A stretch of DNA of 64,000 nt from Christensenella minuta (GTDB lineage: Bacteria > Bacillota > Clostridia > Christensenellales > Christensenellaceae). Shown in pieces: positions 1 to 64,000 of the stretch. The stretch spans positions 2,499,585 to 2,563,584 of the forward strand of contig NZ_CP029256.1 in assembly GCF_003628755.1 (NCBI RefSeq), written 5' to 3'. Position numbers and translations under genes: made by a program. Position 1 is the stretch's first letter, and each line of letters begins with the position of its first letter. Below the pieces are notes generated by a model that made no database searches, was not told the origin of the DNA, and saw only the letters and a program-made list of their open reading frames with translations.

Positions 1-203
1 CTATCGTCTATCTGGGGAAGTCGCTTCATTTCTCAGTGCTGGCGGAATATGTGGAGGTACCTGAGCAGCGTGAAAAGCTGCTTGAACTGGGTTGCAATGA
101 ATTCCAGGGATACCTGTTCAGCAGGCCGCTTCCGCAGGATGAGCTGGCAGGGCTGGTCCTGAAATGGCGGGAACGGCTGCAGGGGAACCATAAAGCGGAT
201 TAA
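1..203 (+). CDS. EAL-domain c-di-GMP phosphodiesterase, C-terminal fragment
   Basis: The reading frame is open from base 3 to the TAA at 201-203 and gives the last 66 residues of a longer protein whose start lies outside the window. The fragment reads like the end of an EAL domain: VLAEYVE (family consensus AEGVE, with Tyr in place of Gly), then ELGCNEFQGYLFSRPLP, the conserved C-terminal GC-x-QGY-x-SRP block. EAL enzymes hydrolyse cyclic di-GMP in the cytoplasm. Whether this copy is active cannot be judged because the EAL motif and most metal ligands are missing from view. It pairs conceptually with the diguanylate cyclase at 29476-31977. A strong terminator follows directly. Confidence 0.85.
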   Translation, partial: IVYLGKSLHFSVLAEYVEVPEQREKLLELGCNEFQGYLFSRPLPQDELAGLVLKWRERLQGNHKAD

Positions 204-215
204 GAAAGGGAAGAT

Positions 216-256
216 GCCCTGGAGCGCTGCGGCAGGCGGCGCTCCAGGGCTTTTTT
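216..256 (+). terminator. Intrinsic terminator of the EAL gene
   Basis: A perfect 12-bp stem (216-227 with 239-250, arm GCCCTGGAGCGC) with an 11-nt loop is followed by six T residues. It begins 13 nt after the stop codon. Confidence 0.93.
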
Positions 257-337
257 GCGGCCCATGAAACCGTATGCGCGCGGGCACGGCGTGTTTGTGG
301 AGTATGGAATTATTTATGGTAAGTCACGCGAAAACGT

Positions 338-366
338 TTGACAGTCATATGACTGCGTGATATAAT
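338..366 (+). promoter_or_regulatory. SigA-type promoter of the DUF1836 gene
   Basis: TTGACA (338-343), a 17-bp spacer and TATAAT (361-366) match the vegetative consensus perfectly. Transcription would start near 373 and leave a leader of about 155 nt before the start codon at 530. I see no known riboswitch in that leader (367-529), only GC-rich sequence. Confidence 0.88.
342..355. promoter_or_regulatory. Palindromic operator candidate inside the DUF1836 promoter
   Basis: CAGTCATATGACTG is a perfect 14-bp palindrome that starts in the -35 box and fills the first part of the spacer. The same core GTCATATGAC sits at the identical offset in the ABC exporter promoter at 61291-61319. The position would let a bound protein block or remodel RNA polymerase. 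A binding protein is inferred, not shown. Confidence 0.6.
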
Positions 367-529
367 GTGGATATAAAAGGATAAAAGACATCTGCGCGGC
401 CTGCCCAAAACGGCAAGCGGGCCCCGGGTATCAACATGATGGAAACGGTGGGCCGGACGGTACGCGCCCGCCGAAAGCTGCACCGGGCTGCGGGAAGCGC
501 GGGTTCCGGCAGGGGAGGGCTGATCGCCA

Positions 530-1066
530 ATGGTACGGTTTTTACCGGGCACAACAGTCGAGATGAATATAGATCACGGTATACAGGATTTCCTGAGCTC
601 CCTGTTTGCGGCAAACGGCCTGGTGCTTTCACAGGTGCTGCAGCTGACGGGGCTTTCGGCGCACACGGTCCAAAACTGGGTCAAACGGAAATTTGTATCC
701 CCGCCCGTGAACAAGAAATACGACTGCGGCCAGTTTTGTACGATCGTGATGATTAATATGATGAATGATATTTTCCAGATCGACCAGGTGACGCGGATGA
801 TCCGATATGTTGAAACCATATGCGGAAAGGGCGCCCCTGCCCTGATCTACACCTGCTTTATCGACCTCCTGCGCCGGGTGCCGGGAGATGCGATCCGTGA
901 AGCGACGGGCATCGACGACATCATAGCGGAGGTGGTCGGCGGAAAGGTGCCGGACGGGCTCGAGGCGGGCGAGAGGCTGAAGAAGGTGCTGAAGGTCATG
1001 CTGCTCACGCATCTGTCCGCACAGATCAAGGCGGAAGCAAACCAGCTTCTGGGCGCGCTGGAATGA
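530..1066 (+). CDS. DUF1836 family putative transcriptional regulator
   Basis: The 178-residue protein has the DUF1836 layout: a MerR-like helix-turn-helix near residues 36-60 (LTGLSAHTVQNWVKRKFV, followed by the KKY segment), then a helical region with no enzyme motif. DUF1836 proteins such as B. subtilis YkrK are thought to be DNA-binding repressors. The ATG at 530 has GGGAGG about 11 nt upstream; an internal ATG at 563 (MNIDHGIQDF) is a possible alternative but has a poor ribosome binding site. The gene stands alone behind a consensus promoter that contains a perfect palindrome, so autoregulation is likely. The target set is unknown; the second palindrome at 61303 is a lead. Confidence 0.8.
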   Translation: MVRFLPGTTVEMNIDHGIQDFLSSLFAANGLVLSQVLQLTGLSAHTVQNWVKRKFVSPPVNKKYDCGQFCTIVMINMMNDIFQIDQVTRMIRYVETICGKGAPALIYTCFIDLLRRVPGDAIREATGIDDIIAEVVGGKVPDGLEAGERLKKVLKVMLLTHLSAQIKAEANQLLGALE

Positions 1067-1382
1067 GAACCGGGCTTTGCGGGCCGGATTGCGCGGGAGT
1101 AGGAAAGGCGGAAGCTGCGTTTTTCCTATTCCCACGGTTAACCGCAAAAGACGGCGAAAGCCGTGCTGTGACGGGAATAAATAGGAAAGGCGCTCTTGCG
1201 CGGAATAAGAGGAATATGCGTTTCTTCTGGAAGCGGGTTTCTGCGGGCGCTTCTAAGGCTGGCCCCCGCAGGACTCAAACGCAGTGGGTTCTGCGGGAAG
1301 AAGGAGCAGCCGCACGAAGCTGCGCCCAGGGAACACAACGAGGAAAGAGGCGCGGGTTGCGCACAGGAAGGAGGTATAGTAT
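1067..1382. other. Intergenic region before the NfeD-flotillin operon
   Basis: This 316-bp stretch has no convincing gene. It holds an imperfect inverted repeat (TTCCTATTCCC near 1124 and its partner near 1172-1186) and a loose repeat of GTTTCTGCGGG/GTTCTGCGGG around 1240-1300. Neither matches an RNA family I recognise. AAGGAGG at about 1368-1374 is the ribosome binding site of the next gene. The promoter of the NfeD gene must lie here but I could not pick out clear boxes. Confidence 0.4.
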
Positions 1383-2174
1383 ATGTTGGCTTGGTGGGAG
1401 GCCATGACCCTGGTCGAGCAAATCTTTGCCGTGGTTGGCATTGCATCTACGGTGCTCCTTGTGATCGAAGTCATCCTGCTCCTCATCGGCGCAGGGCACG
1501 GCGGCGACGCAGACGTAGGTGCGGATGCCCCGGGCGACGTGCATTTTGATCCGGCGGGGGAGATTCATCCCGGTGTCCCGGGCGGTGCGGATTTTGACGT
1601 ATCCGGGCATATGGATATGCCGCAGGATCTGGATATTCACATTGGCGGCGTCACGGCGGACGGCATATCCGATGTAGATATTTCCGCCGGAACGGACGCG
1701 CACGGCGGCATGGCCGATATGGGCGGCCCGGCGGGGACGCACGATACGCACACACATTTTGGCGCAAGCGGGCTGCATCTGTTCACGCTGCAGGGGCTGG
1801 TGGCGTTCTTTGCGGTGTTCGGCTGGTCGGGACTGCTGATGCTCAAATCCGGTATGCTGCCCGTGGCAAGCGTGATCCTCGCGATTGTGTTCGGTATCAT
1901 CGCCATGGTGCTCATTGCGGCGGCGATGCGCGCAATGATGAAGCTTCAGTCCGACGGCACGCTCGACATCCGCAACGCGCTTGGAAAATCGGGCACGGTG
2001 TATCTGCCCATCCACGAAAAGCGGAGCGCGGCGGGGAAGGTGTCCCTCATGGTACAAAGCAGGCTCGTGGAAATGGACGCGGTCACGGACGGGGACGAGA
2101 CCATCCCGACCGGCGCGGAAGTGACGGTCGTGGGCATTTCCAACGGCAATACGCTGATTGTGGTAAAAAAGTAG
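1383..2174 (+). CDS. NfeD-like membrane protein, partner of flotillin
   Basis: The 263-residue protein has an N-terminal membrane helix (about residues 10-35), a long hydrophilic His/Asp/Gly-rich segment (about 36-130), two further membrane helices (about 138-185) and a C-terminal beta-rich OB-fold region ending in EVTVVGISNGNTLIVVKK, the typical NfeD end. NfeD-like proteins form membrane complexes with SPFH/flotillin proteins in ordered microdomains, and the next gene is a flotillin, which fits. AAGGAGG lies 8 nt before the ATG. The Asp/His-rich loop is unusually acidic and metal-binding in look, but I infer no specific ligand. The two genes are 104 bp apart and likely one operon. Confidence 0.82.
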   Translation: MLAWWEAMTLVEQIFAVVGIASTVLLVIEVILLLIGAGHGGDADVGADAPGDVHFDPAGEIHPGVPGGADFDVSGHMDMPQDLDIHIGGVTADGISDVDISAGTDAHGGMADMGGPAGTHDTHTHFGASGLHLFTLQGLVAFFAVFGWSGLLMLKSGMLPVASVILAIVFGIIAMVLIAAAMRAMMKLQSDGTLDIRNALGKSGTVYLPIHEKRSAAGKVSLMVQSRLVEMDAVTDGDETIPTGAEVTVVGISNGNTLIVVKK

Positions 2175-2278
2175 GAAAACGCCGCCGGAGCGGGAATGCG
2201 GTTCCTGCTGAGGGGCGCTGCAGCTGTTATTAAATAGGTTCTGAGTTTTCCGCAGGTGCGGAAGAAGGGATAGACAAA

Positions 2279-3730
2279 ATGAGTATTGAATCACTGATCC
2301 TGATCGTAGTAATTGTTGTATTGGTGTTCATGTGCCTGCTGATCTTCCTGACGAGGTATAAAAAGTGCCCGTCAGACAGGATCATGGTCATCTATGGTAA
2401 GGTGGGGCAGAATACGGATGGGACGAACCGTACGTCAAAATGTATCCATGGCGGCGCGGCGTTCGTATGGCCCGTAATCCAGGCATACCAGTATCTGGAC
2501 CTGACGCCGCTTTCCATTCAGGTAGACCTGAAAAACGCGCTCTCGCGCCAGAATATCCGAATCGACGTGCCTTCGATCTTTACGGTGGGGATCTCGACGG
2601 AGCAGGGCGTGATGCAAAACGCGGCGGAACGCCTGCTGGGTCTCGCGATGAACGAGGTACAGGAGCTTGCCAAGGATATCATCTTCGGCCAGCTGCGTCT
2701 TGTGATCGCGACGATGGACATCGAAGAGATCAATACAGACCGGGATAAATTCCTCGAGGCGGTTTCCCGCAACGTGGAATCCGAGCTGAAAAAAATCGGC
2801 CTGCGGCTCATCAACGTAAATGTGACGGATATCAGCGACGAATCGGGCTATATCACGGCGCTTGGTAAGGAAGCGGCGGCGAAGGCTATCAACGACGCGA
2901 AAAAGTCGGTTGCCGAAAAGGTGCGCGACGGCTCCATCGGCGAGGCAAACGCACAGCGCGACCAGCGTGTGGAAGTCGCGACAGCGAATTCCAAGGCGAT
3001 CACGGGTGAAAATACGGCGAAGATCGAGATCGCCCAGTCGGACGCGGCAAGAAGGGAAAAGGAAGCCGAGGCAATGCGCCTTGCGACGGCGGCGGAAAAG
3101 GTACAGTCCGCAAAGGCGCTCGAAGAAGCGTACGCGGCGGAAAAGGAAGCCGAACTTGCAAGGTCGGCGCGTGAGAAAGCGACGCTCGAAGCGGATGTTA
3201 TCGTCAAGGCGGAAATTCAGAAACGTCAGATCGAGCTGGCGGCAGAGGCGGAGGCAGAGCGCCTGCGCAGGCAGGCCGCCGGTGAAGCGGACGCCATCTA
3301 TGCGAAGATGGAGGCGGAAGCGCGCGGCATGCAGGAGATTCTCAAGAAGCAGGCGGCCGGTTTTGCCGACATCGTGGACGCGGCGGGCGGAAGCGCAAAG
3401 GATGCGCTGATGCTGATGCTCGCAGACAAGATGGAAGACCTGATGAAGGTACAGGTGGAAGCGATCCGCGACCTCAAGATAGACAAGGTCACCGTGTGGG
3501 ACAGCGGCGAAGGCAAGGACGGGAAATCGTCCACGGCAAATTTTTTGTCCGGCCTCTTAAAGAGCATCCCGCCCATGAATGAGATTTTTGAGATGGCCGG
3601 GATGGAGCTGCCCGAGTTCCTCGGCAAGAAAATAGGCCCAAAGGAACCGCCGAAGCTGGAAGGGCCGGAGGCGGAAGCGGCTCCCGGACCGGATGCAAAA
3701 CCCGGGGAAAAGCTGCAGGATAAAGCATAA
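2279..3730 (+). CDS. floT: Flotillin-like SPFH/Band 7 protein
   Basis: This 483-residue protein starts with one membrane anchor (about residues 5-25), then an SPFH domain (about 30-200, containing IDVPSIFTVGISTEQG and the AMNEVQELAKDII segment), followed by a long Ala/Glu/Lys-rich coiled coil with repeated EA motifs (about 205-350), and a C-terminal tail ending in a Pro/Ala-rich stretch. That order and length are those of flotillin/YqiK proteins, which scaffold membrane microdomains. The preceding gene encodes an NfeD-like partner. The start at 2279 has AGAAGGGA upstream. A strong terminator follows 13 nt downstream, so the operon ends here. Confidence 0.9.
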   Translation: MSIESLILIVVIVVLVFMCLLIFLTRYKKCPSDRIMVIYGKVGQNTDGTNRTSKCIHGGAAFVWPVIQAYQYLDLTPLSIQVDLKNALSRQNIRIDVPSIFTVGISTEQGVMQNAAERLLGLAMNEVQELAKDIIFGQLRLVIATMDIEEINTDRDKFLEAVSRNVESELKKIGLRLINVNVTDISDESGYITALGKEAAAKAINDAKKSVAEKVRDGSIGEANAQRDQRVEVATANSKAITGENTAKIEIAQSDAARREKEAEAMRLATAAEKVQSAKALEEAYAAEKEAELARSAREKATLEADVIVKAEIQKRQIELAAEAEAERLRRQAAGEADAIYAKMEAEARGMQEILKKQAAGFADIVDAAGGSAKDALMLMLADKMEDLMKVQVEAIRDLKIDKVTVWDSGEGKDGKSSTANFLSGLLKSIPPMNEIFEMAGMELPEFLGKKIGPKEPPKLEGPEAEAAPGPDAKPGEKLQDKA

Positions 3731-3743
3731 CAAAAAGAAACAG

Positions 3744-3776
3744 AAAAACGGCGCGGCATTTGCCGCGCCGTTTTTA
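3744..3776 (+). terminator. Terminator of the flotillin operon
   Basis: A 15-bp perfect stem (3744-3758 with 3761-3775) with a 2-nt loop, A-rich on the left and ending in five T residues on the right. It could work in both directions, and the gene on the minus strand ends nearby at 3867. Confidence 0.92.
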
Positions 3777-3866
3777 TTTCACCTTGGATACACAGCGATG
3801 CTTGCGCAGGCCGCCTATAGCCAGGCAGATATTTTTATGCGGGCGAAGGATATAGGAAGAGAAATA

Positions 3867-5360
3867 CTAATAGTAAAAAATTTTATGGATATCGGCTTCG
3901 TCGTATTCCAATTCATTTTTGACCTGTCCTTTATTCATGATGTAAATACGGTCGCACATACCGATTAATTCATGGATATCGGAAGAAATCAAAAGGATAC
4001 CGCATTTCCTGTGGGCAAGGGTATTCATGATATTATATAATTCCACTTTTGAAGGAATATCCAGGTTGGCGGACGGATTTTCCAAGATCAATATTTTACG
4101 GTTGGTGAAAAGGATTTTGGAAAAAGCAACCTTTTGTTTATTGCCTGTGCTTAGAACACGAACCTTCTGACTTGGATCTACCTCGGCCTTCAATTTATGC
4201 AAATAGGATTCGGAAGCTTCTTGTACCTCGCGGGGGGAGAGATAGCCGGCATGGGTCAAACGGAACAGGTTGGATATCGTAACATTGAAATAAGAATCTT
4301 TTTGCAGAAACAAATTATTCGTATCATTGCCGCTGAAAAAAACGATACCGTTTTTCATAGCCTCATGCGGATTCTTTAATTTGACAGCTTTGTTATTGAT
4401 TTTAAGGGTGCCGGATGAAATCTTTTCCATACCTACGAGCATCTGCGCAAGTGTTCCCTTGCCGGATTCGCGCAGTCCTGTAAGCCCCACGATTTCCCCT
4501 TCATGAAGCTTCAAATCCACATTCTTTACTGTGCCGGCGGCATTGGAGACGTGATTGACCTGAAGTAAAACACGGCCCTTGCGCGCGCGGGTTTTGGGGT
4601 AACGGTTACGAAAACTGTCGCCAGTCATAAGCTGCACGATTTTATCGGAAACGACTTCCTCGGTGTTTTCAATATCGGCTGTAATATTCCCGTCGCGTAT
4701 AATAACGAGACGCCTAGAAATATTGCGTATCTCATCCATCTTATGAGAAACAAAGATAACGCAAACACCCTGCTGTGCCAGCTTCTTGATAATTCGGAAC
4801 ATCTTTTCAGTCTGCTGTTCATTGAAGGGCGCGGTAATCTCATCGAGCAAGAGGACCTTTGCGCCCATAATAATGGCTTTTGCCAGTTCAACATTCATTT
4901 TTTGGGAAAGACTAAGTTCGGAAACGGGGGTGGCGGGATCAATGTCCCATTCCATGAATTGCATCACCTGACGGTAGGCGTCAAGGTGCCTTTTTTGATC
5001 GATCAGCAAACCGCGGTTCATCTCATTGCCCAGAAAAACGTTCTGCTCTACATTGAGAAAAGGAACGAGATGAGGCTCCTGAAGCACGAAATGGACTCCC
5101 GTCCTCTTGGCAAGATGAGGACTTTTTAGCCGGACCCGATTGCCCTGTATAAAAATATCGCCCTCGTCCGGCTGGAGAATTCCAGCCATAATTTTGATTA
5201 ATGTCGACTTCCCTGCGCCGTTTTCTCCGAGGATACTGCAAATCTGGCCCGGATAAAAATCCAAATTGATGTTTTTGAGCAATGGCCTGCCGTCAAATGA
5301 TTTTGATATGCCGGACAATTTGAAAACCGGCTCATATAGTTCTGAATTTGCGGAAGACAT
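3867..5360 (-). CDS. Orphan sugar-type ABC ATPase with degenerate second domain
   Basis: The 497-residue protein has two fused nucleotide-binding domains, as in RbsA/MglA. The first looks functional: GENGAGKST (Walker A), LSLSQKMNVELAKAI (signature), VLLLDEIT (Walker B) and VSHKMDE (switch His). The second is eroded: Walker A reads GLRESGKGT, the signature reads LSTGNKQKV instead of LSGGNQQKV, and Walker B reads ILILENPS, where the usual LDEPT catalytic Glu is Asn. No permease lies beside it; the next gene upstream on the same strand is a DeoR regulator 20 bp away. It may serve a permease elsewhere, or act with the importer at 6552-10172, whose own ATPase is intact. Function beyond the family is inferred. 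Confidence 0.8.
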   Translation of the reverse strand: MSSANSELYEPVFKLSGISKSFDGRPLLKNINLDFYPGQICSILGENGAGKSTLIKIMAGILQPDEGDIFIQGNRVRLKSPHLAKRTGVHFVLQEPHLVPFLNVEQNVFLGNEMNRGLLIDQKRHLDAYRQVMQFMEWDIDPATPVSELSLSQKMNVELAKAIIMGAKVLLLDEITAPFNEQQTEKMFRIIKKLAQQGVCVIFVSHKMDEIRNISRRLVIIRDGNITADIENTEEVVSDKIVQLMTGDSFRNRYPKTRARKGRVLLQVNHVSNAAGTVKNVDLKLHEGEIVGLTGLRESGKGTLAQMLVGMEKISSGTLKINNKAVKLKNPHEAMKNGIVFFSGNDTNNLFLQKDSYFNVTISNLFRLTHAGYLSPREVQEASESYLHKLKAEVDPSQKVRVLSTGNKQKVAFSKILFTNRKILILENPSANLDIPSKVELYNIMNTLAHRKCGILLISSDIHELIGMCDRIYIMNKGQVKNELEYDEADIHKIFYY

Positions 5361-5380
5361 TTTTTTTCTCCTAAAAATGT

Positions 5381-6148
5381 TTACAAATCAAAAGATGTTA
5401 ACAGCTTAATGTCATTTTGGTATAAATAACGCTTATATTTTTCCGGAAGATCTCCCTCCGTAACAAGGGCTGAGATTGCATTGATAGGACAGAGAAGCTG
5501 AAGGGCAATCCTATCAAATTTGCTTTTTGACGCCAGCAGGATCGTCTGCCTGGATTTATCGAGAATCTTTTTGTAAACATCCAGAGAATAGGAATGATTG
5601 ATCGTAAGGCCCGCCTCGAGATCCACACAATCAGTGCCGATAAAGGCTTTATTTACAAAAATATCTTCCAGATAAGCCAATGCTTTCTCTCCATGGGTGA
5701 ACATCATATTGTTATAATTCACAACGTCGCCGCCAATAAAGAGCAGATTCACAGAGGAGCAGTCGATATAGGGCAGGGCGGAAGCATTGTTTGTAATAAC
5801 GGTAAGGTTTTTTTTCTGGTTCAGCTTTTTCGCCAGCATCAAACAGGTAGAGCCGGGCCCCAAATAAAAGTTATCCCCATCGTCAATCAGGGTAATTGCA
5901 AGGTCGGCGATCATTTCCTTTTCTTGAAGCTCCGGGATATCGTTTTTAGGCATATCCAGGGGATCGTCTTCCAGCAGGATTGCTCCGCCATGGACCTTGC
6001 GTAAAAATCCATCGGTCTCCAAGCTGTCCAGATCCTTGCGGACGGTTACGTCGCTGACGTTCAGAAGGGAGGTCAACGTATTGATATCTACTTGCTTTTG
6101 CTCCAGTAATATCTTTTTTATAATATTAATGCGTTGCCCTGCAAACAT
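5381..6148 (-). CDS. DeoR-family transcriptional regulator of the sugar locus
   Basis: The 255-residue protein has an N-terminal DeoR helix-turn-helix (residues 5-57, with VSDVTVRKDLDSLE, the DeoR signature region) and the C-terminal DeoRC sugar-phosphate sensor domain (about 75-235, including GPGSTCLMLAKKL, the ligand loop, and the GGDVV segment). DeoR proteins usually repress sugar catabolic genes and are released by a phosphorylated sugar. It is first in an operon with the orphan ATPase and divergent from the sugar-binding lipoprotein gene; the AT-rich region between them is the natural site of action. Promoter boxes are at 6203-6231. Confidence 0.9.
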   Translation of the reverse strand: MFAGQRINIIKKILLEQKQVDINTLTSLLNVSDVTVRKDLDSLETDGFLRKVHGGAILLEDDPLDMPKNDIPELQEKEMIADLAITLIDDGDNFYLGPGSTCLMLAKKLNQKKNLTVITNNASALPYIDCSSVNLLFIGGDVVNYNNMMFTHGEKALAYLEDIFVNKAFIGTDCVDLEAGLTINHSYSLDVYKKILDKSRQTILLASKSKFDRIALQLLCPINAISALVTEGDLPEKYKRYLYQNDIKLLTSFDL

Positions 6149-6202
6149 TTACTACCATCACCACCAAATTGCATTCAAAATTTCCACTGTCCTTTGTAAT
6201 AA

Positions 6203-6231
6203 ATTATACAATAGAATAAGCATTTCGCCAA
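6203..6231 (-). promoter_or_regulatory. Promoter of deoR-ATPase operon
   Basis: On the minus strand TTGGCG (6226-6231), 17-bp spacer and TATAAT (6203-6208). It lies 55 bp before the DeoR start. Confidence 0.7.
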
Positions 6232-6402
6232 GTTATAAAAAAAAATTTAAAAAAATCAAATAAAAACAAAATAAAAACAGGGAAGGAAGATATCCCAGCA
6301 TAGGAATCCTCTTGGAAGTGTAAAACATATATGTATAATTAAAATAAAATAAGCCGTTTCAAAAGTTAATGAAAGAAAAAATAAAATAATATAATTTTTA
6401 TG

Positions 6403-6431
6403 TTGCAATATAGAAATTATTATGCTATTAT
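6403..6431 (+). promoter_or_regulatory. Promoter of the sugar importer operon
   Basis: TTGCAA (6403-6408), 17-bp spacer and TATTAT (6426-6431). It lies in a very AT-rich 400-bp divergent region (6149-6551), otherwise without a gene, where operators for DeoR or AraC are expected. I could not define one. Confidence 0.65.
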
Positions 6432-6551
6432 TATAAAAAATCAAAGAATAAATAACAAATCAAAATTAAAAACCAATAAATCAAAATTAAATTAAATCGG
6501 TCTCTATTCTCCGCCCATAAAGCGGAATAAAAAAATATGAGGAGGAAAAAA

Positions 6552-7589
6552 ATGAAAAAGCTAGTAGTATTGTCGCTCGCGCTGCTGATTGTTTTTGCAA
6601 CGCTTTTAACAGGGTGCTCAGGGACGGCGCAGCCTTCAGCGGAATCTGAAGGGCCTTCGGCGTCGGCAGAAGAGACGGCGGCGGAAAAGGAAGCGGAAAG
6701 CTCCGCAGCAGCGGAAACGGGAGAAAAAAGAACGATCGGCACGGTCGTTTTGGATGGAACCAATCCGCACTGCACATTGTTTGAAGAAGGATTCAGGAGC
6801 ATTGTGGAAGACAAATATGGCGACGAAGCAATCGTATTGGATGCGGTAGGAGATCCGGAAACGCTAATCAACTGCATTTCGGACCTGATGTCACAGCAGG
6901 TAGACGGTATTGTATTGGAGGCGTGCGACGATGAAGCGCCGATCGCCATTCTGAAGGAAGTCAAGGCAATGGGGATTCCGGTAGCGGCAGCCGATATGTA
7001 TCTGCAGACAACGGAAGATGAAGGACTGGTTCTCTCGCAGACCATCTCGCAGAATTATGAGGCCGGCGTCGCCGTGGCGGAGGACCTGATTGAACGAGCG
7101 GGCGGCGAGGAAATGAACGTGTGCATCATGGAAATGAAGCAGAACAGCAGCGGAATGATGCGTATAGACGGTTTTGTCGATACCATCGCAGGACATGACA
7201 ATATTAAAATCCTGGAACAGTCTCAGCCCAGCGAGGATTCCGTGGAAGCAAAACTGGAACTGGCAGAAATTTGGGTGCAAAAATACGATAATATCGACGC
7301 GATATTCGCGTACCATGACGTTGCTGCCCTTGCAGCCGTACAGGCTCTGAAAGCGGCAAATATGCTGGATGGGGTTCTGGTCTACGGCGTGGATGGATCG
7401 CCGGACGCAATGACGTCGATCAAAAATGGGGAAATGACTGGAACAAGCAAACAGCAGCCGGATCAAATGGCAATTTCCTCGGCGGAAGATGTGTATACCG
7501 TGCTGAACGGCGGGACCATCGATCATGAGTGGGAAGTATATATTCCTACGATCTTTGTGGACGCTTCCAATGTGGACGAGTATCTGTAA
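6552..7589 (+). CDS. Sugar ABC transporter substrate-binding lipoprotein
   Basis: The start at 6552 is chosen because AGGAGG (6540-6545) ends 6 nt before it; the in-frame ATG at 6537 overlaps that site. The 345-residue protein has a lipoprotein signal peptide with lipobox LLTGC, an Ala/Ser/Glu-rich linker, and a periplasmic-binding-protein-like domain of the ribose/galactose type (from TIGTVVLDGTNPHC to the end, with GIVLEACDDEA and VYGVDGSPDAM). It would capture a sugar outside the membrane for the ATPase and permease that follow. The ligand is unknown; the kinase and aldolase downstream suggest a deoxy-sugar or ketose, but that is inference. Confidence 0.9.
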   Translation: MKKLVVLSLALLIVFATLLTGCSGTAQPSAESEGPSASAEETAAEKEAESSAAAETGEKRTIGTVVLDGTNPHCTLFEEGFRSIVEDKYGDEAIVLDAVGDPETLINCISDLMSQQVDGIVLEACDDEAPIAILKEVKAMGIPVAAADMYLQTTEDEGLVLSQTISQNYEAGVAVAEDLIERAGGEEMNVCIMEMKQNSSGMMRIDGFVDTIAGHDNIKILEQSQPSEDSVEAKLELAEIWVQKYDNIDAIFAYHDVAALAAVQALKAANMLDGVLVYGVDGSPDAMTSIKNGEMTGTSKQQPDQMAISSAEDVYTVLNGGTIDHEWEVYIPTIFVDASNVDEYL

Positions 7590-7624
7590 AAATCTAAAAC
7601 TTTAGAAGAGACGGGAAAATTGTC

Positions 7625-7655
7625 CCGGCCGGAGGCTGTTCAGGCCTCCGGCCGG
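7625..7655 (+). repeat. Strong hairpin between binding-protein and ATPase genes
   Basis: CCGGCCGGAGGC (7625-7636) pairs perfectly with 7644-7655 around a 7-nt loop. It has no T tract, so it is not a normal terminator. In ABC importer operons such a hairpin often protects the upstream message from 3' decay so that binding protein exceeds ATPase. It ends 15 nt before the ATPase start, so it might also limit translation. Confidence 0.75.
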
Positions 7656-7670
7656 AAAAAGGTGGCTAAT

Positions 7671-9161
7671 ATGAATGAAACGATTTTGCGGATGGAATCC
7701 ATCGTAAAAAGCTTTCCCGGTGTAAAAGCGCTGCAAGATGTAGATTTTGAATTGCGGGCAGGCGAGGTGCACGCATTGCTGGGCGAAAACGGGGCCGGAA
7801 AGTCCACGCTGATGAAATGCCTGAGCGGAGTGTACCCGGCAGACAGCGGAAAGATCACTCTGTTTGGAGAAAAAATCGCAATCAACACAGTAAACGACGC
7901 TATGGATCATGGAATCAGTATGATTCACCAGGAATTTGCCCTAAGCGAACAGCTCTCCGTGGCAGACAACATCTTTATGGGCAGGGAACCGGTTGGCAAA
8001 TTTGGCCTCACCGACCGCAAGGCGCTCTATACGAAGGCCCAGGAATTGATTGATAAAGTAGGCGGCAACATCAGCGCCTATTCCCTGGTCGGCATGATCT
8101 CCACGGCGCAGAAGCAAATGGTGGAAATTGCAAAAGCGCTCAGCATGAATGTGAAGATTATTATCATGGACGAACCGACGGCGGTGCTTTCCAACCGGGA
8201 GGTGGATGCGCTGTTCCATCTGATAGGGACGCTGAAGGCCGAAGGAATTTCAATCGTATATATATCGCACCGGATGGAGGAAATTTTCCGTATTTGCGAC
8301 AGGATCACAGTGCTGCGCGACGGGGCGAAGATAGACACCCTGGAGGCGAAGAAAACGACCAACGAACAGCTTATCAACATGATGGTCGGCAGAAAGCTGG
8401 AAGAATACTATACGCGCACCGAACACGAGATCGGCGGCACCCTGATGGAAGTGTGCAATATAACACGGTTGGACGAAAAGGTTAGAAACGCAAGCTTTGA
8501 ACTGCGCAAAGGAGAAATCATTGGCTTTGCCGGACTCGTCGGCTCGGGCCGGACCGAGCTTATGAAGGTCATTTTTGGGATAGACAAAGCGGCCGCAGGC
8601 CAAATCAAAATCAATCATCGGGACGTCAGGATAAAACATGTCCGGGATGCGATGAAGCTGGGGATTGGCTTTGTTTCCGAAGACCGAAAGCTGGAAGGGC
8701 TCTTCCTCGAGCGGGACGTCGAGTTCAATATCACAATCGGCGTTTTGGATAAATTCTTATCGGCCTTCAATCTGAACCGGCAAAAGGAAGACGAAATAGC
8801 CGGGAAATATGTCGATATGCTTTCTATAAAGGCATCCTCTATACAGCAAAAGACGCTGAACCTGTCAGGGGGAAACCAGCAGAAAGTCGTATTGTCAAAA
8901 TGGCTTGCGATCTCGCCCGATATCCTGATCCTCGACGAGCCGACGCGCGGCGTGGACGTAGGGGCAAAGGCGGAAATTTATGCGCTGATCGATCAGTTGG
9001 TGCAAAGCGGAGTCAGCATCATCATGGTTTCATCCGAAATGCCCGAGCTCATCAATATGAGCGACCGCATTTATGTGATGTGCAATGGAGAAATAAAAGC
9101 GTGCCTTGATAAAGATGAACTGGAACAAAATACCATACTGAAATATGCTTTGGGGGTATGA
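7671..9161 (+). CDS. Sugar ABC importer ATPase (RbsA/MglA type)
   Basis: The 496-residue protein has two full nucleotide-binding domains. Domain 1 carries GENGAGKST, ISTAQKQMVEIAKAL and IIIMDEPTAVLS; domain 2 carries GLVGSGRTELMKVIFG, LSGGNQQKVVLSKWL and ILILDEPTRGVDVG, all intact, unlike the orphan ATPase at 3867. It energises sugar uptake by the membrane protein encoded 3 bp downstream. The ATG at 7671 has AAGGTGG upstream; the frame opens earlier at 7620, but that extension lies in the hairpin and lacks a ribosome binding site. Confidence 0.93.
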   Translation: MNETILRMESIVKSFPGVKALQDVDFELRAGEVHALLGENGAGKSTLMKCLSGVYPADSGKITLFGEKIAINTVNDAMDHGISMIHQEFALSEQLSVADNIFMGREPVGKFGLTDRKALYTKAQELIDKVGGNISAYSLVGMISTAQKQMVEIAKALSMNVKIIIMDEPTAVLSNREVDALFHLIGTLKAEGISIVYISHRMEEIFRICDRITVLRDGAKIDTLEAKKTTNEQLINMMVGRKLEEYYTRTEHEIGGTLMEVCNITRLDEKVRNASFELRKGEIIGFAGLVGSGRTELMKVIFGIDKAAAGQIKINHRDVRIKHVRDAMKLGIGFVSEDRKLEGLFLERDVEFNITIGVLDKFLSAFNLNRQKEDEIAGKYVDMLSIKASSIQQKTLNLSGGNQQKVVLSKWLAISPDILILDEPTRGVDVGAKAEIYALIDQLVQSGVSIIMVSSEMPELINMSDRIYVMCNGEIKACLDKDELEQNTILKYALGV

Positions 9162-9164
9162 AGA

Positions 9165-10172
9165 ATGAATCAGATTACAACGGGAAAAAGCGAATTCAAT
9201 AATTTCAAAGTGCGCTTCATGGGGGCGCTGAAAACAAACGGAGGCGTAATTCTTGCGTTTATTATCGTATTTGTTATCGCCTCGATTGTCTCGTCAAAGT
9301 TTTTGACATTCAATAACCAGATGATAATCCTGAGGACGATCTCCACAACGGCGCTGTGTGCCTTTGCCATGACCTTTGTCGTGCTTACAAGCGGAATCGA
9401 CCTTTCGGTGGGATCGTTTATGTCCCTTGCGGGGTGCCTGACGACCATATTGATTTCATGGTATGCGGTTCCCTCGTTCCTGGCTATATTGGTTTCGATC
9501 GGGGTAGGCCTGGCATTTGGCGCGGCAAACGGCCTGATTATAACAAAGATGAATATGCCGCCGTTTATTGCAACTCTGGCAACGATGAATATTATGCGCG
9601 GGATCTCGTATACGATCACTGGCGGCAAACCTGTTTCCGTAACGGCGGACAGCCTGTTTGAAAATATAGGCGCGGGATTCCTTGGGCAAGTGCCGATTGC
9701 CGTTATCTATGTCGTTATTGCATTTGTATTTCTGTGGATGCTTCTGAACAGGACGAGATTCGGCCGCCATATCTATGCGGTGGGCGGCAATCTTACAGCC
9801 GCTAAATATTCGGGAATCAACACGGATAAAACGATTTTTCTCGCTTATGTGCTGACGGGTGTTTTTTCCGCCTTCGGCGGAATCATATTGGTATCGCGCC
9901 TGAATTCGGGCCAGCCGACAATAGGCGAAGGCGCCGAACTGGATGCGATCGCCGCCTGCATTGTGGGCGGGACAAGCCTTTCAGGCGGCTCGGGCACACT
10001 GACCGGAACGTTGATCGGCGCAGTATTGATGGGCGTTATCAGCAATATCCTGAACCTAGTGGGAGTCAATGCCTTTGTGCAGCTGATCGTAAAAGGACTT
10101 ATCATTATCTTCTCGGTATATATCAATACAATACGCAAGCCGGTGAAGAGGGCCAAAAGTGCGGAAAGCTGA
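9165..10172 (+). CDS. Sugar ABC importer permease (RbsC type)
   Basis: A 335-residue integral membrane protein with about eight to ten hydrophobic segments and the branched-chain/ribose permease motif region AFGAANGLIITKMNMPPFIATLATMNI and GGTSLSGGSGTLTGTLIGAVLMG, the conserved cytoplasmic loop that contacts the ATPase. It forms the transmembrane channel of the importer. It starts 3 bp after the ATPase stop, with the ribosome binding site GGGGGTATGAAG overlapping the end of that gene, so the two are translated together. Confidence 0.93.
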   Translation: MNQITTGKSEFNNFKVRFMGALKTNGGVILAFIIVFVIASIVSSKFLTFNNQMIILRTISTTALCAFAMTFVVLTSGIDLSVGSFMSLAGCLTTILISWYAVPSFLAILVSIGVGLAFGAANGLIITKMNMPPFIATLATMNIMRGISYTITGGKPVSVTADSLFENIGAGFLGQVPIAVIYVVIAFVFLWMLLNRTRFGRHIYAVGGNLTAAKYSGINTDKTIFLAYVLTGVFSAFGGIILVSRLNSGQPTIGEGAELDAIAACIVGGTSLSGGSGTLTGTLIGAVLMGVISNILNLVGVNAFVQLIVKGLIIIFSVYINTIRKPVKRAKSAES

Positions 10173-10245
10173 GCCGAAAAGGGACGTGCCGGATGATCCC
10201 CAAAACGGATAATACGGAAAATATAAACAAAGGAGAAAAAACAGG

Positions 10246-10719
10246 ATGAAAGATAATATTTTTGAGATCGACCACTATGCGATTACGGTGCGCGACTTGA
10301 AAAAGACCCGGGAATTTTATGAAAGCATATTAGGGTTCGAGTTTGCAGGCCAATTACTAACAGAGGATGGAAACGATGTTCTGGCGTATCCCTCCTATGA
10401 AGACCTGACGGGAGTTCCGGGCGTTAAATTTAAGATTATGTTCATGAAGGGCTATGGAATTACCCTGGAATTTCTGGAATATGTTTATCCGGAAGAGATC
10501 GTGATCGATACGAAACCATATATACGCGGAACGGCCCATCTTTGTTTCCATGCGAAAGATGCACAAAAAGCCTACGAAGAACTGAGCAGGAAGGGCGTAG
10601 AGCTTTGCGCGGGCAAAGCGGTTCGCATCGAAGGCGGGACGCATGAAGGAGTATGCGCCTTCTATTTTAAGGACCCGGACGGCTTCCTTCTCGAAATCAA
10701 GACGGAAGCCGGAGACTGA
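10246..10719 (+). CDS. VOC-family (glyoxalase-like) metalloprotein
   Basis: The 157-residue protein has two beta-alpha-beta-beta-beta modules of the vicinal oxygen chelate fold. Likely metal ligands are His in DHYAITV, Glu in LEFLEY, His in AHLCFHA and Glu in LLEIK, the full set of four. Such proteins include glyoxalases, epimerases and dioxygenases. Its place as the last gene of the importer operon (73 bp after the permease, with AAAGGAG) suggests a step in the sugar pathway, for example isomerising or detoxifying a product such as lactaldehyde or methylglyoxal; the substrate is not evident from sequence. Confidence 0.85.
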   Translation: MKDNIFEIDHYAITVRDLKKTREFYESILGFEFAGQLLTEDGNDVLAYPSYEDLTGVPGVKFKIMFMKGYGITLEFLEYVYPEEIVIDTKPYIRGTAHLCFHAKDAQKAYEELSRKGVELCAGKAVRIEGGTHEGVCAFYFKDPDGFLLEIKTEAGD

Positions 10720-10895
10720 AGCAAAAAAGGCCGGCCCGGGAAAAAGCGAGCGGGTTGCTTGCTGCGGGACGCATACAAATATGGCGCCGGGCCGGGGGAA
10801 AATCAATTTCAATCAGGCTTTGGCGTCCTTTTGTATGAGCGCTGAAAGCCGGGCCGGAGGGCTTGGGCGGCTAGAAAAGAAAAGGAGGAGCATCC

Positions 10896-11879
10896 ATGAC
10901 GCAGGCCTTGGCCGATGCCTTGACGCAATTGAAGAGAGATGCCGTTTTTCTACAGCAAGTGTCAAAAGAAGGCCTTGTGAAAAACGAATATGGAGTCACG
11001 CGGAAGATGCCGCCGCCTGTTCCGCCGCATCAGAAGGATGACGTTGTGATTTGGGCCTATGACGGCGACAATATTTCAGGGATTCCGCGCGAGCGTGATT
11101 TCTTTGTATTCCAGTATATCTATAAAGGATATGTTTATGAGAACATAAACGGAAGGCTATTGCTGCTTCAGGAGGGAGACACCTTTCTCGCGCAGCCGAA
11201 TGTCAGGCATTGCGTATCCAGGCAAAAGCTGTCCCCTGTTGCAGGAGATACCTGCGTCGTTTATTTTGCGATCAAAAAGGAGCTGTGCCTGCAGTCCTAT
11301 TTATCCTATATACCCGAGGATACGGATATGCTGCACTTTTTTATCAATCCCCTGGGCAGCGGTAATATTGGTCAATATATGGTGGTAAAGGGGAAGAAGA
11401 ACGTTGATATACGCCGGATCATAGAAAACATCCTGCTTGAATATACACGGATGGATCGTTTTTATACGCGTGTTCTCGACGGATTGTTTGTGACGCTGAT
11501 TTCGCTGCTCGCAAGGAATTGCACGATATGCAGCGTACATATGCAGAGAAATAACGTGATCTCGCCGATCCTTAATTTCCTTCGCTGCAATTATGCCGGC
11601 GCAACGCTGAAGGAGACCGCGGAAAAATTCAATTACCATCCGAACTATCTTTGCGCACTCCTGCGCAAAGAAACCGGAAAGAATTTTACCGAGCTGGTTC
11701 GCGGCTACAGGCTGGAAAAAGCCTGCCTTTTACTCAACCACTCCGACCTTCCGGTCAGCGAAGTCGCATCGCTCGTCGGCTATTCCAATATCAGTCATTT
11801 CTATAGGATATTCAAAGAAAAATATAAAGTTATGCCCTCAAAATTCCGTACGGCCCCTTTTGGGCAGGCCGCGCTTTGA
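10896..11879 (+). CDS. AraC-family transcriptional regulator
   Basis: The 327-residue protein has an N-terminal cupin-like sensor region (about 60-130, with LLLLQEGDTFLAQPNVRHCVS, the small-beta-barrel AraC binding motif) and a C-terminal double helix-turn-helix (about 225-320: ATLKETAEKFNYHPNYLCALLRKETGKNFTELV then VSEVASLVGYSNISHFYRIFKEKYKVMPSKFR). AraC proteins of this form activate sugar genes on ligand binding. AAAGGAGGAG precedes the ATG. It lies between the importer operon and the convergent kinase gene, so both are candidate targets. It is a second regulator for the locus besides DeoR. Confidence 0.92.
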   Translation: MTQALADALTQLKRDAVFLQQVSKEGLVKNEYGVTRKMPPPVPPHQKDDVVIWAYDGDNISGIPRERDFFVFQYIYKGYVYENINGRLLLLQEGDTFLAQPNVRHCVSRQKLSPVAGDTCVVYFAIKKELCLQSYLSYIPEDTDMLHFFINPLGSGNIGQYMVVKGKKNVDIRRIIENILLEYTRMDRFYTRVLDGLFVTLISLLARNCTICSVHMQRNNVISPILNFLRCNYAGATLKETAEKFNYHPNYLCALLRKETGKNFTELVRGYRLEKACLLLNHSDLPVSEVASLVGYSNISHFYRIFKEKYKVMPSKFRTAPFGQAAL

Positions 11880-11935
11880 ATTTAAACAGGGAAAGGGCGG
11901 CCCACAAAGGCGAATAATGATAGACTGGGGAAACC

Positions 11936-13441
11936 TTATTTCTCCGGCAGGTCCCTGCTCCCGGAAATCGCTTCCATTCTCTCGAACGCGTCGTTCCACA
12001 TGGCGCTTTGTTTTGGCTCATATTCCTCAAGAATAAAAGAATTGCGGACAACTTCGCGCAGCTCGCCGATATTTGAGATCTCTCCCAGCGCCATCGCCTG
12101 GGTAAGGAGGTTGCCGACGCATGCCCCTTCAACCGGCCCCGCTGTAACCGGCTTCCCGGTGCAGTCGGCAGTCATTTGGTTGAGTAATTTGTTTTGTGTT
12201 CCTCCGCCGACAATATAAAGGCGTTCTATAGGCCTGCCGGTAATGGCCTCGAGGCGCTCTATGGTCCAACGGTATTTAAGGGCCAGGCTTTCGCAAATGC
12301 AGCGGGCGGTCTCGCCCTCCGTCCGGGGGACCGGCTGGCCGGTCCTTTTACAATATTGGGCGATTTGCGCGGGCATACTTGTCACGCCGAAAAAATCGCT
12401 GTGGCCCGGGTCGATCAGGGAACGAAGCGGCGCGGAACGTTGTGCCGCCGCCGTGATTTCGCCGTACGAAAGGTCTTTTCCATTGCGTCTCCATTCCTTG
12501 CGGCATTCCTGGAGGAGCCAGAGCCCGGTTATATTTTTAAGCGGGCGGAAGCCTCCCTGCACCGTTCCCTCGTTGGAAAAACCATTCTCATACATTTCAT
12601 CCTGGAAAATGGGAGTATCGGTCTCAATACCAAATAAAGACCATGTTCCGGAAGAACAAAAAGCATAGTTTTCCTTGTTGTCCGATACCGGTACCGCCGC
12701 GGCGGCCGAAGCTGTATCATGCGAACCGACAAGGGCGCATGGAACGCGCTTTAAAGAAGCGGCAGCCGCAACCGAGGGCAGGAGCTCACCGCAAAGTGTG
12801 CCCGGCGCTGCGATCGGTTGAAGGATACGCTCGGGTATGCCGAGCCTGCGGATGGTCTCGCGGTTCCAGTCCTTTAAAGTCGGATTATACATGGCCGTCG
12901 TCGTAGAGATGGTATATTCGCTGTGCATCTCTCCGGTGCAGAAGAACGCCAAAAGATCCGGGATCATAAGCATGGCATTGGCATTTTCTATCCCGGGATC
13001 GCCTTCGCATACCCTGCGGTAAAGCTGATAGAGCGTATTGATCGTATAGCTGGAGTTACCGGTTTGGTAAAAAAGCTCGAGGCCCGGAACGATCTGATGG
13101 ACGCGCTCCATATCTTCAGCAGTCGTATGCCGGGCGCTGCGCGCGTCGGAAAGCAGCCTGCCGTTTTTGTCGATCAGGCCATAGTCGTTTCCCCATGCGT
13201 CTATCCCAAAACATGCGAGCCCGCCGGTATTCATCAGGCTGAATTTTTGGAATGCGCGCTTGATATTGGAAAAAATGTGCAGGATGTCCCAATATACCAT
13301 TCCGCCCATCTCGATATAGCTGTTCTCAAACCTGTGAATTTCTTCGAGCGTTATCTTTTCTCCGTCAAAGCGTCCAAGTATTCCTCTCCCGTTGCTGGAT
13401 CCGAGATCCAATGCAAGCAGGTTCAACTGGTTTCTTTTCAT
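11936..13441 (-). CDS. rhaB: FGGY sugar kinase, rhamnulokinase-like
   Basis: The protein has 501 residues from the ATG at 13441, preceded by GGGGGAAACAAG; the open frame extends further upstream but without a ribosome binding site. N-terminal ALDLGSSNGRG phosphate loop, CFGIDAWGNDYGLID with the catalytic Asp, GSHDTASAAAAVP, and the C-terminal YIVGGGTQNKLLNQMTADCTGKPVTAGPVEGACVGNLLTQA are all typical of rhamnulokinase rather than glycerol or xylulose kinase. The reaction would be ATP-dependent phosphorylation of a ketose (L-rhamnulose in known homologues). No rhamnose isomerase or class II rhamnulose-1-phosphate aldolase is visible in the window; a transaldolase-like gene is divergent from it instead. 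Confidence 0.82.
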   Translation of the reverse strand: MKRNQLNLLALDLGSSNGRGILGRFDGEKITLEEIHRFENSYIEMGGMVYWDILHIFSNIKRAFQKFSLMNTGGLACFGIDAWGNDYGLIDKNGRLLSDARSARHTTAEDMERVHQIVPGLELFYQTGNSSYTINTLYQLYRRVCEGDPGIENANAMLMIPDLLAFFCTGEMHSEYTISTTTAMYNPTLKDWNRETIRRLGIPERILQPIAAPGTLCGELLPSVAAAASLKRVPCALVGSHDTASAAAAVPVSDNKENYAFCSSGTWSLFGIETDTPIFQDEMYENGFSNEGTVQGGFRPLKNITGLWLLQECRKEWRRNGKDLSYGEITAAAQRSAPLRSLIDPGHSDFFGVTSMPAQIAQYCKRTGQPVPRTEGETARCICESLALKYRWTIERLEAITGRPIERLYIVGGGTQNKLLNQMTADCTGKPVTAGPVEGACVGNLLTQAMALGEISNIGELREVVRNSFILEEYEPKQSAMWNDAFERMEAISGSRDLPEK

Positions 13442-13493
13442 CTTGTTTCCCCCTGTGTGTGTGAATCCCCGGCAAGGCGTTTCCTTTGTTTCG

Positions 13494-13522
13494 ATCTTAA
13501 TTCTCTGGCGGCGGCATGTCAA
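13494..13522 (-). promoter_or_regulatory. Promoter of the kinase gene
   Basis: Minus-strand TTGACA (13517-13522), 17-bp spacer, TAAGAT (13494-13499), 53 bp before the kinase start. Confidence 0.72.
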
Positions 13523-13560
13523 CGCAGTCATTATAATCGGTCAATGCATTCCTTAAGACA

Positions 13561-13582
13561 GGACAATGTAATTGGAATGTCC
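13561..13582. promoter_or_regulatory. Imperfect palindrome in kinase/aldolase divergent region
   Basis: A 22-bp element with arms GGACA and TGTCC and a central AATT pairs at 8 of 11 positions. It lies midway between the divergent kinase and aldolase genes and is a plausible operator for AraC or DeoR, but the match is modest. Confidence 0.35.
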
Positions 13583-13702
13583 CAAAGGTAAAATGGGTTC
13601 AAACCAACCGAAAGCCTGTGCAAGCCGGCAAATAGCATCGGCAGGCGGTTCGGAAGCGGAAACAAACGAATCCTATGAATAAACCTATACAGGAGGTATA
13701 TT

Positions 13703-14758
13703 ATGATTTATTCCAAACGTCTCGCACAAGAAAGCCCAACCCGTTTCTTTGTCAACAATCCAACGCCTTCCGAAGCGAAGGGGGCGCTGGAAATCGGAAA
13801 TGTGATTGGTATGGTTACCAATGGGAATTATCTCCAGCGGATGCTGACAATGCCGGAGACACGGGACGATACGGTCGCCGTAATTGACAAATATATCAAG
13901 GAAGGCATCGATGACGATCAGCTGATCGTTGCGCTTGCGGCCCAGCATGCGGTCAGCAGGTGCGCGAAATATTTTATGCCGCTGTATGAGCAATCGCAGG
14001 GCGAGCTTGGCTGGGCAGCGATACAGGGAAATCCAAACCGCGATACGGATTATGATTTTATGGTGGAAGAGGCCAGGCGTTTTTATCAGGGCGTACCCAA
14101 TATGCGCGTTAAATTTCCGGCGACGGCGGAAGCGGTGCAGGCGCTTGAAACCATGACCGCACAAGGCAGGGCAACGCTCGCGACCTGCGGATTTTCCGTT
14201 CAATATGGCGTGGAAGCGATGGAGGCCTATGCCCGCGGATGCAGAAAAGCGAAGACCGCCGTTCCGCGGCTGTACGTCACAATATTAGCCGGGCACGTCG
14301 ATGAATACCTGGAAAAGTACGTTAAAGCAAATGGCGTTGCCATAGATCAGGATATCCTCGCGAACGCAGGATGCGAAATCGCAAAAGAGCTTTATAAAAC
14401 GTGGTATGAGAATTATCGCGATATAAATTGCCGGATACTTGGGGGGTGCCGTGAGGCGTATCATTTTACGGAGATGGTTCCGGGGGATATGGCCGTTACC
14501 GTGAATTACGATTTCATTCAGAAGCTGAATGAACTTGATCCGCCTCTTACTCCCCGTATCGGCCAGCGCGTAAGCAAAGAAATATTTGCGGAGCTTTCGG
14601 ACAAGCTTCCAGCCTTCGCTTATTCAGTGTCACATGCTGGCAAGGAATACCTCCATTGGTCCATGGTGCCAACCTCTCTGTATTTCAGAAACTATGTGCG
14701 CAAAGGCTGGAATAATGCCGCGGCAATGGTAAGGGAACGGCGCGTATTGTTCCGGTAG
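13703..14758 (+). CDS. Transaldolase-family protein (putative class I aldolase)
   Basis: The 351-residue protein resembles the transaldolase family: FFVNNPTPSEAKGALEIGNVIGMVTNG at the start, IQGNP, and RVKFPATAEAVQALETM with Lys137 as the likely Schiff-base lysine, then LATCGFSVQYGVEAMEAYARG. Classical transaldolase transfers dihydroxyacetone; related enzymes act as fructose-6-phosphate or sulfo-sugar aldolases. AGGAGG precedes the ATG at a good distance. Being divergent from a rhamnulokinase-like kinase, it may cleave the phosphorylated ketose in place of the missing class II aldolase; this is inference. Transcription ends at a strong terminator. Confidence 0.8.
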   Translation: MIYSKRLAQESPTRFFVNNPTPSEAKGALEIGNVIGMVTNGNYLQRMLTMPETRDDTVAVIDKYIKEGIDDDQLIVALAAQHAVSRCAKYFMPLYEQSQGELGWAAIQGNPNRDTDYDFMVEEARRFYQGVPNMRVKFPATAEAVQALETMTAQGRATLATCGFSVQYGVEAMEAYARGCRKAKTAVPRLYVTILAGHVDEYLEKYVKANGVAIDQDILANAGCEIAKELYKTWYENYRDINCRILGGCREAYHFTEMVPGDMAVTVNYDFIQKLNELDPPLTPRIGQRVSKEIFAELSDKLPAFAYSVSHAGKEYLHWSMVPTSLYFRNYVRKGWNNAAAMVRERRVLFR

Positions 14759-14811
14759 GACCGCGCCGCCTTCGCTGGAGGCTGAATATGGAGGGCTGCG
14801 CCCCAAGTGTA

Positions 14812-14839
14812 AAAAATCCCCGGCTGGCCGGGGATTTTT
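14812..14839 (+). terminator. Terminator after the transaldolase-like gene
   Basis: A 12-bp perfect stem (14812-14823 with 14828-14839), CTGG loop, five terminal T residues. Confidence 0.92.
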
Positions 14840-14920
14840 CTATTTTAGTGAAGAGATACGGAAGGCGGTTTCCCGCTTGCGCTGTTTTATGGTAGAATGA
14901 TAAAATGGAGGATGCTTTTG

Positions 14921-16717
14921 ATGAAAAAACAGGTTCGGATTACAGCGCTTGTTACGGCAATTCTTATTATGGCGGCGCTCATAAGCGGATGCAGCCTTGC
15001 GCGCACCATTATTACGGAGACGGTGGATGAAATAAGCAGCGGCGGCGCGCGGCCGGCCCCGTCTTTTTCCCCGCAGCCGTTTCCGTCGCTCGCCCCGCAG
15101 GACACGGACGCCACGCCTTTTTCCGAAATGGAATATGTGCGGCCCGATGCGGACGCTGCTGCCGCGCGCCTCTGCGGGCTGGCGGAAGAAGTTTACGCGT
15201 GTGAAGACGCCCAGGAGTTAAAGGCCCTGTTTGAAGAGGGAGAGGCCCTCTATGAGGAATACAATACGATGGTGCGCCTCGCCTCGCTGAAGAGCACGAT
15301 GGACCTTACGGACGAGACGTGGCTGGCAGAAGAAGCCTATACCACGCAGGGCTTCACCGCGGTGGATATGGCGTACGAGGAATACTATGTAGCGCTGTAT
15401 TATTCCCCGTTCAGCGAAGAGATCGAACAAAACTGGCAGCCGGGATATTTCGACGATATCGTCCAGGACGAGGACTGGTACGCGGACGGAACGCAGGAGC
15501 TTTACGGGCGGGAGTCCGCCCTGCTTTCCGAATATGCGCAGCAGCGGCAGGCCGCTGCGGTGCTGTGGGACGGGCAGGAGCTTTCCTACGAGGACATCAG
15601 CGGGATTGAAGATGCCGATGAATACTATGCGGCGCTTGCCGCGTGGCACGAAGCGTGCGCGCCCGGGCTGGAAGAAATCTATGTAGAGCTTGTCAGGACG
15701 CGGATGCAGCTTGCTGAAAAACTTGGGTTTGGAAGCTATACGGAAATGGTGTTTGCACAGAACCGTATCGATTATACGCCTGAAATGATGGCGGATATGA
15801 CCGGCGGGATCGTGGAATACCTTGCGCCGGTCTATGCCGAGACGTTTGATTACCCGATCGAAGGGGAAGCGGAATATGAGGTGTGGGCCGATTTTGTGCA
15901 GCAGACGCTTTATGGCATGGATGACGAGCTCGGCGGCAATTTCCAGCTGATGCGGGAGTATGGCCTCATCGACTGGGAGCCGCGTGCGGGGAAAACCCCG
16001 GGGGCGTACACGACCTATCTCGACAGCTACCATTCGCCTTTCATACTGATGTCTTATACGGGCGATGAATACAGCATGACAACGCTGATCCATGAATTCG
16101 GGCATTTCAATAACTACCTTGAAACGGGTGTGACTGCGGAGGCGACAGACGTTTCGGAAATTTATTCCCAGGCGCTGGAGCTTCTGGTGGCAAACCACTA
16201 CGGCGAATATTTCGGGGAAGAAATCGGATACGAGATGCAGTATAACGCGCTGTCGGATAAGTTGGATTCGTTTGTCCAGCAGGCCTATTATACGGCGGTA
16301 GAGCAGGAAGTATATTCCCTTGGGAAGGAAGAAGTTACGCCCGGGGCCGTGGAAGAGATCGCCGCGCGCCAGGCGGAGCGCTTTGGGCTTGCGGATTTTT
16401 TCTACGACGATTTGTACAGGTATGACTGGGTTACCGTGCCGCATATCTATGAATTGCCCTACTACACGTTTGCCTATGCGACGTCGGCCGATATTGCGGT
16501 CCAGCTGTGGGAGCTTTCCCTGACGGACGAACAGGCCGCCCTCGATGCTTATCGGGCGCTCCTCAGCCGGGAAGAGAGCACGGACTTTATCGAAAATGCA
16601 AAGGCGGCAGGGCTTGCAAGCCCGTTTGACGAAGGAGAGATGCGGCGCATGGCGGAGCTGCTGCAAACCTACCTGTCGGAGGAAGAATGGAGCGGCGCGC
16701 TGGTAGACGCGGCATGA
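14921..16717 (+). CDS. M3-family (oligoendopeptidase F-like) lipoprotein peptidase
   Basis: The start at 14921 follows GGAGG (14907-14911) by 9 nt. The 598-residue protein has a lipoprotein signal peptide with lipobox LISGC, a Pro-rich linker (residues 35-60), and a long helical body with the zinc site HEFGH at residues 391-395 followed about 25 residues later by the SEIYSQALELL segment that carries the third ligand Glu. It would cleave short peptides at the outer face of the membrane; most M3 enzymes are cytoplasmic, so the lipid anchor is notable. It appears to be a single-gene unit. Confidence 0.88.
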   Translation: MKKQVRITALVTAILIMAALISGCSLARTIITETVDEISSGGARPAPSFSPQPFPSLAPQDTDATPFSEMEYVRPDADAAAARLCGLAEEVYACEDAQELKALFEEGEALYEEYNTMVRLASLKSTMDLTDETWLAEEAYTTQGFTAVDMAYEEYYVALYYSPFSEEIEQNWQPGYFDDIVQDEDWYADGTQELYGRESALLSEYAQQRQAAAVLWDGQELSYEDISGIEDADEYYAALAAWHEACAPGLEEIYVELVRTRMQLAEKLGFGSYTEMVFAQNRIDYTPEMMADMTGGIVEYLAPVYAETFDYPIEGEAEYEVWADFVQQTLYGMDDELGGNFQLMREYGLIDWEPRAGKTPGAYTTYLDSYHSPFILMSYTGDEYSMTTLIHEFGHFNNYLETGVTAEATDVSEIYSQALELLVANHYGEYFGEEIGYEMQYNALSDKLDSFVQQAYYTAVEQEVYSLGKEEVTPGAVEEIAARQAERFGLADFFYDDLYRYDWVTVPHIYELPYYTFAYATSADIAVQLWELSLTDEQAALDAYRALLSREESTDFIENAKAAGLASPFDEGEMRRMAELLQTYLSEEEWSGALVDAA

Positions 16718-16788
16718 CTGCAGCCGTTTGCATGGCCCCGCGGATTTTAATGTTTCCGTCCGGGGGAGGGGTGTATCTTTATACCAAA

Positions 16789-16855
16789 GAAAACCGGCGG
16801 ATCACGGATAATCGAACGTCACGAATCAACGTATCGCTGAATCTTACCGGTTTTT
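16789..16855 (+). terminator. Possible terminator after the M3 peptidase
   Basis: AAAACCGG and CCGGTTTTT can pair, but around a loop of about 49 nt, so this is weak. It may instead be part of the leader of the small gene at 16885. Confidence 0.3.
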
Positions 16856-16884
16856 GAATTAATCAAAAACAAGAGGTGTTTATA

Positions 16885-17037
16885 ATGGAAGCGATGGAAA
16901 AAGCTGGGAAAAAAGTAGACGAAGTCATGACAAAGATAGCGGACAAAACAAAGGAAGGCGTCAGCAAGGCGTCGTCCAAGATGCACCAGGCCGGAACAAA
17001 AGCCAACAACGCGGTGCAGCGCAAAACGTCCAAATAG
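16885..17037 (+). CDS. Small lysine-rich helical protein, unknown function
   Basis: A 50-residue reading frame beginning MEAMEKAGKKVDEVMTKIAD starts 7 nt after AAGAGGTG and ends at 17037, 16 nt before a strong terminator. It is almost free of bulky hydrophobic residues, has about 13 Lys, and repeats an amphipathic pattern with Ala/Thr/Ser, like small stress or nucleic-acid-associated helices. There is no cysteine or membrane segment. The good ribosome binding site plus dedicated terminator argue for a real gene. I do not recognise a family. Confidence 0.65.
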   Translation: MEAMEKAGKKVDEVMTKIADKTKEGVSKASSKMHQAGTKANNAVQRKTSK

Positions 17038-17053
17038 TTTTTGGAAGCGATAG

Positions 17054-17092
17054 AAACCGTTTGCATGCAGGGATTGCAGGCAAACGGTTTTT
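17054..17092 (+). terminator. Terminator of the 50-residue protein gene
   Basis: An 11-bp perfect stem (17054-17064 with 17080-17090) with a 15-nt loop and a run of five T residues. Confidence 0.9.
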
Positions 17093-17118
17093 GTGTGCGG
17101 CGCGGAGGGTGTTTATAT

Positions 17119-17146
17119 TTGCAAAAAAATGCCGGCCCGGTATAAT
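17119..17146 (+). promoter_or_regulatory. Promoter of the first ybaK-type gene
   Basis: TTGCAA (17119-17124), 16-bp spacer, TATAAT (17141-17146). The expected start point near 17153 falls inside the ribosome binding site GGGGAGG (17151-17157), so the message would have almost no leader. Confidence 0.6.
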
Positions 17147-17162
17147 AATAGGGGAGGCTTTT

Positions 17163-17642
17163 ATGGGCAACGTAAAGACAAACGCAATGCGCATGCTGGA
17201 CCGCGCGGGGATTCCGTATAAAACGCATTCCTACGAGGCGGGGGACGGGCCTGTAGACGGCGTAACTGCCGCGGAAAAGCTGGGGATCCCGCCGGAAAAG
17301 GTTTATAAAACGCTGGTGACGCAGGGCGCGGACCGGCAGTATTTCGTATTCGTGATCCCGGTGGAGCGCGAGCTTGACCTTAAGAAGGCTGCGCGCGCCG
17401 TCGGAGAAAAAAATGTGGAGATGGTCCGCGTCAAGGATTTGAACCAGGTGACGGGCTATATCCGCGGCGGCTGCTCGCCGATCGGAATGAAAAAGGCGTA
17501 TGGCACGGTCGTTGACGGCTCGTGCGGCGCGCTCCGGGAAATGCTGGTGAGCGCGGGAAAGATCGGGCAGCAGATAGAGCTTGCCCCAAAGGACCTGATC
17601 GCCGCGGTGCACGCACAGACGGCCGACCTTGTACGGGAATAA
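17163..17642 (+). CDS. ybaK: Cys-tRNA(Pro)/Cys-tRNA deacylase YbaK
   Basis: The 159-residue protein matches YbaK/EbsC: KTNAMRMLDRAGIPYKTHSYE at the start, AAEKLGIPPEKVYKTLVTQG with the conserved Lys, then GYIRGGCSPIGMKKAYGTVVD, the YbaK signature block. YbaK hydrolyses Cys-tRNA(Pro) made in error by prolyl-tRNA synthetase. GGGGAGG precedes the ATG at 17163; an upstream in-frame extension has no such site. It is followed 34 bp later by a second YbaK-domain gene. Confidence 0.92.
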   Translation: MGNVKTNAMRMLDRAGIPYKTHSYEAGDGPVDGVTAAEKLGIPPEKVYKTLVTQGADRQYFVFVIPVERELDLKKAARAVGEKNVEMVRVKDLNQVTGYIRGGCSPIGMKKAYGTVVDGSCGALREMLVSAGKIGQQIELAPKDLIAAVHAQTADLVRE

Positions 17643-17676
17643 GGACAGACAGAATATTTGAAGGAACGATGCAATC

Positions 17677-18126
17677 ATGATGAACTTAAAGCAGCTGAAG
17701 GAATATCTTGCGGAGAACAAAGTCGTTTTCGAGTTGCAGGAGCATGAAGAGCCGCTCACCCGGGCAAAGGACGCGGCAAAATATTTCGACGCGGAGCTGG
17801 TTGCCGCCGTTTATGTAATCAATACGGAGCGCGGCCTTGCGGCGATGGTCGTGAATGCCGGGCGGGACAGCATGGATACCGAATCTATCAACTATGTGCT
17901 CGGTTATAAGGTGAAGGGTATGGCGGACCCGAAGATCGTCAAGCAGGCGACGGGCTACGAGGCGAGGTTCCTGCCGCTGATCGGTCATGGGTTGCCGATC
18001 CTGTTCGATAAGGGGATGACGATACACGACTATATTTACGGCAGCACGGGCGACCCGCGTTACACGATCAAGCTGCGGCCGGAGGATGTGATCCGGCTGA
18101 ACAATATGCTGGCATTCGTGGAATAA
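17677..18126 (+). CDS. YbaK/prolyl-tRNA editing-domain protein
   Basis: The 149-residue protein is a diverged single-domain member of the YbaK/ProX fold: LKEYLAENKVVFELQEHEE, then AAKYFDAELVAAVYVINTERGLAAMVV, and FLPLIGHGLPILFDKGMTIHDYIYGSTGDPRYTIKLRPEDVI, where YbaK relatives have the GG-x-P-F loop. It presumably clears a mischarged aminoacyl-tRNA, but the specificity is not visible. It is co-oriented with and close to ybaK (34 bp, AAGGAACG upstream of an ATGATG start), so probably one operon. Confidence 0.8.
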   Translation: MMNLKQLKEYLAENKVVFELQEHEEPLTRAKDAAKYFDAELVAAVYVINTERGLAAMVVNAGRDSMDTESINYVLGYKVKGMADPKIVKQATGYEARFLPLIGHGLPILFDKGMTIHDYIYGSTGDPRYTIKLRPEDVIRLNNMLAFVE

Positions 18127-18300
18127 AGCGCTTTCCTTCCTTCGCTGCCGCCAAAGATGCTGGGTAATTATCATGCAAACGGCAGCGAATTTTTGATGAA
18201 ATGCGAACATGGAAGCAGGGAAAAAGAGTACGGGAAACCGTGCCCTTTTTGTTTTCCCTTGAAACGCCGCAAGGCGGAAAACCAGGGCTGGAGGAGGGGC

Positions 18301-18402
18301 ATGGCAATCGATATCAGTGAAAGAGGCAAGAAAAAAGAAAAGATGGCCGCGAAAGCAAAGAAACGGAGCATAGGCGGGGCACATCCTTTCCAGCAAGTTT
18401 AG
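18301..18402 (+). CDS. Possible 33-residue basic peptide
   Basis: An ATG at 18301 follows GGAGG by 6 nt and opens a 33-codon frame (MAIDISERGKKKEKMAAKAK and on to a basic end). The frame is also open back to 18157, which would add a CEH...CPFC zinc-ribbon-like segment, but no good ribosome binding site supports the longer form. No recognised family and no terminator; treat as tentative. Confidence 0.35.
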   Translation: MAIDISERGKKKEKMAAKAKKRSIGGAHPFQQV

Positions 18403-18409
18403 GGAGCCG

Positions 18410-18757
18410 TCACAGCAGCGCTTCCCATTCTTCTTCGCGGAAACCGACGAGCACGCCGTGCGGACCGATCAGGACCGGCCGCTTCACGAGCATGCCGTCT
18501 GTGGCGAGCAGCGCGAACTGCTCGTCTTCCGTCATGGACGGCAGCTTTTCTTTCAGGTTCATGCTTTTGTAAAGCAGGCCGCTGGTATTGAAGAAGCGTT
18601 TTAAGGGCAGGCCGCTTTTTGTGTGCCATTCGCGCAGCTCCGTCTCGGTAGGACGCTGCGTCTTGATATCGCGGTACTCATAACAAAGACCGTGCTCTTC
18701 CAGCCATGCCTCCGCCTTTTTGCAAGTGCTGCATTTGGGGTAACAAACCAGTAACAT
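18410..18757 (-). CDS. ArsC/Spx/MgsR-family thioredoxin-fold protein
   Basis: The 115-residue protein has the ArsC-like fold with a CxxC motif near the start (LLVCYPKCSTCKKAEAWLEEHG), the YEYRDIKTQRPTETELREW block, LKRFFNTSG and LVKRPVLIG, which are shared by Spx, MgsR and arsenate reductase-like proteins. The CxxC and length fit an Spx-like or YffB-like thiol protein rather than a detoxifying ArsC, but sequence alone does not separate them. Its ATG overlaps the stop of the YbaK-GNAT gene (TAATG), so translation is coupled. Confidence 0.85.
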   Translation of the reverse strand: MLLVCYPKCSTCKKAEAWLEEHGLCYEYRDIKTQRPTETELREWHTKSGLPLKRFFNTSGLLYKSMNLKEKLPSMTEDEQFALLATDGMLVKRPVLIGPHGVLVGFREEEWEALL

Positions 18758-19752
18758 TACAGATTTTCCTCCTTTTTGGAAACACAAAAAACCAGGTGCG
18801 GCATATCGATGCCGTAATAATGCTTGGTAAACGAGCCACAGGGCGACATGCCGTTTCTTTTGGCGACGCGCTGCGACGGGATATTCGTATCCCGGATGAT
18901 GGAATAAACCCGGCTTATGCCGAGGGTATGGAATGCGTATTCCCGGCAAGCGGCCGCCGCTTCCGTGGCATAGCCGCGATGCCAATAGGCGCGCTCAAGC
19001 AGATAACCGATCTCCGGCACCTGCGCGCCGCCTGCGTCCTGCCATGTGATGCCGCATTGGCCTATCATTTGTCCCGTTTCCTTTAAAATAACGGCCCACA
19101 GGCCGAAACCGTCACGGCGGTAGCGGTCGAGCTGGCAGTCGAGCCAAGCCTGCGCTTCCGCCCCGCTGAACGCGTGCTCGTAGGCGTACATGGCCTTTTC
19201 GTCCTGTAAAGTGCGGCACAGGGCGGGAAGATCGTCCTGCGTCATTTCGCGCAGAAAAAGACGGGGCGTTTGCAGGATCCATTCCTGCCAGCCCTTGCAT
19301 ACGTCCACCCAGCCGGCGGCGTGTGCATATTGGAACAGCTCGTCCGGCGTGAGCTCGATGGCCGAATTCCCGCTTCCGCAGGCCGGAAAAACGGTGCCGA
19401 ACCGCTTGAGGGAAACATCGAGGTAAGCACGGACGCCTTCCGGGTTGGCGAACGGGCATACCCCGCCGATTCCGTGGCCGGTCATCCCCTCGACCTCGTC
19501 TGCGCAGAGCATCCGTGCCTTGCACGCAAACTGCGCGCGGTATTTGGGATTGTCAATCTTCGCGTCGCCCGCACATACAATCAGCACACATCCTTCATCC
19601 ACGCGGAAGGAGAGCGTCTTGGCGATGCGTGCGGGCTCGGTGCCGAGTGCCTGCGCGGCGAGCTCTACCGTCGCGCTGGAAGCCGGCAGTTCGAGAACGT
19701 CATCCTCCCGGCCGAATGTCCTGAAATACTCTTTTACCTTGTCGATTGCCAT
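18757..19752 (-). CDS. YbaK editing domain fused to GNAT acetyltransferase
   Basis: From the ATG at 19752 (AGGAG nearby) the product has 331 residues. Residues 1-157 form a YbaK-type domain (VLELPASSATVELAAQALG, IAKTLSFRVDEGCVLIVCAGDAKID, GHGIGGVCPFANPEGVRAYLD, the GG-x-CPF loop). Residues 165-331 form a RimJ/RimL-type GNAT domain (LQTPRLFLREMTQDD, EIGYLLERAYWHRGYATEAAAACREYAF, acetyl-CoA loop region, IRDTNIPSQRVAKRNGM). Both halves are in one frame with no stop or frameshift. A link between aminoacyl-tRNA quality control and acetylation, for instance of a freed amino acid or its tRNA, is a guess. Confidence 0.85.
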   Translation of the reverse strand: MAIDKVKEYFRTFGREDDVLELPASSATVELAAQALGTEPARIAKTLSFRVDEGCVLIVCAGDAKIDNPKYRAQFACKARMLCADEVEGMTGHGIGGVCPFANPEGVRAYLDVSLKRFGTVFPACGSGNSAIELTPDELFQYAHAAGWVDVCKGWQEWILQTPRLFLREMTQDDLPALCRTLQDEKAMYAYEHAFSGAEAQAWLDCQLDRYRRDGFGLWAVILKETGQMIGQCGITWQDAGGAQVPEIGYLLERAYWHRGYATEAAAACREYAFHTLGISRVYSIIRDTNIPSQRVAKRNGMSPCGSFTKHYYGIDMPHLVFCVSKKEENL

Positions 19753-19783
19753 ATGGTGAATCTCCTGATGAAAAATAATTGCG

Positions 19784-20218
19784 CTAGGAAAGGCGTTCCC
19801 GCAGCGTATCATACAAAGTGCGGGTCTTCTCCCCATCCGGATAGCCGATGTAGATATCTGTGGCGTCCTTTCGCACGATGCGGAGCATGGGAGAGGCGTC
19901 CGCGCTTCCGAACAACATAAAACCGCCGGCTTCTTCAGAGCTGAAATACCCCCTGAGCGTGCCGCCGAAGCCGCCGTAACCGTTGGTGCGCGCCGCATGG
20001 GGAATGATCTCCCCAATTCTCCGTTCCGCAAGGGAAACGGAAGCCACATCCGCAAACGGAACGGAAATGCCGTACATCCCGTGGATCACGATTTTATCTT
20101 TTTCTACGTCTACGGAAAGCGGCTGCTCGCCATAAACAAACATGCAGGCCACCACGGCAAGAATAATGGCCGTCACAAGTATGGTCGCGATCGTGATTTT
20201 GGGGCTGCGCTCTTCCAT
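19784..20218 (-). CDS. Membrane-anchored PH-like domain protein
   Basis: The 144-residue protein has one N-terminal membrane helix (about residues 9-28) followed by a beta-rich domain (VDVEKDKIVIHGMYGISVPFADVASVSL... to the end) like the bacterial pleckstrin-homology (bPH) families. No catalytic residue stands out. It is the first gene of a three-gene minus-strand operon, 31 bp before the YbaK-GNAT gene. Function unknown. Confidence 0.65.
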   Translation of the reverse strand: MEERSPKITIATILVTAIILAVVACMFVYGEQPLSVDVEKDKIVIHGMYGISVPFADVASVSLAERRIGEIIPHAARTNGYGGFGGTLRGYFSSEEAGGFMLFGSADASPMLRIVRKDATDIYIGYPDGEKTRTLYDTLRERLS

Positions 20219-20259
20219 GCGGTTCTCCTTTTTTCCTATTATACCATTTGTTTCGCGGC

Positions 20260-20292
20260 AAAAAAACAGGAGAAGGGCAATTGCCCTCCTCC
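20260..20292 (-). terminator. Terminator of the ABC exporter operon
   Basis: On the minus strand a 12-bp stem with one mismatch (20269-20280 with 20281-20292) is followed by seven T residues. It lies 20 bp past the end of the second exporter gene. Confidence 0.85.
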
Positions 20293-20311
20293 CGCATAAG
20301 ATTGCTGCACT

Positions 20312-22189
20312 TTACGATGCTTCCACTGTGGGCGCCGCGAACTGGCTGTTGTACAGGTCGGCGTAAAAGCCGCCCTTTTTAAGCAGCGCGTCGTGCGTGC
20401 CCTGCTCGATGATGTCGCCGTCCTTCATCACGAGGATGAGGTCCGCGTCCTTGATAGTCGAGAGACGGTGGGCGATCACAAAACTGGTGCGGCCCTGCGC
20501 GAGATTATCCATTGCCTTCTGGATCAGCGCCTCAGTGCGCGTATCGACCGAGCTTGTGGCCTCGTCGAGAATCAGCATGTCCGGGTCGGCGAGGATGGCG
20601 CGCGCAATGGTCAGAAGCTGCTTCTGGCCCTGCGAGATATTCGATGCGTCTTCGTTGAGGACCATCTCGTACCCATGGGGCAGCGCCTTGATAAAGTGAT
20701 GCGCGTGCGCGGCCTTTGCCGCCGCGATCACTTCCTCGTCGGTCGCGTCCATACGCCCGTAACGGATGTTTTCCATGATGGTATCGTTATACAGCCACGT
20801 ATCCTGCAGCACCATGCCGAAGTGGCGGCGCAGGTCCGCACGGGTGAAATCCGTCGATTTATGTCCATCAATCAGGATCTCGCCGCTATTGAGGTCGTAA
20901 AAACGCATCAACAGCTTAATCATGGTGGTTTTGCCCGCGCCCGTGGGGCCGACGATGGCGATCTTCTGTCCGGGCTTCACCTTCGCGGAGAAGTCCTCGA
21001 TGATGATTTTGTCCGGGTTGTAGCCGAAGTGCACGTCTTTGAATTCCACGTTGCCGTCCACATGTCCGGGTTTTACGGGGTCGCTTGTATCCGGCGGCTC
21101 CTCAGGCTCGTTTAAGAACTCGAATACGCGTTCGGATGCGGCCGCCGTCTGCTGAAGAATGTTGGAGATGTTCGCAAGCTGGGACAACGGCTGCGTGAAG
21201 TTGCGCACATATTGCACGAAGGCCTGGATGTTACCGACAGTGATGGTACCCTGCGCGGCGAACCAGCCGCCGAGGACGCACACTGCGACATAACCGAGGT
21301 TGCCGATGAACGCCATGATGGGCTGCATCAGGCCGGACATAAAGTTTGCCTTCCATGCCGCCGCATAAAGCTTCTCGTTTTCACCGTTGAAGACCTCGAT
21401 GCTTTCCTCCTCCCCGTTATAGGCGGAGATTACGTTGTGCCCGCCGAACATTTCCTCCACATGCCCGTTGACCGAGCCAAGGTAGTCCTGCTGCTGCTTA
21501 AAAAATTTCTGTGAGCGTTTTACTACCTGGAAAATGAGCGCCAAAGCGATGGGCACGATGCATAGCACAACGAGGGTCATCACCCAGTTGATGGTAAACA
21601 TCATCACCATCACGCCGACCACCATCGTGACCGATGTAATGATCTGCGAGAGGCTCTGGTTGAGCGTCTGGCTGATGGTATCCACGTCGTTGGTCACGCG
21701 CGACAGCACGTCGCCGTGGCTGTTGCGGTCGAAATAGGAAAGCGGCAGGGTATTGACCTTTTTGCTGATGTCCTTCCTCAGGCGGTAAGTCACCTTATTG
21801 GCCACTCCGGTCATAATATAGCCCTGGATATAGCCGAACAGGGCGGATATGCCGTAAAGTATAACAAGCATAATGAGAATCTGGCCGATGCGCACGAAAT
21901 CGATGCCTTCGCCCGATCCGCTGATCTGGCCCATGACTCCCTCGAAAAGGACGGTCGTCGCGTTGCCCATCAGTTTTGGGCCAATGATGGAAAACACGGC
22001 GGAAGCGACCGCGAAAATGAAAACGACGATCACGGCAACCTTGTATTTGCCAATATATTTCAGCAGGCGGCCCATAGAGCCCTTGAAATCCTTTGCTTTT
22101 GCGCCGACTATGGGAACGCCGTGGCCCGGGCCGCCGGCAGGCCCGCGCCTTGCCCCCGACGGAGGCCGTTTCGTTGTATTTTCACTCAT
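20312..22189 (-). CDS. Heterodimeric multidrug ABC exporter, subunit with intact Walker B
   Basis: The 625-residue half-transporter has a Pro/Gly-rich N-terminus, six membrane helices (about 45-335) and an ATPase domain with GPTGAGKTTMI (Walker A), LILDEATSSVD (Walker B with catalytic Glu) and VIAHRLSTIK (switch His). Its signature reads ISQGQKQLLTIARAI, a departure from SGGQ. Together with its partner upstream this gives one consensus and one degenerate ATP site, as in BmrCD/LmrCD-type exporters. It overlaps the partner gene by 4 bp, so the two subunits are translationally coupled. Confidence 0.93.
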   Translation of the reverse strand: MSENTTKRPPSGARRGPAGGPGHGVPIVGAKAKDFKGSMGRLLKYIGKYKVAVIVVFIFAVASAVFSIIGPKLMGNATTVLFEGVMGQISGSGEGIDFVRIGQILIMLVILYGISALFGYIQGYIMTGVANKVTYRLRKDISKKVNTLPLSYFDRNSHGDVLSRVTNDVDTISQTLNQSLSQIITSVTMVVGVMVMMFTINWVMTLVVLCIVPIALALIFQVVKRSQKFFKQQQDYLGSVNGHVEEMFGGHNVISAYNGEEESIEVFNGENEKLYAAAWKANFMSGLMQPIMAFIGNLGYVAVCVLGGWFAAQGTITVGNIQAFVQYVRNFTQPLSQLANISNILQQTAAASERVFEFLNEPEEPPDTSDPVKPGHVDGNVEFKDVHFGYNPDKIIIEDFSAKVKPGQKIAIVGPTGAGKTTMIKLLMRFYDLNSGEILIDGHKSTDFTRADLRRHFGMVLQDTWLYNDTIMENIRYGRMDATDEEVIAAAKAAHAHHFIKALPHGYEMVLNEDASNISQGQKQLLTIARAILADPDMLILDEATSSVDTRTEALIQKAMDNLAQGRTSFVIAHRLSTIKDADLILVMKDGDIIEQGTHDALLKKGGFYADLYNSQFAAPTVEAS

Positions 22190-24495
22190 GACTGTAATTC
22201 CTCCTCCGAAAGCTGTGACAGGGCGATCTCGCGGTAGGTCTCGCAGGATTCCATCAATTCCCTGTGCGTGCCCTTGCCGACGATCTTCCCTTCGTCGAGC
22301 ACGATGATCTGGTCCGCATCCATAATGGTGCCCACGCGCTGCGCGATAATCAGCACGGTCTTATCCTTGATCTGCTCGCGGATGGCTGCGCGCAGCTTCG
22401 CGTCCGTCTTGAAGTCGAGTGCGGAAAAGCTGTCGTCGAACACATAAATGTTCGGGTCCTTGACGAGCGCCCGCGCGATCGAAAGCCGCTGCTTCTGGCC
22501 GCCGGACACGTTGGCGCCGCCTTGTGAAATGCTTGCCTCGAGGCCGTTCGGATTTTTATTGATAAACTCCGAGGCCTGCGCCTCCTCGGCGGCGGTGCTG
22601 AGCATTTCATCGCTTGCATTTTCGTCCCCAAGGCGCAGGTTGGAAGCAATGGTCCCGGAGAACAGAATGGATTTCTGCGGCACATAACCGATCTGGTCGC
22701 GCAGCTCGTGGCGCGTCACGTCACGTATATCCACGCCGTCGATAGTAACGCTGCCGCACGATACGTCGTAAAAACGCGGGATCAGGTTTGCAATTGTGGA
22801 TTTTCCCGAGCCGGTCGGCCCGATAAAGGCCGTCGTCTGGCCGGGGACTGCCGTAAAATCGATGTCAGTGAGCACGTTGTCCTCCGCGCCCGGATAAGCA
22901 AAGCACACGTCGTTGAATTTGAGCAGCCCTCTTGGGTCCTCAAAATGCTTCGGGTTCTGAGGATCGTGGATCTCCGGCTCCGTTTCCAGTACGTCCGCGA
23001 TACGGTGGGCGGAAACGGATGCACGGGGCAGCATGATGAACATCATCGACATCATCAGGAAGGCCATCACGATCTGCATTGCATACTGCATGAAGGCCAT
23101 CATGTCCCCTACCTGCATGGAGGACGTGGCGATCTGGTTTGCGCCCACCCAGATAATCAGCAGGGAAATACCGTTCATGATGATCGTCATGACCGGCATC
23201 AGCAGGGCCATGGCCCTGCCCACGAAAAGCTGGTTATGGGTCAGGTCCCTGTTGGCATTGTCGAAACGTTTGAGTTCAAAGTCCTGCGTATTGAACGCGC
23301 GGATGACCATAATACCCGAAAGGCTTTCACGCATGACAAGGTTTAGCCGGTCCACAAGAGACTGCATCTTCTTGAATTTGGGCATCACGATCGCAAAGAT
23401 CGAGCCGATAAAGCCGAGCAGCACAATGACCGCAAGCGCGATGATCCACGACATGGATACGCTCTTGCTGAGTGCCATAAAGACCCCGCCAACGCCCATG
23501 ATCGGCGCATAGATCACCATGCGGATCATCAGGATAACCACCATTTGGATTTGGGTCACGTCGTTCGTATTGCGCGTGATGAGGGACGCGGTGGAGAACT
23601 TGTCGAATTCCACATTGGAGAAATTTTCCACCTTGGTAAAGGTTTTCTGCCGCAGGTCGCGCGCCATGCCCGCGCCGGCCTTTGCCGCAAGCAGGCCCAC
23701 CACAACCGTGCATGCCGCAGAGCCGAGGGCCAAGAGCAGCATGAAGCCGCCGTTCTGCCAGATATAGTCCTGCTGGATGGCCGCCAGGTCAAGACCCAGA
23801 TTCTGGTATTCCTGTTTTACGGCCGGAATGGCGGTCTGCGTCAGCAGGCTCTCGTCCATGCTCCCAAGCTTTTCCTCTAAAAGGCCGGACAGCGCACTAT
23901 ATACGGCCTGCGAATCCGGATAGGAATTGAGCGCGGCAAAAAAGTCCGTTCCCTCGGGCTGCTGCGCGTAATAAGCCATGAATTTCAAAAGGTCCTCGGG
24001 AATCTGCGCGGTTTTTTCGGACCCGTCCGCATTCTGCTGTTTATCGAGCGCAAGGGTGTCCGAGCCCTCCTGCGACGCTCCCGCAATCTGGTCGATCGCA
24101 GAGACAGAGGCGAACGCCTTGGAAAAAGCCGTATTGAGGGAAGCGTCCGTTTCTTCGCTTATTTTGCTTTCCACATACACATTTTCCTCCGCAAGCGCGG
24201 GATATTCTGTCAGGTAGGCGTCGTAATCGGCGCTGTTTTTCGTGACGAGCGTGTAATTTTCCCGCACCAGGGACTGCTGGCCTTCGTCCATAAATCCAAG
24301 GAGCGTGTTCATTGTACCCTCGCTCACGGCGGCGGGGACCGCATTTTCTATCCCACCCTGCTGGATGCCCGTGTCTACAATCCTGGACATATAGTTGGGC
24401 AGCGATAAATCGCAGTATGCCTGCCCGAACAGGAGCAGGACCGCCGCCAGCACCAGTGCGGCATAGGGCTTCATATACTTGATGATGCGCCTCAT
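22186..24495 (-). CDS. Heterodimeric multidrug ABC exporter, degenerate-site subunit with large outer domain
   Basis: The 769-residue half-transporter has a Walker A (GPTGSGKST) and a normal signature (VSGGQKQRLSIARAL), but Walker B is IYVFDDSFSALD with Asp for the catalytic Glu, and the switch His is Gln (IIAQRVGTIMDAD). Those losses mark the degenerate-site partner. Between the first two membrane helices lies an inserted segment of about 200 residues (roughly 45-245), hydrophilic and acidic, probably facing outward. First gene of the operon, with a consensus promoter controlled by the divergent TetR. The drug specificity cannot be read from sequence. Confidence 0.93.
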   Translation of the reverse strand: MRRIIKYMKPYAALVLAAVLLLFGQAYCDLSLPNYMSRIVDTGIQQGGIENAVPAAVSEGTMNTLLGFMDEGQQSLVRENYTLVTKNSADYDAYLTEYPALAEENVYVESKISEETDASLNTAFSKAFASVSAIDQIAGASQEGSDTLALDKQQNADGSEKTAQIPEDLLKFMAYYAQQPEGTDFFAALNSYPDSQAVYSALSGLLEEKLGSMDESLLTQTAIPAVKQEYQNLGLDLAAIQQDYIWQNGGFMLLLALGSAACTVVVGLLAAKAGAGMARDLRQKTFTKVENFSNVEFDKFSTASLITRNTNDVTQIQMVVILMIRMVIYAPIMGVGGVFMALSKSVSMSWIIALAVIVLLGFIGSIFAIVMPKFKKMQSLVDRLNLVMRESLSGIMVIRAFNTQDFELKRFDNANRDLTHNQLFVGRAMALLMPVMTIIMNGISLLIIWVGANQIATSSMQVGDMMAFMQYAMQIVMAFLMMSMMFIMLPRASVSAHRIADVLETEPEIHDPQNPKHFEDPRGLLKFNDVCFAYPGAEDNVLTDIDFTAVPGQTTAFIGPTGSGKSTIANLIPRFYDVSCGSVTIDGVDIRDVTRHELRDQIGYVPQKSILFSGTIASNLRLGDENASDEMLSTAAEEAQASEFINKNPNGLEASISQGGANVSGGQKQRLSIARALVKDPNIYVFDDSFSALDFKTDAKLRAAIREQIKDKTVLIIAQRVGTIMDADQIIVLDEGKIVGKGTHRELMESCETYREIALSQLSEEELQS

Positions 24496-24581
24496 AAAAT
24501 GTCGTTTTTCCTTTCTTTCTATAGAGCCGTTTCCTGCCGTGGATATTCCGCGGCGATTCTTCCCGATACTTCCGTTCGTTT

Positions 24582-24610
24582 ATGATACTGCGGTTGCATA
24601 AAAATGTCAA
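24582..24610 (-). promoter_or_regulatory. Promoter of the ABC exporter operon
   Basis: Minus-strand TTGACA (24605-24610), 17-bp spacer, TATCAT (24582-24587). Confidence 0.82.
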
Positions 24611-24631
24611 TAAGATTATTAAATTTATTGA
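24607..24631. promoter_or_regulatory. TetR operator candidate between divergent promoters
   Basis: TCAATAA (24607-24613) and TTATTGA (24625-24631) form perfect 7-bp arms around an 11-bp centre. The site overlaps the exporter -35 box and a TTGACG box (24628-24633) that is a plausible -35 for tetR. Binding would repress both genes. A direct repeat GGTTGCATAAA/GGTTGCATAA flanks it at 24592 and 24635. Confidence 0.68.
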
Positions 24632-24688
24632 CGAGGTTGCATAAATGTGATAATCTCGTTTTAGAATCTTGCGAAAGAAGTAATTAAA

Positions 24689-25402
24689 ATGGCAGGCAAA
24701 GACACAAAAACAAGAATTAAGGAAATCGGGCTGAAGCTGTTCCAGGAACGCGGCTTCGAGAACGTGACGATCAATGAAATCTGCGAACAAAGCGGCGTAA
24801 ACAAGCACACCTTCTATTACTATTTCAAATCAAAAGACGAGCTTTTGAAAGACTATTACGAGCTGCCCTACGACATTGGCACGAAATACTTCGTGCAGAT
24901 GCTGAATGCGGAAAACTATGTGGAACAGCTCTGGCTTTCTTATAAACCTTTTTTGGACCGTATAAGCGAATCCGGGACGGAAATTTCCCGGCAGCTTTTT
25001 ATCAAAAACATCAATCACGATGTGGGAACGTTCCGCGGCGGCCACCGCCGGAGCGAACATATGAAAATGCAGGCCGGGATTATCGAAAAGGGGCAGGCGG
25101 CAGGCGAAATCCGGAATTCCTCCGACCCGCAAACGCTGTGCATGATGATCCACCAGACGTTTGTCAGCACACTGTTTATGTGGTGCATACATAACGGCAC
25201 GTTCGACCTGCCGCTTTACATCCGCAGCAGCGTGGAGGCAATGCTGGATGTAAAGCCCGAGCTGCGCGCCCATCCGGGCCTCAGCCTTACGGATATCTGG
25301 TGCCGCGACGAGGGGCAGGCAGAGCGGAACGAACGGCGGCCGGCAGGGAGCGGAAGAACGGCGCATGAAGCGGCCGGCAGGGAGCGGCAGGGAACGCGTT
25401 GA
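24689..25402 (+). CDS. TetR/AcrR-family repressor of the exporter
   Basis: The 237-residue protein has a TetR DNA-binding domain (residues 8-55, ENVTINEICEQSGVNKHTFYYYFKSKDELL) and a helical ligand domain. It is divergent from the multidrug exporter genes, 193 bp away, with a shared palindrome, so it very likely controls them. The last 35 residues are Arg/Glu-rich and encoded by a duplicated 17-bp DNA segment (25337-25353 and 25371-25387), suggesting a recent extension. The ribosome binding site before the ATG (GAAAGAAG) is modest. Confidence 0.9.
   Translation: MAGKDTKTRIKEIGLKLFQERGFENVTINEICEQSGVNKHTFYYYFKSKDELLKDYYELPYDIGTKYFVQMLNAENYVEQLWLSYKPFLDRISESGTEISRQLFIKNINHDVGTFRGGHRRSEHMKMQAGIIEKGQAAGEIRNSSDPQTLCMMIHQTFVSTLFMWCIHNGTFDLPLYIRSSVEAMLDVKPELRAHPGLSLTDIWCRDEGQAERNERRPAGSGRTAHEAAGRERQGTR
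25337..25387 (+). repeat. 17-bp direct repeat in the 3' end of tetR
   Basis: CGGCCGGCAGGGAGCGG occurs at 25337-25353 and 25371-25387, 34 bp apart (a non-multiple of three), so it encodes different residues in each copy. It probably reflects local duplication in the unconstrained tail. Confidence 0.7.
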
Positions 25403-25431
25403 CCGGCTGTCTAAATAAAGGAGTGGAAAAA

Positions 25432-26199
25432 ATGGGGAACCTAACGGCAATTTATTTCAGCCCCACCGGGGGAACGAAGCAGTATGTGTGCGCGGTCGCG
25501 CGGGGGATCGGCAGCTACGGCGAGCTGAATCTGACCGACCGGGAAACGAGGGCGCGGGAGTACACGTTTTCCGCGGACGATCTTGTGGTGGTCGGCGTGC
25601 CCGTTTACTATGGACGCGTCCCACAGCTGCCTGACGATCTGCTGCGCGGCCTGCACGGAGACGGTACGCCCGCCGTCTTTGCGGCGGTTTACGGCAACCG
25701 CGAATTTGACGACGCGCTTTTGGAGCTTTCCGGCCGGTGCGAAAAGCAGGGATTTCGCGGCGTAGCGGCGGCGGCCTTCGTCGCCCAGCATACGTTTTCC
25801 GCGAAGATCGCAGCGGGACGGCCGGATGCGGACGACCTGCTGATCGCCGAAGAGTTTGGGAGAAGCGCGAAAGCGTCGATGGCGGAAAAGGACGGGAAAG
25901 GGCTTTCCCTGCCGGGGAACCGGCCGTACCGTTCGTTCCAGGTTGCGCCGTTTATCCCCAAAGGAGATAAAAAATGCACGGCCTGCGGGGCGTGCGTACG
26001 CGTGTGCCCGGCGGGAGCGGTTGCGCCGGAAATGCCGCGGCAGACGGACGCGAAAAAGTGTATCCGCTGTCTTGCGTGTGTGCACGCCTGTCCCGTCCAT
26101 GCGCGTAAAGTGGGCGGACCGGTCTATGGTATGGTGACGCGCAAGCTGGAAAAGGAACTGGCAAAAACGGAAAAAGAAGCGAGGCTGTTCCTGCCCTGA
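25432..26199 (+). CDS. EFR1-type flavodoxin plus 4Fe-4S ferredoxin protein
   Basis: The 255-residue protein begins with a flavodoxin-like FMN domain (AIYFSPTGGTKQYV, VVVGVPVYYGRVP, AAVYGNREFDDALLEL) and ends with two 4Fe-4S clusters, CTACGACVRVCP and CIRCLACVHACP. EFR1 proteins shuttle electrons in anaerobes. The ATG at 25432 follows AAAGGAG by about 7 nt; an earlier in-frame start overlaps the end of tetR and is less likely. It is close to tetR (29 bp) and could be co-transcribed with it. Partner unknown. Confidence 0.9.
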   Translation: MGNLTAIYFSPTGGTKQYVCAVARGIGSYGELNLTDRETRAREYTFSADDLVVVGVPVYYGRVPQLPDDLLRGLHGDGTPAVFAAVYGNREFDDALLELSGRCEKQGFRGVAAAAFVAQHTFSAKIAAGRPDADDLLIAEEFGRSAKASMAEKDGKGLSLPGNRPYRSFQVAPFIPKGDKKCTACGACVRVCPAGAVAPEMPRQTDAKKCIRCLACVHACPVHARKVGGPVYGMVTRKLEKELAKTEKEARLFLP

Positions 26200-26226
26200 G
26201 AAAGAATTCATAAATTTTTATGAAAG

Positions 26227-26250
26227 AAAAGCGCTCTGTGGAGCGCTTTT
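26227..26250 (+). terminator. Terminator after the EFR1-type gene
   Basis: A perfect 10-bp stem (26227-26236 with 26241-26250), loop TGTG, ending in four T residues. Confidence 0.9.
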
Positions 26251-26284
26251 GTAATTGCAGAGAAAAATCGGGGATAGATTTGTA

Positions 26285-26313
26285 TTGACTTTATATCGCC
26301 CGGGCAATACAAT
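26285..26313 (+). promoter_or_regulatory. Promoter of nrdDG
   Basis: TTGACT (26285-26290), 17-bp spacer, TACAAT (26308-26313). The message would start near 26320, just before the riboswitch. Confidence 0.82.
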
Positions 26314-26350
26314 ATATACGTATCTTAAAAATATTTAAACACAGCATCTT

Positions 26351-26489
26351 GTGTTTCGGGCAAGGGAAGTCGGGTGGAAATCCCGCGCGGTCCCGCCGCT
26401 GTAAAAGCCGAGCAATGCACGATATGCCACTGGAGGAAGCTCCGGGAAGGCGTGCGGCGCGCCTGAGGCTTGAGCCAGAATATCTGCCC
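26351..26489 (+). ncRNA. Cobalamin (adenosylcobalamin) riboswitch
   Basis: The conserved core is clear: GGGCAAGGGAAGTCGGGTGG at 26358 onward, then AAATCCCGCGCGGTCCCGCC, GCTGTAA, the GCCACTGG B12-box region at 26426, GGGAAGGCG at 26444, and the closing GAGCCAG-x-ATATCTGCCCG. A terminator hairpin lies between it and nrdD at 26569-26598. Binding of cobalamin would stop transcription of the following class III ribonucleotide reductase. The boundaries are approximate. Confidence 0.93.
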
Positions 26490-26568
26490 GAAGCGTCAGC
26501 GCCACGGAGCATGGCATCAAAAGGCCCGGTCTTTTCCATCGGTATCGGTAGCATAAGGCCTGCACTTC

Positions 26569-26598
26569 GGCGCGTACAAATACGCGCCCGCTTTTTTT
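26569..26598 (+). terminator. Regulatory terminator of the cobalamin riboswitch
   Basis: GGCGCGTA (26569-26576) pairs with TACGCGCC (26581-26588), with seven T residues at 26592-26598 after a CGC spacer. Placed between the aptamer and the nrdD ribosome binding site, it fits the expression platform. Confidence 0.78.
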
Positions 26599-26659
26599 GC
26601 GCGGCAATGGATGCGGCACCTGTCAAACCAACTTTTATTCCGGAGAAGGAGAACCAGCT

Positions 26660-28759
26660 ATGATTACGCAGATCAGAAAGAGAAACGGAAGCACGGAAAA
26701 TTTCCAGAAGGAAAAAATCACATGGGCCATTTTTAATGCCGTTACCGCCGTAGGCGGGGACGATTTTGATACGGCGCAAAAGCTCTCGAACGAGGTGGTG
26801 GACCTTGCGAACCTGCGCCTGAAAACGGAGATCGCGGACGTGGAGGAGGTTCAGGACCTTGTAGAAAAGGTTCTCATCGAACGCGGACACGCGAAGACCG
26901 CGAAGGCCTATATCCTCTATCGTGAAAAACGCCGCGCGGCACGGGAGAGTAACGCCCTCATCGGCGCGACGATCGATATGTTCTCCGATTATCTCGACGA
27001 TAAGGACTGGCAGATCAAAGAGAACGCCAACACGCAGAAATCTATCAACGGTATGAACAACTATGTGCGGGAAACGTTCACCAAGCAATACTGGCTGCAC
27101 GAGGTATATCCGCAGGAGGTGCGCGAGGCGCACACGGGCGGCGCGTTCCACATCCACGACCTTGGGTTCTTCGGCCCGTACTGCGCGGGCTGGGATTTAA
27201 AGCAGCTTCTCTCGGACGGCTTCGGCGGCGTGCCCGGCAAGGTGGAGTCCTCCCCGGCCAATCACCTGCGCTCCTTTTTGGGGCAGGTGGTAAATTCCAC
27301 GTTCACCACGCAGGGCGAGACCGCTGGCGCGCAGGCCTGGTCGTCGATCGATACCTATTGCGCGCCCTTTATCCGCTATGACAACATGACCAAAAAAGAG
27401 GTCAAGCAGGCATTGCAGGAATTTATCTTTAATATCAACGTCCCAACGCGCGTGGGCTTCCAGTGTCCGTTTTCAAACCTCACCTTCGATATCGTCGTTC
27501 CGCGCACCTTAAAGGACGAAGCCGTGATCGTGGGCGGCAAGGTGCGCCGCGAGACGTACGGGCAGTTCCAGAAGGAAATGGATCTTTTCAACGAGTGCTT
27601 CTGCGAAGTGATGCTCGAGGGGGACGCGCACGGGCGCGTATTCACCTTCCCCATTCCCACCATCAACGTGACGGGCGATTTTGACTGGGACAGCCCGGTG
27701 GTAAATAAATTCATGGAGATCACATGCAAATACGGTATTCCGTATTTCTCCAATTATATCAACTCCGACCTTTCGCCCGAGGATGCGCTTTCCATGTGCT
27801 GCCGCCTGCGGCTTGACACCAAACAGCTCCGCAAGCGCGGGGGCGGTCTTTTCGGCTCGAATCCCATGACAGGTTCGATCGGCGTCGTTACCATTAACCT
27901 GCCGCGCATCGGGTACCTCTCAAAATCCGAAGGGGAGTTCAAGGCGCGCCTGTGGCAGATGGTGATGCTGGCGAAAAACAGCCTCGAAATCAAGCGCAAG
28001 ATGATCGAGCACCAGACGGAACGGGGCCTGTATCCGTTCTCGGCCCACTACCTGCGCAACGTGAAAATGCGCACAGGCCAGTATTGGTATAACCATTTTA
28101 ATACGATCGGTATCCTCGGAATGAACGAGGCGCTTTTGAATTTCTATGGTGACGGCACCGACCTTACGACCGAAAAAGGACAGGAATTCGCGGTCTCCAT
28201 CATGAACTATATGCGCGGCCTGATGACGGAGATTCAGGAAGAAACGGGGCATTTCTACAACCTCGAAGCAACGCCTGCGGAGGGCACAAGCTACCGCCTC
28301 GCGGAGCTGGATAAAAAGAAGTATCCGGATATTATCTGCGCGGGAGACGAGGACGTCGCCTATTACACCAATTCTACACAGCTCCCGGTCGGGTTCACGG
28401 ACGACATTTTCGAGACGATGGACCTGCAGGACGAGCTGCAAAGCCTTTATACGGGCGGCACGGTGCTGCACCTGTATCTCGGCGAGCGCATTTCCGATGT
28501 CGAGGTGGCGAAAAACCTGATCCGCAAGGTGTTCACCAATTATAAGCTGCCGTATATCTCGCTTACGCCCACCTTTTCCATCTGCCAGGAGCACGGCTAT
28601 CTCGACGGCGAACAGTTTACCTGCCCGGAATGCGGAAAGGATACGGAGGTATGGAGCCGCGTAGTCGGTTACCTGCGCCCGGTGCAGAATTTCCATAAGG
28701 GCAAAAAGAAAGAATATGACGAGCGGATCAAATACCAGATCAGGGAGCAGGGCGTTTGA
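26660..28759 (+). CDS. nrdD: Anaerobic ribonucleoside-triphosphate reductase (class III)
   Basis: The 699-residue enzyme has an N-terminal ATP-cone (RKRNGSTENFQKEKITWAIFNAV to about residue 95), the catalytic barrel (HIHDLGFFGPYCAGWDL) and a C-terminal zinc region (CQEHGYLDGEQFTCPECG) just before the glycyl-radical loop RVVGYLRPV with Gly670. It makes deoxynucleotides without oxygen. The start at 26660 follows AAGGAG by about 9 nt. It is preceded by a cobalamin riboswitch and overlaps nrdG by 4 bp. The presence of B12 control implies that a B12-dependent class II enzyme exists elsewhere in the genome. Confidence 0.96.
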   Translation: MITQIRKRNGSTENFQKEKITWAIFNAVTAVGGDDFDTAQKLSNEVVDLANLRLKTEIADVEEVQDLVEKVLIERGHAKTAKAYILYREKRRAARESNALIGATIDMFSDYLDDKDWQIKENANTQKSINGMNNYVRETFTKQYWLHEVYPQEVREAHTGGAFHIHDLGFFGPYCAGWDLKQLLSDGFGGVPGKVESSPANHLRSFLGQVVNSTFTTQGETAGAQAWSSIDTYCAPFIRYDNMTKKEVKQALQEFIFNINVPTRVGFQCPFSNLTFDIVVPRTLKDEAVIVGGKVRRETYGQFQKEMDLFNECFCEVMLEGDAHGRVFTFPIPTINVTGDFDWDSPVVNKFMEITCKYGIPYFSNYINSDLSPEDALSMCCRLRLDTKQLRKRGGGLFGSNPMTGSIGVVTINLPRIGYLSKSEGEFKARLWQMVMLAKNSLEIKRKMIEHQTERGLYPFSAHYLRNVKMRTGQYWYNHFNTIGILGMNEALLNFYGDGTDLTTEKGQEFAVSIMNYMRGLMTEIQEETGHFYNLEATPAEGTSYRLAELDKKKYPDIICAGDEDVAYYTNSTQLPVGFTDDIFETMDLQDELQSLYTGGTVLHLYLGERISDVEVAKNLIRKVFTNYKLPYISLTPTFSICQEHGYLDGEQFTCPECGKDTEVWSRVVGYLRPVQNFHKGKKKEYDERIKYQIREQGV

Positions 28760-29415
28760 ACATCGCGGGACTGCTGAAAACGGCGACCATCGATTTTCCG
28801 CGCCGCCTTGCGGCGGTGGTGTTTACGGCGGGCTGTAATTACGACTGCGGATTCTGCCATAACCGCGGCCTGCTGGATGCCGCGGATTTCAAGGACAACG
28901 GCGAGGTGCTGCGTTTCCTTGAAAAACGCGCGGGGCTGCTTGACGGGGTCGTGATCTCGGGCGGAGAGCCCACCCTGCAAAAAGACCTTGCAGGGTTTGC
29001 GGCAACGCTGAAAGAGCTTGGCTACGACGTAAAGCTCGATACCAACGGAAGCAATCCACAAATGGTGGGCAGGCTGCTTGACGGCGGCCTTGTGGATTAT
29101 GTGGCAATGGATTACAAAGCGCCGCTTGCCCGCTATCCGGAGGTCTGCGGGGCCGGAGCGGACGGCTTTTTAGAAACGCTCGGGTTGCTGTGGGATTCGG
29201 GGATCGAATGGGAACTGCGGACCACGGTGATTCCCGAGATCAGCGAAGCGGAGCTGCGGGAGATGGCGGAGGCTGTTTCGCCGCTGCCCCTTTATGCTTT
29301 GCAGCTTTACCGCCCGGTGCGGATCGAAAAGCTGCGGGTCTATACGCCGCAGGACGTCGCGCGGATGGCGGAGGGGCTGAAAGGCATCCAGCCGAACACC
29401 CTTGCGCGGTGCTGA
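28756..29415 (+). CDS. nrdG: NrdD-activating radical SAM enzyme
   Basis: The 219-residue protein begins at a TTG codon that overlaps the nrdD stop (TTGA), with GGGAG about 8 nt upstream. It carries CNYDCGFC, the CxxxCxxC that binds the [4Fe-4S] cluster, and VISGGEPTLQ, the SAM-binding GGE motif. It generates the glycyl radical on NrdD. Gene order nrdD-nrdG and translational coupling fit an equimolar or lower yield of activase. A strong terminator follows. Confidence 0.95.
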   Translation: MNIAGLLKTATIDFPRRLAAVVFTAGCNYDCGFCHNRGLLDAADFKDNGEVLRFLEKRAGLLDGVVISGGEPTLQKDLAGFAATLKELGYDVKLDTNGSNPQMVGRLLDGGLVDYVAMDYKAPLARYPEVCGAGADGFLETLGLLWDSGIEWELRTTVIPEISEAELREMAEAVSPLPLYALQLYRPVRIEKLRVYTPQDVARMAEGLKGIQPNTLARC

Positions 29416-29426
29416 AAAAGGATTGA

Positions 29427-29463
29427 AAAACGGCTGCGGGTTTATATCCCACAGCCGTTTTAT
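29427..29463 (+). terminator. Terminator of nrdDG
   Basis: A 10-bp stem (29427-29436 with 29452-29461) with an internal CGGG/CCC pair and T-rich tail. It may also serve the convergent gene ending at 29476. Confidence 0.88.
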
Positions 29464-29475
29464 TATGTTTTTTTG

Positions 29476-31977
29476 TTAGCCGGCGGAGCCATCTGAAAGG
29501 TAGAAGGTGTCGCGGCCCAGCTCTTTTGCTTTGTAAAGAGCACGGTCCGCGAGCTGATAAAGCTTGCTGTAAGTCATTCCCCCTGCGGAAGCCGCTGCGC
29601 CGATGCTGACCGTGAGGTGCTTCCCCGGCTCTATAGAGATACCGTGCATCTGCGCGCACAGGGAAGCGCATTTTTCCGTCAGCGTCCGGGTGTCGCGGAT
29701 ATTCTTCATATAGACGATAAACTCGTCGCCGCCCGGCCGCCCGACAATATCCTCCTTGCGGAAGCTGCCCTCCAGCAGGGAAGCCACCTCCCTGAGTATT
29801 TCGTCGCCGTGCAGGTGCCCGTAGGTATCGTTGATCGATTTGAAGTGGTCAACATCAATCAAAAGCAAGGCGCCCATGTCACCGCTGCCGAGGCCTGTAA
29901 GGGCTTCGCTGACCAGTTCAAAGCTGGTCTCCGCGTTATAGATATGCGTCAGGCTGTCATGCTGTGATTTTTTAAGAAGCGTTTCCTTTTCCCGCTTTTC
30001 TTTATCGATTACGTTGATCTTTCCGATGGCATAGACGGGCCTGTCGTTGTCGCATACTGTTTCAAGGGCGATACGCAGCCAATGCCGGCAGCCATCGGTA
30101 CACAACAGGCGGACCTCGTGGATGCCGTCTTCGCGGCAACGGATGATATCGAGGAACGCCCGGTATTTTTCTGCGTCTTTGCCGTTTAGGTCCTTGGAAT
30201 TAAATTCAAGCAGCGCCGGTTGGTTTTCACCCTCTTTTGGCGGGATGGAAACGAACATGATATCCGTATCGTAGTTATATTCAAAGAAATATTCGTTCAT
30301 AAGCGCGTATACCTGGAAATGCTTTTTCAGCTCCAGCGCGTTCTTCCTATTCATCTTTGCCCGCTGGCGCAGGAAAATGAGCAGGATCGCAATGATCGCA
30401 ATAGAAATACCCGCGATGACCGCCACGGATTCTACCGGATATTCAAACACGAAATCCCCAAGGGAGGCAGGCGGCTTCTGCGTGATGTTCTGGTTGATGA
30501 TGGACTGCATATCCGTTTCGGAAATGGTAGAGTTGATCTTATTGAGTATGGACAAAAGGTCCCAATTGCCCGGCTTGACCACGCCGAAACAAATTTTGCG
30601 CGGTTCGTAGGTCTGGGGGACCAGCTTGAACTTGCGGTATTGGGGCAGGTTGGTATAATACTGCGCGGTGTAGGCATCCACATAGGTGTAATCCGCCTCT
30701 CCTCTGGTAATCGCCTGGATGCAGGCGAGTGTTGAATCGAAAGGAACGACGTTCCCGGCGAACTCTCCCTTATAGGTGCTGGTCGAAAGCAGGGCGAGCC
30801 GTTTCCCCTTGATTGAGTTCTCGCTTAGCTCCTTATCGATCATCAGCAGGTATTGGGAAGACACATAAGGCTGGGCGAGCGATACGCCGTGCTCACGGGC
30901 AAAATCGTAATTATAAGGAATTCCGGCAACGATATCAAGCCCGCCTTTTTGCGCCAGAGCATACATCTCGTCCCGCGAATCGAAGGGAATCAACTCGAAT
31001 TCAAGGCCTGTCTGCTGCGAAATATAATCGAGAAGACCGATGGAAATCCCCTTAAGCTCACCGTTTTCATCCTGATATTGGTAAGGGGGCTGCCCAACAA
31101 GGACGCCCACCCGGAGGCGCTCAGCCGTACTGGCATACGCCGCTTCAGAGTCGGACAGGTACAGCGTATCGCTTGCGGGGAAAAAATATTTTTCGTAAAG
31201 CCCGGAGGAAAAAGAAGGATTGGCCTGCTCCACGCTGAGAATGGCAGAATTAAGTTCCTCCATCAGGCCGCTGTCGTTCCCCTTGGTGGTAACGAGGTAA
31301 AAGGGCTTGGGCGCAAAACGCGCTACGGTCCGCACTCCTTCAATATAATTCATGCTCACGTTGAGCATCATATCCGCCGTACCGTTTTTCAGGGCTTCAA
31401 GCTGTTCCTCGCTGCCTTCGCAGCGGACGTACACCGGAGTAATCATATTCATTTTACAATAATCTTCCAGCTCCTGTTCACGCTGTCCGCCCTTGCCGGC
31501 AACGGCAATGCGGAAGGTCTGGGGCGCCTGCGAATTGATGGTAATATCCTGCGGGGAATCGTGAAGCACCTGCAGGATCGTCTCCACAGAGCCGTAGCTG
31601 TAGCTCGCGTAGTCATACTGCTGGCCAAGTTCCTCGCTGTAAAGCATTCCGCCCATCAGGTCGATTTCTCCCTTTTCCAGCATGTCCATCAGGGTAAGGA
31701 GGCTCTCGTTAGGATCGCCGGAAACCTCAACAAATTCGTAATTCCACCCCGTATACTGGGCGATCTCCTCCAGATATTCGTAAGTATAGCCGGAGTAATT
31801 CCCATATTCGTCAAGCTGGGTAAGCCCCGTTTGGATCGGAAAAGCAACCCGCACGGTGCGGGTGCCTTTGGCCATGGCGTTTGCGGCGGGCGCCTCCATG
31901 AAAAGGAGGAGGGCGGCCGTAAGCAGCAGGCACAGGAACAGTTTCAATTTTGCCGAAGACCTTATTTGTGTTTGCAT
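29476..31977 (-). CDS. Membrane diguanylate cyclase with two periplasmic-binding sensor domains
   Basis: From the ATG at 31977 the 833-residue protein has a signal anchor (about residues 10-32), two tandem extracellular SBP_bac_3 domains (about 42-290 and 295-530), one transmembrane helix (about 548-570), a PAS-like region (about 580-690) and a GGDEF domain (about 700-830). The active motif is GRPGGDEF and an inhibitory RxxD site (RKED) sits five residues before it, so the enzyme is probably active and feedback-inhibited. SBP_bac_3 domains usually bind amino acids. It should turn an extracellular solute signal into cyclic di-GMP. Confidence 0.92.
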   Translation of the reverse strand: MQTQIRSSAKLKLFLCLLLTAALLLFMEAPAANAMAKGTRTVRVAFPIQTGLTQLDEYGNYSGYTYEYLEEIAQYTGWNYEFVEVSGDPNESLLTLMDMLEKGEIDLMGGMLYSEELGQQYDYASYSYGSVETILQVLHDSPQDITINSQAPQTFRIAVAGKGGQREQELEDYCKMNMITPVYVRCEGSEEQLEALKNGTADMMLNVSMNYIEGVRTVARFAPKPFYLVTTKGNDSGLMEELNSAILSVEQANPSFSSGLYEKYFFPASDTLYLSDSEAAYASTAERLRVGVLVGQPPYQYQDENGELKGISIGLLDYISQQTGLEFELIPFDSRDEMYALAQKGGLDIVAGIPYNYDFAREHGVSLAQPYVSSQYLLMIDKELSENSIKGKRLALLSTSTYKGEFAGNVVPFDSTLACIQAITRGEADYTYVDAYTAQYYTNLPQYRKFKLVPQTYEPRKICFGVVKPGNWDLLSILNKINSTISETDMQSIINQNITQKPPASLGDFVFEYPVESVAVIAGISIAIIAILLIFLRQRAKMNRKNALELKKHFQVYALMNEYFFEYNYDTDIMFVSIPPKEGENQPALLEFNSKDLNGKDAEKYRAFLDIIRCREDGIHEVRLLCTDGCRHWLRIALETVCDNDRPVYAIGKINVIDKEKREKETLLKKSQHDSLTHIYNAETSFELVSEALTGLGSGDMGALLLIDVDHFKSINDTYGHLHGDEILREVASLLEGSFRKEDIVGRPGGDEFIVYMKNIRDTRTLTEKCASLCAQMHGISIEPGKHLTVSIGAAASAGGMTYSKLYQLADRALYKAKELGRDTFYLSDGSAG

Positions 31978-32098
31978 AATCTGTTTCCCGTAGGAGGCCG
32001 GCTCCGGTAGCGGGAGGGGCGCGGCTACAATAATAATAGCGGACAGGCAAACGCCTGTCCCATACAATACCTAACTTATATTATAATATTTTTGCTTT

Positions 32099-32575
32099 CT
32101 AACTACAAGAAGATAAAATATTATAAATTGTGAATATCGAAAGGGTCAAAGCGGAACAGGTACCCTTTGTAAACGTGCGATATTCCGTACATCCTGGAAT
32201 AGACTGTGAGGCTGCGGCGGAAAAAAGTTCGTCGATCTCGAGAAATTCGCAAAATTCCTGCGCCGTGCGCAGGCCGCGCTTAAACCCGTCGAGAAGCCGC
32301 CCAATGGGCATGACCTTCTGCGCCGCCCAGCGGTCGGCCATGTATTCATATTTGTTCTGGATGTGCGGGTCCGCTTCCAATAGGTTAATGGCGCACGTAG
32401 ACTGGTGGCCAAGCTCGTGCGCTGTGACAGCGTTCCTTTGAGCCGTATTATCGAGACTGCTGCTGAGAAAAATAGTCTTTCCCACGGTGAGCGCGTTAAA
32501 GTCGCTGCGGAACGTATAGGTTTCAAGGGAAATATCGTTTTTCCCCAGCTCTTCTTCCAGAATGTCGCTTAACAT
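32099..32575 (-). CDS. ImmA/IrrE-family metallopeptidase
   Basis: The protein of 158 residues (start at 32575; an upstream ATG at 32608 adds 11 residues) carries the zinc motif HELGH followed by EYMADRWAAQKVMP, the third-ligand region of ImmA/IrrE proteins. In mobile elements such proteases cleave or relieve the adjacent Xre repressor. The Xre gene lies upstream on the same strand with 121 bp between them. The last 30 residues look non-conserved and may have drifted. Confidence 0.88.
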   Translation of the reverse strand: MLSDILEEELGKNDISLETYTFRSDFNALTVGKTIFLSSSLDNTAQRNAVTAHELGHQSTCAINLLEADPHIQNKYEYMADRWAAQKVMPIGRLLDGFKRGLRTAQEFCEFLEIDELFSAAASQSIPGCTEYRTFTKGTCSALTLSIFTIYNILSSCS

Positions 32576-32696
32576 GGTCAGATTCCACCCCCTTGCTGCG
32601 GAAGACACGCCATGCCTGCCGCGTAATGCTGCAAATTCATTATAACAGGAGGGAATGCCTTTTCATGTCATGCGCGCCGCTGCGGAAAAATTTTTT

Positions 32697-33023
32697 TTAA
32701 GAATCCCTGCGCTTGTTATAGATCGCAATGATCTCCTCGATCTCACGGCGTTCGTCTTCGGTAAGGCGGTCGTAGCCCTTGGGCGCGGAAAGCGCCACAA
32801 GCGTTTCGTCGGCGGCGCCTTCGGAAGCCGGCTCGTCCGTCAGGCAGAGGATAAAGTCTACGGAGACGCCGAAAATTTCAGACATCTTTTTCAGGGCTTT
32901 GATGTCCGGCTCGTAATTTTCATTTTCCCAGCCGGATAACGCGCCCTGCGTTACGCCAAGCTGCCTGGCAAGGTCGGTTTGCTTCATACCCTTGCCCTTA
33001 CGCAATTCTTTGATTCGATTCAT
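32697..33023 (-). CDS. Xre-family repressor (ImmR/cI-like)
   Basis: The 108-residue protein has a helix-turn-helix at residues 4-58 (MKQTDLARQLGVTQGALSGWENENYEPDIKALKKMSEIFGVSVDFIL), a short linker and a helical C-terminus ending in RRDS. It resembles small phage/ICE immunity repressors. Its gene is followed by an ImmA-type protease and is divergent from three small genes, with repeated operators between. The likely job is to hold the rightward promoter off. Confidence 0.92.
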   Translation of the reverse strand: MNRIKELRKGKGMKQTDLARQLGVTQGALSGWENENYEPDIKALKKMSEIFGVSVDFILCLTDEPASEGAADETLVALSAPKGYDRLTEDERREIEEIIAIYNKRRDS

Positions 33024-33038
33024 GGGGGGAATACCTCG

Positions 33039-33059
33039 AATATTAGGAATACTTATATT
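33039..33059. promoter_or_regulatory. Xre operator, copy 1 (near the xre start)
   Basis: AATATTA-N7-TTATATT; one mismatch to the array consensus AATATTA-N7-TAATATT. It lies 16 bp upstream of the Xre start, suitable for autoregulation. Confidence 0.6.
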
Positions 33060-33113
33060 AACTTTGCTGATATTTCTATTTTACTGAATCATGGGCGGTT
33101 TTTCAACGAAACA

Positions 33114-33134
33114 AATATTAGAAAAATTAATATT
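33114..33134. promoter_or_regulatory. Xre operator, copy 2
   Basis: AATATTA at 33114-33120 and TAATATT at 33128-33134, a perfect inverted repeat with a 7-bp spacer, just upstream of the rightward -35 box. Confidence 0.7.
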
Positions 33135-33139
33135 TAGTG

Positions 33140-33168
33140 TTGACAAATGCAAAATTCAGCGGTAATAT
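33140..33168 (+). promoter_or_regulatory. Rightward promoter of the phage-like module
   Basis: TTGACA (33140-33145), 17-bp spacer, TAATAT (33163-33168). The -10 box overlaps operator copy 3, so repressor binding would block it. Confidence 0.82.
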
Positions 33169-33199
33169 TAAGTAAACTAATATTAAGGTTGCTAATATA
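33164..33199. promoter_or_regulatory. Xre operators, overlapping copies 3 and 4
   Basis: AATATTA (33164-33170), TAATATT (33178-33184) form copy 3; AATATTA (33179-33185) and TAATATA (33193-33199) form copy 4 with one mismatch. The shared half-site gives half-sites at a steady pitch of about 14-15 bp across the -10 box and the start of the message. Confidence 0.68.
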
Positions 33200-33209
33200 T
33201 GGAGGGAAT

Positions 33210-33320
33210 ATGAAAAAGAAGAAAATGGAACCGGATCTGCCGTTTGTCAAAATTGCGAAGCGGGAACAATGGAAAAAGAGGCCGGTCCGCAGGATACGGA
33301 AGGCGGGTGATCGCGGATGA
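33210..33320 (+). CDS. Small basic protein, first gene of the rightward operon
   Basis: A 36-residue frame beginning MKKKKMEPDLPFVKIAKREQ starts 4 nt after GGAGGG and ends at 33320, overlapping the next start (ATGA). It is rich in Lys and Arg. No family recognised. Its position right after the repressed promoter, like cro in phages, makes a small DNA-binding or regulatory role possible; this is inference. Confidence 0.6.
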   Translation: MKKKKMEPDLPFVKIAKREQWKKRPVRRIRKAGDRG

Positions 33321-33565
33321 AGGTCGCGGATGCGCCCTATATCAGGAATTATATAGCGGCAGGAGAGGAATATCCCCGTACGCTGTGCGCCCGGCAGGAG
33401 GAAGCGGAGGAACGCCTGTGCATGCTTGAGGACGAGCGCCGGGATGTGGAGGAGCTGTGCGGGCTCGGTCTGGACATCAAGGAAGATGTGCTTGATTATT
33501 ACGACCGCGAGATCAGGGAGTGCGAGCGGCTGGTCGCTTATTTTGAAAACGCGCGGCGGCGCTGA
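33317..33565 (+). CDS. Small acidic helical protein, phage-like module
   Basis: The 82-residue protein (start MKVADAPYIRNYIAAGEEYP) is highly charged and helical, with a likely coiled coil from about residue 25 to 75 (EEAEERLCMLEDERRDVEEL, then EDVLDYYDREIRECERL). Its ATG overlaps the previous stop. Proteins like this occur beside sigma-like regulators in phages of Bacillota, but I cannot name a function. Confidence 0.65.
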   Translation: MKVADAPYIRNYIAAGEEYPRTLCARQEEAEERLCMLEDERRDVEELCGLGLDIKEDVLDYYDREIRECERLVAYFENARRR

Positions 33566-33581
33566 ACGGGGGAGAGGACAA

Positions 33582-34031
33582 ATGGACGAAATGGAAAGAA
33601 TGCTGTGCCGGTACGGCAGCTTGAAACGCCAGATCGATGAAAGCAGGAAAAACATACGGGAAATCGTGGCGGAAAAATACGCCTGCATGGACAGCCTCCT
33701 GCGGACACCCAGGCCGGAAGGGGGAAGCCAAAGGATGAAGCTCCGCGGCGATCCGGTGTACTGCGTCGTGCAAAAAATGGTAGACATTTACGATACGCGG
33801 CTTGAGAAGGCGGCAGAGGCCTTGGGATGGCTCTATACCGAATTTGACGGGCTGCAGCAGCGGATCGACGCAGCGGAACTCAGCGAAAGCGAAAAGGAAT
33901 ACGTCCGGTTGCGGTATATCGAGAGGGCTTCCATCGCGGATATTTCGGAGCAAATCGGCTATTCCGAGCGGCAGACGCAGCGCATGAAAAAAAGATTGCT
34001 GGGCCTGCTGCGGGCCGCGTGCGGGGGGTAA
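33582..34031 (+). CDS. Phage-like sigma/ArpU-type regulator
   Basis: The start at 33582 has GGGGGAGAGG upstream. The 149-residue protein has an N-terminal coiled coil and a C-terminal sigma-70 region-4-like helix-turn-helix (SEKEYVRLRYIERASIADISEQIGYSERQTQRMKKRLLGLL). It resembles late-gene activators of Gram-positive phages (ArpU/RinA/DUF1492 type). No late genes follow: the module stops here, so its target lies elsewhere or is lost. Confidence 0.78.
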   Translation: MDEMERMLCRYGSLKRQIDESRKNIREIVAEKYACMDSLLRTPRPEGGSQRMKLRGDPVYCVVQKMVDIYDTRLEKAAEALGWLYTEFDGLQQRIDAAELSESEKEYVRLRYIERASIADISEQIGYSERQTQRMKKRLLGLLRAACGG

Positions 34032-34033
34032 GG

Positions 34034-34063
34034 AAAAAACAGGGCGGCCGTATGGCCGCCCTG
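34034..34063 (-). terminator. Terminator of the small gene at 34086
   Basis: A perfect 10-bp stem (34040-34049 with 34054-34063); on the minus strand it is followed by six T residues. Poorly suited to stop the plus-strand operon. Confidence 0.85.
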
Positions 34064-34085
34064 CGGGGAGATGACGCGTATTGTT

Positions 34086-34295
34086 TTACCAGGGCTCGCC
34101 CGGGCACTTATCCGTCATGCCGTCGCGGTTCAGGTAGCCGCTGCGGCCATTTGCGTCGGCCCAACTGATATACACCTGTTTTCCTGCGTCCCTTGCCTGC
34201 GTGAGCGCTTCTTTTTCCGAGTCGGCCCTATTCAGGCCCTTGATGTATTTTTCTTCGCCGGTCTCGCGGTCTCTTACAATCACTTTATATTCCAT
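34086..34295 (-). CDS. Small hypothetical protein
   Basis: A 69-residue soluble protein (MEYKVIVRDRETGEEKYIKG at the start) with a predicted beta-beta-alpha-beta pattern, no cysteine pair (one Cys near the end) and no membrane segment. AAAGGAG is well placed before the ATG and a terminator follows, so the gene is probably real. I do not recognise a family. It borders the phage-like module and may or may not belong to it. Confidence 0.65.
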   Translation of the reverse strand: MEYKVIVRDRETGEEKYIKGLNRADSEKEALTQARDAGKQVYISWADANGRSGYLNRDGMTDKCPGEPW

Positions 34296-34439
34296 GATAA
34301 TTTCTCCTTTACCTTTCGTTATGTGTTTGTATATACATACCCCGATATGGAAAGATTATTCCGGAAAATAAAAAATATTTGGAAAACAGTATACCGCAAA
34401 AATTAATTTCTGCATTTTAATGTGCGGATTTGCCCCCGG

Positions 34440-34467
34440 TTGTATACCTGTCGTGCTACGATAGAAT
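34440..34467 (+). promoter_or_regulatory. Promoter of the radical SAM gene
   Basis: TTGTAT (34440-34445), 16-bp spacer, TAGAAT (34462-34467). GGGAGG lies 7-10 nt before the ATG at 34492. Confidence 0.6.
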
Positions 34468-34491
34468 ATAATAAAGGACGGGAGGCGCGGA

Positions 34492-35814
34492 ATGGACCTG
34501 TTTGCAAAGCTTGAATTACTTACCGATTCGGCCAAATACGACGTTGCCTGTACCTCGAGCGGCGTGGACCGCACCGCAAAGCGCGGGCAGACGGGAAGCG
34601 CCGCTTCGGGCGGCTGCTGCCACAGCTTCGCGGCGGATGGACGGTGTATTTCCCTTTTAAAGGTGCTGCTCACCAATCATTGTATTTTCGACTGCAAATA
34701 TTGCGTGAACCGCAAATCAAACGATGTGAGGCGCGCAATGTTTTCCCCGCGCGAGCTGGCGGACCTCACCATGCATTTTTACCGCCGCAATTATATTGAA
34801 GGGCTTTTTCTGAGCTCGGGCGTGGTGAAAAGCCCGGATTATACCTGCGAGCTGATGATCGAGGCGCTGCGCATCCTGCGCCGGGAATACCATTTTTCCG
34901 GATATATACACGCCAAGGCGATCCCGGGCGCGGCGGACGGGCTTCTTACGCAGCTCGGCCTGCTCGCCGACAGGATGAGCGTCAATATCGAAATGCCCTC
35001 GGGCAGTAGCTTAAAGCTTCTCTGCCCGGATAAAACCAAAGAAGCGGTCTTAAACCCGATGGGCTTTATCCGCGACAGGAAGCGGCAGAATACGCAGGAA
35101 CTCGCGCTTTATAAACACGCGCCGAGGTTTGCCCCCGCGGGGCAGAGCACGCAAATGATTATCGGTGCGTCGCCCGAGACGGATTTCCAAATCTTAAACC
35201 TCGCGGAAGGGCTGTATAAAAAATACCAGCTCAAGCGCGTGTTCTTTTCTGCCTATATCCCGGTGGTGGAAAATTCGCTCCTGCCCTCGGTCGGCACCAA
35301 GCCCCCGCTGCTGCGCGAGCACCGGCTGTACCAGGCCGACTGGCTGCTGCGCTATTACCATTTTACGGCCGGGGAGATTCTCGACGAACAGCACCAGACA
35401 TTCAACCCGTTTATCGACCCCAAATGCAACTGGGCGCTGTGCCACATGGAATATTTTCCGGTGGAGGTGAACCGCGCTTCGTATGAAGAGCTTTTGCGCG
35501 TGCCGGGCGTCGGGGTCACGAGCGCGCGGCGCATCCTTTCCGCACGGCGCACGTGCGCGCTTACCTTTGAAGGGCTGAAGAAGCTCGGCGTGGTGCTGAA
35601 GAGGGCGAAATATTTCATCACCTGCCGGGGAAAGATGGAGGCGGGCACACGCTTTTCACAGGAGGAAGTGCTGTGCGCGATGATGTCCCAAAAAACGCTC
35701 TCACTATACCGGCAGAGCGGGTATTCCGCAGACGGCAGCAAGCAGGTCTCATTTTTTGAACCTCCGGCGGTCCTGACGGGCGAACTGCAAAAATGCCTCA
35801 GCGGGCAAATGTAA
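34492..35814 (+). CDS. Radical SAM protein linked to DNA modification/repair
   Basis: The 440-residue protein belongs to the radical SAM family usually found next to DUF4130/uracil-DNA glycosylase genes. It has CIFDCKYC for the [4Fe-4S] cluster near residue 65, LSSGVVKSPDYT, and near the C-terminus a helix-hairpin-helix (YEELLRVPGVGVTSARRILSARR), which contacts DNA in repair proteins. The reaction is unknown. The next gene encodes the DUF4130 partner, as expected for this pair. GGGAGG precedes the start. Confidence 0.9.
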   Translation: MDLFAKLELLTDSAKYDVACTSSGVDRTAKRGQTGSAASGGCCHSFAADGRCISLLKVLLTNHCIFDCKYCVNRKSNDVRRAMFSPRELADLTMHFYRRNYIEGLFLSSGVVKSPDYTCELMIEALRILRREYHFSGYIHAKAIPGAADGLLTQLGLLADRMSVNIEMPSGSSLKLLCPDKTKEAVLNPMGFIRDRKRQNTQELALYKHAPRFAPAGQSTQMIIGASPETDFQILNLAEGLYKKYQLKRVFFSAYIPVVENSLLPSVGTKPPLLREHRLYQADWLLRYYHFTAGEILDEQHQTFNPFIDPKCNWALCHMEYFPVEVNRASYEELLRVPGVGVTSARRILSARRTCALTFEGLKKLGVVLKRAKYFITCRGKMEAGTRFSQEEVLCAMMSQKTLSLYRQSGYSADGSKQVSFFEPPAVLTGELQKCLSGQM

Positions 35815-35954
35815 CGCAGAGCGCGCTTAGAAACCGCCTGCCGCCGCTATGTAAAAAGTGGCGCGTAGGGCGCTGAAGACAAAACGGAGGAGCCGCCCGG
35901 GGGGAGAGGACGCCGCGCCGGAAGAACGGAGCGGCAGAGGCGCAGGAGGACGAG

Positions 35955-36758
35955 ATGATCTATCGATACGACGGCAGCTTTGACGGCCTTTTATGCTGTG
36001 TGTTTGAAAGCATAGCCCGCAAAGAGGTCCCGGAAGGGGTTTCTGGCCCCGGCAATTTCCAAACGTCGGTGTTTGAGACGCGGACCATTGAAACGGACCT
36101 CATACACGCGCGGCGCGTGCTGGTTTCCATTCCCCAAAAAATGGGCGCGGAAGCGCTTGATTTTGTGCGCAAGGCATTCCTGACCTGTCTGCCGGAGAAA
36201 GAGAAATATATCGTGCTTTTTTTGCGTATGGGCTATGCGTACGGCCCCAAGGTGATGGGTATGCTGGCGGACGGCGTGGTAAATGCGCTCATGAAAGCGG
36301 TCAAGCACCTGACGGGCGAGGCCCACCTGTTAACGGGTTTCATCCGTTTTTCCATCCATGATAAGGTCCTCGCCGCGCAGATCACGCCGAAAAATTACGT
36401 GCTGCCCCTCCTGGCGCCGCATTTTTGCGGACGCTATCCGGATGAAAATTTCCTGATCTATGATAAAACACACGGCGACGTGCTGGTGTACGAACAAGGG
36501 AAGACGCAAATTTTTTCGGCGGAGCGGTTCACGCTGCCCGACCCGGATGAGGAAGAGCTCAGGTTCCGTGCGCTGTGGCGTATGTTTTATGGGACCATCG
36601 CCGTTCCCGGCCGCGAAAACCCGCGCTGCCGCATGACGCAGATGCCTAAACGCTATTGGGAAAACATGACGGAGTTTGCCGTGGAAAAAAACGCGCTTGT
36701 AAGGCAGGCTGCGCCGCCCGCAAAAATCCTTCCCGAGGCAAACAAGGCACATCCATAG
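35955..36758 (+). CDS. DUF4130 protein, partner of the radical SAM enzyme
   Basis: The 267-residue protein has the DUF4130 layout (YRYDGSFDGLLCCVFESIARKE at the start, then GYAYGPKVMGMLADGVVNALMKAVKHLTGEAHLLTGFIRF, GRYPDENFLIYDKTHGDVLVYEQG). In many bacteria this domain is fused to a family 4 uracil-DNA glycosylase; here it stands alone, with no glycosylase domain after about residue 240. It follows the radical SAM gene by 140 bp in the same direction. Putative DNA metabolism role, chemistry unknown. Confidence 0.88.
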   Translation: MIYRYDGSFDGLLCCVFESIARKEVPEGVSGPGNFQTSVFETRTIETDLIHARRVLVSIPQKMGAEALDFVRKAFLTCLPEKEKYIVLFLRMGYAYGPKVMGMLADGVVNALMKAVKHLTGEAHLLTGFIRFSIHDKVLAAQITPKNYVLPLLAPHFCGRYPDENFLIYDKTHGDVLVYEQGKTQIFSAERFTLPDPDEEELRFRALWRMFYGTIAVPGRENPRCRMTQMPKRYWENMTEFAVEKNALVRQAAPPAKILPEANKAHP

Positions 36759-36851
36759 GCGGGGCTTTGTGATATACTATATCCTACGGCCGGTCTTCTT
36801 ATCCATAAGGGAGGGAGCTCCCGCCGAATATTCCATCTACGGAGGTTTTTA

Positions 36852-37319
36852 ATGAAATTTTGCAGTCCCATGCTTGTTGTTACGGACCTTGCGCGTTCGC
36901 GCGCGTTTTACCAGGAGGTGTTCGGTCTGCGCGTCATCTCGGATTTTGGCGCCAACATCACCTTTACCGGCGGACTTTCCCTGCAAACAAAGGATTCGTG
37001 GGAAAGCTTCATCCACAAGCCCGCGGGTGAAATTGCGTTTGGCGGGAACGACGCGGAACTGTATTTTGAGGAAGACGACATAGACGCGTTTCTCGTACGG
37101 CTCGGCGGACTGGAAGGGATCGAATACGTGCATCCGCCGCAGGAGCATGGCTGGGGACAGCGCGTCGTACGGATATACGATCCGGACCTCCATATCATCG
37201 AGGTGGGGGAAAGCATGCGTGTGGTGTGCAAACGCTTCCTTGGCGAAGGGATGACGCCGGAGCAGGTGGCGGAGCGCACGCAGATGCCCGAACGCTTTAT
37301 CAAAAACTGCATGAAATGA
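36852..37319 (+). CDS. VOC-family (glyoxalase/bleomycin-resistance-like) protein
   Basis: A 155-residue VOC fold protein: MLVVTDLARSRAFYQEVFGLRV at the start and the C-terminal strand WGQRVVRIYDPDLHIIEVGE with the last ligand Glu. The usual N-terminal ligand His is Val here (LVVTD), so the metal site may be incomplete. The tail (GEGMTPEQVAERTQMPERFIKNCMK) adds a helix not found in short glyoxalases. AGGAGG-like GGAGG lies before the ATG. Substrate unknown. A terminator follows. Confidence 0.82.
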   Translation: MKFCSPMLVVTDLARSRAFYQEVFGLRVISDFGANITFTGGLSLQTKDSWESFIHKPAGEIAFGGNDAELYFEEDDIDAFLVRLGGLEGIEYVHPPQEHGWGQRVVRIYDPDLHIIEVGESMRVVCKRFLGEGMTPEQVAERTQMPERFIKNCMK

Positions 37320-37330
37320 CGCAGGAATGC

Positions 37331-37361
37331 AAAAACAGCCGGGGCAGCCCGGCTGTTTTTT
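37331..37361 (+). terminator. Terminator after the VOC gene
   Basis: A perfect 13-bp stem (37331-37343 with 37348-37360), loop GCAG, six T residues. Confidence 0.93.
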
Positions 37362-37362
37362 G

Positions 37363-37391
37363 TTGACAGGCGGCGAGATGCGAAGTATGAT
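37363..37391 (+). promoter_or_regulatory. Promoter of the AbrB-ABC operon
   Basis: TTGACA (37363-37368), 17-bp spacer, TATGAT (37386-37391). It abuts the preceding terminator with only 1-2 bp between. Confidence 0.85.
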
Positions 37392-37428
37392 TAGTATGAA
37401 AAGTATAATAAGTATGAAAAGTATGAAT
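37384..37428 (+). repeat. Five tandem 9-bp repeats over the -10 box and leader
   Basis: Units begin at 37384, 37393, 37402, 37411 and 37420 with consensus AGTATGAAA (one unit AGTATAATA). The first overlaps the -10 box and the rest cover the transcription start. The array ends 21 bp before the AbrB start. In one frame the repeats read SM-I/K repeats fused to AbrB, but the -10 box makes that extension untranscribed. It is a good candidate for cooperative regulator binding. Confidence 0.8.
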
Positions 37429-37449
37429 TTTCAGAAAGGGAGGAACCGT

Positions 37450-37668
37450 ATGAAAGGAAAGTATATGGGTACCGTCAAAGTAGGGTCGAAGGGGCAGGTC
37501 GTGATCCCTAAGGAAGTGCGGGATCTGTTTCATATCGAGCCAGGCGAGACGCTCTTGCTTCTTGCCGACATCAATCAGGGCATTGCCATCGTGAAGAACG
37601 ACGCTTACCTTAATTTCGCGCAGGAAGTGTTCCGGGCGCAGGAAAAGCCGGAGGAACCGGAAGGATAA
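37450..37668 (+). CDS. AbrB/MazE-type SpoVT DNA-binding protein
   Basis: The start at 37450 follows GGGAGG by 6 nt. The 72-residue protein is one swapped-hairpin domain (YMGTVKVGSKGQVVIPKEVRDLFHIEPGETLLLLADINQGIAIVK) plus a short tail. The first gene of an operon with an ABC exporter; it probably represses its own promoter, where the tandem repeats lie. It is not followed by a MazF-like toxin. Confidence 0.9.
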   Translation: MKGKYMGTVKVGSKGQVVIPKEVRDLFHIEPGETLLLLADINQGIAIVKNDAYLNFAQEVFRAQEKPEEPEG

Positions 37669-37673
37669 CCAAA

Positions 37674-38504
37674 ATGGATGTATTGGCTGTCAAAAACTTA
37701 TGCAAAAAATATGAATCGTTCGAGCTCAGGAACGTCTCGTTCGGGCTGCGGGAAGGGACGGTCACGGGCTTCATTGGCCGCAACGGCGCAGGAAAGACGA
37801 CGACACTGAAATCGCTCCTTAATTTTGTGCATCCGGACGGCGGGGAAATCCGCTTCTTCGGACAGGAATTTGTAGGGCACGAGCTTGCAGTCAAGCAAAG
37901 GATCGGCTTTGTTTCGGGTGGAATCGACTATTACCCGATGAAGAAGCTCAAGGCTATCACTGACGTGACGAAGCGCTTTTACCCACAATGGGACGGCGGC
38001 GCCTACCGCCGCTACATGAAGCTTTTCGGCCTTGACGAACGGAAAACGCCGAAGCAGCTTTCCGAGGGCATGAAGGTGAAATATTCCCTTGCGCTCGCGC
38101 TTTCCCACCATGCAGAACTGTTGCTGTTCGACGAACCCACGAGCGGGCTAGACCCGGTCTCGCGGGATGAACTGCTGGACATTTTCCTCAGCCTTGTGCG
38201 GGATGAAGGCATCACGCTGCTGTTCTCCACGCACATCACCACGGATCTCGAAAAATGCGCGGACAATATCCTTTATATCAAAAACGGGGAGATACTCGCG
38301 GATATGGCGTTGGACGATTTTCTCGCCGGATATAAAGTAGCGCGCTTCGCGGGAGACGTCCCGCGGGACGATAGGCTGATCGGCATCAAGCGTGAACGCA
38401 GCGGCTGCACGGCGCTTGTGCGTGCCGGGGACCTGCCGGCCGAAGGCGCAGAGCTATCGGATGCGGGCCTCGAGGAGGTCATGGTCCATATGGAAAAGGA
38501 GTAA
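37674..38504 (+). CDS. ABC-2 type exporter ATPase
   Basis: The 276-residue ATPase has GRNGAGKTTTLK (Walker A), LSEGMKVKYSLALALSHHAELLLFDEPTSGLD (signature and Walker B) and LFSTHITTDLEK (switch His), close to the YtrB/EcsA-type groups. It starts 5 bp after the AbrB stop and is followed 6 bp later by its permease. The C-terminal 60 residues form a regulatory extension. Substrate unknown; AbrB-type control and GntR-like neighbours in relatives suggest cell-envelope stress, as inference. Confidence 0.92.
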   Translation: MDVLAVKNLCKKYESFELRNVSFGLREGTVTGFIGRNGAGKTTTLKSLLNFVHPDGGEIRFFGQEFVGHELAVKQRIGFVSGGIDYYPMKKLKAITDVTKRFYPQWDGGAYRRYMKLFGLDERKTPKQLSEGMKVKYSLALALSHHAELLLFDEPTSGLDPVSRDELLDIFLSLVRDEGITLLFSTHITTDLEKCADNILYIKNGEILADMALDDFLAGYKVARFAGDVPRDDRLIGIKRERSGCTALVRAGDLPAEGAELSDAGLEEVMVHMEKE

Positions 38505-38510
38505 GCGGAT

Positions 38511-39158
38511 ATGAAAGACCTGGTTTATAAAGAACTGAAGCTTGCGCTGCACCCGGCGGCAATCATCTTTTTGTGTTTGTCGTCCATGCTCATGATTCCA
38601 AGCTATCCGTATTTCATTATTTTCTTTTATACCTGCCTCGGGGTGTTTTTCATCTGTATGTCGGGCAGGGAAAATAAGGATATTTATTTCACGATGCTGC
38701 TGCCGGTTCAAAAAAGGGAAATTGTCGGCGCGCGTTTTTTACTGGTGGCGCTGATCGAGCTGCTGCAGTTTGCGGCAGCGGTGCCTTTCGCGTTTCTGCA
38801 TAATGCTGCGTATCCCGGGCCGAACGCTGCGGGCATGAACGTAAACGTGGCCTTTTTCGGGTTTGCGTTCCTGCTGCTCGGTCTTTTCAACCTCGTGTTT
38901 TTTACAAAGTATTACAAGGACCCGAACAAGGTCGGCACACCATTTTTGCTTGGCTGCATTGCGTTTGCGGCGGGTATGCTGCTGGTCGAGGCATGCATGC
39001 ATGCCCTGCCCTTTGCGGCAGCCTATCTGAACGCGCAGGGAACGCAAAACCTGCCGCACCAGCTTGCCGCCCTTGCGTGCGGCGCGGCCCTGTGGGCGCT
39101 TTTCACCATGGCTGCCTACCGCAGGTCCGTGAAGCGGTTTGAAGCGTTTGACCTGTAA
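38511..39158 (+). CDS. ABC-2 type exporter permease
   Basis: A 215-residue membrane protein with six hydrophobic segments and the ABC-2 family 5 pattern (KELKLALHPAAIIFLCLSSMLMIPSYPYFIIFFYTCLGVFF, then ENKDIYFTMLLPVQKREIVGARFLLV). It forms the membrane part for the ATPase just upstream. ATG preceded by AAAGGAG within the end of the ATPase gene. Last gene of the operon. Confidence 0.9.
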   Translation: MKDLVYKELKLALHPAAIIFLCLSSMLMIPSYPYFIIFFYTCLGVFFICMSGRENKDIYFTMLLPVQKREIVGARFLLVALIELLQFAAAVPFAFLHNAAYPGPNAAGMNVNVAFFGFAFLLLGLFNLVFFTKYYKDPNKVGTPFLLGCIAFAAGMLLVEACMHALPFAAAYLNAQGTQNLPHQLAALACGAALWALFTMAAYRRSVKRFEAFDL

Positions 39159-39183
39159 AACCCCTATGCCGGAGATGCGAAAA

Positions 39184-39210
39184 CGGCCCGGGACCCGGGC
39201 CGCGGTTTTT
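39184..39210 (+). terminator. Terminator of the AbrB-ABC operon
   Basis: CGGCCCGGG (39184-39192) faces CCCGGGCCG (39194-39202) in a tight hairpin, then CGG and five T residues. It reaches the last codon of the convergent regulator gene. Confidence 0.8.
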
Positions 39211-40429
39211 ACCATTTTCCTGCGGAGGAATCCTCCATCATTATATCCATATCCGCGGCGGAGATGCTTTTGCAGGTAAGCCTTGTGCGGTTCATTCGGG
39301 AGTTGCGGTAGAAAAAATAACGCAGGCGGTCGGCTACGATGCCGCAGTTTTCCTGCTTGATTTCCATCAGCATCAGCACGAACTGCGAAGGGCTGTACCG
39401 CGTATATACGTCGCTCTTGCGCAGAGAAGCGCTTGCCGCGGCAAGGAACTGCTCCACTGTTTTTTTGGTCTGCCCGCCGCTCGTGAGCGGCGTCCCGTCA
39501 AGCTCCGAAAGCGTGCACAGCATCAGGAATACGGACTGGCCGCTGCGTTCCATGTGCCGGACGACGAAGCGGTATATGTTGGTGAACACCTCCAGATTGC
39601 AGAAAAGCGCACCCGAAGCGCCGGCTTCCGCAATCTTGCTGCGTACCTCCAAAACGGAAGGAACGACCTCCTGCATGCCTCCTGTGATCTTGCTTCGCAG
39701 CGCACGCATTCGCTGTGAAGGCTTGAGGCCAAGGTCGTCGAGCATCAGGTTGGCTGCCGCATCGTAGGCCTCGAGGGCTTCCTGCACACGCTTTGTTTCA
39801 TAAAGGCAGTCGATATACATCAGCGAGAGGTCTTCCTCGTAAGGATAAAGGCCGGTCGCCTTTTTCAAACGGGCGAGAAACGCGTCGTAGGCTTCCTGCT
39901 CGCGCACGAGGGGCTGGGCCGTACGGAACAGGTCGCAGTACATTCCTTCATATCTCACAAAAGCGCCCATAACCCAGGGCTCGCCCGAGGAATGGGGCAG
40001 GAATCCCTCCCGGTACAGGTCCATTGCTCGGAAACACAGCGCCAGCCTGTCCCCGGCCGCCTGCCCTCCGTCCTTCAGCTGCCGCACGGCCTCTTCGTAT
40101 TCCTCGATATCGATCCGGCAAGGCATTTCCCCTGAAAAGCTGTAAGAGCTTTTGGCATGGAGGATACATTCCCGGGGAACGCCGCGTTCCCCGAGCAGCT
40201 TGCGCAGCCGGTATACGATATTTTTCAGGACGGCGAGCGGGTTTGCGCAGTCCGCTTCGCCCAGCAGCACCTCGATCAGTTCGCCTTGGGGGATCATGCT
40301 CCCGCGGCGGCACAGCAAATACTGGAAAAGCTGCACAACCTTGCTGTTGCGTGCGTCCCTGGGGATGACGGCTGTTTCGCCATAAGTTACTTCAAATCCT
40401 CCGAACATAGTTACGGTTAATTCCTTCAA
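39209..40429 (-). CDS. SARP/BTAD transcriptional regulator with degenerate GGDEF-like tail
   Basis: I choose the TTG at 40429, since GGAGGAG (40438-40444) ends 8 nt before it; a GTG at 40447 overlaps that site. The product has about 406 residues: a winged-helix OmpR-like N-terminus (LTVTMFGGFEVTYGE... to about 95, with KVVQLFQYLLCRRGSMIPQGELIEVLLG), a BTAD helical repeat domain (about 105-245) and a C-terminal domain (about 265-390) patterned like GGDEF but with YSPSQF in place of RYGGDEF, so it should not make c-di-GMP. It sits beside pilus genes on the same strand, 27 bp past pilT, and is a candidate regulator of them. Confidence 0.82.
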   Translation of the reverse strand: MKELTVTMFGGFEVTYGETAVIPRDARNSKVVQLFQYLLCRRGSMIPQGELIEVLLGEADCANPLAVLKNIVYRLRKLLGERGVPRECILHAKSSYSFSGEMPCRIDIEEYEEAVRQLKDGGQAAGDRLALCFRAMDLYREGFLPHSSGEPWVMGAFVRYEGMYCDLFRTAQPLVREQEAYDAFLARLKKATGLYPYEEDLSLMYIDCLYETKRVQEALEAYDAAANLMLDDLGLKPSQRMRALRSKITGGMQEVVPSVLEVRSKIAEAGASGALFCNLEVFTNIYRFVVRHMERSGQSVFLMLCTLSELDGTPLTSGGQTKKTVEQFLAAASASLRKSDVYTRYSPSQFVLMLMEIKQENCGIVADRLRYFFYRNSRMNRTRLTCKSISAADMDIMMEDSSAGKW

Positions 40430-40456
40430 ATAAAACACTCCTCCCACATATGGCGG

Positions 40457-41515
40457 TCACTGTTCCAGCTTCCGTCTTACGGTGTCGGGCGACAGGCTGT
40501 GGGCAATTGCTGTTTCCGCGCTGATTACGCCGTCCGTGCACATCTTTATAAGGCTTGCGTCCATGGTGGCCATCCCTTCCGCCGCCGCCGAGGCGATCGC
40601 CGTTTCGATCTGGTGGGTCTTTGCCTCGCGGATCATGTTGCGGATGGCCGTGTTGCACCGCACGATCTCGAACGCGGGTACGACATTGCCGGACACAGAG
40701 GGCACAAGCTGCTGGGAGATGGTCGCCTGCAGCACCATTGCCAGCTGCGTCCTGATCTGCCCCTGCTGGCCGGGGGGAAATGCGTCGATAATCCGGTCGA
40801 CAGTGTTTCCCGCACCCATCGTGTGCAGGGTAGAGATCACAAGATGCCCGGTTTCCGCGGCTGTCATGGCTACGCTGATCGTTTCGTGGTCGCGCATTTC
40901 ACCCAACAGGATCACGTCCGGCGCCTGGCGGAGCGCAGCGCGCAGGGCGACCGCATAGCTTTCCGTATCGGTCGCGATCTCCCGCTGGCTGATAATGCTT
41001 TCCCCGTGCCGGTGCAAATATTCGATCGGGTCCTCGAGCGTGATTACGTGGCTGTTGCGCGTCCTGTTGATGCGGTCGATGATGCACGCAAGCGTCGTGG
41101 ATTTTCCGCTTCCCGCCGGTCCCGTTACAAGAACGAGGCCCTTGGGCATACTGCCGAGGGAAAGGACGCTCTCCGGGATTCCAAGCTCGCGTGGGTCGGG
41201 CAGGCTGAAAGCGATTACGCGTACGACCGCCGCGAGCGAACCGCGCTGGCGGTATATGCTTACGCGGTAACGCGATATGCCCGCAAGGGAAAAGGAGAAG
41301 TCGTCGTCCCCGTGCTCAAACATGTTCTTCGGATCGCGTTTGCCGAGGGCATACAGTTCCCGGATCATAAGATCCGTATCCTCCGGCCGCAGGAGCGCGT
41401 CTCCCTGGCGCACGATCCGGCCGCTTACCTTCAGGGCGGGCGGCATGCCCGCGATAATGAATATATCCGACGCCTGCTGCACGGCCGCCGCTTTGAGTAA
41501 CTGTTCCGCTTTCAT
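40457..41515 (-). CDS. pilT: PilT-like secretion/retraction ATPase
   Basis: The 352-residue protein from the ATG at 41515 (GGAGG 12 nt upstream) has an N-terminal PAS-like domain (MKAEQLLKAAAVQQASDIFI), Walker A GPAGSGKSTTLAC, the Asp box ITLEDPIEYLH, Walker B DVILLGEMRDHETI and the HTLHT-like ISTLHTMGAGNTVDRIIDAFP. These define PilT/GspE ATPases, closest to PilT. It is the only such motor in this operon. The open frame runs further upstream into the next gene but lacks a start signal. Confidence 0.92.
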   Translation of the reverse strand: MKAEQLLKAAAVQQASDIFIIAGMPPALKVSGRIVRQGDALLRPEDTDLMIRELYALGKRDPKNMFEHGDDDFSFSLAGISRYRVSIYRQRGSLAAVVRVIAFSLPDPRELGIPESVLSLGSMPKGLVLVTGPAGSGKSTTLACIIDRINRTRNSHVITLEDPIEYLHRHGESIISQREIATDTESYAVALRAALRQAPDVILLGEMRDHETISVAMTAAETGHLVISTLHTMGAGNTVDRIIDAFPPGQQGQIRTQLAMVLQATISQQLVPSVSGNVVPAFEIVRCNTAIRNMIREAKTHQIETAIASAAAEGMATMDASLIKMCTDGVISAETAIAHSLSPDTVRRKLEQ

Positions 41516-41568
41516 TGTCTTTATATTCCTCCGCTGCCGTTCTGCCGGAAAAGGCCCCGGCCGGCATT

Positions 41569-42036
41569 TTAATCCATAGATAAAAGGTTCGTTTCCCGCT
41601 TCGTTTCCGGATAGGGCAGCGCCCGCACCTGCCAGAGGACGCGCTCCCATTTTCCGGTGGGCGTTCCGCCCGGACCGAGTCCGAACAGCACCTGCACGCA
41701 CAGCTCGCGCGTGTCGTCCACGGGCTGCGTAAAGCTCACGAGGATTCCGCCGTCCCGCGTTTCCGCCGTATACCCGTCCCCGCCGAGGGCGGCCGCCCAA
41801 CCGGGCTCTTCTGCGGTTTCCGCCAGCTGTGCAAGCCGCCGCTCCGCCGCCGTATCCGCCGCATAATAGGCGCGCGCGGCCTGCGCGGTCTTTTCTGAAA
41901 ACGTAAGGTCCGCCCGCGCCGACGCAAGGGCCAGCGCGGCGAAAGCGGTCAGGCACAGAATCACGAATACTGCCAGGATAGACACCCCGCCGATGCCGAT
42001 GCCAACCTGCGCGCGCTGCGCTTTTTTATCCTTCAT
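41569..42036 (-). CDS. Pilus-assembly-like protein with N-terminal membrane helix
   Basis: The 155-residue protein (ATG at 42036, GGAGGG 5 nt upstream) has one hydrophobic helix (VGIGIGGVSILAVFVILCLTAFAALALAS) and then a helical and beta-rich outer part (YYAADTAAERRLAQLAE, like PilX minor pilins), ending at LLSMD. The order helix-YYAADTAAERRL is typical of PilX_N-type pilus proteins. No prepilin peptidase site is obvious. It overlaps the upstream gene by 11 bp. Confidence 0.68.
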   Translation of the reverse strand: MKDKKAQRAQVGIGIGGVSILAVFVILCLTAFAALALASARADLTFSEKTAQAARAYYAADTAAERRLAQLAETAEEPGWAAALGGDGYTAETRDGGILVSFTQPVDDTRELCVQVLFGLGPGGTPTGKWERVLWQVRALPYPETKRETNLLSMD

Positions 42037-42406
42037 GGGTCCCTCCATAGCGCGCCGTATCCACGGCGAAAAGCGCCGTGCCGTTTTTTTCGAGCGAAAG
42101 GTGCACGGACAACAGTCCGTCCTTTTCCGAGGCCCCGGCCTTCAGCACATACGCCGCCTCTTCCACGTCCTCCACGGGCCTGAAATCTGCGCCGTAAAAC
42201 ACAGCGCCCTCCGGAATTTCCCCGGTTGCCCGGAACGTTTCCGCGCTTTCCTGCACGAGCATGACCGCTGCGGAAAGCTCCGCACTCTCCCTGCTGAGCG
42301 TTTTCGCCTTTGCGAACATACTCGTGCATACGGCGGCTGCGATGGAAAAAAACAATATGATAATGACGATTTCCAGCAGAAACAGCCTGCCCTTTGATTT
42401 TTCCAT
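42026..42406 (-). CDS. Minor pilin/pseudopilin-like protein
   Basis: The 126-residue protein (ATG at 42406) begins MEKSKGRLFLLEIVIIILFF, a short basic leader followed by a long hydrophobic helix, which resembles a type IV prepilin N-terminus; a Gly precedes the helix and a Glu sits six residues after it (five in the classic site). The rest is soluble. It overlaps the next gene by 11 bp and begins 2 bp after the previous one, so it belongs to the pilus operon. Confidence 0.65.
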   Translation of the reverse strand: MEKSKGRLFLLEIVIIILFFSIAAAVCTSMFAKAKTLSRESAELSAAVMLVQESAETFRATGEIPEGAVFYGADFRPVEDVEEAAYVLKAGASEKDGLLSVHLSLEKNGTALFAVDTARYGGTHEG

Positions 42407-42408
42407 CC

Positions 42409-42891
42409 TTATCCCCGCTGAGCCGCGGCCCTCTGGCACACCGCGCTTTCAAATTCGTTGCCGAGCGTGTCCGTCACACCGATCCGCAGGAGGTCTCCCT
42501 CCCGGGAAAGGCGCAGCCCGGAAAGCTCCATGATCGGCTGGCCATAGGCCGCATCCACCGCCGTGCCCGTTTCCACGGTCGCTTCCATCAGCTTGTCCCC
42601 GCTGACGAAGATCCACGTCTCATAGTCCTTCCCGTTTGCGGAAGAGGGCAGTACCAGCGCGTCGCCGCCGTCCACCTCGGCGGTGGAAAATCCATCTGCG
42701 CCGCCTGCCTGCCGGACCTTTTCCGTCATATAAACGAGGGAACTGCGCATATGGTAGCCTGCCGTCATCTCAGACGAGATACCCCGGTATACATTCGCGC
42801 CCATCACCACGACAAAAAGGGACAGCACCGCGAACACGCAGAAAAGCGACAACGCAAATACGATATCTATAGTATGCTGTTTTCGGTCCAT
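42409..42891 (-). CDS. DUF4860-type pilus operon protein
   Basis: The 160-residue protein (ATG at 42891; GGGAGG about 8 nt upstream) has an N-terminal hydrophobic helix (TIDIVFALSLFCVFAVLSLFVVVMG) and a beta-rich outer domain containing YMTEKVRQAGGADGF and VLPSSANGKDYETWIFVSGDKLMEA. I recognise it as the DUF4860 type found in Clostridial pilus-like operons. It lacks a clear prepilin cleavage motif. Role probably a minor subunit. Confidence 0.68.
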   Translation of the reverse strand: MDRKQHTIDIVFALSLFCVFAVLSLFVVVMGANVYRGISSEMTAGYHMRSSLVYMTEKVRQAGGADGFSTAEVDGGDALVLPSSANGKDYETWIFVSGDKLMEATVETGTAVDAAYGQPIMELSGLRLSREGDLLRIGVTDTLGNEFESAVCQRAAAQRG

Positions 42892-42917
42892 CCGGCTTCC
42901 TCCCTTCCGGGTACGGC

Positions 42918-43253
42918 TCATCCGTCCAGTAAAAATACAAAGATTTCGGGCATCAGGTTATCGCCGACGGGTTTCAAATGGCAGGAATATTGCTCCGTAT
43001 CCAAAATAAGCCCGTAATGCTCTTCCAGATATGCCGCGTCCCGCGGGTAGCGCCCTTCGATGGCATAGCACTGTACGGCTGCCCGGCGCACCGCTTCCTC
43101 TGCGGTCGCCCGGCCCTGCTCGCGCGTCCGGCGCCCGATCCCCGCGGTTCCCAGCAATACGGTGACGAACACTGCGAGGAAGCATAAGGCGGGAACGATG
43201 ATTTTCCATGGAACGGCGCTTTTTTCGCGTCCGTCTGTAAACACATTGCGCAT
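42918..43253 (-). CDS. Small pseudopilin-like membrane protein
   Basis: The 111-residue protein starts at the second of two ATG codons (43253), 6 nt after AAGGAG. It has a membrane helix (WKIIVPALCFLAVFVTVLLGTAGI) and an outer part with a CYAIEGRYP-DAAYLEEHYGL segment, the pattern seen in pseudopilin-like proteins that follow PilC genes. No catalytic site. Lies 10 bp after pilC. Confidence 0.65.
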   Translation of the reverse strand: MRNVFTDGREKSAVPWKIIVPALCFLAVFVTVLLGTAGIGRRTREQGRATAEEAVRRAAVQCYAIEGRYPRDAAYLEEHYGLILDTEQYSCHLKPVGDNLMPEIFVFLLDG

Positions 43254-43263
43254 CATAGGCTCC

Positions 43264-44304
43264 TTATCCGATGGCGGACATCACGCCGAGGAGCGGCAGC
43301 ATCACCGCCAGCAGGATCATCCCGACAATGACGGAAAGCACCGCGACGAGCGTCGGCTCGAGTGCGGAAACGAACGCATTCATCCGCCGCGCCGCCTCTT
43401 CTTCATACCGCGCGGCAATGCGCTCCATCACGCTGTCGAGCGTTCCCGTCCGAAACCCCACAGAGATCATTTTTCCATACAGGCCGGAAAACATACCCGC
43501 ATTCCGCGCCGCATCCGCAAAACCCATGCCTCCGGCCATTTTTTGCTTCATCAGGGCAATCCTGCGGCGGCTTCGTTCATCTTCCGTCAGCTCCTCCGTC
43601 ATAGAAAGAGCCTCGTCTACGTCCATCCCGCTTCCAAGCATCAACGCCATCGCGGAGGCGAATTTGCCTGAAGCAAGGGCGGCAGACGTTTTTTTGAACA
43701 TACGCGTCCGGCAGGAAGCAAGGAAATTCCTGCCGCGTTTCGATGTGCGCAGCAGGAAAAAGAGGACAACGAGCGCCCCGGTCACAATCACGATCACCGC
43801 CGCATACCGGCTTACCGCGCTGCCGAACTGCAGAAGGCCCTGCACAAATCCCGACATTTCGCTTCCGAGGCTGCGGAAAACCTCCTGGAAAACGGGCAGT
43901 ACCTGGGTCACGATCACGAGGATCACGGCAGCCATCATAACGATCATCACCAGCGGATAGGTGACGGAACTTTTGATGTTGCGCGCGAGGGCTTCCTGCC
44001 GATCGTAGTAGGCGGCAAGGGAGGAAAGCACCTGTTCGAGCCTGCCCGAGGCCTCGCCGATCTCCACCATCTGCGCCATATAATGCGGGAACCTCCCGGA
44101 TGCGCGCAGCGCGGCGGCGAGCGTGCCGCCCGCGCCCACCGTATCCGCAAGCTCCAGAATGATGCGCGCCCCCTCCGTATTTTTTAGGTCTTCCCCAATC
44201 ACGAGGAGTCCCTCCTCAAGTGGGATTCCCGCTTTCAGCGTATAAGCGAGCTGTTCACAAAAAACCGTGATCTCGCCGTTTGTCAGTTTTTTGATTCCGG
44301 CCAT
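43264..44304 (-). CDS. pilC: PilC/GspF inner-membrane platform protein
   Basis: The 346-residue protein has two repeats of the T2SSF domain (about residues 10-130 and 215-335) with EQLAYTLKAGIPLEEGL and FASAMALMLGSGMDVDEAL at their starts, and three hydrophobic segments. It anchors the pilus motor and initiates assembly. CGGGAGG precedes the ATG. It is followed by the pseudopilin-like genes and pilT. No PilB/GspE or prepilin peptidase gene lies in this operon. Confidence 0.93.
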   Translation of the reverse strand: MAGIKKLTNGEITVFCEQLAYTLKAGIPLEEGLLVIGEDLKNTEGARIILELADTVGAGGTLAAALRASGRFPHYMAQMVEIGEASGRLEQVLSSLAAYYDRQEALARNIKSSVTYPLVMIVMMAAVILVIVTQVLPVFQEVFRSLGSEMSGFVQGLLQFGSAVSRYAAVIVIVTGALVVLFFLLRTSKRGRNFLASCRTRMFKKTSAALASGKFASAMALMLGSGMDVDEALSMTEELTEDERSRRRIALMKQKMAGGMGFADAARNAGMFSGLYGKMISVGFRTGTLDSVMERIAARYEEEAARRMNAFVSALEPTLVAVLSVIVGMILLAVMLPLLGVMSAIG

Positions 44305-44421
44305 AACCGTTCCTCCCGGGCCCGTACCCGTCTTCCGCCAGGCGCCGCCCGGCAGAAGGGGATGGGGCGTTCGCTGCAGCTTCGGGCCAAAGGCAGGATA
44401 ACCCCGAACCGAAGCGTAGTC

Positions 44422-45396
44422 TCAGTAATTGTACATGGCGTTGTAGCTGTCGCCGCCGCCCGTATAGTTTTCCTTTTCCCCGCTCGATGCCGCGAGCGTG
44501 GGGTCCATGCGTACCCAGTCCGTCCCGTCGAAATAAATGATGTTGTCGATCCATCCCGTGCCCTCGATATATACGCTGATCCACGCGTGGTAGATTTCTT
44601 TGCCGCCCGTGGTCACATAGCCGATCACGAGCCGGGTGGGGATGCGCTGCGAACGGAGCATGGCCGTCATCAGGGAAGCATAGTCGAAACAGATTCCCTT
44701 TTTGGTGCCGAGGGTCTCGTCGGCGTCCGGTAGGTACCCGGTCTCGCCCGCCACTGCGTCCGCCTTGTCGTAATCGTAGGAAATGTTGTCAATCACATAA
44801 TCATAAACCCGTGCAATAACGTCAAGATCATCCGCCGCGCCTTCTGCAAGCGCCGCTCCCTGCGCAACCGCCGCGCTCTGCGGCGTGAAATTTACATACT
44901 GGTTAGGGTAAAGGTAGGGAAGGAATTCGTTTTCCAGCACCACGTCCGCCGTCCCGGCGCATACCGCCGCATATTTGTCGCCCTCTATGTTCCTGAGGAT
45001 TGAAAACCGATAGGAACCGTTTCCGCAGTTTAAAGGGAATACCTCCTGCTTACCGGTGCGGAGGTCGTAATTATAGGTCTCGCTGCCGCAGGATATCTGG
45101 AATTTCACTTTTTCGCTGTCGCCCGTATACAGTGCGCAGGCATAGCCCTGGGATACGTTCGACAGGTCGATCACGGCGTCTTCCGCCGCAAATTCCTGCG
45201 TGCCCGGCGCTTCGGGAACCAGGACGGAAGGCTCGCTGCTGCGCGTACCCGTCCCCGCGGATGCCTCCGCCGGGGAAGCCGGTACAGGCCCGCCGCTTTG
45301 CTCCGCGGATACACCGCCGCAGGCGGAAAAAACAAGTGCCGTAAACGTCAGCGCCGCCGCAGCCAGGATTTTGATGAAATTTAACCGACGCCCCAT
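44422..45396 (-). CDS. Transglutaminase-like lipoprotein
   Basis: The 324-residue protein has a lipoprotein signal (lipobox LVFSACGG), an acidic/Pro linker and a transglutaminase-like cysteine protease domain with the triad Cys (KKGICFDYASL), His (IYHAWISVYI) and Asp (WVRMDPTLAA). Such proteins act on proteins or wall peptides outside the cell. It is the first gene after the promoter at 45432-45460 and precedes pilC by 117 bp, so it is likely part of the pilus operon. Confidence 0.9.
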   Translation of the reverse strand: MGRRLNFIKILAAAALTFTALVFSACGGVSAEQSGGPVPASPAEASAGTGTRSSEPSVLVPEAPGTQEFAAEDAVIDLSNVSQGYACALYTGDSEKVKFQISCGSETYNYDLRTGKQEVFPLNCGNGSYRFSILRNIEGDKYAAVCAGTADVVLENEFLPYLYPNQYVNFTPQSAAVAQGAALAEGAADDLDVIARVYDYVIDNISYDYDKADAVAGETGYLPDADETLGTKKGICFDYASLMTAMLRSQRIPTRLVIGYVTTGGKEIYHAWISVYIEGTGWIDNIIYFDGTDWVRMDPTLAASSGEKENYTGGGDSYNAMYNY

Positions 45397-45431
45397 TTAA
45401 ATACCTTCTGAATAATGTATTATTTATGTTC

Positions 45432-45460
45432 AGTATAAACGACCGGACCGCCAATGTAAA
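45432..45460 (-). promoter_or_regulatory. Promoter of the transglutaminase-pilus operon
   Basis: Minus-strand TTTACA (45455-45460), 17-bp spacer, TATACT (45432-45437), 36 bp before the start of the lipoprotein gene. The rest of 45461-45641 shows nothing recognisable. Confidence 0.75.
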
Positions 45461-45641
45461 GCAGGGCAAGACGCGGAAACGGTTAAATTTGCGCTGAAAA
45501 CGCCCCCTGCCGGGGGACGCGGACGGGTATGGAGGCACGCCCGCGCAGCCGGGAAAAACAGGCGGCGGGGAAAGGCATGCCTGCGCTCCTTGTGCGAAAT
45601 ATCCGGCTGGGGCGCAGGGATGCGGGCGGAAGCTCCTGCGC

Positions 45642-45675
45642 AAACAAAAACGGAGCAAGCTTGCTTTGCTCCGTT
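45642..45675 (-). terminator. Terminator of the antiporter gene
   Basis: A 10-bp perfect stem (45649-45658 with 45666-45675); on the minus strand it is followed by TTTTTGTTT. Confidence 0.88.
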
Positions 45676-45706
45676 ATCGCTGCTCTATGCTGCGCAATAG
45701 GCCGCG

Positions 45707-46960
45707 TCATTGCTCCTGCGTCCCGCCTGCCGGTTTTGGCGGGGAGAGTGCTGGCTCGCCGTTTTCCCCGCCGTCCTTTTTCTTCTTTTTCCCGAAGGAA
45801 AGCTTTAAAAGGATCGGCGAAAGGATCGTCGTCACGACCACTACGATGACCACCGGGCCGAACAAAAGAGGCGACATCAGGCCCACGGCCGCGCCCTTGT
45901 TGGCCACGATCAGGGCAACCTCGCCGCGCGACACCATACCGCAGCCTATCTGCAGGGATTCCCTGTTGTTGAATCCTGAAAGCCTTGCGCCGATCCCGCA
46001 GCCCACGATCTTGGTAATAATAGCCACGCCGAGCAGCACCAGCGCGAACACCACGATCATCATGCTCATATCCGTCAGCACGACGGACAGGCCCACGCTC
46101 GCGAAGAAGATGGGCGAGAGCAGCGTGTAAGAAAGCGTCTCGAACCGCGACGCCATATATTTTGCGTGGCTGGTGTTGGAAAGAATCAGGCCTGCGATAA
46201 ACGCGCCCGTAATATCCGCGACGCCGAACCATTCCTCCGCACAGAAAGACATCAGCAGGCAGATTACGAATGCCATCACCACAAAACGGCGGTGATCGTC
46301 GATGTGGCGGTCGGACCATTTTTTAAATAAAATATAGGTCACAAAACCGACGCCGACGGCGAACGCAAAGAAACCGACGATCTTAAGGAGGACAATGCCC
46401 ACCGCGACGGATGGGTCCGCAAGGCTGGTAATGATCGTCAGGGCAATGATGCCGAGGATATCGTCGATCACAGCCGCACCTAGAATCGTAATGCCCACCT
46501 GGCTGTTCAGCTTGCCCATTTCCTTGAGCGTCTCCACCGTGATACTGACGGATGTCGCCGTCAGGATGACGCCAATAAACACATTCTGCAAAAAGCGGTT
46601 GGCGTCAAGGTCAGTCTGGATCACGGAAGGATCGTTGAACACGCCCGCGACCGCAAAGCCGACGACAAGCGGCACCACCACGCCGAGCGCCGCGATGATG
46701 AACGAAGCCTTGCCCGCTTTTTTGAGCTGGTGGATGTCGGATTCCATGCCTGCGGAAAACATCAGGACGATCACGCCGATCTCGGAAAGCGCTTTAATAA
46801 AGTTCGTGTTGTCGATGATCCCGAGACAAGCGGGGCCGAGGATGATACCCGCGAGAAGTGCGCCCACCACCTGCGGCATTTTAAACTTGCGGGTTACAAG
46901 ACCAAGCAGTTTGGTGCTCAGCAGGATAAGCGCCAGATCGAGTAAATATTTGTAGTCCAT
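45707..46960 (-). CDS. CPA2-type Na+/H+ or K+/H+ antiporter
   Basis: The 417-residue protein has about 12 membrane helices of the sodium/hydrogen exchanger family (CPA2/KefB-like), with the essential acidic pair in AAVIDDILGI and the N-terminal VGALLAGIILGP motif. It lacks the TrkA-N domain of KefB. A Lys-rich, Pro-rich cytoplasmic tail ends the protein. It probably manages intracellular pH or sodium. Promoter at 47031-47058; the leader is 60-70 nt. Confidence 0.92.
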   Translation of the reverse strand: MDYKYLLDLALILLSTKLLGLVTRKFKMPQVVGALLAGIILGPACLGIIDNTNFIKALSEIGVIVLMFSAGMESDIHQLKKAGKASFIIAALGVVVPLVVGFAVAGVFNDPSVIQTDLDANRFLQNVFIGVILTATSVSITVETLKEMGKLNSQVGITILGAAVIDDILGIIALTIITSLADPSVAVGIVLLKIVGFFAFAVGVGFVTYILFKKWSDRHIDDHRRFVVMAFVICLLMSFCAEEWFGVADITGAFIAGLILSNTSHAKYMASRFETLSYTLLSPIFFASVGLSVVLTDMSMMIVVFALVLLGVAIITKIVGCGIGARLSGFNNRESLQIGCGMVSRGEVALIVANKGAAVGLMSPLLFGPVVIVVVVTTILSPILLKLSFGKKKKKDGGENGEPALSPPKPAGGTQEQ

Positions 46961-47030
46961 AAGTCCACTTCCAAACTAAAAAATTTATCGAACGGCCAAA
47001 GGCCGATTCTAACCTATAGGAACCTCTATC

Positions 47031-47058
47031 ATTATACATCCCGTTTCCGGAAAAGCAA
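47031..47058 (-). promoter_or_regulatory. Promoter of the antiporter gene
   Basis: Minus-strand TTGCTT (47053-47058), 16-bp spacer, TATAAT (47031-47036). Confidence 0.65.
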
Positions 47059-47075
47059 ATAAAAAATTCAGCCGC

Positions 47076-47102
47076 AAAAAAAAGGCCCGCAAAATGCGGG
47101 CC
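47076..47102 (-). terminator. Terminator of the DUF3006 gene
   Basis: A perfect 8-bp stem (47084-47091 with 47095-47102), loop of 3, followed on the minus strand by eight T residues. Confidence 0.9.
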
Positions 47103-47109
47103 GGACGTT

Positions 47110-47325
47110 TCATTTTTCCGTTTTTTTCCTTTTGAGCAGGCGTTCCATCCTGCCCTTCAGCAGGGCCCTGCGCCGGGCTGTTTCCGCGGGATCAACGGAT
47201 ACGCATACCACGTCGCCTTCACGCGCCCCGGCGGGCAGCGCGGCTCCCGGCAGGGAAACCATACTGCCGTCCTCGAGCTCAACGACGGCGCGGTCTCCTT
47301 CAAAACGGTCGATCACATAACGCAT
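47110..47325 (-). CDS. DUF3006 family protein
   Basis: The 71-residue protein matches DUF3006: MRYVIDRFEGDRAVVELEDG, a short beta-barrel with VVCVSVDPAETARRR and a basic C-terminal helix. In other Bacillota these small proteins sit next to ComEC-like hydrolases, but here no such neighbour exists. AGGAGG lies before the ATG. Function unknown. Confidence 0.85.
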   Translation of the reverse strand: MRYVIDRFEGDRAVVELEDGSMVSLPGAALPAGAREGDVVCVSVDPAETARRRALLKGRMERLLKRKKTEK

Positions 47326-47373
47326 ATCCCATACCTCCTGCTGCTTTTATTTTAGCACAGCGTCACATAAAAA

Positions 47374-48429
47374 TCACGATTGGGCCTTGGATGTGCCCGA
47401 TTCGAGGATGGAAACGATGGCGAACAGCGTGAAGCATACCGCGCCCAGCCCTACCATAATATGGGCGGGAACAAAAAAATTGGTATTGGCATACGACGCT
47501 TCAAACAGGAACGCCGCAAGGAACAGGCAGGAAAGCGCGGTCATCACGGGGATCATGGGAATGCGCTTTGAAAGCGGGGCGTCCCGCCGCCATACGGACG
47601 CAAGCAGCAGAACCTTGCTCGAGATGCTGTAGCAGATGAGCCCGAGGCCGATGAGGACAAAGCCCGGGGCGACGGCCGCCGCGCTGTAGGGGTTCATAAT
47701 AAGGATGCCCCAAAGTATGCACACGGTGCCGAGCACGCCCACCATAACGCTCCACCTCCAGCGTTCCCGGCTGCCGAATTGGTTCTCGGTCTGCCGCAGG
47801 ATTGTCGCCACGAGAGCAATCAGGCTCGCACACACGAGGCCGAGCCCGATCATAACATGCCCAGCCACAAAATCGGGTGTGGTGCCGCCCGCAAGGAGGA
47901 ACGCCCCACGGACGAGCGCAATCGCCGCGCAAATGACGGGGACGGCAAAATAAACGCCATAGGTGCCCTTGGAATATCCGCCGGAAACCGCCTGTCCATA
48001 AGCCAGCTTGGCCGAGTTTTGCGGGATCATCGAGAATTTCCCCGACGAAACCGCGACTGTCGCCACACAGCAGGCGACAAGGCCGACCCCGAATACGACG
48101 TTGCCGGACACATAATCCGCGGACGTGCCGCCGGAGGAAAACAGCGCGATGCCGCAGGCCGCCGTACCGATGCCCGCCGCATAACCGAGCAGCGGATAAA
48201 AAATACGGTCGGCGCGGTTGAACCGCTTGATGATCTGCCGGATGATCGTCGCCGCGGTGGAAAATAGCGCGATACAGATCGCTGTCAGGGAAATAAGCAC
48301 ATTGCCCGCGATCACGTAGCCATCGCCGATGCCCATGCCCCGGACATAAAGGCCGAAGCCCAGACAGACCGCGCCCATGATAAGAGGGATCGCGCGGAAA
48401 AACACACTGATTTTTAGATTCATAGCCAT
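47374..48429 (-). CDS. yhiM: YhiM-like inner membrane protein (DUF2776)
   Basis: The 351-residue protein has ten hydrophobic segments and four internal repeats with the pattern (F/Y)V(A/S)G(H/N)V--G-G-V(C/A)-, closely matching E. coli YhiM throughout: FFRAIPLIMGAVCLGFGLYV, SAKLAYG, and the end HIMVGLGAVCFTLFAIVSIL. YhiM has been linked to acid resistance; its mechanism is unknown. Close similarity to a protein best known in Enterobacteria makes lateral transfer or a sparse ancient family possible. Confidence 0.88.
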   Translation of the reverse strand: MAMNLKISVFFRAIPLIMGAVCLGFGLYVRGMGIGDGYVIAGNVLISLTAICIALFSTAATIIRQIIKRFNRADRIFYPLLGYAAGIGTAACGIALFSSGGTSADYVSGNVVFGVGLVACCVATVAVSSGKFSMIPQNSAKLAYGQAVSGGYSKGTYGVYFAVPVICAAIALVRGAFLLAGGTTPDFVAGHVMIGLGLVCASLIALVATILRQTENQFGSRERWRWSVMVGVLGTVCILWGILIMNPYSAAAVAPGFVLIGLGLICYSISSKVLLLASVWRRDAPLSKRIPMIPVMTALSCLFLAAFLFEASYANTNFFVPAHIMVGLGAVCFTLFAIVSILESGTSKAQS

Positions 48430-48759
48430 TCACTCCGTAAAAATATTTCATGAAACTGATGCTTTTATCATAACCGCCGCGCTTCCCCCTAACATTAAAA
48501 AAGGGCTTTCCCCGACCGGGAAAAGCTCTTGAAGCCACGAAATATTGAACAAGAGGGATCGCCTTGCGGCGAATTGCGGCGCGCTCCGGTCCTTTGCAGA
48601 ACGCGAGTAGTTTCCGTACGCCCCGCTGCCTTGCGCCCCGCGCCGGTGCCTGTTTGCTGCCAGGCGCTTCACATTTAGGGCGTCACGCATACCGGGAGTC
48701 CGTGCAGCCGCCGGATTTGTGCAGGAATGCCGGTTGCTTTGTCCTTAGGGACATTCGGA
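48430..48759. other. Intergenic region between yhiM and the thioredoxin-like gene
   Basis: This 330-bp stretch has one clear feature, the minus-strand terminator at 48497-48530. The remaining GC-rich sequence (48531-48759) could hold a structured RNA but matches no RNA class I know, and no open frame in it has a ribosome binding site. Confidence 0.4.
48497..48530 (-). terminator. Terminator of the thioredoxin-like gene transcript
   Basis: GGGCTTTCCCC and GGGAAAAGCTC pair with one bulge; the minus strand continues with six T residues. It is 230 bp from the stop codon, so a long 3' segment precedes it. Confidence 0.72.
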
Positions 48760-49023
48760 TCATTTCAAAGCTTCGGTGAATACGCGCTCGACCTTGTCCT
48801 TAGTGGGAACTCCCTCGTGAACCTTCACGTCGTCCACGAAAAACGTAGGGACATACCAATAATCGTACCCCTGCGTTTTCCCTGCCTCGCGGTTTTCTTC
48901 GATTACCTCAACGTCCACCTGGTTATATTCAGGATGTTCTTTTTTCAGCTCATCCATTAATTCAAACGCGTGCCTGCAATGCGGACAGCCGTCAAGCACC
49001 ATCATCTTTACATGCCTTGCCAT
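48760..49023 (-). CDS. Glutaredoxin/thioredoxin-like protein
   Basis: The 87-residue protein has the thioredoxin fold with the active-site CPHC (MVLDGCPHCRHAFELMDELKK) and the cis-Pro in YWYVPTFFVDDVKVHEG. It would reduce disulfides in the cytoplasm. GGGAGGAG precedes the ATG. Single gene, divergent from the MGMT-domain gene. Confidence 0.88.
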   Translation of the reverse strand: MARHVKMMVLDGCPHCRHAFELMDELKKEHPEYNQVDVEVIEENREAGKTQGYDYWYVPTFFVDDVKVHEGVPTKDKVERVFTEALK

Positions 49024-49135
49024 AATATCGCCTTCTCCTCCCTGTGCATTTTAATAAAGATACCCATTTGCACGCTTTTTTAAACCGCTGTTTTGCAGTA
49101 TAATGAAGCTAAACGGACAAAGGAGACGTAAGGGA

Positions 49136-49459
49136 TTGAATTTTTTCGAGACTGTATATACAATGGTAAGTAAGATACCGCGCGGAAGGGTTGCTACCTA
49201 CGGTCAGATCGCGCGTCTCGCGGGCAATCCGCGTGCGTCGCGTATCGTGGGCTGCGCGCTGCATATGTGTCCCGCGTCCGGCGGCATTCCGTGCCACCGC
49301 GTGGTGAACCGGGAAGGGCGGCTCGCCCCGGCGGACGCGTTCGGCGGCGCTGGGATGCAGAAAAGCCTGCTTGCGGCGGAGGGCGTGTCCGTAAACGCGG
49401 ACGGTTATGTGGATTTGGAAAAGTATTGCTGGGACGGCAGGGAACACGTTCCGGAATAA
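49136..49459 (+). CDS. MGMT DNA-binding-domain protein
   Basis: I choose the TTG at 49136 because AGGAG (49121-49125) ends 10 nt before it, while the upstream ATG at 49103 overlaps a TATAAT box. The 107-residue protein is only the C-terminal O6-alkylguanine transferase domain (TVYTMVSKIPRGRVATYGQIARLAGNPRASRIVGCALH) with the active Cys retained in IPCHRVVN. Alkyltransferase-like proteins lacking activity have Trp there, so this one may repair DNA. Divergent from the thioredoxin-like gene; mscL follows after 22 bp. Confidence 0.87.
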   Translation: MNFFETVYTMVSKIPRGRVATYGQIARLAGNPRASRIVGCALHMCPASGGIPCHRVVNREGRLAPADAFGGAGMQKSLLAAEGVSVNADGYVDLEKYCWDGREHVPE

Positions 49460-49481
49460 GTGATAAAAAAGGAGAAAGAAC

Positions 49482-49952
49482 ATGGCTGAAAAAAAGAAAA
49501 AAGGACTCATACAGGAATTTAAGGAGTTCATCTCCCGCGGAAGCGTGATTGACCTTGCGGTCGGCGTAATCATCGGTACTGCGTTCACGGCAATCGTCAA
49601 TTCGCTGGTGAACGATATCGTAATGCCGCTGATCGGTCTTTTGACGGGAGGGCTTGATTTTTCAATGTTCAATATCAAGCTCACCGGGGATTCCGCCCTT
49701 ATGCTGGGCTCGTTCATCGGCGCGGTCATCAATTTCCTGCTGATCGCCCTCGTGATCTTCCTGGTCGTCAAGGGGATCAACAGCATCCACCTGAAAAAGC
49801 CGGAACCGGAAGAACCGGAGAAGGCGCCCCGCCTGTGCCCGTACTGCAGGACGGAGATCGCGGACGACGCGACGCGCTGCCCCCACTGTACGTCGATCCT
49901 GCCGGACGACGCGTGTGCCGACGAAGCGGCGGCCAGGGCCGAAGCGAAATAA
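49482..49952 (+). CDS. mscL: Large-conductance mechanosensitive channel with zinc-ribbon tail
   Basis: The 156-residue protein is MscL: the N-terminal KGLIQEFKEFISRGSVIDLAVGVIIGTAFTAIVNSLV helix, a second membrane helix (LMLGSFIGAVINFLLIALVIFLVVKGI) and the cytoplasmic helix. The last 35 residues add a C-x2-C / C-x2-C zinc ribbon (LCPYCRTEIADDATRCPHCTSIL). The channel opens under membrane tension to release solutes. AAAGGAG precedes the ATG. Confidence 0.95.
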   Translation: MAEKKKKGLIQEFKEFISRGSVIDLAVGVIIGTAFTAIVNSLVNDIVMPLIGLLTGGLDFSMFNIKLTGDSALMLGSFIGAVINFLLIALVIFLVVKGINSIHLKKPEPEEPEKAPRLCPYCRTEIADDATRCPHCTSILPDDACADEAAARAEAK

Positions 49953-49977
49953 TTCCTTCCTGATATATAATAGGAAT

Positions 49978-50008
49978 AAAAATGCCGGGAATCATTCCGG
50001 CATTTTTT
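49978..50008 (+). terminator. Terminator of the MGMT-mscL unit
   Basis: An 11-bp stem (49978-49988 with 49997-50007), A-rich left and T-rich right ends. Confidence 0.9.
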
Positions 50009-50157
50009 AGTTCCGGCAATTTGCGCGCCCCGGAAGGGAACGGACCTATCCGGTCATTGCGCTGCAGCATGAAAAAAAGGGGCAAGGTTGCGGGGAAGAG
50101 ACAAACGTGCTATGATAGGGAAACCGTTACCGAAAGAAAAACAGATAGGAAATCCTA

Positions 50158-50185
50158 TCCGCCTTGTTGCGATAATACGCATTAA
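50158..50185 (+). repeat. Left 28-bp inverted repeat of a candidate invertible element
   Basis: It is an exact reverse complement of 50375-50402. Core TTGTTGCGATAATACGCATT. The outer flanks (AAATCCTA on the left, CGGCCCCC on the right) share no target-site duplication, so a simple transposon origin is not supported. Confidence 0.92.
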
Positions 50186-50222
50186 AAAAATAAATCCCAC
50201 GCTTGCGGCGTGGGATTTTATG
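50185..50222. terminator. Hairpin inside the candidate invertible element
   Basis: AAATCCCACGC (50192-50202) pairs with 50208-50218 around a 5-nt loop. On the minus strand it is followed by seven T residues, so it is strongest for leftward transcription; after inversion of the element it would stop rightward transcription. Confidence 0.82.
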
Positions 50223-50303
50223 TGTTTTTAGGCACCTGCTTTCAATTTAAACGCCAGGACAAAAATTTAATTGTATTATCCTGCCGGTTTCTTCCACGGA
50301 TAA

Positions 50304-50332
50304 TTGACAATAACAAGTCCGGATGATATATT
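50304..50332 (+). promoter_or_regulatory. Consensus promoter inside the candidate invertible element
   Basis: TTGACA (50304-50309), 17-bp spacer, TATATT (50327-50332). In the orientation seen here it fires rightward out of the element toward the Rrf2 and surface-protein genes, giving a leader of about 330 nt. Confidence 0.78.
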
Positions 50333-50374
50333 ATTCTCGAAAAGTATAATTTTGAATGGCTGTCGTTTGATATC

Positions 50375-50402
50375 TTAATGCGTATTATCGCAACAAGGCG
50401 GA
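50375..50402 (-). repeat. Right 28-bp inverted repeat of a candidate invertible element
   Basis: Perfect partner of 50158-50185 with 189 bp between. An ATG in this copy opens a 35-codon frame (MRIIATRRTAPRRLKGILEI and on to about 50490) that runs out into the flank, without a ribosome binding site; it may be a remnant. Confidence 0.92.
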
Positions 50403-50667
50403 CGGCCCCCCGCAGGCTTAAAGGAATTCTGGAAATTGATTGCATGATGGATGGGCCCGAAAATGAATTGAAGACGCTGCGTCGAAAATAGTACCGGGAA
50501 AAAATGGTATTATTACTGACAGTGCGATAAAATACGATTGAATTATAGTGCATAAAAAAAGAATAGTCAACAATAAAGAAGACGATGCGTATATTAAAAT
50601 TTTAAAATAAATATTTTAAAAGCATGAACTAAAAGACAATGCGAATTAAAAAACGAGGGGCGAGAAA
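50403..50667 (+). other. Leader between the invertible element and rrf2
   Basis: About 265 bp. The first 90 bp hold the 35-codon frame noted in the right repeat. The rest is AT-rich; near 50598-50625 ATTTTAAAATAAATATTTTA is a near-perfect AT palindrome that could bind the Rrf2 protein. No second consensus promoter was clear. Confidence 0.45.
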
Positions 50668-51096
50668 ATGAAAATCACTACAATCTATGCGGCGAAAATA
50701 CTTGGATACATCACGCAAAATGGAAATTCGCTGACAACTGCGGGAGAAATCGTGGAAAATGTGGGAATTTCCTATCAGTATTGCCTGAAAGTAATGAACG
50801 AAATGAAGCATGCGGGAATCCTGGTCTCGGAACAGGGCTGCAAGGGCGGCTACCGGTTGAAAACGAAGCCGGAAGACGTCAGCCTGTACGATATACTCGA
50901 TTTGTTTGAATACAGCCGTTCCGCGGAGAAAGAGAAAGAACGGGAAGGATTGGAGAACGATCCTTTCAATCGGTTCATGAAGCATATTCATGAAAAGGAG
51001 GCGGAAGACCTCAGGCATTTTACCATCCGGGACGTTTACGGGAAGGAAAGCAATATCGAAAAACTCATACAGGAAAAATTGGCAATGGCAAAATAA
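50668..51096 (+). CDS. Rrf2-family transcriptional regulator
   Basis: The 142-residue protein has the Rrf2 winged helix (TTIYAAKILGYITQNGNSLTTAGEIVENVGISYQYCLKVMNEMKHAGILVSEQGCKGGYRLKTKPEDVSLYDILDLFE) and a charged helical tail. Only one Cys (near residue 58) of the usual three that bind an Fe-S cluster is in the expected area, so it may not be an Fe-S sensor. GAGGGGCGAG precedes the ATG. It is followed 29 bp later by the surface-protein gene, probably one operon. Confidence 0.9.
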   Translation: MKITTIYAAKILGYITQNGNSLTTAGEIVENVGISYQYCLKVMNEMKHAGILVSEQGCKGGYRLKTKPEDVSLYDILDLFEYSRSAEKEKEREGLENDPFNRFMKHIHEKEAEDLRHFTIRDVYGKESNIEKLIQEKLAMAK

Positions 51097-51125
51097 TGAA
51101 AACGGCAGAGAGAAGGGAGTATGAC

Positions 51126-53393
51126 ATGAAAACGCGCAGAAGCTGCAAAAGGATGATCTCCGTGATACTGTGTGTTGCGGTGGCGCTGACAGTTGTAAGC
51201 GGCGGCGTCGCTTTTGCACAGGAAACAGGAACGGCGGGTACGGAAGGAGGCATGTGCCTTAAGGGCTGCACGCTGGAATCAGGACATGAGGGAGAATGCG
51301 TCCTTGCGCCCGCGGGCACGGAAGACGGCCCGGCCGATGAAGAATCAACAGAGGCGGAACAATTACAGGCGAGGATCGACGCACTGCCGGCTCCGGAAGA
51401 AACGGTCGGCATGGACGATGCTTCGCTTGAAGCGCTGAAGGCAGAGATGGACGCGATCTATGCGGAGATCGACGCGCTGGCAGACGGCGCACAGGCGCTG
51501 GATACGGCAAAACTCGGCGCGCTGGCACAGGCATTTGCGCCCGCGCCCATGATGGCGGTGGTACCGGTGCAGGTGGATGAAAGCGGATATACGGAATGGA
51601 CTTCCACCGATTCCCTGCCTTCCAGCGGAAAATATAAATTGATGAACAGTGTTACCCTGTCCGGAGATGTGACGGTCGGCAAATGGGCGGGTTCGCGCCC
51701 GGGGACGCCATCTGACACACTGGTGCTGGACTTGAACGGGCATACGGTAACGGCGGCAGGCGGCCGGGCGTTTTTTGTACAGGTGACGGGCGGGCTTACC
51801 ATTGAAGACAGTGCAGGCGGCGGAAAAATCACGAACGCAGGAGTTTCCGACAGCATGAAAACACTGGTTCAGGTTAACGGAGGAGCCTTTACACTAAAAG
51901 GCGGCACGTTGGAAAACGTTACTTCCGGTGGAACGGCTCTGTTTCTGAACGGCAATAGTACAACAATTATTTCAGGCGGTACGGTGGAAAACGTTGCGCA
52001 AGGCGCCAATGCGGTTTATGTAAACGGCGGTTCTTTCTCAATGGAGGGCGGCTCGGTGAAGACCAGCACGACTTATTCTTCCAAAGCGGCGATCTATGCA
52101 AATAGCAGCGCTGCCTCCATCGAGATTTCAGGAGGGAACATAGAATCCGCAACGGTAGGCGTCTATGCGGCGGTTACCCCTGTCACGGTAACGGGCGGAG
52201 CGATTACTGCCGGCGCCCAGGCTTTTCAGACGCGCTATGCCACCATACCGGAAGACAGTACGGTGACGGTGGAAAGCGGCGGGGCAGTGTTTTATACATT
52301 CAGCGGTTCTGACAACAAGGTATACGGCGGGGATTTTGACGCGCCCGCAATCGTGGAGGAATACACCTCGGAACAGCCGGGAACCGCAACTATATTTGGC
52401 GGGACTTATACGGTGTCCCCAATGGATTATGTAGATGGGGGAAGCGCTGCGGCTAGTTACACGGAAGCTGGGAAAGACGGCGTCTTTGTAGTCGGAACGA
52501 GTGATAAAATCGCCGATAAGGTCAGCTTGGCGCCAACGGGTTCTCAAATTGAAGTACTGCAGGGGGATATCGATTTATCGATCGCGGCAGACGGCGTGAC
52601 TGTAATAAATTCCGGCAACGGCACAGTAAAGGTAAACAATGCGGAAGTTACCCAAGATCCGCTGGTCACGCACACGCATCATGCCGTTAAGATAGATGCG
52701 AAAGAGGCGACGGCAACGGAAAATGGAAACATTGAATATTGGTATTGCGCGGATTGCGGAAAATATTTCAGCGGCGAAGCGCTGACGCAGGAGATCAGCC
52801 TTGCCGATACGGTGATTCCGGCAACGGGCGAACCGGGCGCGCGGGATGTTTATTACAAAGACGCGTCGACAGGCATAACGCTGCACGCGGATACCAGGGC
52901 GGTGCCGGAAGGCACGTACCTGGTCGCAAAGCCGGTCACGGAAGCAGAACAGGATTACGCGGCCGCGAAGGAACTGCTGAAGGATAAGGCGGGCAAATTC
53001 GTGCTGTACGACATCACGCTGGTGAACGCGCAGGGTGAAGCGATCCAGCCGGCAGGCCCGGTGATAATCGGTATCCCGGTTCCTGACGGATACGATAAGA
53101 CGGCGCTGACGGTGCACCATATAGGCGATGATCATACGGCGGAGGAATACGGCGTGGCGGAAAATGAAGGAATGGCATATATCCAGACGGAGCACTTCAG
53201 CAAATATGCGCTGGCCGAAAAGGGAAGGATGAGTGGAACGGGCGGCACGGCTGCGGACGGCGGCACGCCGAAGACGGGAGATACGGCGGATATGACGCCG
53301 TACATCCTGCTGGTGACGGCAGCGGCGGCAGCGGCGGCAGCGGCGGCCGTAACGCTGGTGGTGCGGAACAAAAAGCAGCATCAGGCAAAATAA
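51126..53393 (+). CDS. Large secreted cell-surface protein with sortase-like tail
   Basis: The start at 51126 has AAGGGAG 7-8 nt upstream. The 755-residue protein has a signal peptide (cleavage near AFA-QE), a short helical segment (about 90-140), a repetitive Gly-rich beta-helix-like region (about 165-480; LVLDLNGHTVTAAGG, TLENVTSGGTALFLNGNSTT repeats), a Cys-pair module (THHAVKIDAKEATATENGNIEYWYCADCGKYFS) typical of Clostridial surface proteins, and a tail TPKTGD followed by a membrane helix and basic residues, like an LPXTG anchor with Thr for Leu. Probably an adhesin-like wall protein. Confidence 0.85.
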   Translation: MKTRRSCKRMISVILCVAVALTVVSGGVAFAQETGTAGTEGGMCLKGCTLESGHEGECVLAPAGTEDGPADEESTEAEQLQARIDALPAPEETVGMDDASLEALKAEMDAIYAEIDALADGAQALDTAKLGALAQAFAPAPMMAVVPVQVDESGYTEWTSTDSLPSSGKYKLMNSVTLSGDVTVGKWAGSRPGTPSDTLVLDLNGHTVTAAGGRAFFVQVTGGLTIEDSAGGGKITNAGVSDSMKTLVQVNGGAFTLKGGTLENVTSGGTALFLNGNSTTIISGGTVENVAQGANAVYVNGGSFSMEGGSVKTSTTYSSKAAIYANSSAASIEISGGNIESATVGVYAAVTPVTVTGGAITAGAQAFQTRYATIPEDSTVTVESGGAVFYTFSGSDNKVYGGDFDAPAIVEEYTSEQPGTATIFGGTYTVSPMDYVDGGSAAASYTEAGKDGVFVVGTSDKIADKVSLAPTGSQIEVLQGDIDLSIAADGVTVINSGNGTVKVNNAEVTQDPLVTHTHHAVKIDAKEATATENGNIEYWYCADCGKYFSGEALTQEISLADTVIPATGEPGARDVYYKDASTGITLHADTRAVPEGTYLVAKPVTEAEQDYAAAKELLKDKAGKFVLYDITLVNAQGEAIQPAGPVIIGIPVPDGYDKTALTVHHIGDDHTAEEYGVAENEGMAYIQTEHFSKYALAEKGRMSGTGGTAADGGTPKTGDTADMTPYILLVTAAAAAAAAAAVTLVVRNKKQHQAK

Positions 53394-53406
53394 GCGGACA
53401 GACCGC

Positions 53407-53442
53407 AAAACGGCGGCTATGACTTTCATAGCCGCCGTTTTA
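53407..53442 (+). terminator. Terminator of the surface-protein gene
   Basis: A 16-bp perfect stem (53407-53422 with 53426-53441), loop of 3, flanked by A and T runs; works for the convergent permease gene as well. Confidence 0.94.
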
Positions 53443-53463
53443 TTATAATCCTGTGGCGCAGGC

Positions 53464-54870
53464 TCAGGACTCCGTTTTCCCGGCGCTCTTTTGCGCCGCA
53501 AGCGCGGCCCTGTGCTTCTTTACGCTGTGTGCCGCGACGATTTCTCCTACGGCCACCGCACAGGCGACGCCAATCACCAGGGGCATGTTCACCATGTCCG
53601 TTCCATCCGGCGCTTCTTCGAAAAAGGTGAAAAACAAGGTCATACACAGCAGCGCAAACGGGACCGCGGCGACGAGAAAAATCCGCGCCTTCCCACCCTT
53701 CACGCGGTAAGGACGCTCCCGGTCCGGATCCACCCTGCGCAGCTGCCAAAAGGAGGGAAACAGGAACAGGTAGCACGCGAGCAAAAGGTCTACATTGAGC
53801 GCAAAAAACATCCAGAACACATCCGTGCCGCCGCCCGTTGCCTCCAGTATGGCAGCAGCCGCCAGAAGCACGGAAATCACGGTTCCATTGGTGATATTCG
53901 CGCCAAGGGGCATGCCTTCCTTTTTGCTTTTAGAGGCGAGGAAGCGCGGCAGCGTGCCGTACTGCGCGGCATGCTGGGTCACATAGTTCACCCCAAGCGA
54001 CCACGTGAGCATGTTGGTGATGAGCGTAAACAGGAACAGGAAGCCGCATATGAGGATCAGCGGCCCGCCCGAAGCTCCGGCAAGGATGCGCAGGCTGTCA
54101 ATAAACCCGCTCGCCTTGGAAAGCTCGTCCGTGGGAATGGCTGCGCCGATGCCGAAGGTGGCAAACAGGTAAAAGGCGGTAATCAAAAGACCGCCCCAGA
54201 TGATGGCGCGGGGCAGCTCCTTTTTGGGATCCTGCATGTCGCCCGCGTAAGTAGTCACGACTTCAAAGCCGATGAAATTGAAGATGATGATGGAGATGAA
54301 AGGAAGCCCCGCCGCACTGGGCAGGAAATCCGCAAAGGAATCCGCAGGATTCGCGACCCCGCGCGTCACGGCGGCATAAACGCCGAGTCCCCCGAGGACA
54401 AGGATCAGCCCGGCCTTTAAAAGGGCGCCGATATTCACCAGCCACTTGCTTTCGCTGATGTGGTAATTGGAGAGCAAAACTACCAGCCAGACGATGCCAA
54501 GCTGGACGGCCAGCCCCGCAAGCGGCGGAACGGCGATTCCCGTCGTCGCCGTAAACACCTGCGTGAACATCACGAGGGTGGAAGTGATCCAAATGGGAAA
54601 ATTGATCCAGTAATAAAACGCGGCACGCGATCCGGTACGGATGCCAAAGGCACGCTTCACCCAGTCGCACAGGCCGCCCTGGTCTTCATAGGTCGTGCCG
54701 AGTTCGGCGTTCACAAGTCCGTAAGGCACAAAGAAACCGAGAAGCAGCAGGATCCACCAAAAATACTGGGAATTCCCGATTGCCGCCGCGGGCGCAACCG
54801 CGTCGATCGTAAGCACCACGCATACCGCGGCAAGGATCGCGTCGAACAAACGGAGTTTTCTTTTTGCCAT
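53464..54870 (-). CDS. APC-family amino acid permease
   Basis: A 468-residue membrane protein with about 12 helices. It shows APC-superfamily features: DAILAAVCVVLTIDAVAPAAAIG in helix 1, GLVNAELGTTYEDQGGLCDWVKRAFG, and IIIFNFIGFEVVTTYAGDMQDPKKELPRAIIWG in helix 6. It resembles amino acid or polyamine exchangers; the substrate is not clear. The promoter must lie in 54871-55030 but I did not see good boxes. Confidence 0.9.
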   Translation of the reverse strand: MAKRKLRLFDAILAAVCVVLTIDAVAPAAAIGNSQYFWWILLLLGFFVPYGLVNAELGTTYEDQGGLCDWVKRAFGIRTGSRAAFYYWINFPIWITSTLVMFTQVFTATTGIAVPPLAGLAVQLGIVWLVVLLSNYHISESKWLVNIGALLKAGLILVLGGLGVYAAVTRGVANPADSFADFLPSAAGLPFISIIIFNFIGFEVVTTYAGDMQDPKKELPRAIIWGGLLITAFYLFATFGIGAAIPTDELSKASGFIDSLRILAGASGGPLILICGFLFLFTLITNMLTWSLGVNYVTQHAAQYGTLPRFLASKSKKEGMPLGANITNGTVISVLLAAAAILEATGGGTDVFWMFFALNVDLLLACYLFLFPSFWQLRRVDPDRERPYRVKGGKARIFLVAAVPFALLCMTLFFTFFEEAPDGTDMVNMPLVIGVACAVAVGEIVAAHSVKKHRAALAAQKSAGKTES

Positions 54871-55038
54871 AGTTTTCTCCCGGGCCAGAGTGTGACGTGG
54901 AAATGGTGCTTCTGGTAAAGTGCCTCCATGATACCATGTTCCTAAAATAGCAGTAAATACGTTTCAAATAAAAGGATGCCGCGTTCCATCATGTGGAAAT
55001 TCGTTCCGTCCGGCGGAAAAATATTTCATCCCTTCACT

Positions 55039-55064
55039 AAAAACGGGCCGCACCGCGGCCCGTT
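55039..55064 (-). terminator. Terminator of the PPK2 gene
   Basis: A 10-bp stem (55042-55051 with 55055-55064), loop ACC; on the minus strand followed by five T residues. Confidence 0.85.
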
Positions 55065-55099
55065 CCGTACCTGCGCATACGCCTTCCGGCGATGCCTAT

Positions 55100-56572
55100 T
55101 TATAACCGGTTTTGTAAAGTCTCAATCATCGTTTCAAGCGTCTTCAGGCGCGCGTACCGTTTGCAGTTTGATTCTACCGCCACCCACGGCGCGAAATCCG
55201 TGTTCGTATAGCGGAACATATCATCCGCCGCCTGCGTATACGCTTCCCATTTGTCGCGGTTGCGCCAATCCTCCTCCGTGATTTTCCACCGTTTTTCGGG
55301 CGTGTTCTGCCTGTCCTCGAACCGCCGCAGCTGTTCGTCCTTGTCGATGGCCAGCCAGAATTTGAAAATAACCGCGCCCCACCTTGCCAGCATGGATTCA
55401 AATTCGTTGATCTCGTTGTATGCCTGGCTCACCCTTGCCGCAGGCGTCAGCCCCTCCACGCGCTCCACCAGCACACGCCCATACCATGTGCGGTCAAAGA
55501 TCGCAAAGTGCCCGGTGCGGGGCAGCGCACGCCAAAACCGCCATAGGTATTGGCGGTGCAGTTCGTCCGGCAAGGGAGCGGCAATGGGCGTGACCGCATA
55601 CCCGCGTGCGTCAAGGGCCTCGGCCACGCGCTTTATGTTGCCGCCTTTGCCCGCCGCGTCGTTGCCCTCATAGGCCACAACCACGGGAATTTTTTTGAGA
55701 TACAGTTTGTTTTGCAGCTTAAAAAGCTTGTCCTGGTATTCCTTGAGGCGCTCGCGGTATTCCTCTTCTCCCACGCTTTTTTTCAGGTCAAGCTCCCCGA
55801 TGGTTTTGTGGGGAAGCAGCCTGAAGCGCGGGTCGATTCTTGGCGTAAAGGCCCCATCCGATATTTCCTTCCGCTTCTTGGCGAGCGCTTTTTCGAGGTT
55901 TTCCACAATGGAGGAAAAAACCGCGGCCCGCACATACCGCTTGTCCGTAGCGGCAACCGTGCGCCACGGAGCGTGCGGCGTATCCGTCGCGCAGATCAGC
56001 GAGTCGTAGAAATCCGTGATCTCGCCGTGGCGTTTCAGGTTTTTAAAATCATTTTCGGTCACCCGCCATGCCGTGCTCTTTTCCCGCGCCAAAGCCTCGA
56101 GGCGTTTTTTCTGTTCTTTTTTATCGATATACAGGAAATACTTAAGGACCAGGTAGCCGTCGTCCGCCAGCTGGCGCTCGAATATGTTTACCTCCCGGAG
56201 GCGCTTCTTCAGTTCTTTTTCCGAATCCAGCCCCATAGACAGGGCGCTGTACCATGCGCGGTCAAAGATTGCCATACGGCCCCGGGAAGGGATCTTCTCC
56301 ACAAAACGCGCGAGCCACGGAAGGCGCAGCTCGGAAGGCTCCGGGGGACGCGTATTGTATACGGTAAAGCCCCGTGCGTCGAAGTTGAGGATCAGGGAAT
56401 TCGTAACCGCACCCTTGCCTGCGGCGGAAAGCCCTTCAAAAAGGATGATTACGGGGATATTCTCGCGGATGGCCTCCTGCTGGAGCCATGCCAGCCGGGG
56501 CTTTAACGCCTCCGCCAGCGGCGCATATTCGTCCTTTGGCATATTCGCACGTAAATCCAGTTCCTTTAACAT
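55100..56572 (-). CDS. Tandem-domain polyphosphate kinase 2 / polyphosphate:AMP phosphotransferase
   Basis: The 490-residue protein from the ATG at 56572 (AAGGAG upstream) has two PPK2 domains. Domain 1 (about 30-245) has FEGLSAAGKGAVTNSL and MAIFDRAWYSALS; domain 2 (about 280-485) has YEGNDAAGKGGNIKRV, FAIFDRTWYGRVLVERVEG and DEQLRRFEDRQNTPEKRWKITEEDW. The two-domain form usually phosphorylates AMP to ADP with polyphosphate; in such fusions only the second domain may be catalytic. Cytoplasmic. Confidence 0.92.
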   Translation of the reverse strand: MLKELDLRANMPKDEYAPLAEALKPRLAWLQQEAIRENIPVIILFEGLSAAGKGAVTNSLILNFDARGFTVYNTRPPEPSELRLPWLARFVEKIPSRGRMAIFDRAWYSALSMGLDSEKELKKRLREVNIFERQLADDGYLVLKYFLYIDKKEQKKRLEALAREKSTAWRVTENDFKNLKRHGEITDFYDSLICATDTPHAPWRTVAATDKRYVRAAVFSSIVENLEKALAKKRKEISDGAFTPRIDPRFRLLPHKTIGELDLKKSVGEEEYRERLKEYQDKLFKLQNKLYLKKIPVVVAYEGNDAAGKGGNIKRVAEALDARGYAVTPIAAPLPDELHRQYLWRFWRALPRTGHFAIFDRTWYGRVLVERVEGLTPAARVSQAYNEINEFESMLARWGAVIFKFWLAIDKDEQLRRFEDRQNTPEKRWKITEEDWRNRDKWEAYTQAADDMFRYTNTDFAPWVAVESNCKRYARLKTLETMIETLQNRL

Positions 56573-56588
56573 AGCGGTCTCCTTTTTC

Positions 56589-58001
56589 CTATCCCCGGAT
56601 GGCAGGGGCCATAATATATCCCTGCGCCTGCCTGCCGTGATCGTAAAATGTTCCCGAGAGCTTCCATACGGGCAGGTTTTGTCCGGCGGCGGACATGCCC
56701 CAGTCGTAAACCAGTTCGGCCCGGTCCAAAACAGCCTTTTGCGGGTGGGAGGTAACCGTACCAAATTCAACGGCCACATAACAGCGGTGTGTTTTCATGA
56801 TTTCCGCGAGCGCCTCTCCCGGCGGCATCAGCTCCGCTTCGCGGTAGGGCGCGTATTGGTACAGGCCGGAATAGACCTCATAAATTCCGTCGTCATCGAA
56901 CAGTATATCGATCCCGCCCCATAACGCGGGATCGTTTTCCGGTGCGCGGAAGACGGCCTGCTTTCCATTCACGCGCTCCGTACCGTCAAAATCCACGCCG
57001 AACGTATCGTTTATGTCCGCAGGGCCGAAGGCCTCCTGCCAGAACCCGTGCTCCTGCAGGAATTTCGCGGCGTCGGCGGCGAGCGCTTCGTCCGGCTCGT
57101 CGGGCGGGAAGCCGTCCGGGTCGCGCAGGTGAAGCATCCAGCCCCCGTCCGGAAAAACAGTCAGGGATTCTCCGCCCTCAGCCTCGAGGATCAGATGCCC
57201 GCCGTCCTCCCGGGGCTGTCCCGCGATAGACAGCTTTTCGGCCAGCCCGGCCATTATGCCTTCCTGCGATACGGCGCGCACGTAGGTCATCGCCGTCCTG
57301 GGAACTTCTTCCTGTCCCGTGAATTGAGCCTCTTCCGGCACCATGAGGGTGTAAGAAAACCCATATTTGAATTCACGCCCGTTTTCCGCCGCCGTAAAGC
57401 CGAGCGCGACGGCGGGCAAGAGGGCAAGCACCGCGGCGCAGGCGATCTTTTCACGCAGGAGGGCTTCCTTTTTTCCCGCAAGCATGGAAACGAGTGCGAA
57501 AAGGGAATAGCCGATCGCGCCGCCGAAGGCGTTCAGCAGGATATCGTCGATATCGAAGGCCCGTCCGCCCGGCAGTACCGCCTGCAACAGTTCGATCAGC
57601 AGCGTAGCGCCGAGGAAAATGAGCACAGCCTTATACAGCCTGTCTAATTTGGGAAATACCCACGGCAGGAATACGCCCATAGGCACGAACATCAGGATAT
57701 TGAGGAAAAGGAGCTGTAGGGCCACCTCCGACGTGCTGAGGAGGGCGTCGGCAATACTCGAAAAGGGAACGAGGTTCGCGCCGCCCGCCGCGTCAAAGCC
57801 GCTTGGCACAAGCGTCATCATACCCACGCAAATAAGGTAGGTCAAAAAAAGGTACCGCAGCACATGTATGCCCGCGCCGGCAGGGAAACGCCTGCGCGTA
57901 AAAAGCCATATCACGGCATAAACGGGCGCGGCTGCCAGCAGGCCGAAAAGTCCGGTCCAAAACATCGTATGGATATTGCTTCCCATATCTCCAAAATACA
58001 T
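56589..58001 (-). CDS. VanZ-family membrane protein with large C-terminal outer domain
   Basis: The 470-residue protein has a VanZ-like N-terminus with five or so helices (about 15-190; LVPFSSIADAL, NILMFVPMGVFLPW, ELLQAVLPGGRAFDIDDILLNAFGGAIGY, the VanZ DIDDI-NxxGxxxGY motif), a further helix near 200, then about 260 residues of soluble sequence (from about 215) with no domain I know. VanZ proteins are linked to teicoplanin resistance and envelope processes. GAGGTG precedes the ATG. Confidence 0.85.
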   Translation of the reverse strand: MYFGDMGSNIHTMFWTGLFGLLAAAPVYAVIWLFTRRRFPAGAGIHVLRYLFLTYLICVGMMTLVPSGFDAAGGANLVPFSSIADALLSTSEVALQLLFLNILMFVPMGVFLPWVFPKLDRLYKAVLIFLGATLLIELLQAVLPGGRAFDIDDILLNAFGGAIGYSLFALVSMLAGKKEALLREKIACAAVLALLPAVALGFTAAENGREFKYGFSYTLMVPEEAQFTGQEEVPRTAMTYVRAVSQEGIMAGLAEKLSIAGQPREDGGHLILEAEGGESLTVFPDGGWMLHLRDPDGFPPDEPDEALAADAAKFLQEHGFWQEAFGPADINDTFGVDFDGTERVNGKQAVFRAPENDPALWGGIDILFDDDGIYEVYSGLYQYAPYREAELMPPGEALAEIMKTHRCYVAVEFGTVTSHPQKAVLDRAELVYDWGMSAAGQNLPVWKLSGTFYDHGRQAQGYIMAPAIRG

Positions 58002-58108
58002 GATTCACCTCATACCGGTTTGATGGAAACAGGATCGCATACTCTTGTAAATTTTTTGTATCATAAGAACCGGGTGAAACAGGAAATAGCGAGATACCTG
58101 CTCCGGCG

Positions 58109-58801
58109 TTATTTCAGCATTTCGCGGACGATGGCCGCAATGTGGATCTGCGCCGTATCGAGCGCAGGCACCGAAAGATCGCCCGGGCGGAGCATCAGCG
58201 GAAGCTCCGTACATCCCAGCACAACCGCGTCGGCGTGTGAATTGCGGATTAATTCCTCCGCAAATTCAATCATGTCTTCCTTATCTTCCGGGTCCACGAT
58301 ACCGTCCGCCAGCCGCGGGAAGATCATGCTGTGCACAAATTCCCGGCCCTCCCAGTCGGGGATCAGCGCCTCGATCCCGTACCGCGGGAAGATTTCCGTG
58401 TAAAGCCCGCTGGTCATGGTGAATTTTGTACCCAATATGATGACCCGCGCGCAGCCCGCGTCGGCGGCAAAGCGGCAGGTGGCTTCCACAATGCTCACGA
58501 GGGGCAGGGGAGACTTTTCCTCCAGCTCACGGAACACGATGTGCGGCGTATTCGCCGCAATAGCTGCAAATTCCGCGCCCGCATTTTTTAAGTTGCGCAC
58601 GGCGGCAAGCAGCATGGAAACAAGTGGACTCCAGCTTTCCAGCTTCACAAACGCAAGCATTTCCGCCATGTTCACGCTTTCGAGCGTAAGGGAAGGATAG
58701 CTGCCATCGTTTTTCGCGGCGCGGTATCCGTCTATGATCCCGCTGTAATAATCGAGCGTGGACGCGGGCCCCATCCCGCCAATGATGCCTGCTTTTCTCA
58801 T
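58109..58801 (-). CDS. Aspartate/glutamate racemase-family protein
   Basis: The 230-residue protein begins MRKAGIIGGMGPASTLDYYS, the start of the family, and has the C-terminal catalytic motif VLGCTELPLML with a Cys. The N-terminal motif reads AANTPHIV, with Ala in place of the first catalytic Cys of the usual CNT-H; a Thr at that site is known in a YgeA-type racemase. It probably interconverts amino acid stereoisomers, with a one-cysteine chemistry. ACCTT-type ribosome binding site (GGAACC) is weak. Confidence 0.85.
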   Translation of the reverse strand: MRKAGIIGGMGPASTLDYYSGIIDGYRAAKNDGSYPSLTLESVNMAEMLAFVKLESWSPLVSMLLAAVRNLKNAGAEFAAIAANTPHIVFRELEEKSPLPLVSIVEATCRFAADAGCARVIILGTKFTMTSGLYTEIFPRYGIEALIPDWEGREFVHSMIFPRLADGIVDPEDKEDMIEFAEELIRNSHADAVVLGCTELPLMLRPGDLSVPALDTAQIHIAAIVREMLK

Positions 58802-58862
58802 AAGGTTCCTCCGATGCGTTTGTCCTGATTCCAGTGTACCGCCTGCACGCTGCCCCGTCAAC

Positions 58863-58895
58863 GCAAAAAACCGGGGAGCAGCCCCGGTTTTTTGC
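58863..58895 (-). terminator. Terminator of the 58932-61227 ABC operon
   Basis: A 12-bp stem (58865-58876 with 58882-58893), with A and T runs on both sides, so it can act in either direction. Confidence 0.9.
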
Positions 58896-58931
58896 GCTTC
58901 AAACAGCCGCATGTCCTTCCGGCCGGCTTGC

Positions 58932-60524
58932 TTAAAAGCTCTCGAACTGTGCTGCTCCCTTGGTCATAAGGTTGCGGTACAGCACGACGTCCAAAACGAC
59001 AGCAAGCGCAAGCGCCGCAAGCATCACCGCGTGGCCGAAGAACAGCGCGAGGACCGCCGGAACGATGGTGAGGAGCATCCCCACCAGCATAGTGACGAGT
59101 GTGGGCTTGCTTTGCTTAATCACCGTCACCTCGTTCGTCCAATCAAAATTCGGGCTGTTCAGGTTCGCCTTCAGCCCGAAAAGGGCAGTGAAGTAGCTGT
59201 ACGCAAGCGGGACCGCATACATCAGTACGATGAACAGCGGATCGGGCTTAAGCGCGATATTGAACAGCGTCCCGCAGATAAGGACCGTAGGGATATAAAG
59301 CGTCATCGCCACGTTGAGCTTTGCTTTCAGCACAAGGCGCGTATCCACGGGAAGCGAACGCACGATCCAGAGGTTTTTCCCTTCGAGGGAAACGGACGCC
59401 GCCGTGGTGCAGCCGATGGCGATAAAGAATGCGATCCCCATGGGCGCGGCCGCCGAAAGCAGCTGCCCAAACTGCGGGATATCGGAATAGACCCCAAAGC
59501 CGTCTACCCCCGAAACGAGGAGGATAATGGCGGCAACGACAAGCAGCAGCGGACCGACCGCCGTATTCAACACATACTGGGAAGAGGAAAAATACCGTTT
59601 CATTTCCCGGCGGTAAAGCGCCTTTTTCGGCGTTGCCTCCTTAAGCTCCGTCATCTTGTAGTTTGCCGCCGCGCGGGTTGTGGTGATGGAGGTGTTGAGC
59701 CGTTTGAACAGCTTTGAGACCACCGCCGTAAATACCGCGAACGCCCCAAAGGAGATCGCGAGGAACAGTACGAGGGCAAGGACGTCGAAGCCGCCCACCG
59801 CGTTGCCGTAAAGCGCGGTCATAGGATAGACGCCCGTAAGGACATTGTTGACCATTCCGCCCACGTCCGCAAAATTCACCATGATGTCGCCGGAATTGGT
59901 CCAGAACCCGAGCCAGACGACCATGAACGCCATAAACGCCGCCACCGTCAGGATCACGTTCATGCCGTTTTTGCGCTTGAAGCGGGAAGCGGCCATGGCA
60001 ATCAGCGTACCAATCACCGTCGCGATGATAAGCGGCAGCATGGGGATGGCAAACAGCGTCACGATAAAAATGGGGTAGAACGCCGCCGCGGGCTGCGCGA
60101 CGATCGCGTAGGCCACCCCGGCAGGCGCCATTACGCCGAGGACAAACAGGATGTTCAAAAAGTACAGGATCAAAACGCGGCTTGCAATCAGCGTGCTCGT
60201 TTTAATGGGAAGCGCCATCTGCAAATCATAATCGCGGAAGCCGAACAGCGTGCCGTTCACCTTATAGATCGTGGTGAACAAAACCATGACGGATGCGGCC
60301 ATCATCATGATATTCAGCACAATATATTCGGCGTGCAGGGATTTCAGGCTGTCCATCATCCCCATGCTCATGCCGAATACGGCAAAAATAATGATGATAT
60401 AGCATACCGTGAGGAGCACCGTCATACCCGTCGACTTCGAATGCTTTTCATGCGTATACCTGGCCTTGTTGAAGCCAAACGAGGTGCGCATATATGTTTT
60501 CAGTAATAAACCAAGGTTATTCAT
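58932..60524 (-). CDS. ABC exporter permease
   Basis: The 530-residue protein has about 10-12 membrane helices (LLTVCYIIIIFAVFGMSMGMM, LIASRVLILYFLNILFVLGV, and the central long cytoplasmic part RAAANYKMTELKEATPKKALYRREMKRYFSSSQYVLN). It has the look of a large ABC-2-type exporter permease. Its start ATG overlaps the ATPase stop by 8 bp (ATGAATAA), so they are coupled. Substrate unknown. Confidence 0.88.
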   Translation of the reverse strand: MNNLGLLLKTYMRTSFGFNKARYTHEKHSKSTGMTVLLTVCYIIIIFAVFGMSMGMMDSLKSLHAEYIVLNIMMMAASVMVLFTTIYKVNGTLFGFRDYDLQMALPIKTSTLIASRVLILYFLNILFVLGVMAPAGVAYAIVAQPAAAFYPIFIVTLFAIPMLPLIIATVIGTLIAMAASRFKRKNGMNVILTVAAFMAFMVVWLGFWTNSGDIMVNFADVGGMVNNVLTGVYPMTALYGNAVGGFDVLALVLFLAISFGAFAVFTAVVSKLFKRLNTSITTTRAAANYKMTELKEATPKKALYRREMKRYFSSSQYVLNTAVGPLLLVVAAIILLVSGVDGFGVYSDIPQFGQLLSAAAPMGIAFFIAIGCTTAASVSLEGKNLWIVRSLPVDTRLVLKAKLNVAMTLYIPTVLICGTLFNIALKPDPLFIVLMYAVPLAYSYFTALFGLKANLNSPNFDWTNEVTVIKQSKPTLVTMLVGMLLTIVPAVLALFFGHAVMLAALALAVVLDVVLYRNLMTKGAAQFESF

Positions 60525-61227
60525 CGATCAACTCCAAAAATACGTCTTCCAGACTCTCGTCGCCCTTAACGTCCTCGAGGCTCCCTGCGCGCAGCAGCTT
60601 GCCGTTTTTGATGATGGCAATTTTGTTGCACAGCTTTTCCGCAACCTCCAGTACATGTGTGGAAAAGAAAATCGCGCTTCCGTTCGCGCACATCTCGTGC
60701 ATCAGCTGCTTGACGATGTGCGCCGCTTTCGGGTCAAGACCCACGAACGGCTCGTCCAAAACAAGCAGCTTCGGCTTATGGATCAGCGCGGAGATCAGGG
60801 CCAGCTTCTGCTTCATACCGTGCGAATACGAAGAGATGAGGTCGCCGAGGTTCGCGGTGATCTCGAAGAGGTCCGCATACTGCTTGATGGAAGCCTCGCG
60901 CTCCGCCTTCGGGATGACGAAAATGTCGCCGATGAAATTGAGGTACTGGATGCCCGTCATGCTGTCGTATAGGTCCGGATTATCCGGGATATACGCGGTG
61001 ATCCGCTTGCATTCAATGGGCTTCTCTCTGATGGACATGCCGTCTATCTCGATTTCGCCGCTGTCAAAATCCATAATGCCTACCACGGCCTTGATCGTCG
61101 TGGTCTTGCCCGCGCCGTTATGCCCGATGAAGCCGTAGATGTCCCCGTCTTCCACGGTAAGCGACAGGTCGTCGACCGCCTTTGTACCGCCTTTGTAGCT
61201 TTTGGTGAAATGTTTGATTTTGAGCAT
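60517..61227 (-). CDS. ABC exporter ATPase
   Basis: The 236-residue ATPase (ATG at 61227, GGAGG 9 nt upstream) has GHNGAGKTTTIK (Walker A), YSHGMKQKLALISALIHKPKLLVLDEPFVGLDPKA (signature with SHG in place of SGG, Walker B) and FFSTHVLEVAEKL. It pairs with the large permease that follows. It is transcribed from a promoter that carries the GTCATATGAC palindrome shared with the DUF1836 gene at the other end of the window. Confidence 0.93.
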   Translation of the reverse strand: MLKIKHFTKSYKGGTKAVDDLSLTVEDGDIYGFIGHNGAGKTTTIKAVVGIMDFDSGEIEIDGMSIREKPIECKRITAYIPDNPDLYDSMTGIQYLNFIGDIFVIPKAEREASIKQYADLFEITANLGDLISSYSHGMKQKLALISALIHKPKLLVLDEPFVGLDPKAAHIVKQLMHEMCANGSAIFFSTHVLEVAEKLCNKIAIIKNGKLLRAGSLEDVKGDESLEDVFLELIDE

Positions 61228-61290
61228 GTTTGTTTTCCTCCGACAAAATTCCCCGGGCGCGCCCTCTTTCCGCCTCCCGGTTATGGTCAC

Positions 61291-61319
61291 ATCATAACAC
61301 ATGGTCATATGACCGTCAA
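61291..61319 (-). promoter_or_regulatory. Promoter of the ABC exporter operon with palindrome
   Basis: Minus-strand TTGACG (61314-61319), 17-bp spacer, TATGAT (61291-61296). The 12-bp palindrome GGTCATATGACC (61303-61314) starts at the last base of the -35 box, at the same offset as in the DUF1836 promoter. Confidence 0.82.
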
Positions 61320-61372
61320 TAAGTCTCAGCTGATTTAATTAATTTTTAATAATTATCCGGCCTCCCGGCAGC

Positions 61373-61396
61373 AAAAACGGCCCTGCCGAAGGGCCG
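61373..61396 (-). terminator. Terminator of mntP
   Basis: CGGCCC (61378-61383) with GGGCCG (61391-61396) plus a T-A pair; five T residues follow on the minus strand. Confidence 0.85.
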
Positions 61397-61400
61397 CGGG

Positions 61401-61976
61401 CTATGCTCCCAGCAAATGCTCGACCAGAATTTTTGCCCCGATAGCCACGAGGACCAGCCCGCCAATAATCATGGCCTTTTTTTCAAATGCGCTGCCCAGG
61501 CGTTTTCCCGCCACCGCGCCCACAAAGCTCAGAAGGAAGGTGGTAACGCCGATGACCGCCGCGCCCACGGCAATGCTGGCCTTCACCATGGCAAGGCTTA
61601 CGCCTACGGCAAGCGCATCTATGCTTGTGGCGACCGCCATAAAAAACAATGCTTTGTGGGTAAGCATATCGTCCCGCCGTCCGCACGCATTTTTTTCTTC
61701 CTTGCCGCGCACAGCGTCCCCCACCATCTTGATGCCGATGACGGCCAAAAGCCCGAACGCAATCCAGTGGTCAAACGCGCTGATATAGTCGATGACCGAG
61801 GTGCCGAGCAGCCAGCCGAGGGTGGGCATCAGCGCCTGGAATCCACCGAAATAAAGGCCGATCTTCACCGCTTCGCGCTTTTTGAGGTCGGGCACGCAAA
61901 TACCCGTGGACACGGAAACGGCGAGTGCGTCCATCGAAAGACTCACGCCAAGCAGGATAAAGGATAAAATGTCCAA
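61401..61976 (-). CDS. mntP: Manganese efflux pump MntP
   Basis: The 191-residue membrane protein is MntP: six helices in two halves with the acidic motifs LGVSLSMDALAVSVSTG and ATSIDALAVGVSLAM. It exports Mn(II). A yybP-ykoY manganese riboswitch, common before mntP, is absent: only 140 bp separate it from the next gene and a simple promoter fills the space. Confidence 0.94.
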   Translation of the reverse strand: MDILSFILLGVSLSMDALAVSVSTGICVPDLKKREAVKIGLYFGGFQALMPTLGWLLGTSVIDYISAFDHWIAFGLLAVIGIKMVGDAVRGKEEKNACGRRDDMLTHKALFFMAVATSIDALAVGVSLAMVKASIAVGAAVIGVTTFLLSFVGAVAGKRLGSAFEKKAMIIGGLVLVAIGAKILVEHLLGA

Positions 61977-62008
61977 TGCTACGTTCTCCTAAAAATTGAA
62001 TGGACTTC

Positions 62009-62037
62009 ATTATAATATGAAAGCCCCGCTTTTACAA
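62009..62037 (-). promoter_or_regulatory. Promoter of mntP
   Basis: Minus-strand TTGTAA (62032-62037), 17-bp spacer, TATAAT (62009-62014). Confidence 0.8.
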
Positions 62038-62077
62038 TACATACGCGCCGTTTCCATAGCTGCGGGCGGAACCACAT

Positions 62078-62106
62078 AAAAATGCGGCGGGAGAAATTCC
62101 CGCCGC
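62078..62106 (-). terminator. Terminator of the alcohol dehydrogenase gene
   Basis: A 9-bp stem (62084-62092 with 62098-62106), loop of 5, followed on the minus strand by ATTTTTA. Confidence 0.88.
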
Positions 62107-62117
62107 GCGCGTGCCTC

Positions 62118-63296
62118 TTACATCGACGCCCGATAAAGGGCGACGGCGTCCTCCGGTGTGACGGGCACGGGGCATACGCCCATATTGCCGCCCATTGCCT
62201 CAAACGCATCCGCCGCCATCACGGGGAGCATCTCCTCCGTTACGCCGAAGGAGGAAAGCGAAACGTCCTGTCCGAACTGCGCGAGGAACCGTTTCATGGT
62301 TTTTGCGCAGCCGCTGGCAAGGGCCACCTCGTCCAGCAAAGGATCGGCTCCCATAATAACGGCGGCCCTGGCGAATTTTTTGGGGTTGCTCTTCCATGTA
62401 TAATCCGTCACCGCCGCCGCGATGGAACAAAGGGCGAGGCCGTGCGGAGTATTATAATGCCCGCTGATGCTGTGGCCCATACCGTGAATGATGTGCGTGC
62501 CCGAAATACTGATGGCCGGCCCGGCGATCGTATTCGCGAAGGACATCGCGCTGCGCGCCTCGATATCCTGCGGGTCGTCGAGGCACTTTTTCAAATTCTC
62601 CGCAACGAGCTCCATCGAACGCACGGCAAAGATATCCGTGAAATCGTTCGCAATGGTGGAAACGTACGCCTCATAGGCATGGAAAAATACGTCGATACCC
62701 GTATTGGCGGTAACGTTTTTCGGCATAGAGAGGGTAAGCTCCGGGTCCACGATGGCAACGGTGGGGTACATCACAGGCGACCAGCCGAAGCCCGGCTTTT
62801 TGCCCGTTTCCGGATCGGTCACCACCGCCCACGGTGTGGCTTCGCTGCCCGTGCCCGCCGTGGTCGTAATGGCGATCATGGGCAGCGTTTTGATTTCGTC
62901 CGCCTTTTTCCGGGCATATTTTCCATCCAGCACGTAATCGCGCACGCTGCCGCCTGAAGCGCACACCATGGCGATGATCTTCGCCGAATCGAGGGAACTG
63001 CCCCCGCCCACGCCGATCACCAGGTCGCAGCTGTTTTCGCGCGCAAATTCCACGCCCGCGTCCACCACTGGAATCAGGGGATTTTCGTTGATTTCCGCAT
63101 ATACGAAGGACTCCACGCCCTGCCCGCCGAGCAATGCCCGTATTTTATCCAGCAGTGCCGTTTTTTCCGGCCGCACGCCCTTCCCGGCAATAATCGCCGC
63201 CCGCCTGCCGAGCGGTTTCGCATATTTCCCGACCGTATCCACACAGCCCGCGCCAAACACGATCTTTTCCGGTATATCCGCAACAAAGCTTTTCAT
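62118..63296 (-). CDS. Iron-containing alcohol dehydrogenase
   Basis: The 392-residue enzyme from the ATG at 63296 (GGGAGGG upstream) has the NAD-binding loop VIGVGGGSSLDSAK, AITTTAGTGSEATPWAVV, and metal ligands in NTGIDVFFHAYEAYVS and HGMGHSISGHYNTPHG (Asp, three His). It belongs to the type III family that includes lactaldehyde and butanol dehydrogenases. It probably reduces an aldehyde with NADH; the exact substrate cannot be told. The preceding DeoR gene is on the same strand, 136 bp away. Confidence 0.94.
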   Translation of the reverse strand: MKSFVADIPEKIVFGAGCVDTVGKYAKPLGRRAAIIAGKGVRPEKTALLDKIRALLGGQGVESFVYAEINENPLIPVVDAGVEFARENSCDLVIGVGGGSSLDSAKIIAMVCASGGSVRDYVLDGKYARKKADEIKTLPMIAITTTAGTGSEATPWAVVTDPETGKKPGFGWSPVMYPTVAIVDPELTLSMPKNVTANTGIDVFFHAYEAYVSTIANDFTDIFAVRSMELVAENLKKCLDDPQDIEARSAMSFANTIAGPAISISGTHIIHGMGHSISGHYNTPHGLALCSIAAAVTDYTWKSNPKKFARAAVIMGADPLLDEVALASGCAKTMKRFLAQFGQDVSLSSFGVTEEMLPVMAADAFEAMGGNMGVCPVPVTPEDAVALYRASM

Positions 63297-63373
63297 ATCG
63301 ATCCCTCCCAAAGGTTCATTTATTCCCAGTATAGCACAGCCCCGCCTTTTTGGCAGAAAAAATTCCCGGCGGC

Positions 63374-63397
63374 AAAAGAGGCGGCCTTTGCCGCCTC
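63374..63397 (-). terminator. Possible terminator between deoR and the dehydrogenase
   Basis: GAGGCGGC (63378-63385) with GCCGCCTC (63390-63397), loop of 4, then four T residues on the minus strand: a moderate terminator, so the two genes may be separate units. Confidence 0.6.
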
Positions 63398-63432
63398 CGA
63401 AAAATGTTCTGCGCTCCCTTGCGGAAAAACCG

Positions 63433-64000
63433 TCAGGCAAAGATCACTTCCGCTGCCTCACCCACGGCCTCTGCCGCCTCCCGCGGCGCGCCGCCGTCCG
63501 TTATCAGCACGTCGATATCGCGCCACTCGGCATATTGCACTACCGCATTGGTCACAAATTTGCTGCTGTCCGCCAGTACGATCTTCTTCCTGCTGTTTTT
63601 CAGCACGTCCTGCTTCATCTGCGCGTCGGGAAAGGTCTTGACACTGGGGCCGCTGTGCGACTGGAAGCCGCTTGTCCCAAGCAGCGCCACATCGAATTTA
63701 ATGGTGCTCACCGCATTGGTCGCCCAAAAGCCGCTGGTCGCCATCGTCACATCGGAAAACACGCCGCCCACAAAGTGGAGGTCGAGTCCCTTGCCCGTGA
63801 GCGCGTTCAAAGCGGCAAGGGAATTGGTCACGAGGGCAACGTCCATGCCGCTGTGCAGAAGCTTTGCAACCTCAAGCGCCGTGCTGCCCGAATCGATGAA
63901 CACCACGCCGCCGTCCGAAAGGAAATCCAGCGCGCGCAAAGCGATCGCCGCCTTCTGGCCCGCGTTTTCCATGGACCGGCCGGAGACCGGGCGCTCGCGG
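63433..64000 (-). CDS. DeoR-family regulator, C-terminal part (cut by window edge)
   Basis: The frame is open to the window edge; the visible 188 residues are the DeoRC sugar-phosphate sensor domain: MENAGQKAAIALRALDFLSDGGVVFIDSGSTALEVAKLL, VTNSLAALNAL, HFVGGVF and ADSSKF. The N-terminal helix-turn-helix lies beyond 64000; an in-frame ATG at 63972 is internal. It probably controls a sugar gene set outside the window and perhaps the dehydrogenase. Confidence 0.88.
   Translation of the reverse strand, partial: RERPVSGRSMENAGQKAAIALRALDFLSDGGVVFIDSGSTALEVAKLLHSGMDVALVTNSLAALNALTGKGLDLHFVGGVFSDVTMATSGFWATNAVSTIKFDVALLGTSGFQSHSGPSVKTFPDAQMKQDVLKNSRKKIVLADSSKFVTNAVVQYAEWRDIDVLITDGGAPREAAEAVGEAAEVIFA

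Follow-up and report, generated by a model that had tools for sequence, protein, structure and literature searches.

The gut genus Christensenella is of medical interest, and one locus of Christensenella minuta raises the question of whether a regulator gene and the surface-protein gene behind it are read from a promoter that can be turned around. In the window (the whole stretch of 64,000 nucleotides that was analysed), the 28-bp sequences at 50158-50185 and 50375-50402 are exact reverse complements of each other, separated by 189 bp, just as the initial annotation had described them. We conclude that 50158-50402 is very probably a site-specifically invertible promoter, inversion itself being what we infer from the arrangement of the locus and from its relatives.

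The element and the genes it would switch

The window holds no other perfect inverted repeat of at least 14 nt with arms 60-1000 apart, and in 60 order-1 Markov shuffles the longest such repeat was 15 nt, with 39 of the 60 lacking any of at least 14 nt; the arm pair is far beyond chance. A genome search for the arm sequence, which the initial annotation had proposed, found the pair to be unique in the 2.97-Mb genome: with the 245-bp element as query against the single contig of 2,969,292 bases, the matches were the element itself and its own arms only, and a 21-mer allowed up to three mismatches hit the two arms only. The exact 21-mer had no match in viral contigs. Each arm is partly palindromic (TGCG-N6-CGCA), and the portion conserved among relatives is the 18-mer TTGCGATAATACGCATTA, the remaining bases of the 28 being specific to the C. 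minuta genome. Along the window, the features are:

50133-50162, minus strand: leftward terminator immediately beyond the left arm, on the blind side; its hairpin (11.6 kcal/mol) spans 50141-50162 and its T-rich tail 50133-50140
50158-50185, plus strand: left arm, with the 18-bp site TTGCGATAATACGCATTA at 50167-50184, identical in C. intestinihominis
50176-50181: putative 6-bp crossover block of the left arm, placed from the variable columns
50192-50218: internal hairpin, at the end of the segment farther from the promoter; the T run is chiefly on the leftward strand (TTTATTTTTTT), with a weaker one rightward
50304-50332, plus strand: promoter TTGACA-N17-TATATT inside the segment, a consensus match that currently faces rrf2 (ON)
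50375-50402, minus strand: right arm, with the mirror copy of the 18-bp site at 50376-50393
50379-50384: putative crossover block of the right arm, placed likewise
50668-51096, plus strand: rrf2-type regulator of 142 aa (Pfam PF02082, 2.7e-21), first gene of the switched unit
51096-53393, plus strand: secreted surface protein of 765 aa, second gene, with a TPKTGD-like anchor motif recognised by eye

The rightward promoter inside the segment is as the initial annotation had it, and 23 of its 29 bases are conserved in C. intestinihominis. The T run of the internal hairpin had been assigned to the leftward strand; the longer run is indeed there, but a weaker T-rich stretch follows in the rightward direction too. 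This hairpin is also present in C. intestinihominis with another stem sequence (18 of 27 positions identical). The product of rrf2 scores 71.4 bits against the NCBIfam model rrf2_super, slightly below the cut-off of 73.3, and Pfam and NCBIfam profiles gave no match to the 765-aa surface protein.

In the mechanism that we propose, a tyrosine recombinase acting in trans would join the two inverted sites of about 18 bp and flip the segment of about 190 bp. As assembled, the locus would be ON, with the promoter transcribing rrf2 and the surface-protein gene. In the OFF state, the promoter would fire leftward, antisense, into the terminator at 50133-50162, while the internal hairpin would move between the right arm and rrf2; both genes would thus be silent. 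According to the initial annotation, inversion would turn the promoter toward mscL. This part of the proposal falls, because the leftward terminator in between would end OFF transcription at once, and because mscL lies upstream on the plus strand, with its 3′ end facing the element, and faces away.

Outside the left arm there is a second rightward promoter-like sequence (TTGCGG-N17-TATGAT, 50088-50116), which is recognisable in C. intestinihominis. In the leader downstream of the element (50580-50655 in the window), and likewise in the rrf2 leaders of relatives, a motif close to AAAGACAATGCGYATATTA is repeated, its position before the rrf2 orthologues varying. The motif, which has ATGCGTAT in common with the switch arm, is possibly an Rrf2 operator; a regulon search with this putative operator in the C. 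minuta genome gave two matches versus one for the control, with no regulon seen.

A family of elements in Christensenella

Six Christensenella genomes were compared, including those of C. minuta (G000, the window's own), C. intestinihominis (G003) and Christensenella sp. Marseille-P2438 (G001). In these assemblies, one per species, no locus was seen in both orientations. C. intestinihominis has an orthologous element ahead of its rrf2, oriented as in the window, in which both sites are identical to those of the window at 18 of 18 positions and the segment middle at 41 of 85. The unit there is rrf2 alone, the next gene being a convergent transporter with no surface gene between, and the homologue of the surface protein (326 identities over 784 columns) follows a separate element of the same family. 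The rrf2 orthologue of G001 has a similar promoter without arms.

Searching with the half-site pattern TTGCGNNNNNNCGCATTA at one mismatch is uninformative alone, because in most genomes the matches are about as many as those of the reversed control (19 versus 25 in the C. minuta genome); this search yielded the first sister pair, in G001. A degenerate pair pattern (TTGCGNTAAT...ATTANCGCAA) was then run over 396 genomes of the order and matched in eight of them, versus none of the 396 for the reversed-pattern control. Two pairs each are present in G000, G001 and G003, and none in G002, G004 and G005; G002 was covered by the site pattern only, and the upstream-DNA test covered only G000 and G004, whose loci were oriented by gene. 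Pattern pairs outside the genus (one each in G022, G065, G268, G293 and G388) have arms that mismatch beyond the pattern, and were taken as chance. The six elements, with their assigned targets, are:

min1 (C. minuta, window 50158-50402): rrf2 and surface protein; promoter toward the target
int1 (C. intestinihominis): rrf2; promoter toward the target
mass2 (G001): Rrf2 paralogue, about 120 bp off; promoter away
min2 (C. minuta, G000:C1:2261989-2262212): Rrf2, start about 630 bp off, with a LytTR response regulator behind; promoter away
int2 (C. intestinihominis): 701-aa surface protein, about 180 bp off, 42% identical over 784 columns to that of the window; promoter away
mass1 (G001): surface-type ORF of at least 2654 aa, about 525 bp off; promoter away

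The target sides are our own assignment, by which two promoters point toward the target and four away; those of int1 and int2 were picked by homology, int1 also facing a pentapeptide-repeat gene on its other side and int2 possibly a small ORF. The first gene is of the Rrf2 type in four of the six elements and encodes a surface protein in the other two. All are 214-236 bp long, with arms that fit TTGCG[A/T]TAAT-NNN-C[A/G]TT[A/T], and all contain TTGACA-N17 (four elements) or N18 (two)-TAnnnT, the end of the -10 box being 41-44 bp distant from the near site. On the blind side, the 70 nt beyond the arm contain a terminator-like hairpin with a T-rich tail in six of six (11.6-26.0 kcal/mol), as against none of six beyond the gene-side arm; of 120 70-mers drawn at random from the window, 14 had a terminator score of at least 5 and nine of at least 8, the best reaching 16.1. 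These blind-side hairpins could serve upstream or convergent genes as well.

Comparison of the 12 arms revealed that positions 11, 12, 13 and 15 differ between elements and never within one, whereas the within-element mismatches, two in all, fall at position 6 (mass1) and position 18 (int2). When the arms were permuted among elements, an equally good match was obtained in 2 of 720 orders, or in 1 of 120 once the orthologous int1 was left out. The variable block matches what a tyrosine recombinase with an overlap of about 6 bp would impose, with the overlap set post hoc at positions 10-15. Between the sister elements of a genome this 6-bp overlap differs by one base in one genome and by four or three in the others, and such diverged overlaps would keep sister elements from recombining with each other. 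We regard the six elements as a new, local family of putative invertible promoters, a kind of switch already known elsewhere. The phase-variable architecture put forward by the initial annotation is supported by their same geometry, the crossover signature, the occurrence among the six of both orientations relative to the assigned target and the recombinase family described below.

The candidate recombinase

No recombinase gene lies beside the element, as had been noted before, and the genome-wide search that the initial annotation had suggested returned 16 matches to PF00589 and eight to PF00239. We compared 23 of these 24 loci with the other five Christensenella genomes, the omitted one scoring the same as another. 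Only one, L115, is at least 82% identical in both other site-bearing genomes with nothing above 54% elsewhere (91% in G003, 82% in G001, 54% in G004, 35% in G002, 26% in G005). L115 encodes a 283-aa Xer-like protein at G000:C1:2903026-2903874, unlinked and about 353 kb from the element, in which the residues R-K-H-R-H-Y are kept. It scores below all NCBIfam Xer equivalog cut-offs (XerA_Arch, the best, 142 versus 220, XerD 115.5 versus 329.6, XerC 107.8 versus 335.15), and the nearest solved structures are XerC-like 4a8e, XerA 5hxy, XerD 1a0p and XerH 5jjv. We infer that L115 is most likely the recombinase that flips the elements, a claim held somewhat less firmly than that of the invertible promoter.

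At E<=1e-50 the 396 genomes give 11 matches to L115, of which eight (39-54% identical) lie beyond the site-bearing trio. Each of the eight has a 12-24-bp inverted pair beside it; in seven of seven outside the genus this pair is at the gene's 3′ end, where it either overlaps the stop codon or begins no more than 34 bp from it. The arms at these seven loci closely follow ACATAA-N6-TTATGT (e.g. GACATAATCCGCATTATGTTG; L301, with a pair of 12 bp only, imperfectly) and have ATAATnCGCATTA in common with the C. minuta site; we take both these arms and the site core to resemble dif. A TTG[AT]C-type promoter lies inside the pair at only four of the eight loci, and among the products of neighbouring genes are a Wzz protein, a signal peptidase and a BspA-like protein that carries a lectin domain. 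As a control, 60 other tyrosine-recombinase loci (1.5-4 kb) were inspected; eight have an inverted pair of at least 12 bp, among which L116, L136, L239 and L251 belong to the same Xer-like clade and the other four pairs are of 12 bp. Beside L115 itself there is no inverted pair of at least 14 bp in G000, G001 or G003. In a FastTree phylogeny the L115 clade nests among the linked homologues, with a support of 0.89 for its join with L305.

Several other recombinase loci were observed. In G004 (contig C2, L345 5100-5900), the 54% homologue adjoins a pair of 17-bp inverted arms, themselves palindromic, that enclose TTGACA-N17-TATGGT, and beyond them lies an ORF for a secreted protein; as a switch of another site type, this pair is suggestive, not proven. 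In C. intestinihominis (G003:C29, L348 751-2435), a linked Xer-like recombinase is followed by a 24-bp dif-like inverted pair and then by an Rrf2-family gene (PF02082), such that Rrf2 recurs as first gene. The C. minuta genome also encodes an Xer-like recombinase of 278 aa, with 100% identical copies in G002 and G004, which adjoins a 14-bp inverted pair 240 bp apart, a UDP-sugar dehydrogenase gene and a neighbouring ORF (G000:C1, L347 2150-4823) and is probably a mobile third switch. Two tyrosine-recombinase matches with identical scores 25 kb apart (G000:C1:2657400 and 2682937) are perhaps a duplicated element.

With Rrf2 in first place in four of the six elements and in one cis cassette, what is switched would be the state of an entire regulon, not that of a single surface protein. 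We are evenly divided on a broader scenario, in which a self-contained cassette (Xer-like recombinase plus dif-like invertible promoter) became a trans network in one Christensenella branch, with the enzyme unlinked, at least two promoters per genome, diverged overlaps that bar cross-element recombination and switching at the level of a regulon.

Alternative readings and known systems

The initial annotation had named a MITE as an alternative, and a short non-coding segment with terminal inverted repeats would suit a MITE or another kind of dispersed repeat. The multi-copy form is refuted by the uniqueness of the pair, which the 245-bp query and the 21-mer search both showed, and since the sister elements have only sites and geometry in common, each with an outward promoter, this reading can be practically discounted. 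The arms might instead be two strong operators, for example for Rrf2, that clamp or loop the promoter with no inversion involved. Rrf2 autoregulation is common, the rrf2 leaders of the genus repeat the AAAGACAATGCGYATATTA-like motif with the ATGCGTAT of the arm, and the arms are themselves partly palindromic. However, in two of the six elements the gene that follows encodes a surface protein and is not rrf2, four of the six promoters face the terminator, away from the assigned target, and the distant pairs adjoin recombinase genes; moreover, operators have no need of an identical asymmetric centre, yet this block matches inverted within each element. We therefore regard an operator-only function as improbable; some operator role for the arm site is possible.

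Other readings accept the inverton. Flipping by another enzyme, for instance by the conserved Xer-like L121 or by a serine recombinase, is suggested by the 16 PF00589 and eight PF00239 matches in the genome and by the large serine recombinase L131, which is 98-100% identical in the trio. This seems unlikely to us, in that L131 has homologues of 68-75% in the other three Christensenella genomes as well, L121 is found in all six and L119 also in G005, whereas L115 alone among the 23 loci tracks the site-bearing trio and has distant homologues with dif-like pairs at their gene ends. It would also be in keeping with the same orientation of both orthologous copies (min1 and int1) if a true inverton were now locked, or flipped too rarely to matter, in the C. 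minuta lineage. The sites have stayed identical while the segment middle drifted to 41 of 85, which suggests selection on working sites, and L115 is intact at the residues checked; we thus give little credence to a locked state. On the preferred reading, that of a working invertible promoter served by L115, a coin-flip would reset a regulon via Rrf2. The element lends itself readily to an orientation PCR, points to a candidate recombinase and provides a natural set of sites whose crossover blocks differ, and with linked and unlinked recombinases in one family, the step from cis to trans control becomes testable.

Judged by titles and the beginnings of abstracts, the literature searched includes no paper on phase variation in Christensenella, and an invertible promoter with an Rrf2 regulator as its first gene seems undescribed in it. 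Xer1 of Mycoplasma agalactiae (PMC2268961) is reportedly a Xer-like recombinase turned to phase variation. Xer/dif systems act at a single chromosomal dif, in contrast to the paired inverted sites proposed for L115, which also falls below the Xer equivalog cut-offs. In PMC11892184, a Clostridia inverton group (139) is significantly linked to a nearby tyrosine recombinase/integrase (invertase group 35), and group members show read-based orientation changes. The cis cassettes that we identified (L300-L306 and L348) look like this pair of groups, which differs from min1 in having its recombinase nearby, the best candidate for min1 being unlinked; the main text of that paper mentions neither Christensenella nor Rrf2.

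As described in PMC7446863 and PMC8844915, E. coli fimS resembles the present element in that a segment which can invert carries an outward-facing promoter, there for a surface structure, and differs in its sites and recombinases and in that the first gene here is a regulator. The same sources describe the C. difficile RecV switches (flagellar, cwpV, cmrRST and pdcB). The flagellar switch acts post-initiation and is said to be without a functional promoter, whereas the six Christensenella elements all hold a predicted one, as the cmr switch at least does. The RecV targets include surface proteins and the regulator operon cmrRST, as here, and the arrangement, in which a single tyrosine recombinase works in trans on several scattered switches with inverted repeats, is, by its description, like the one we propose. 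RecV of C. difficile is the best functional parallel to the Christensenella family.
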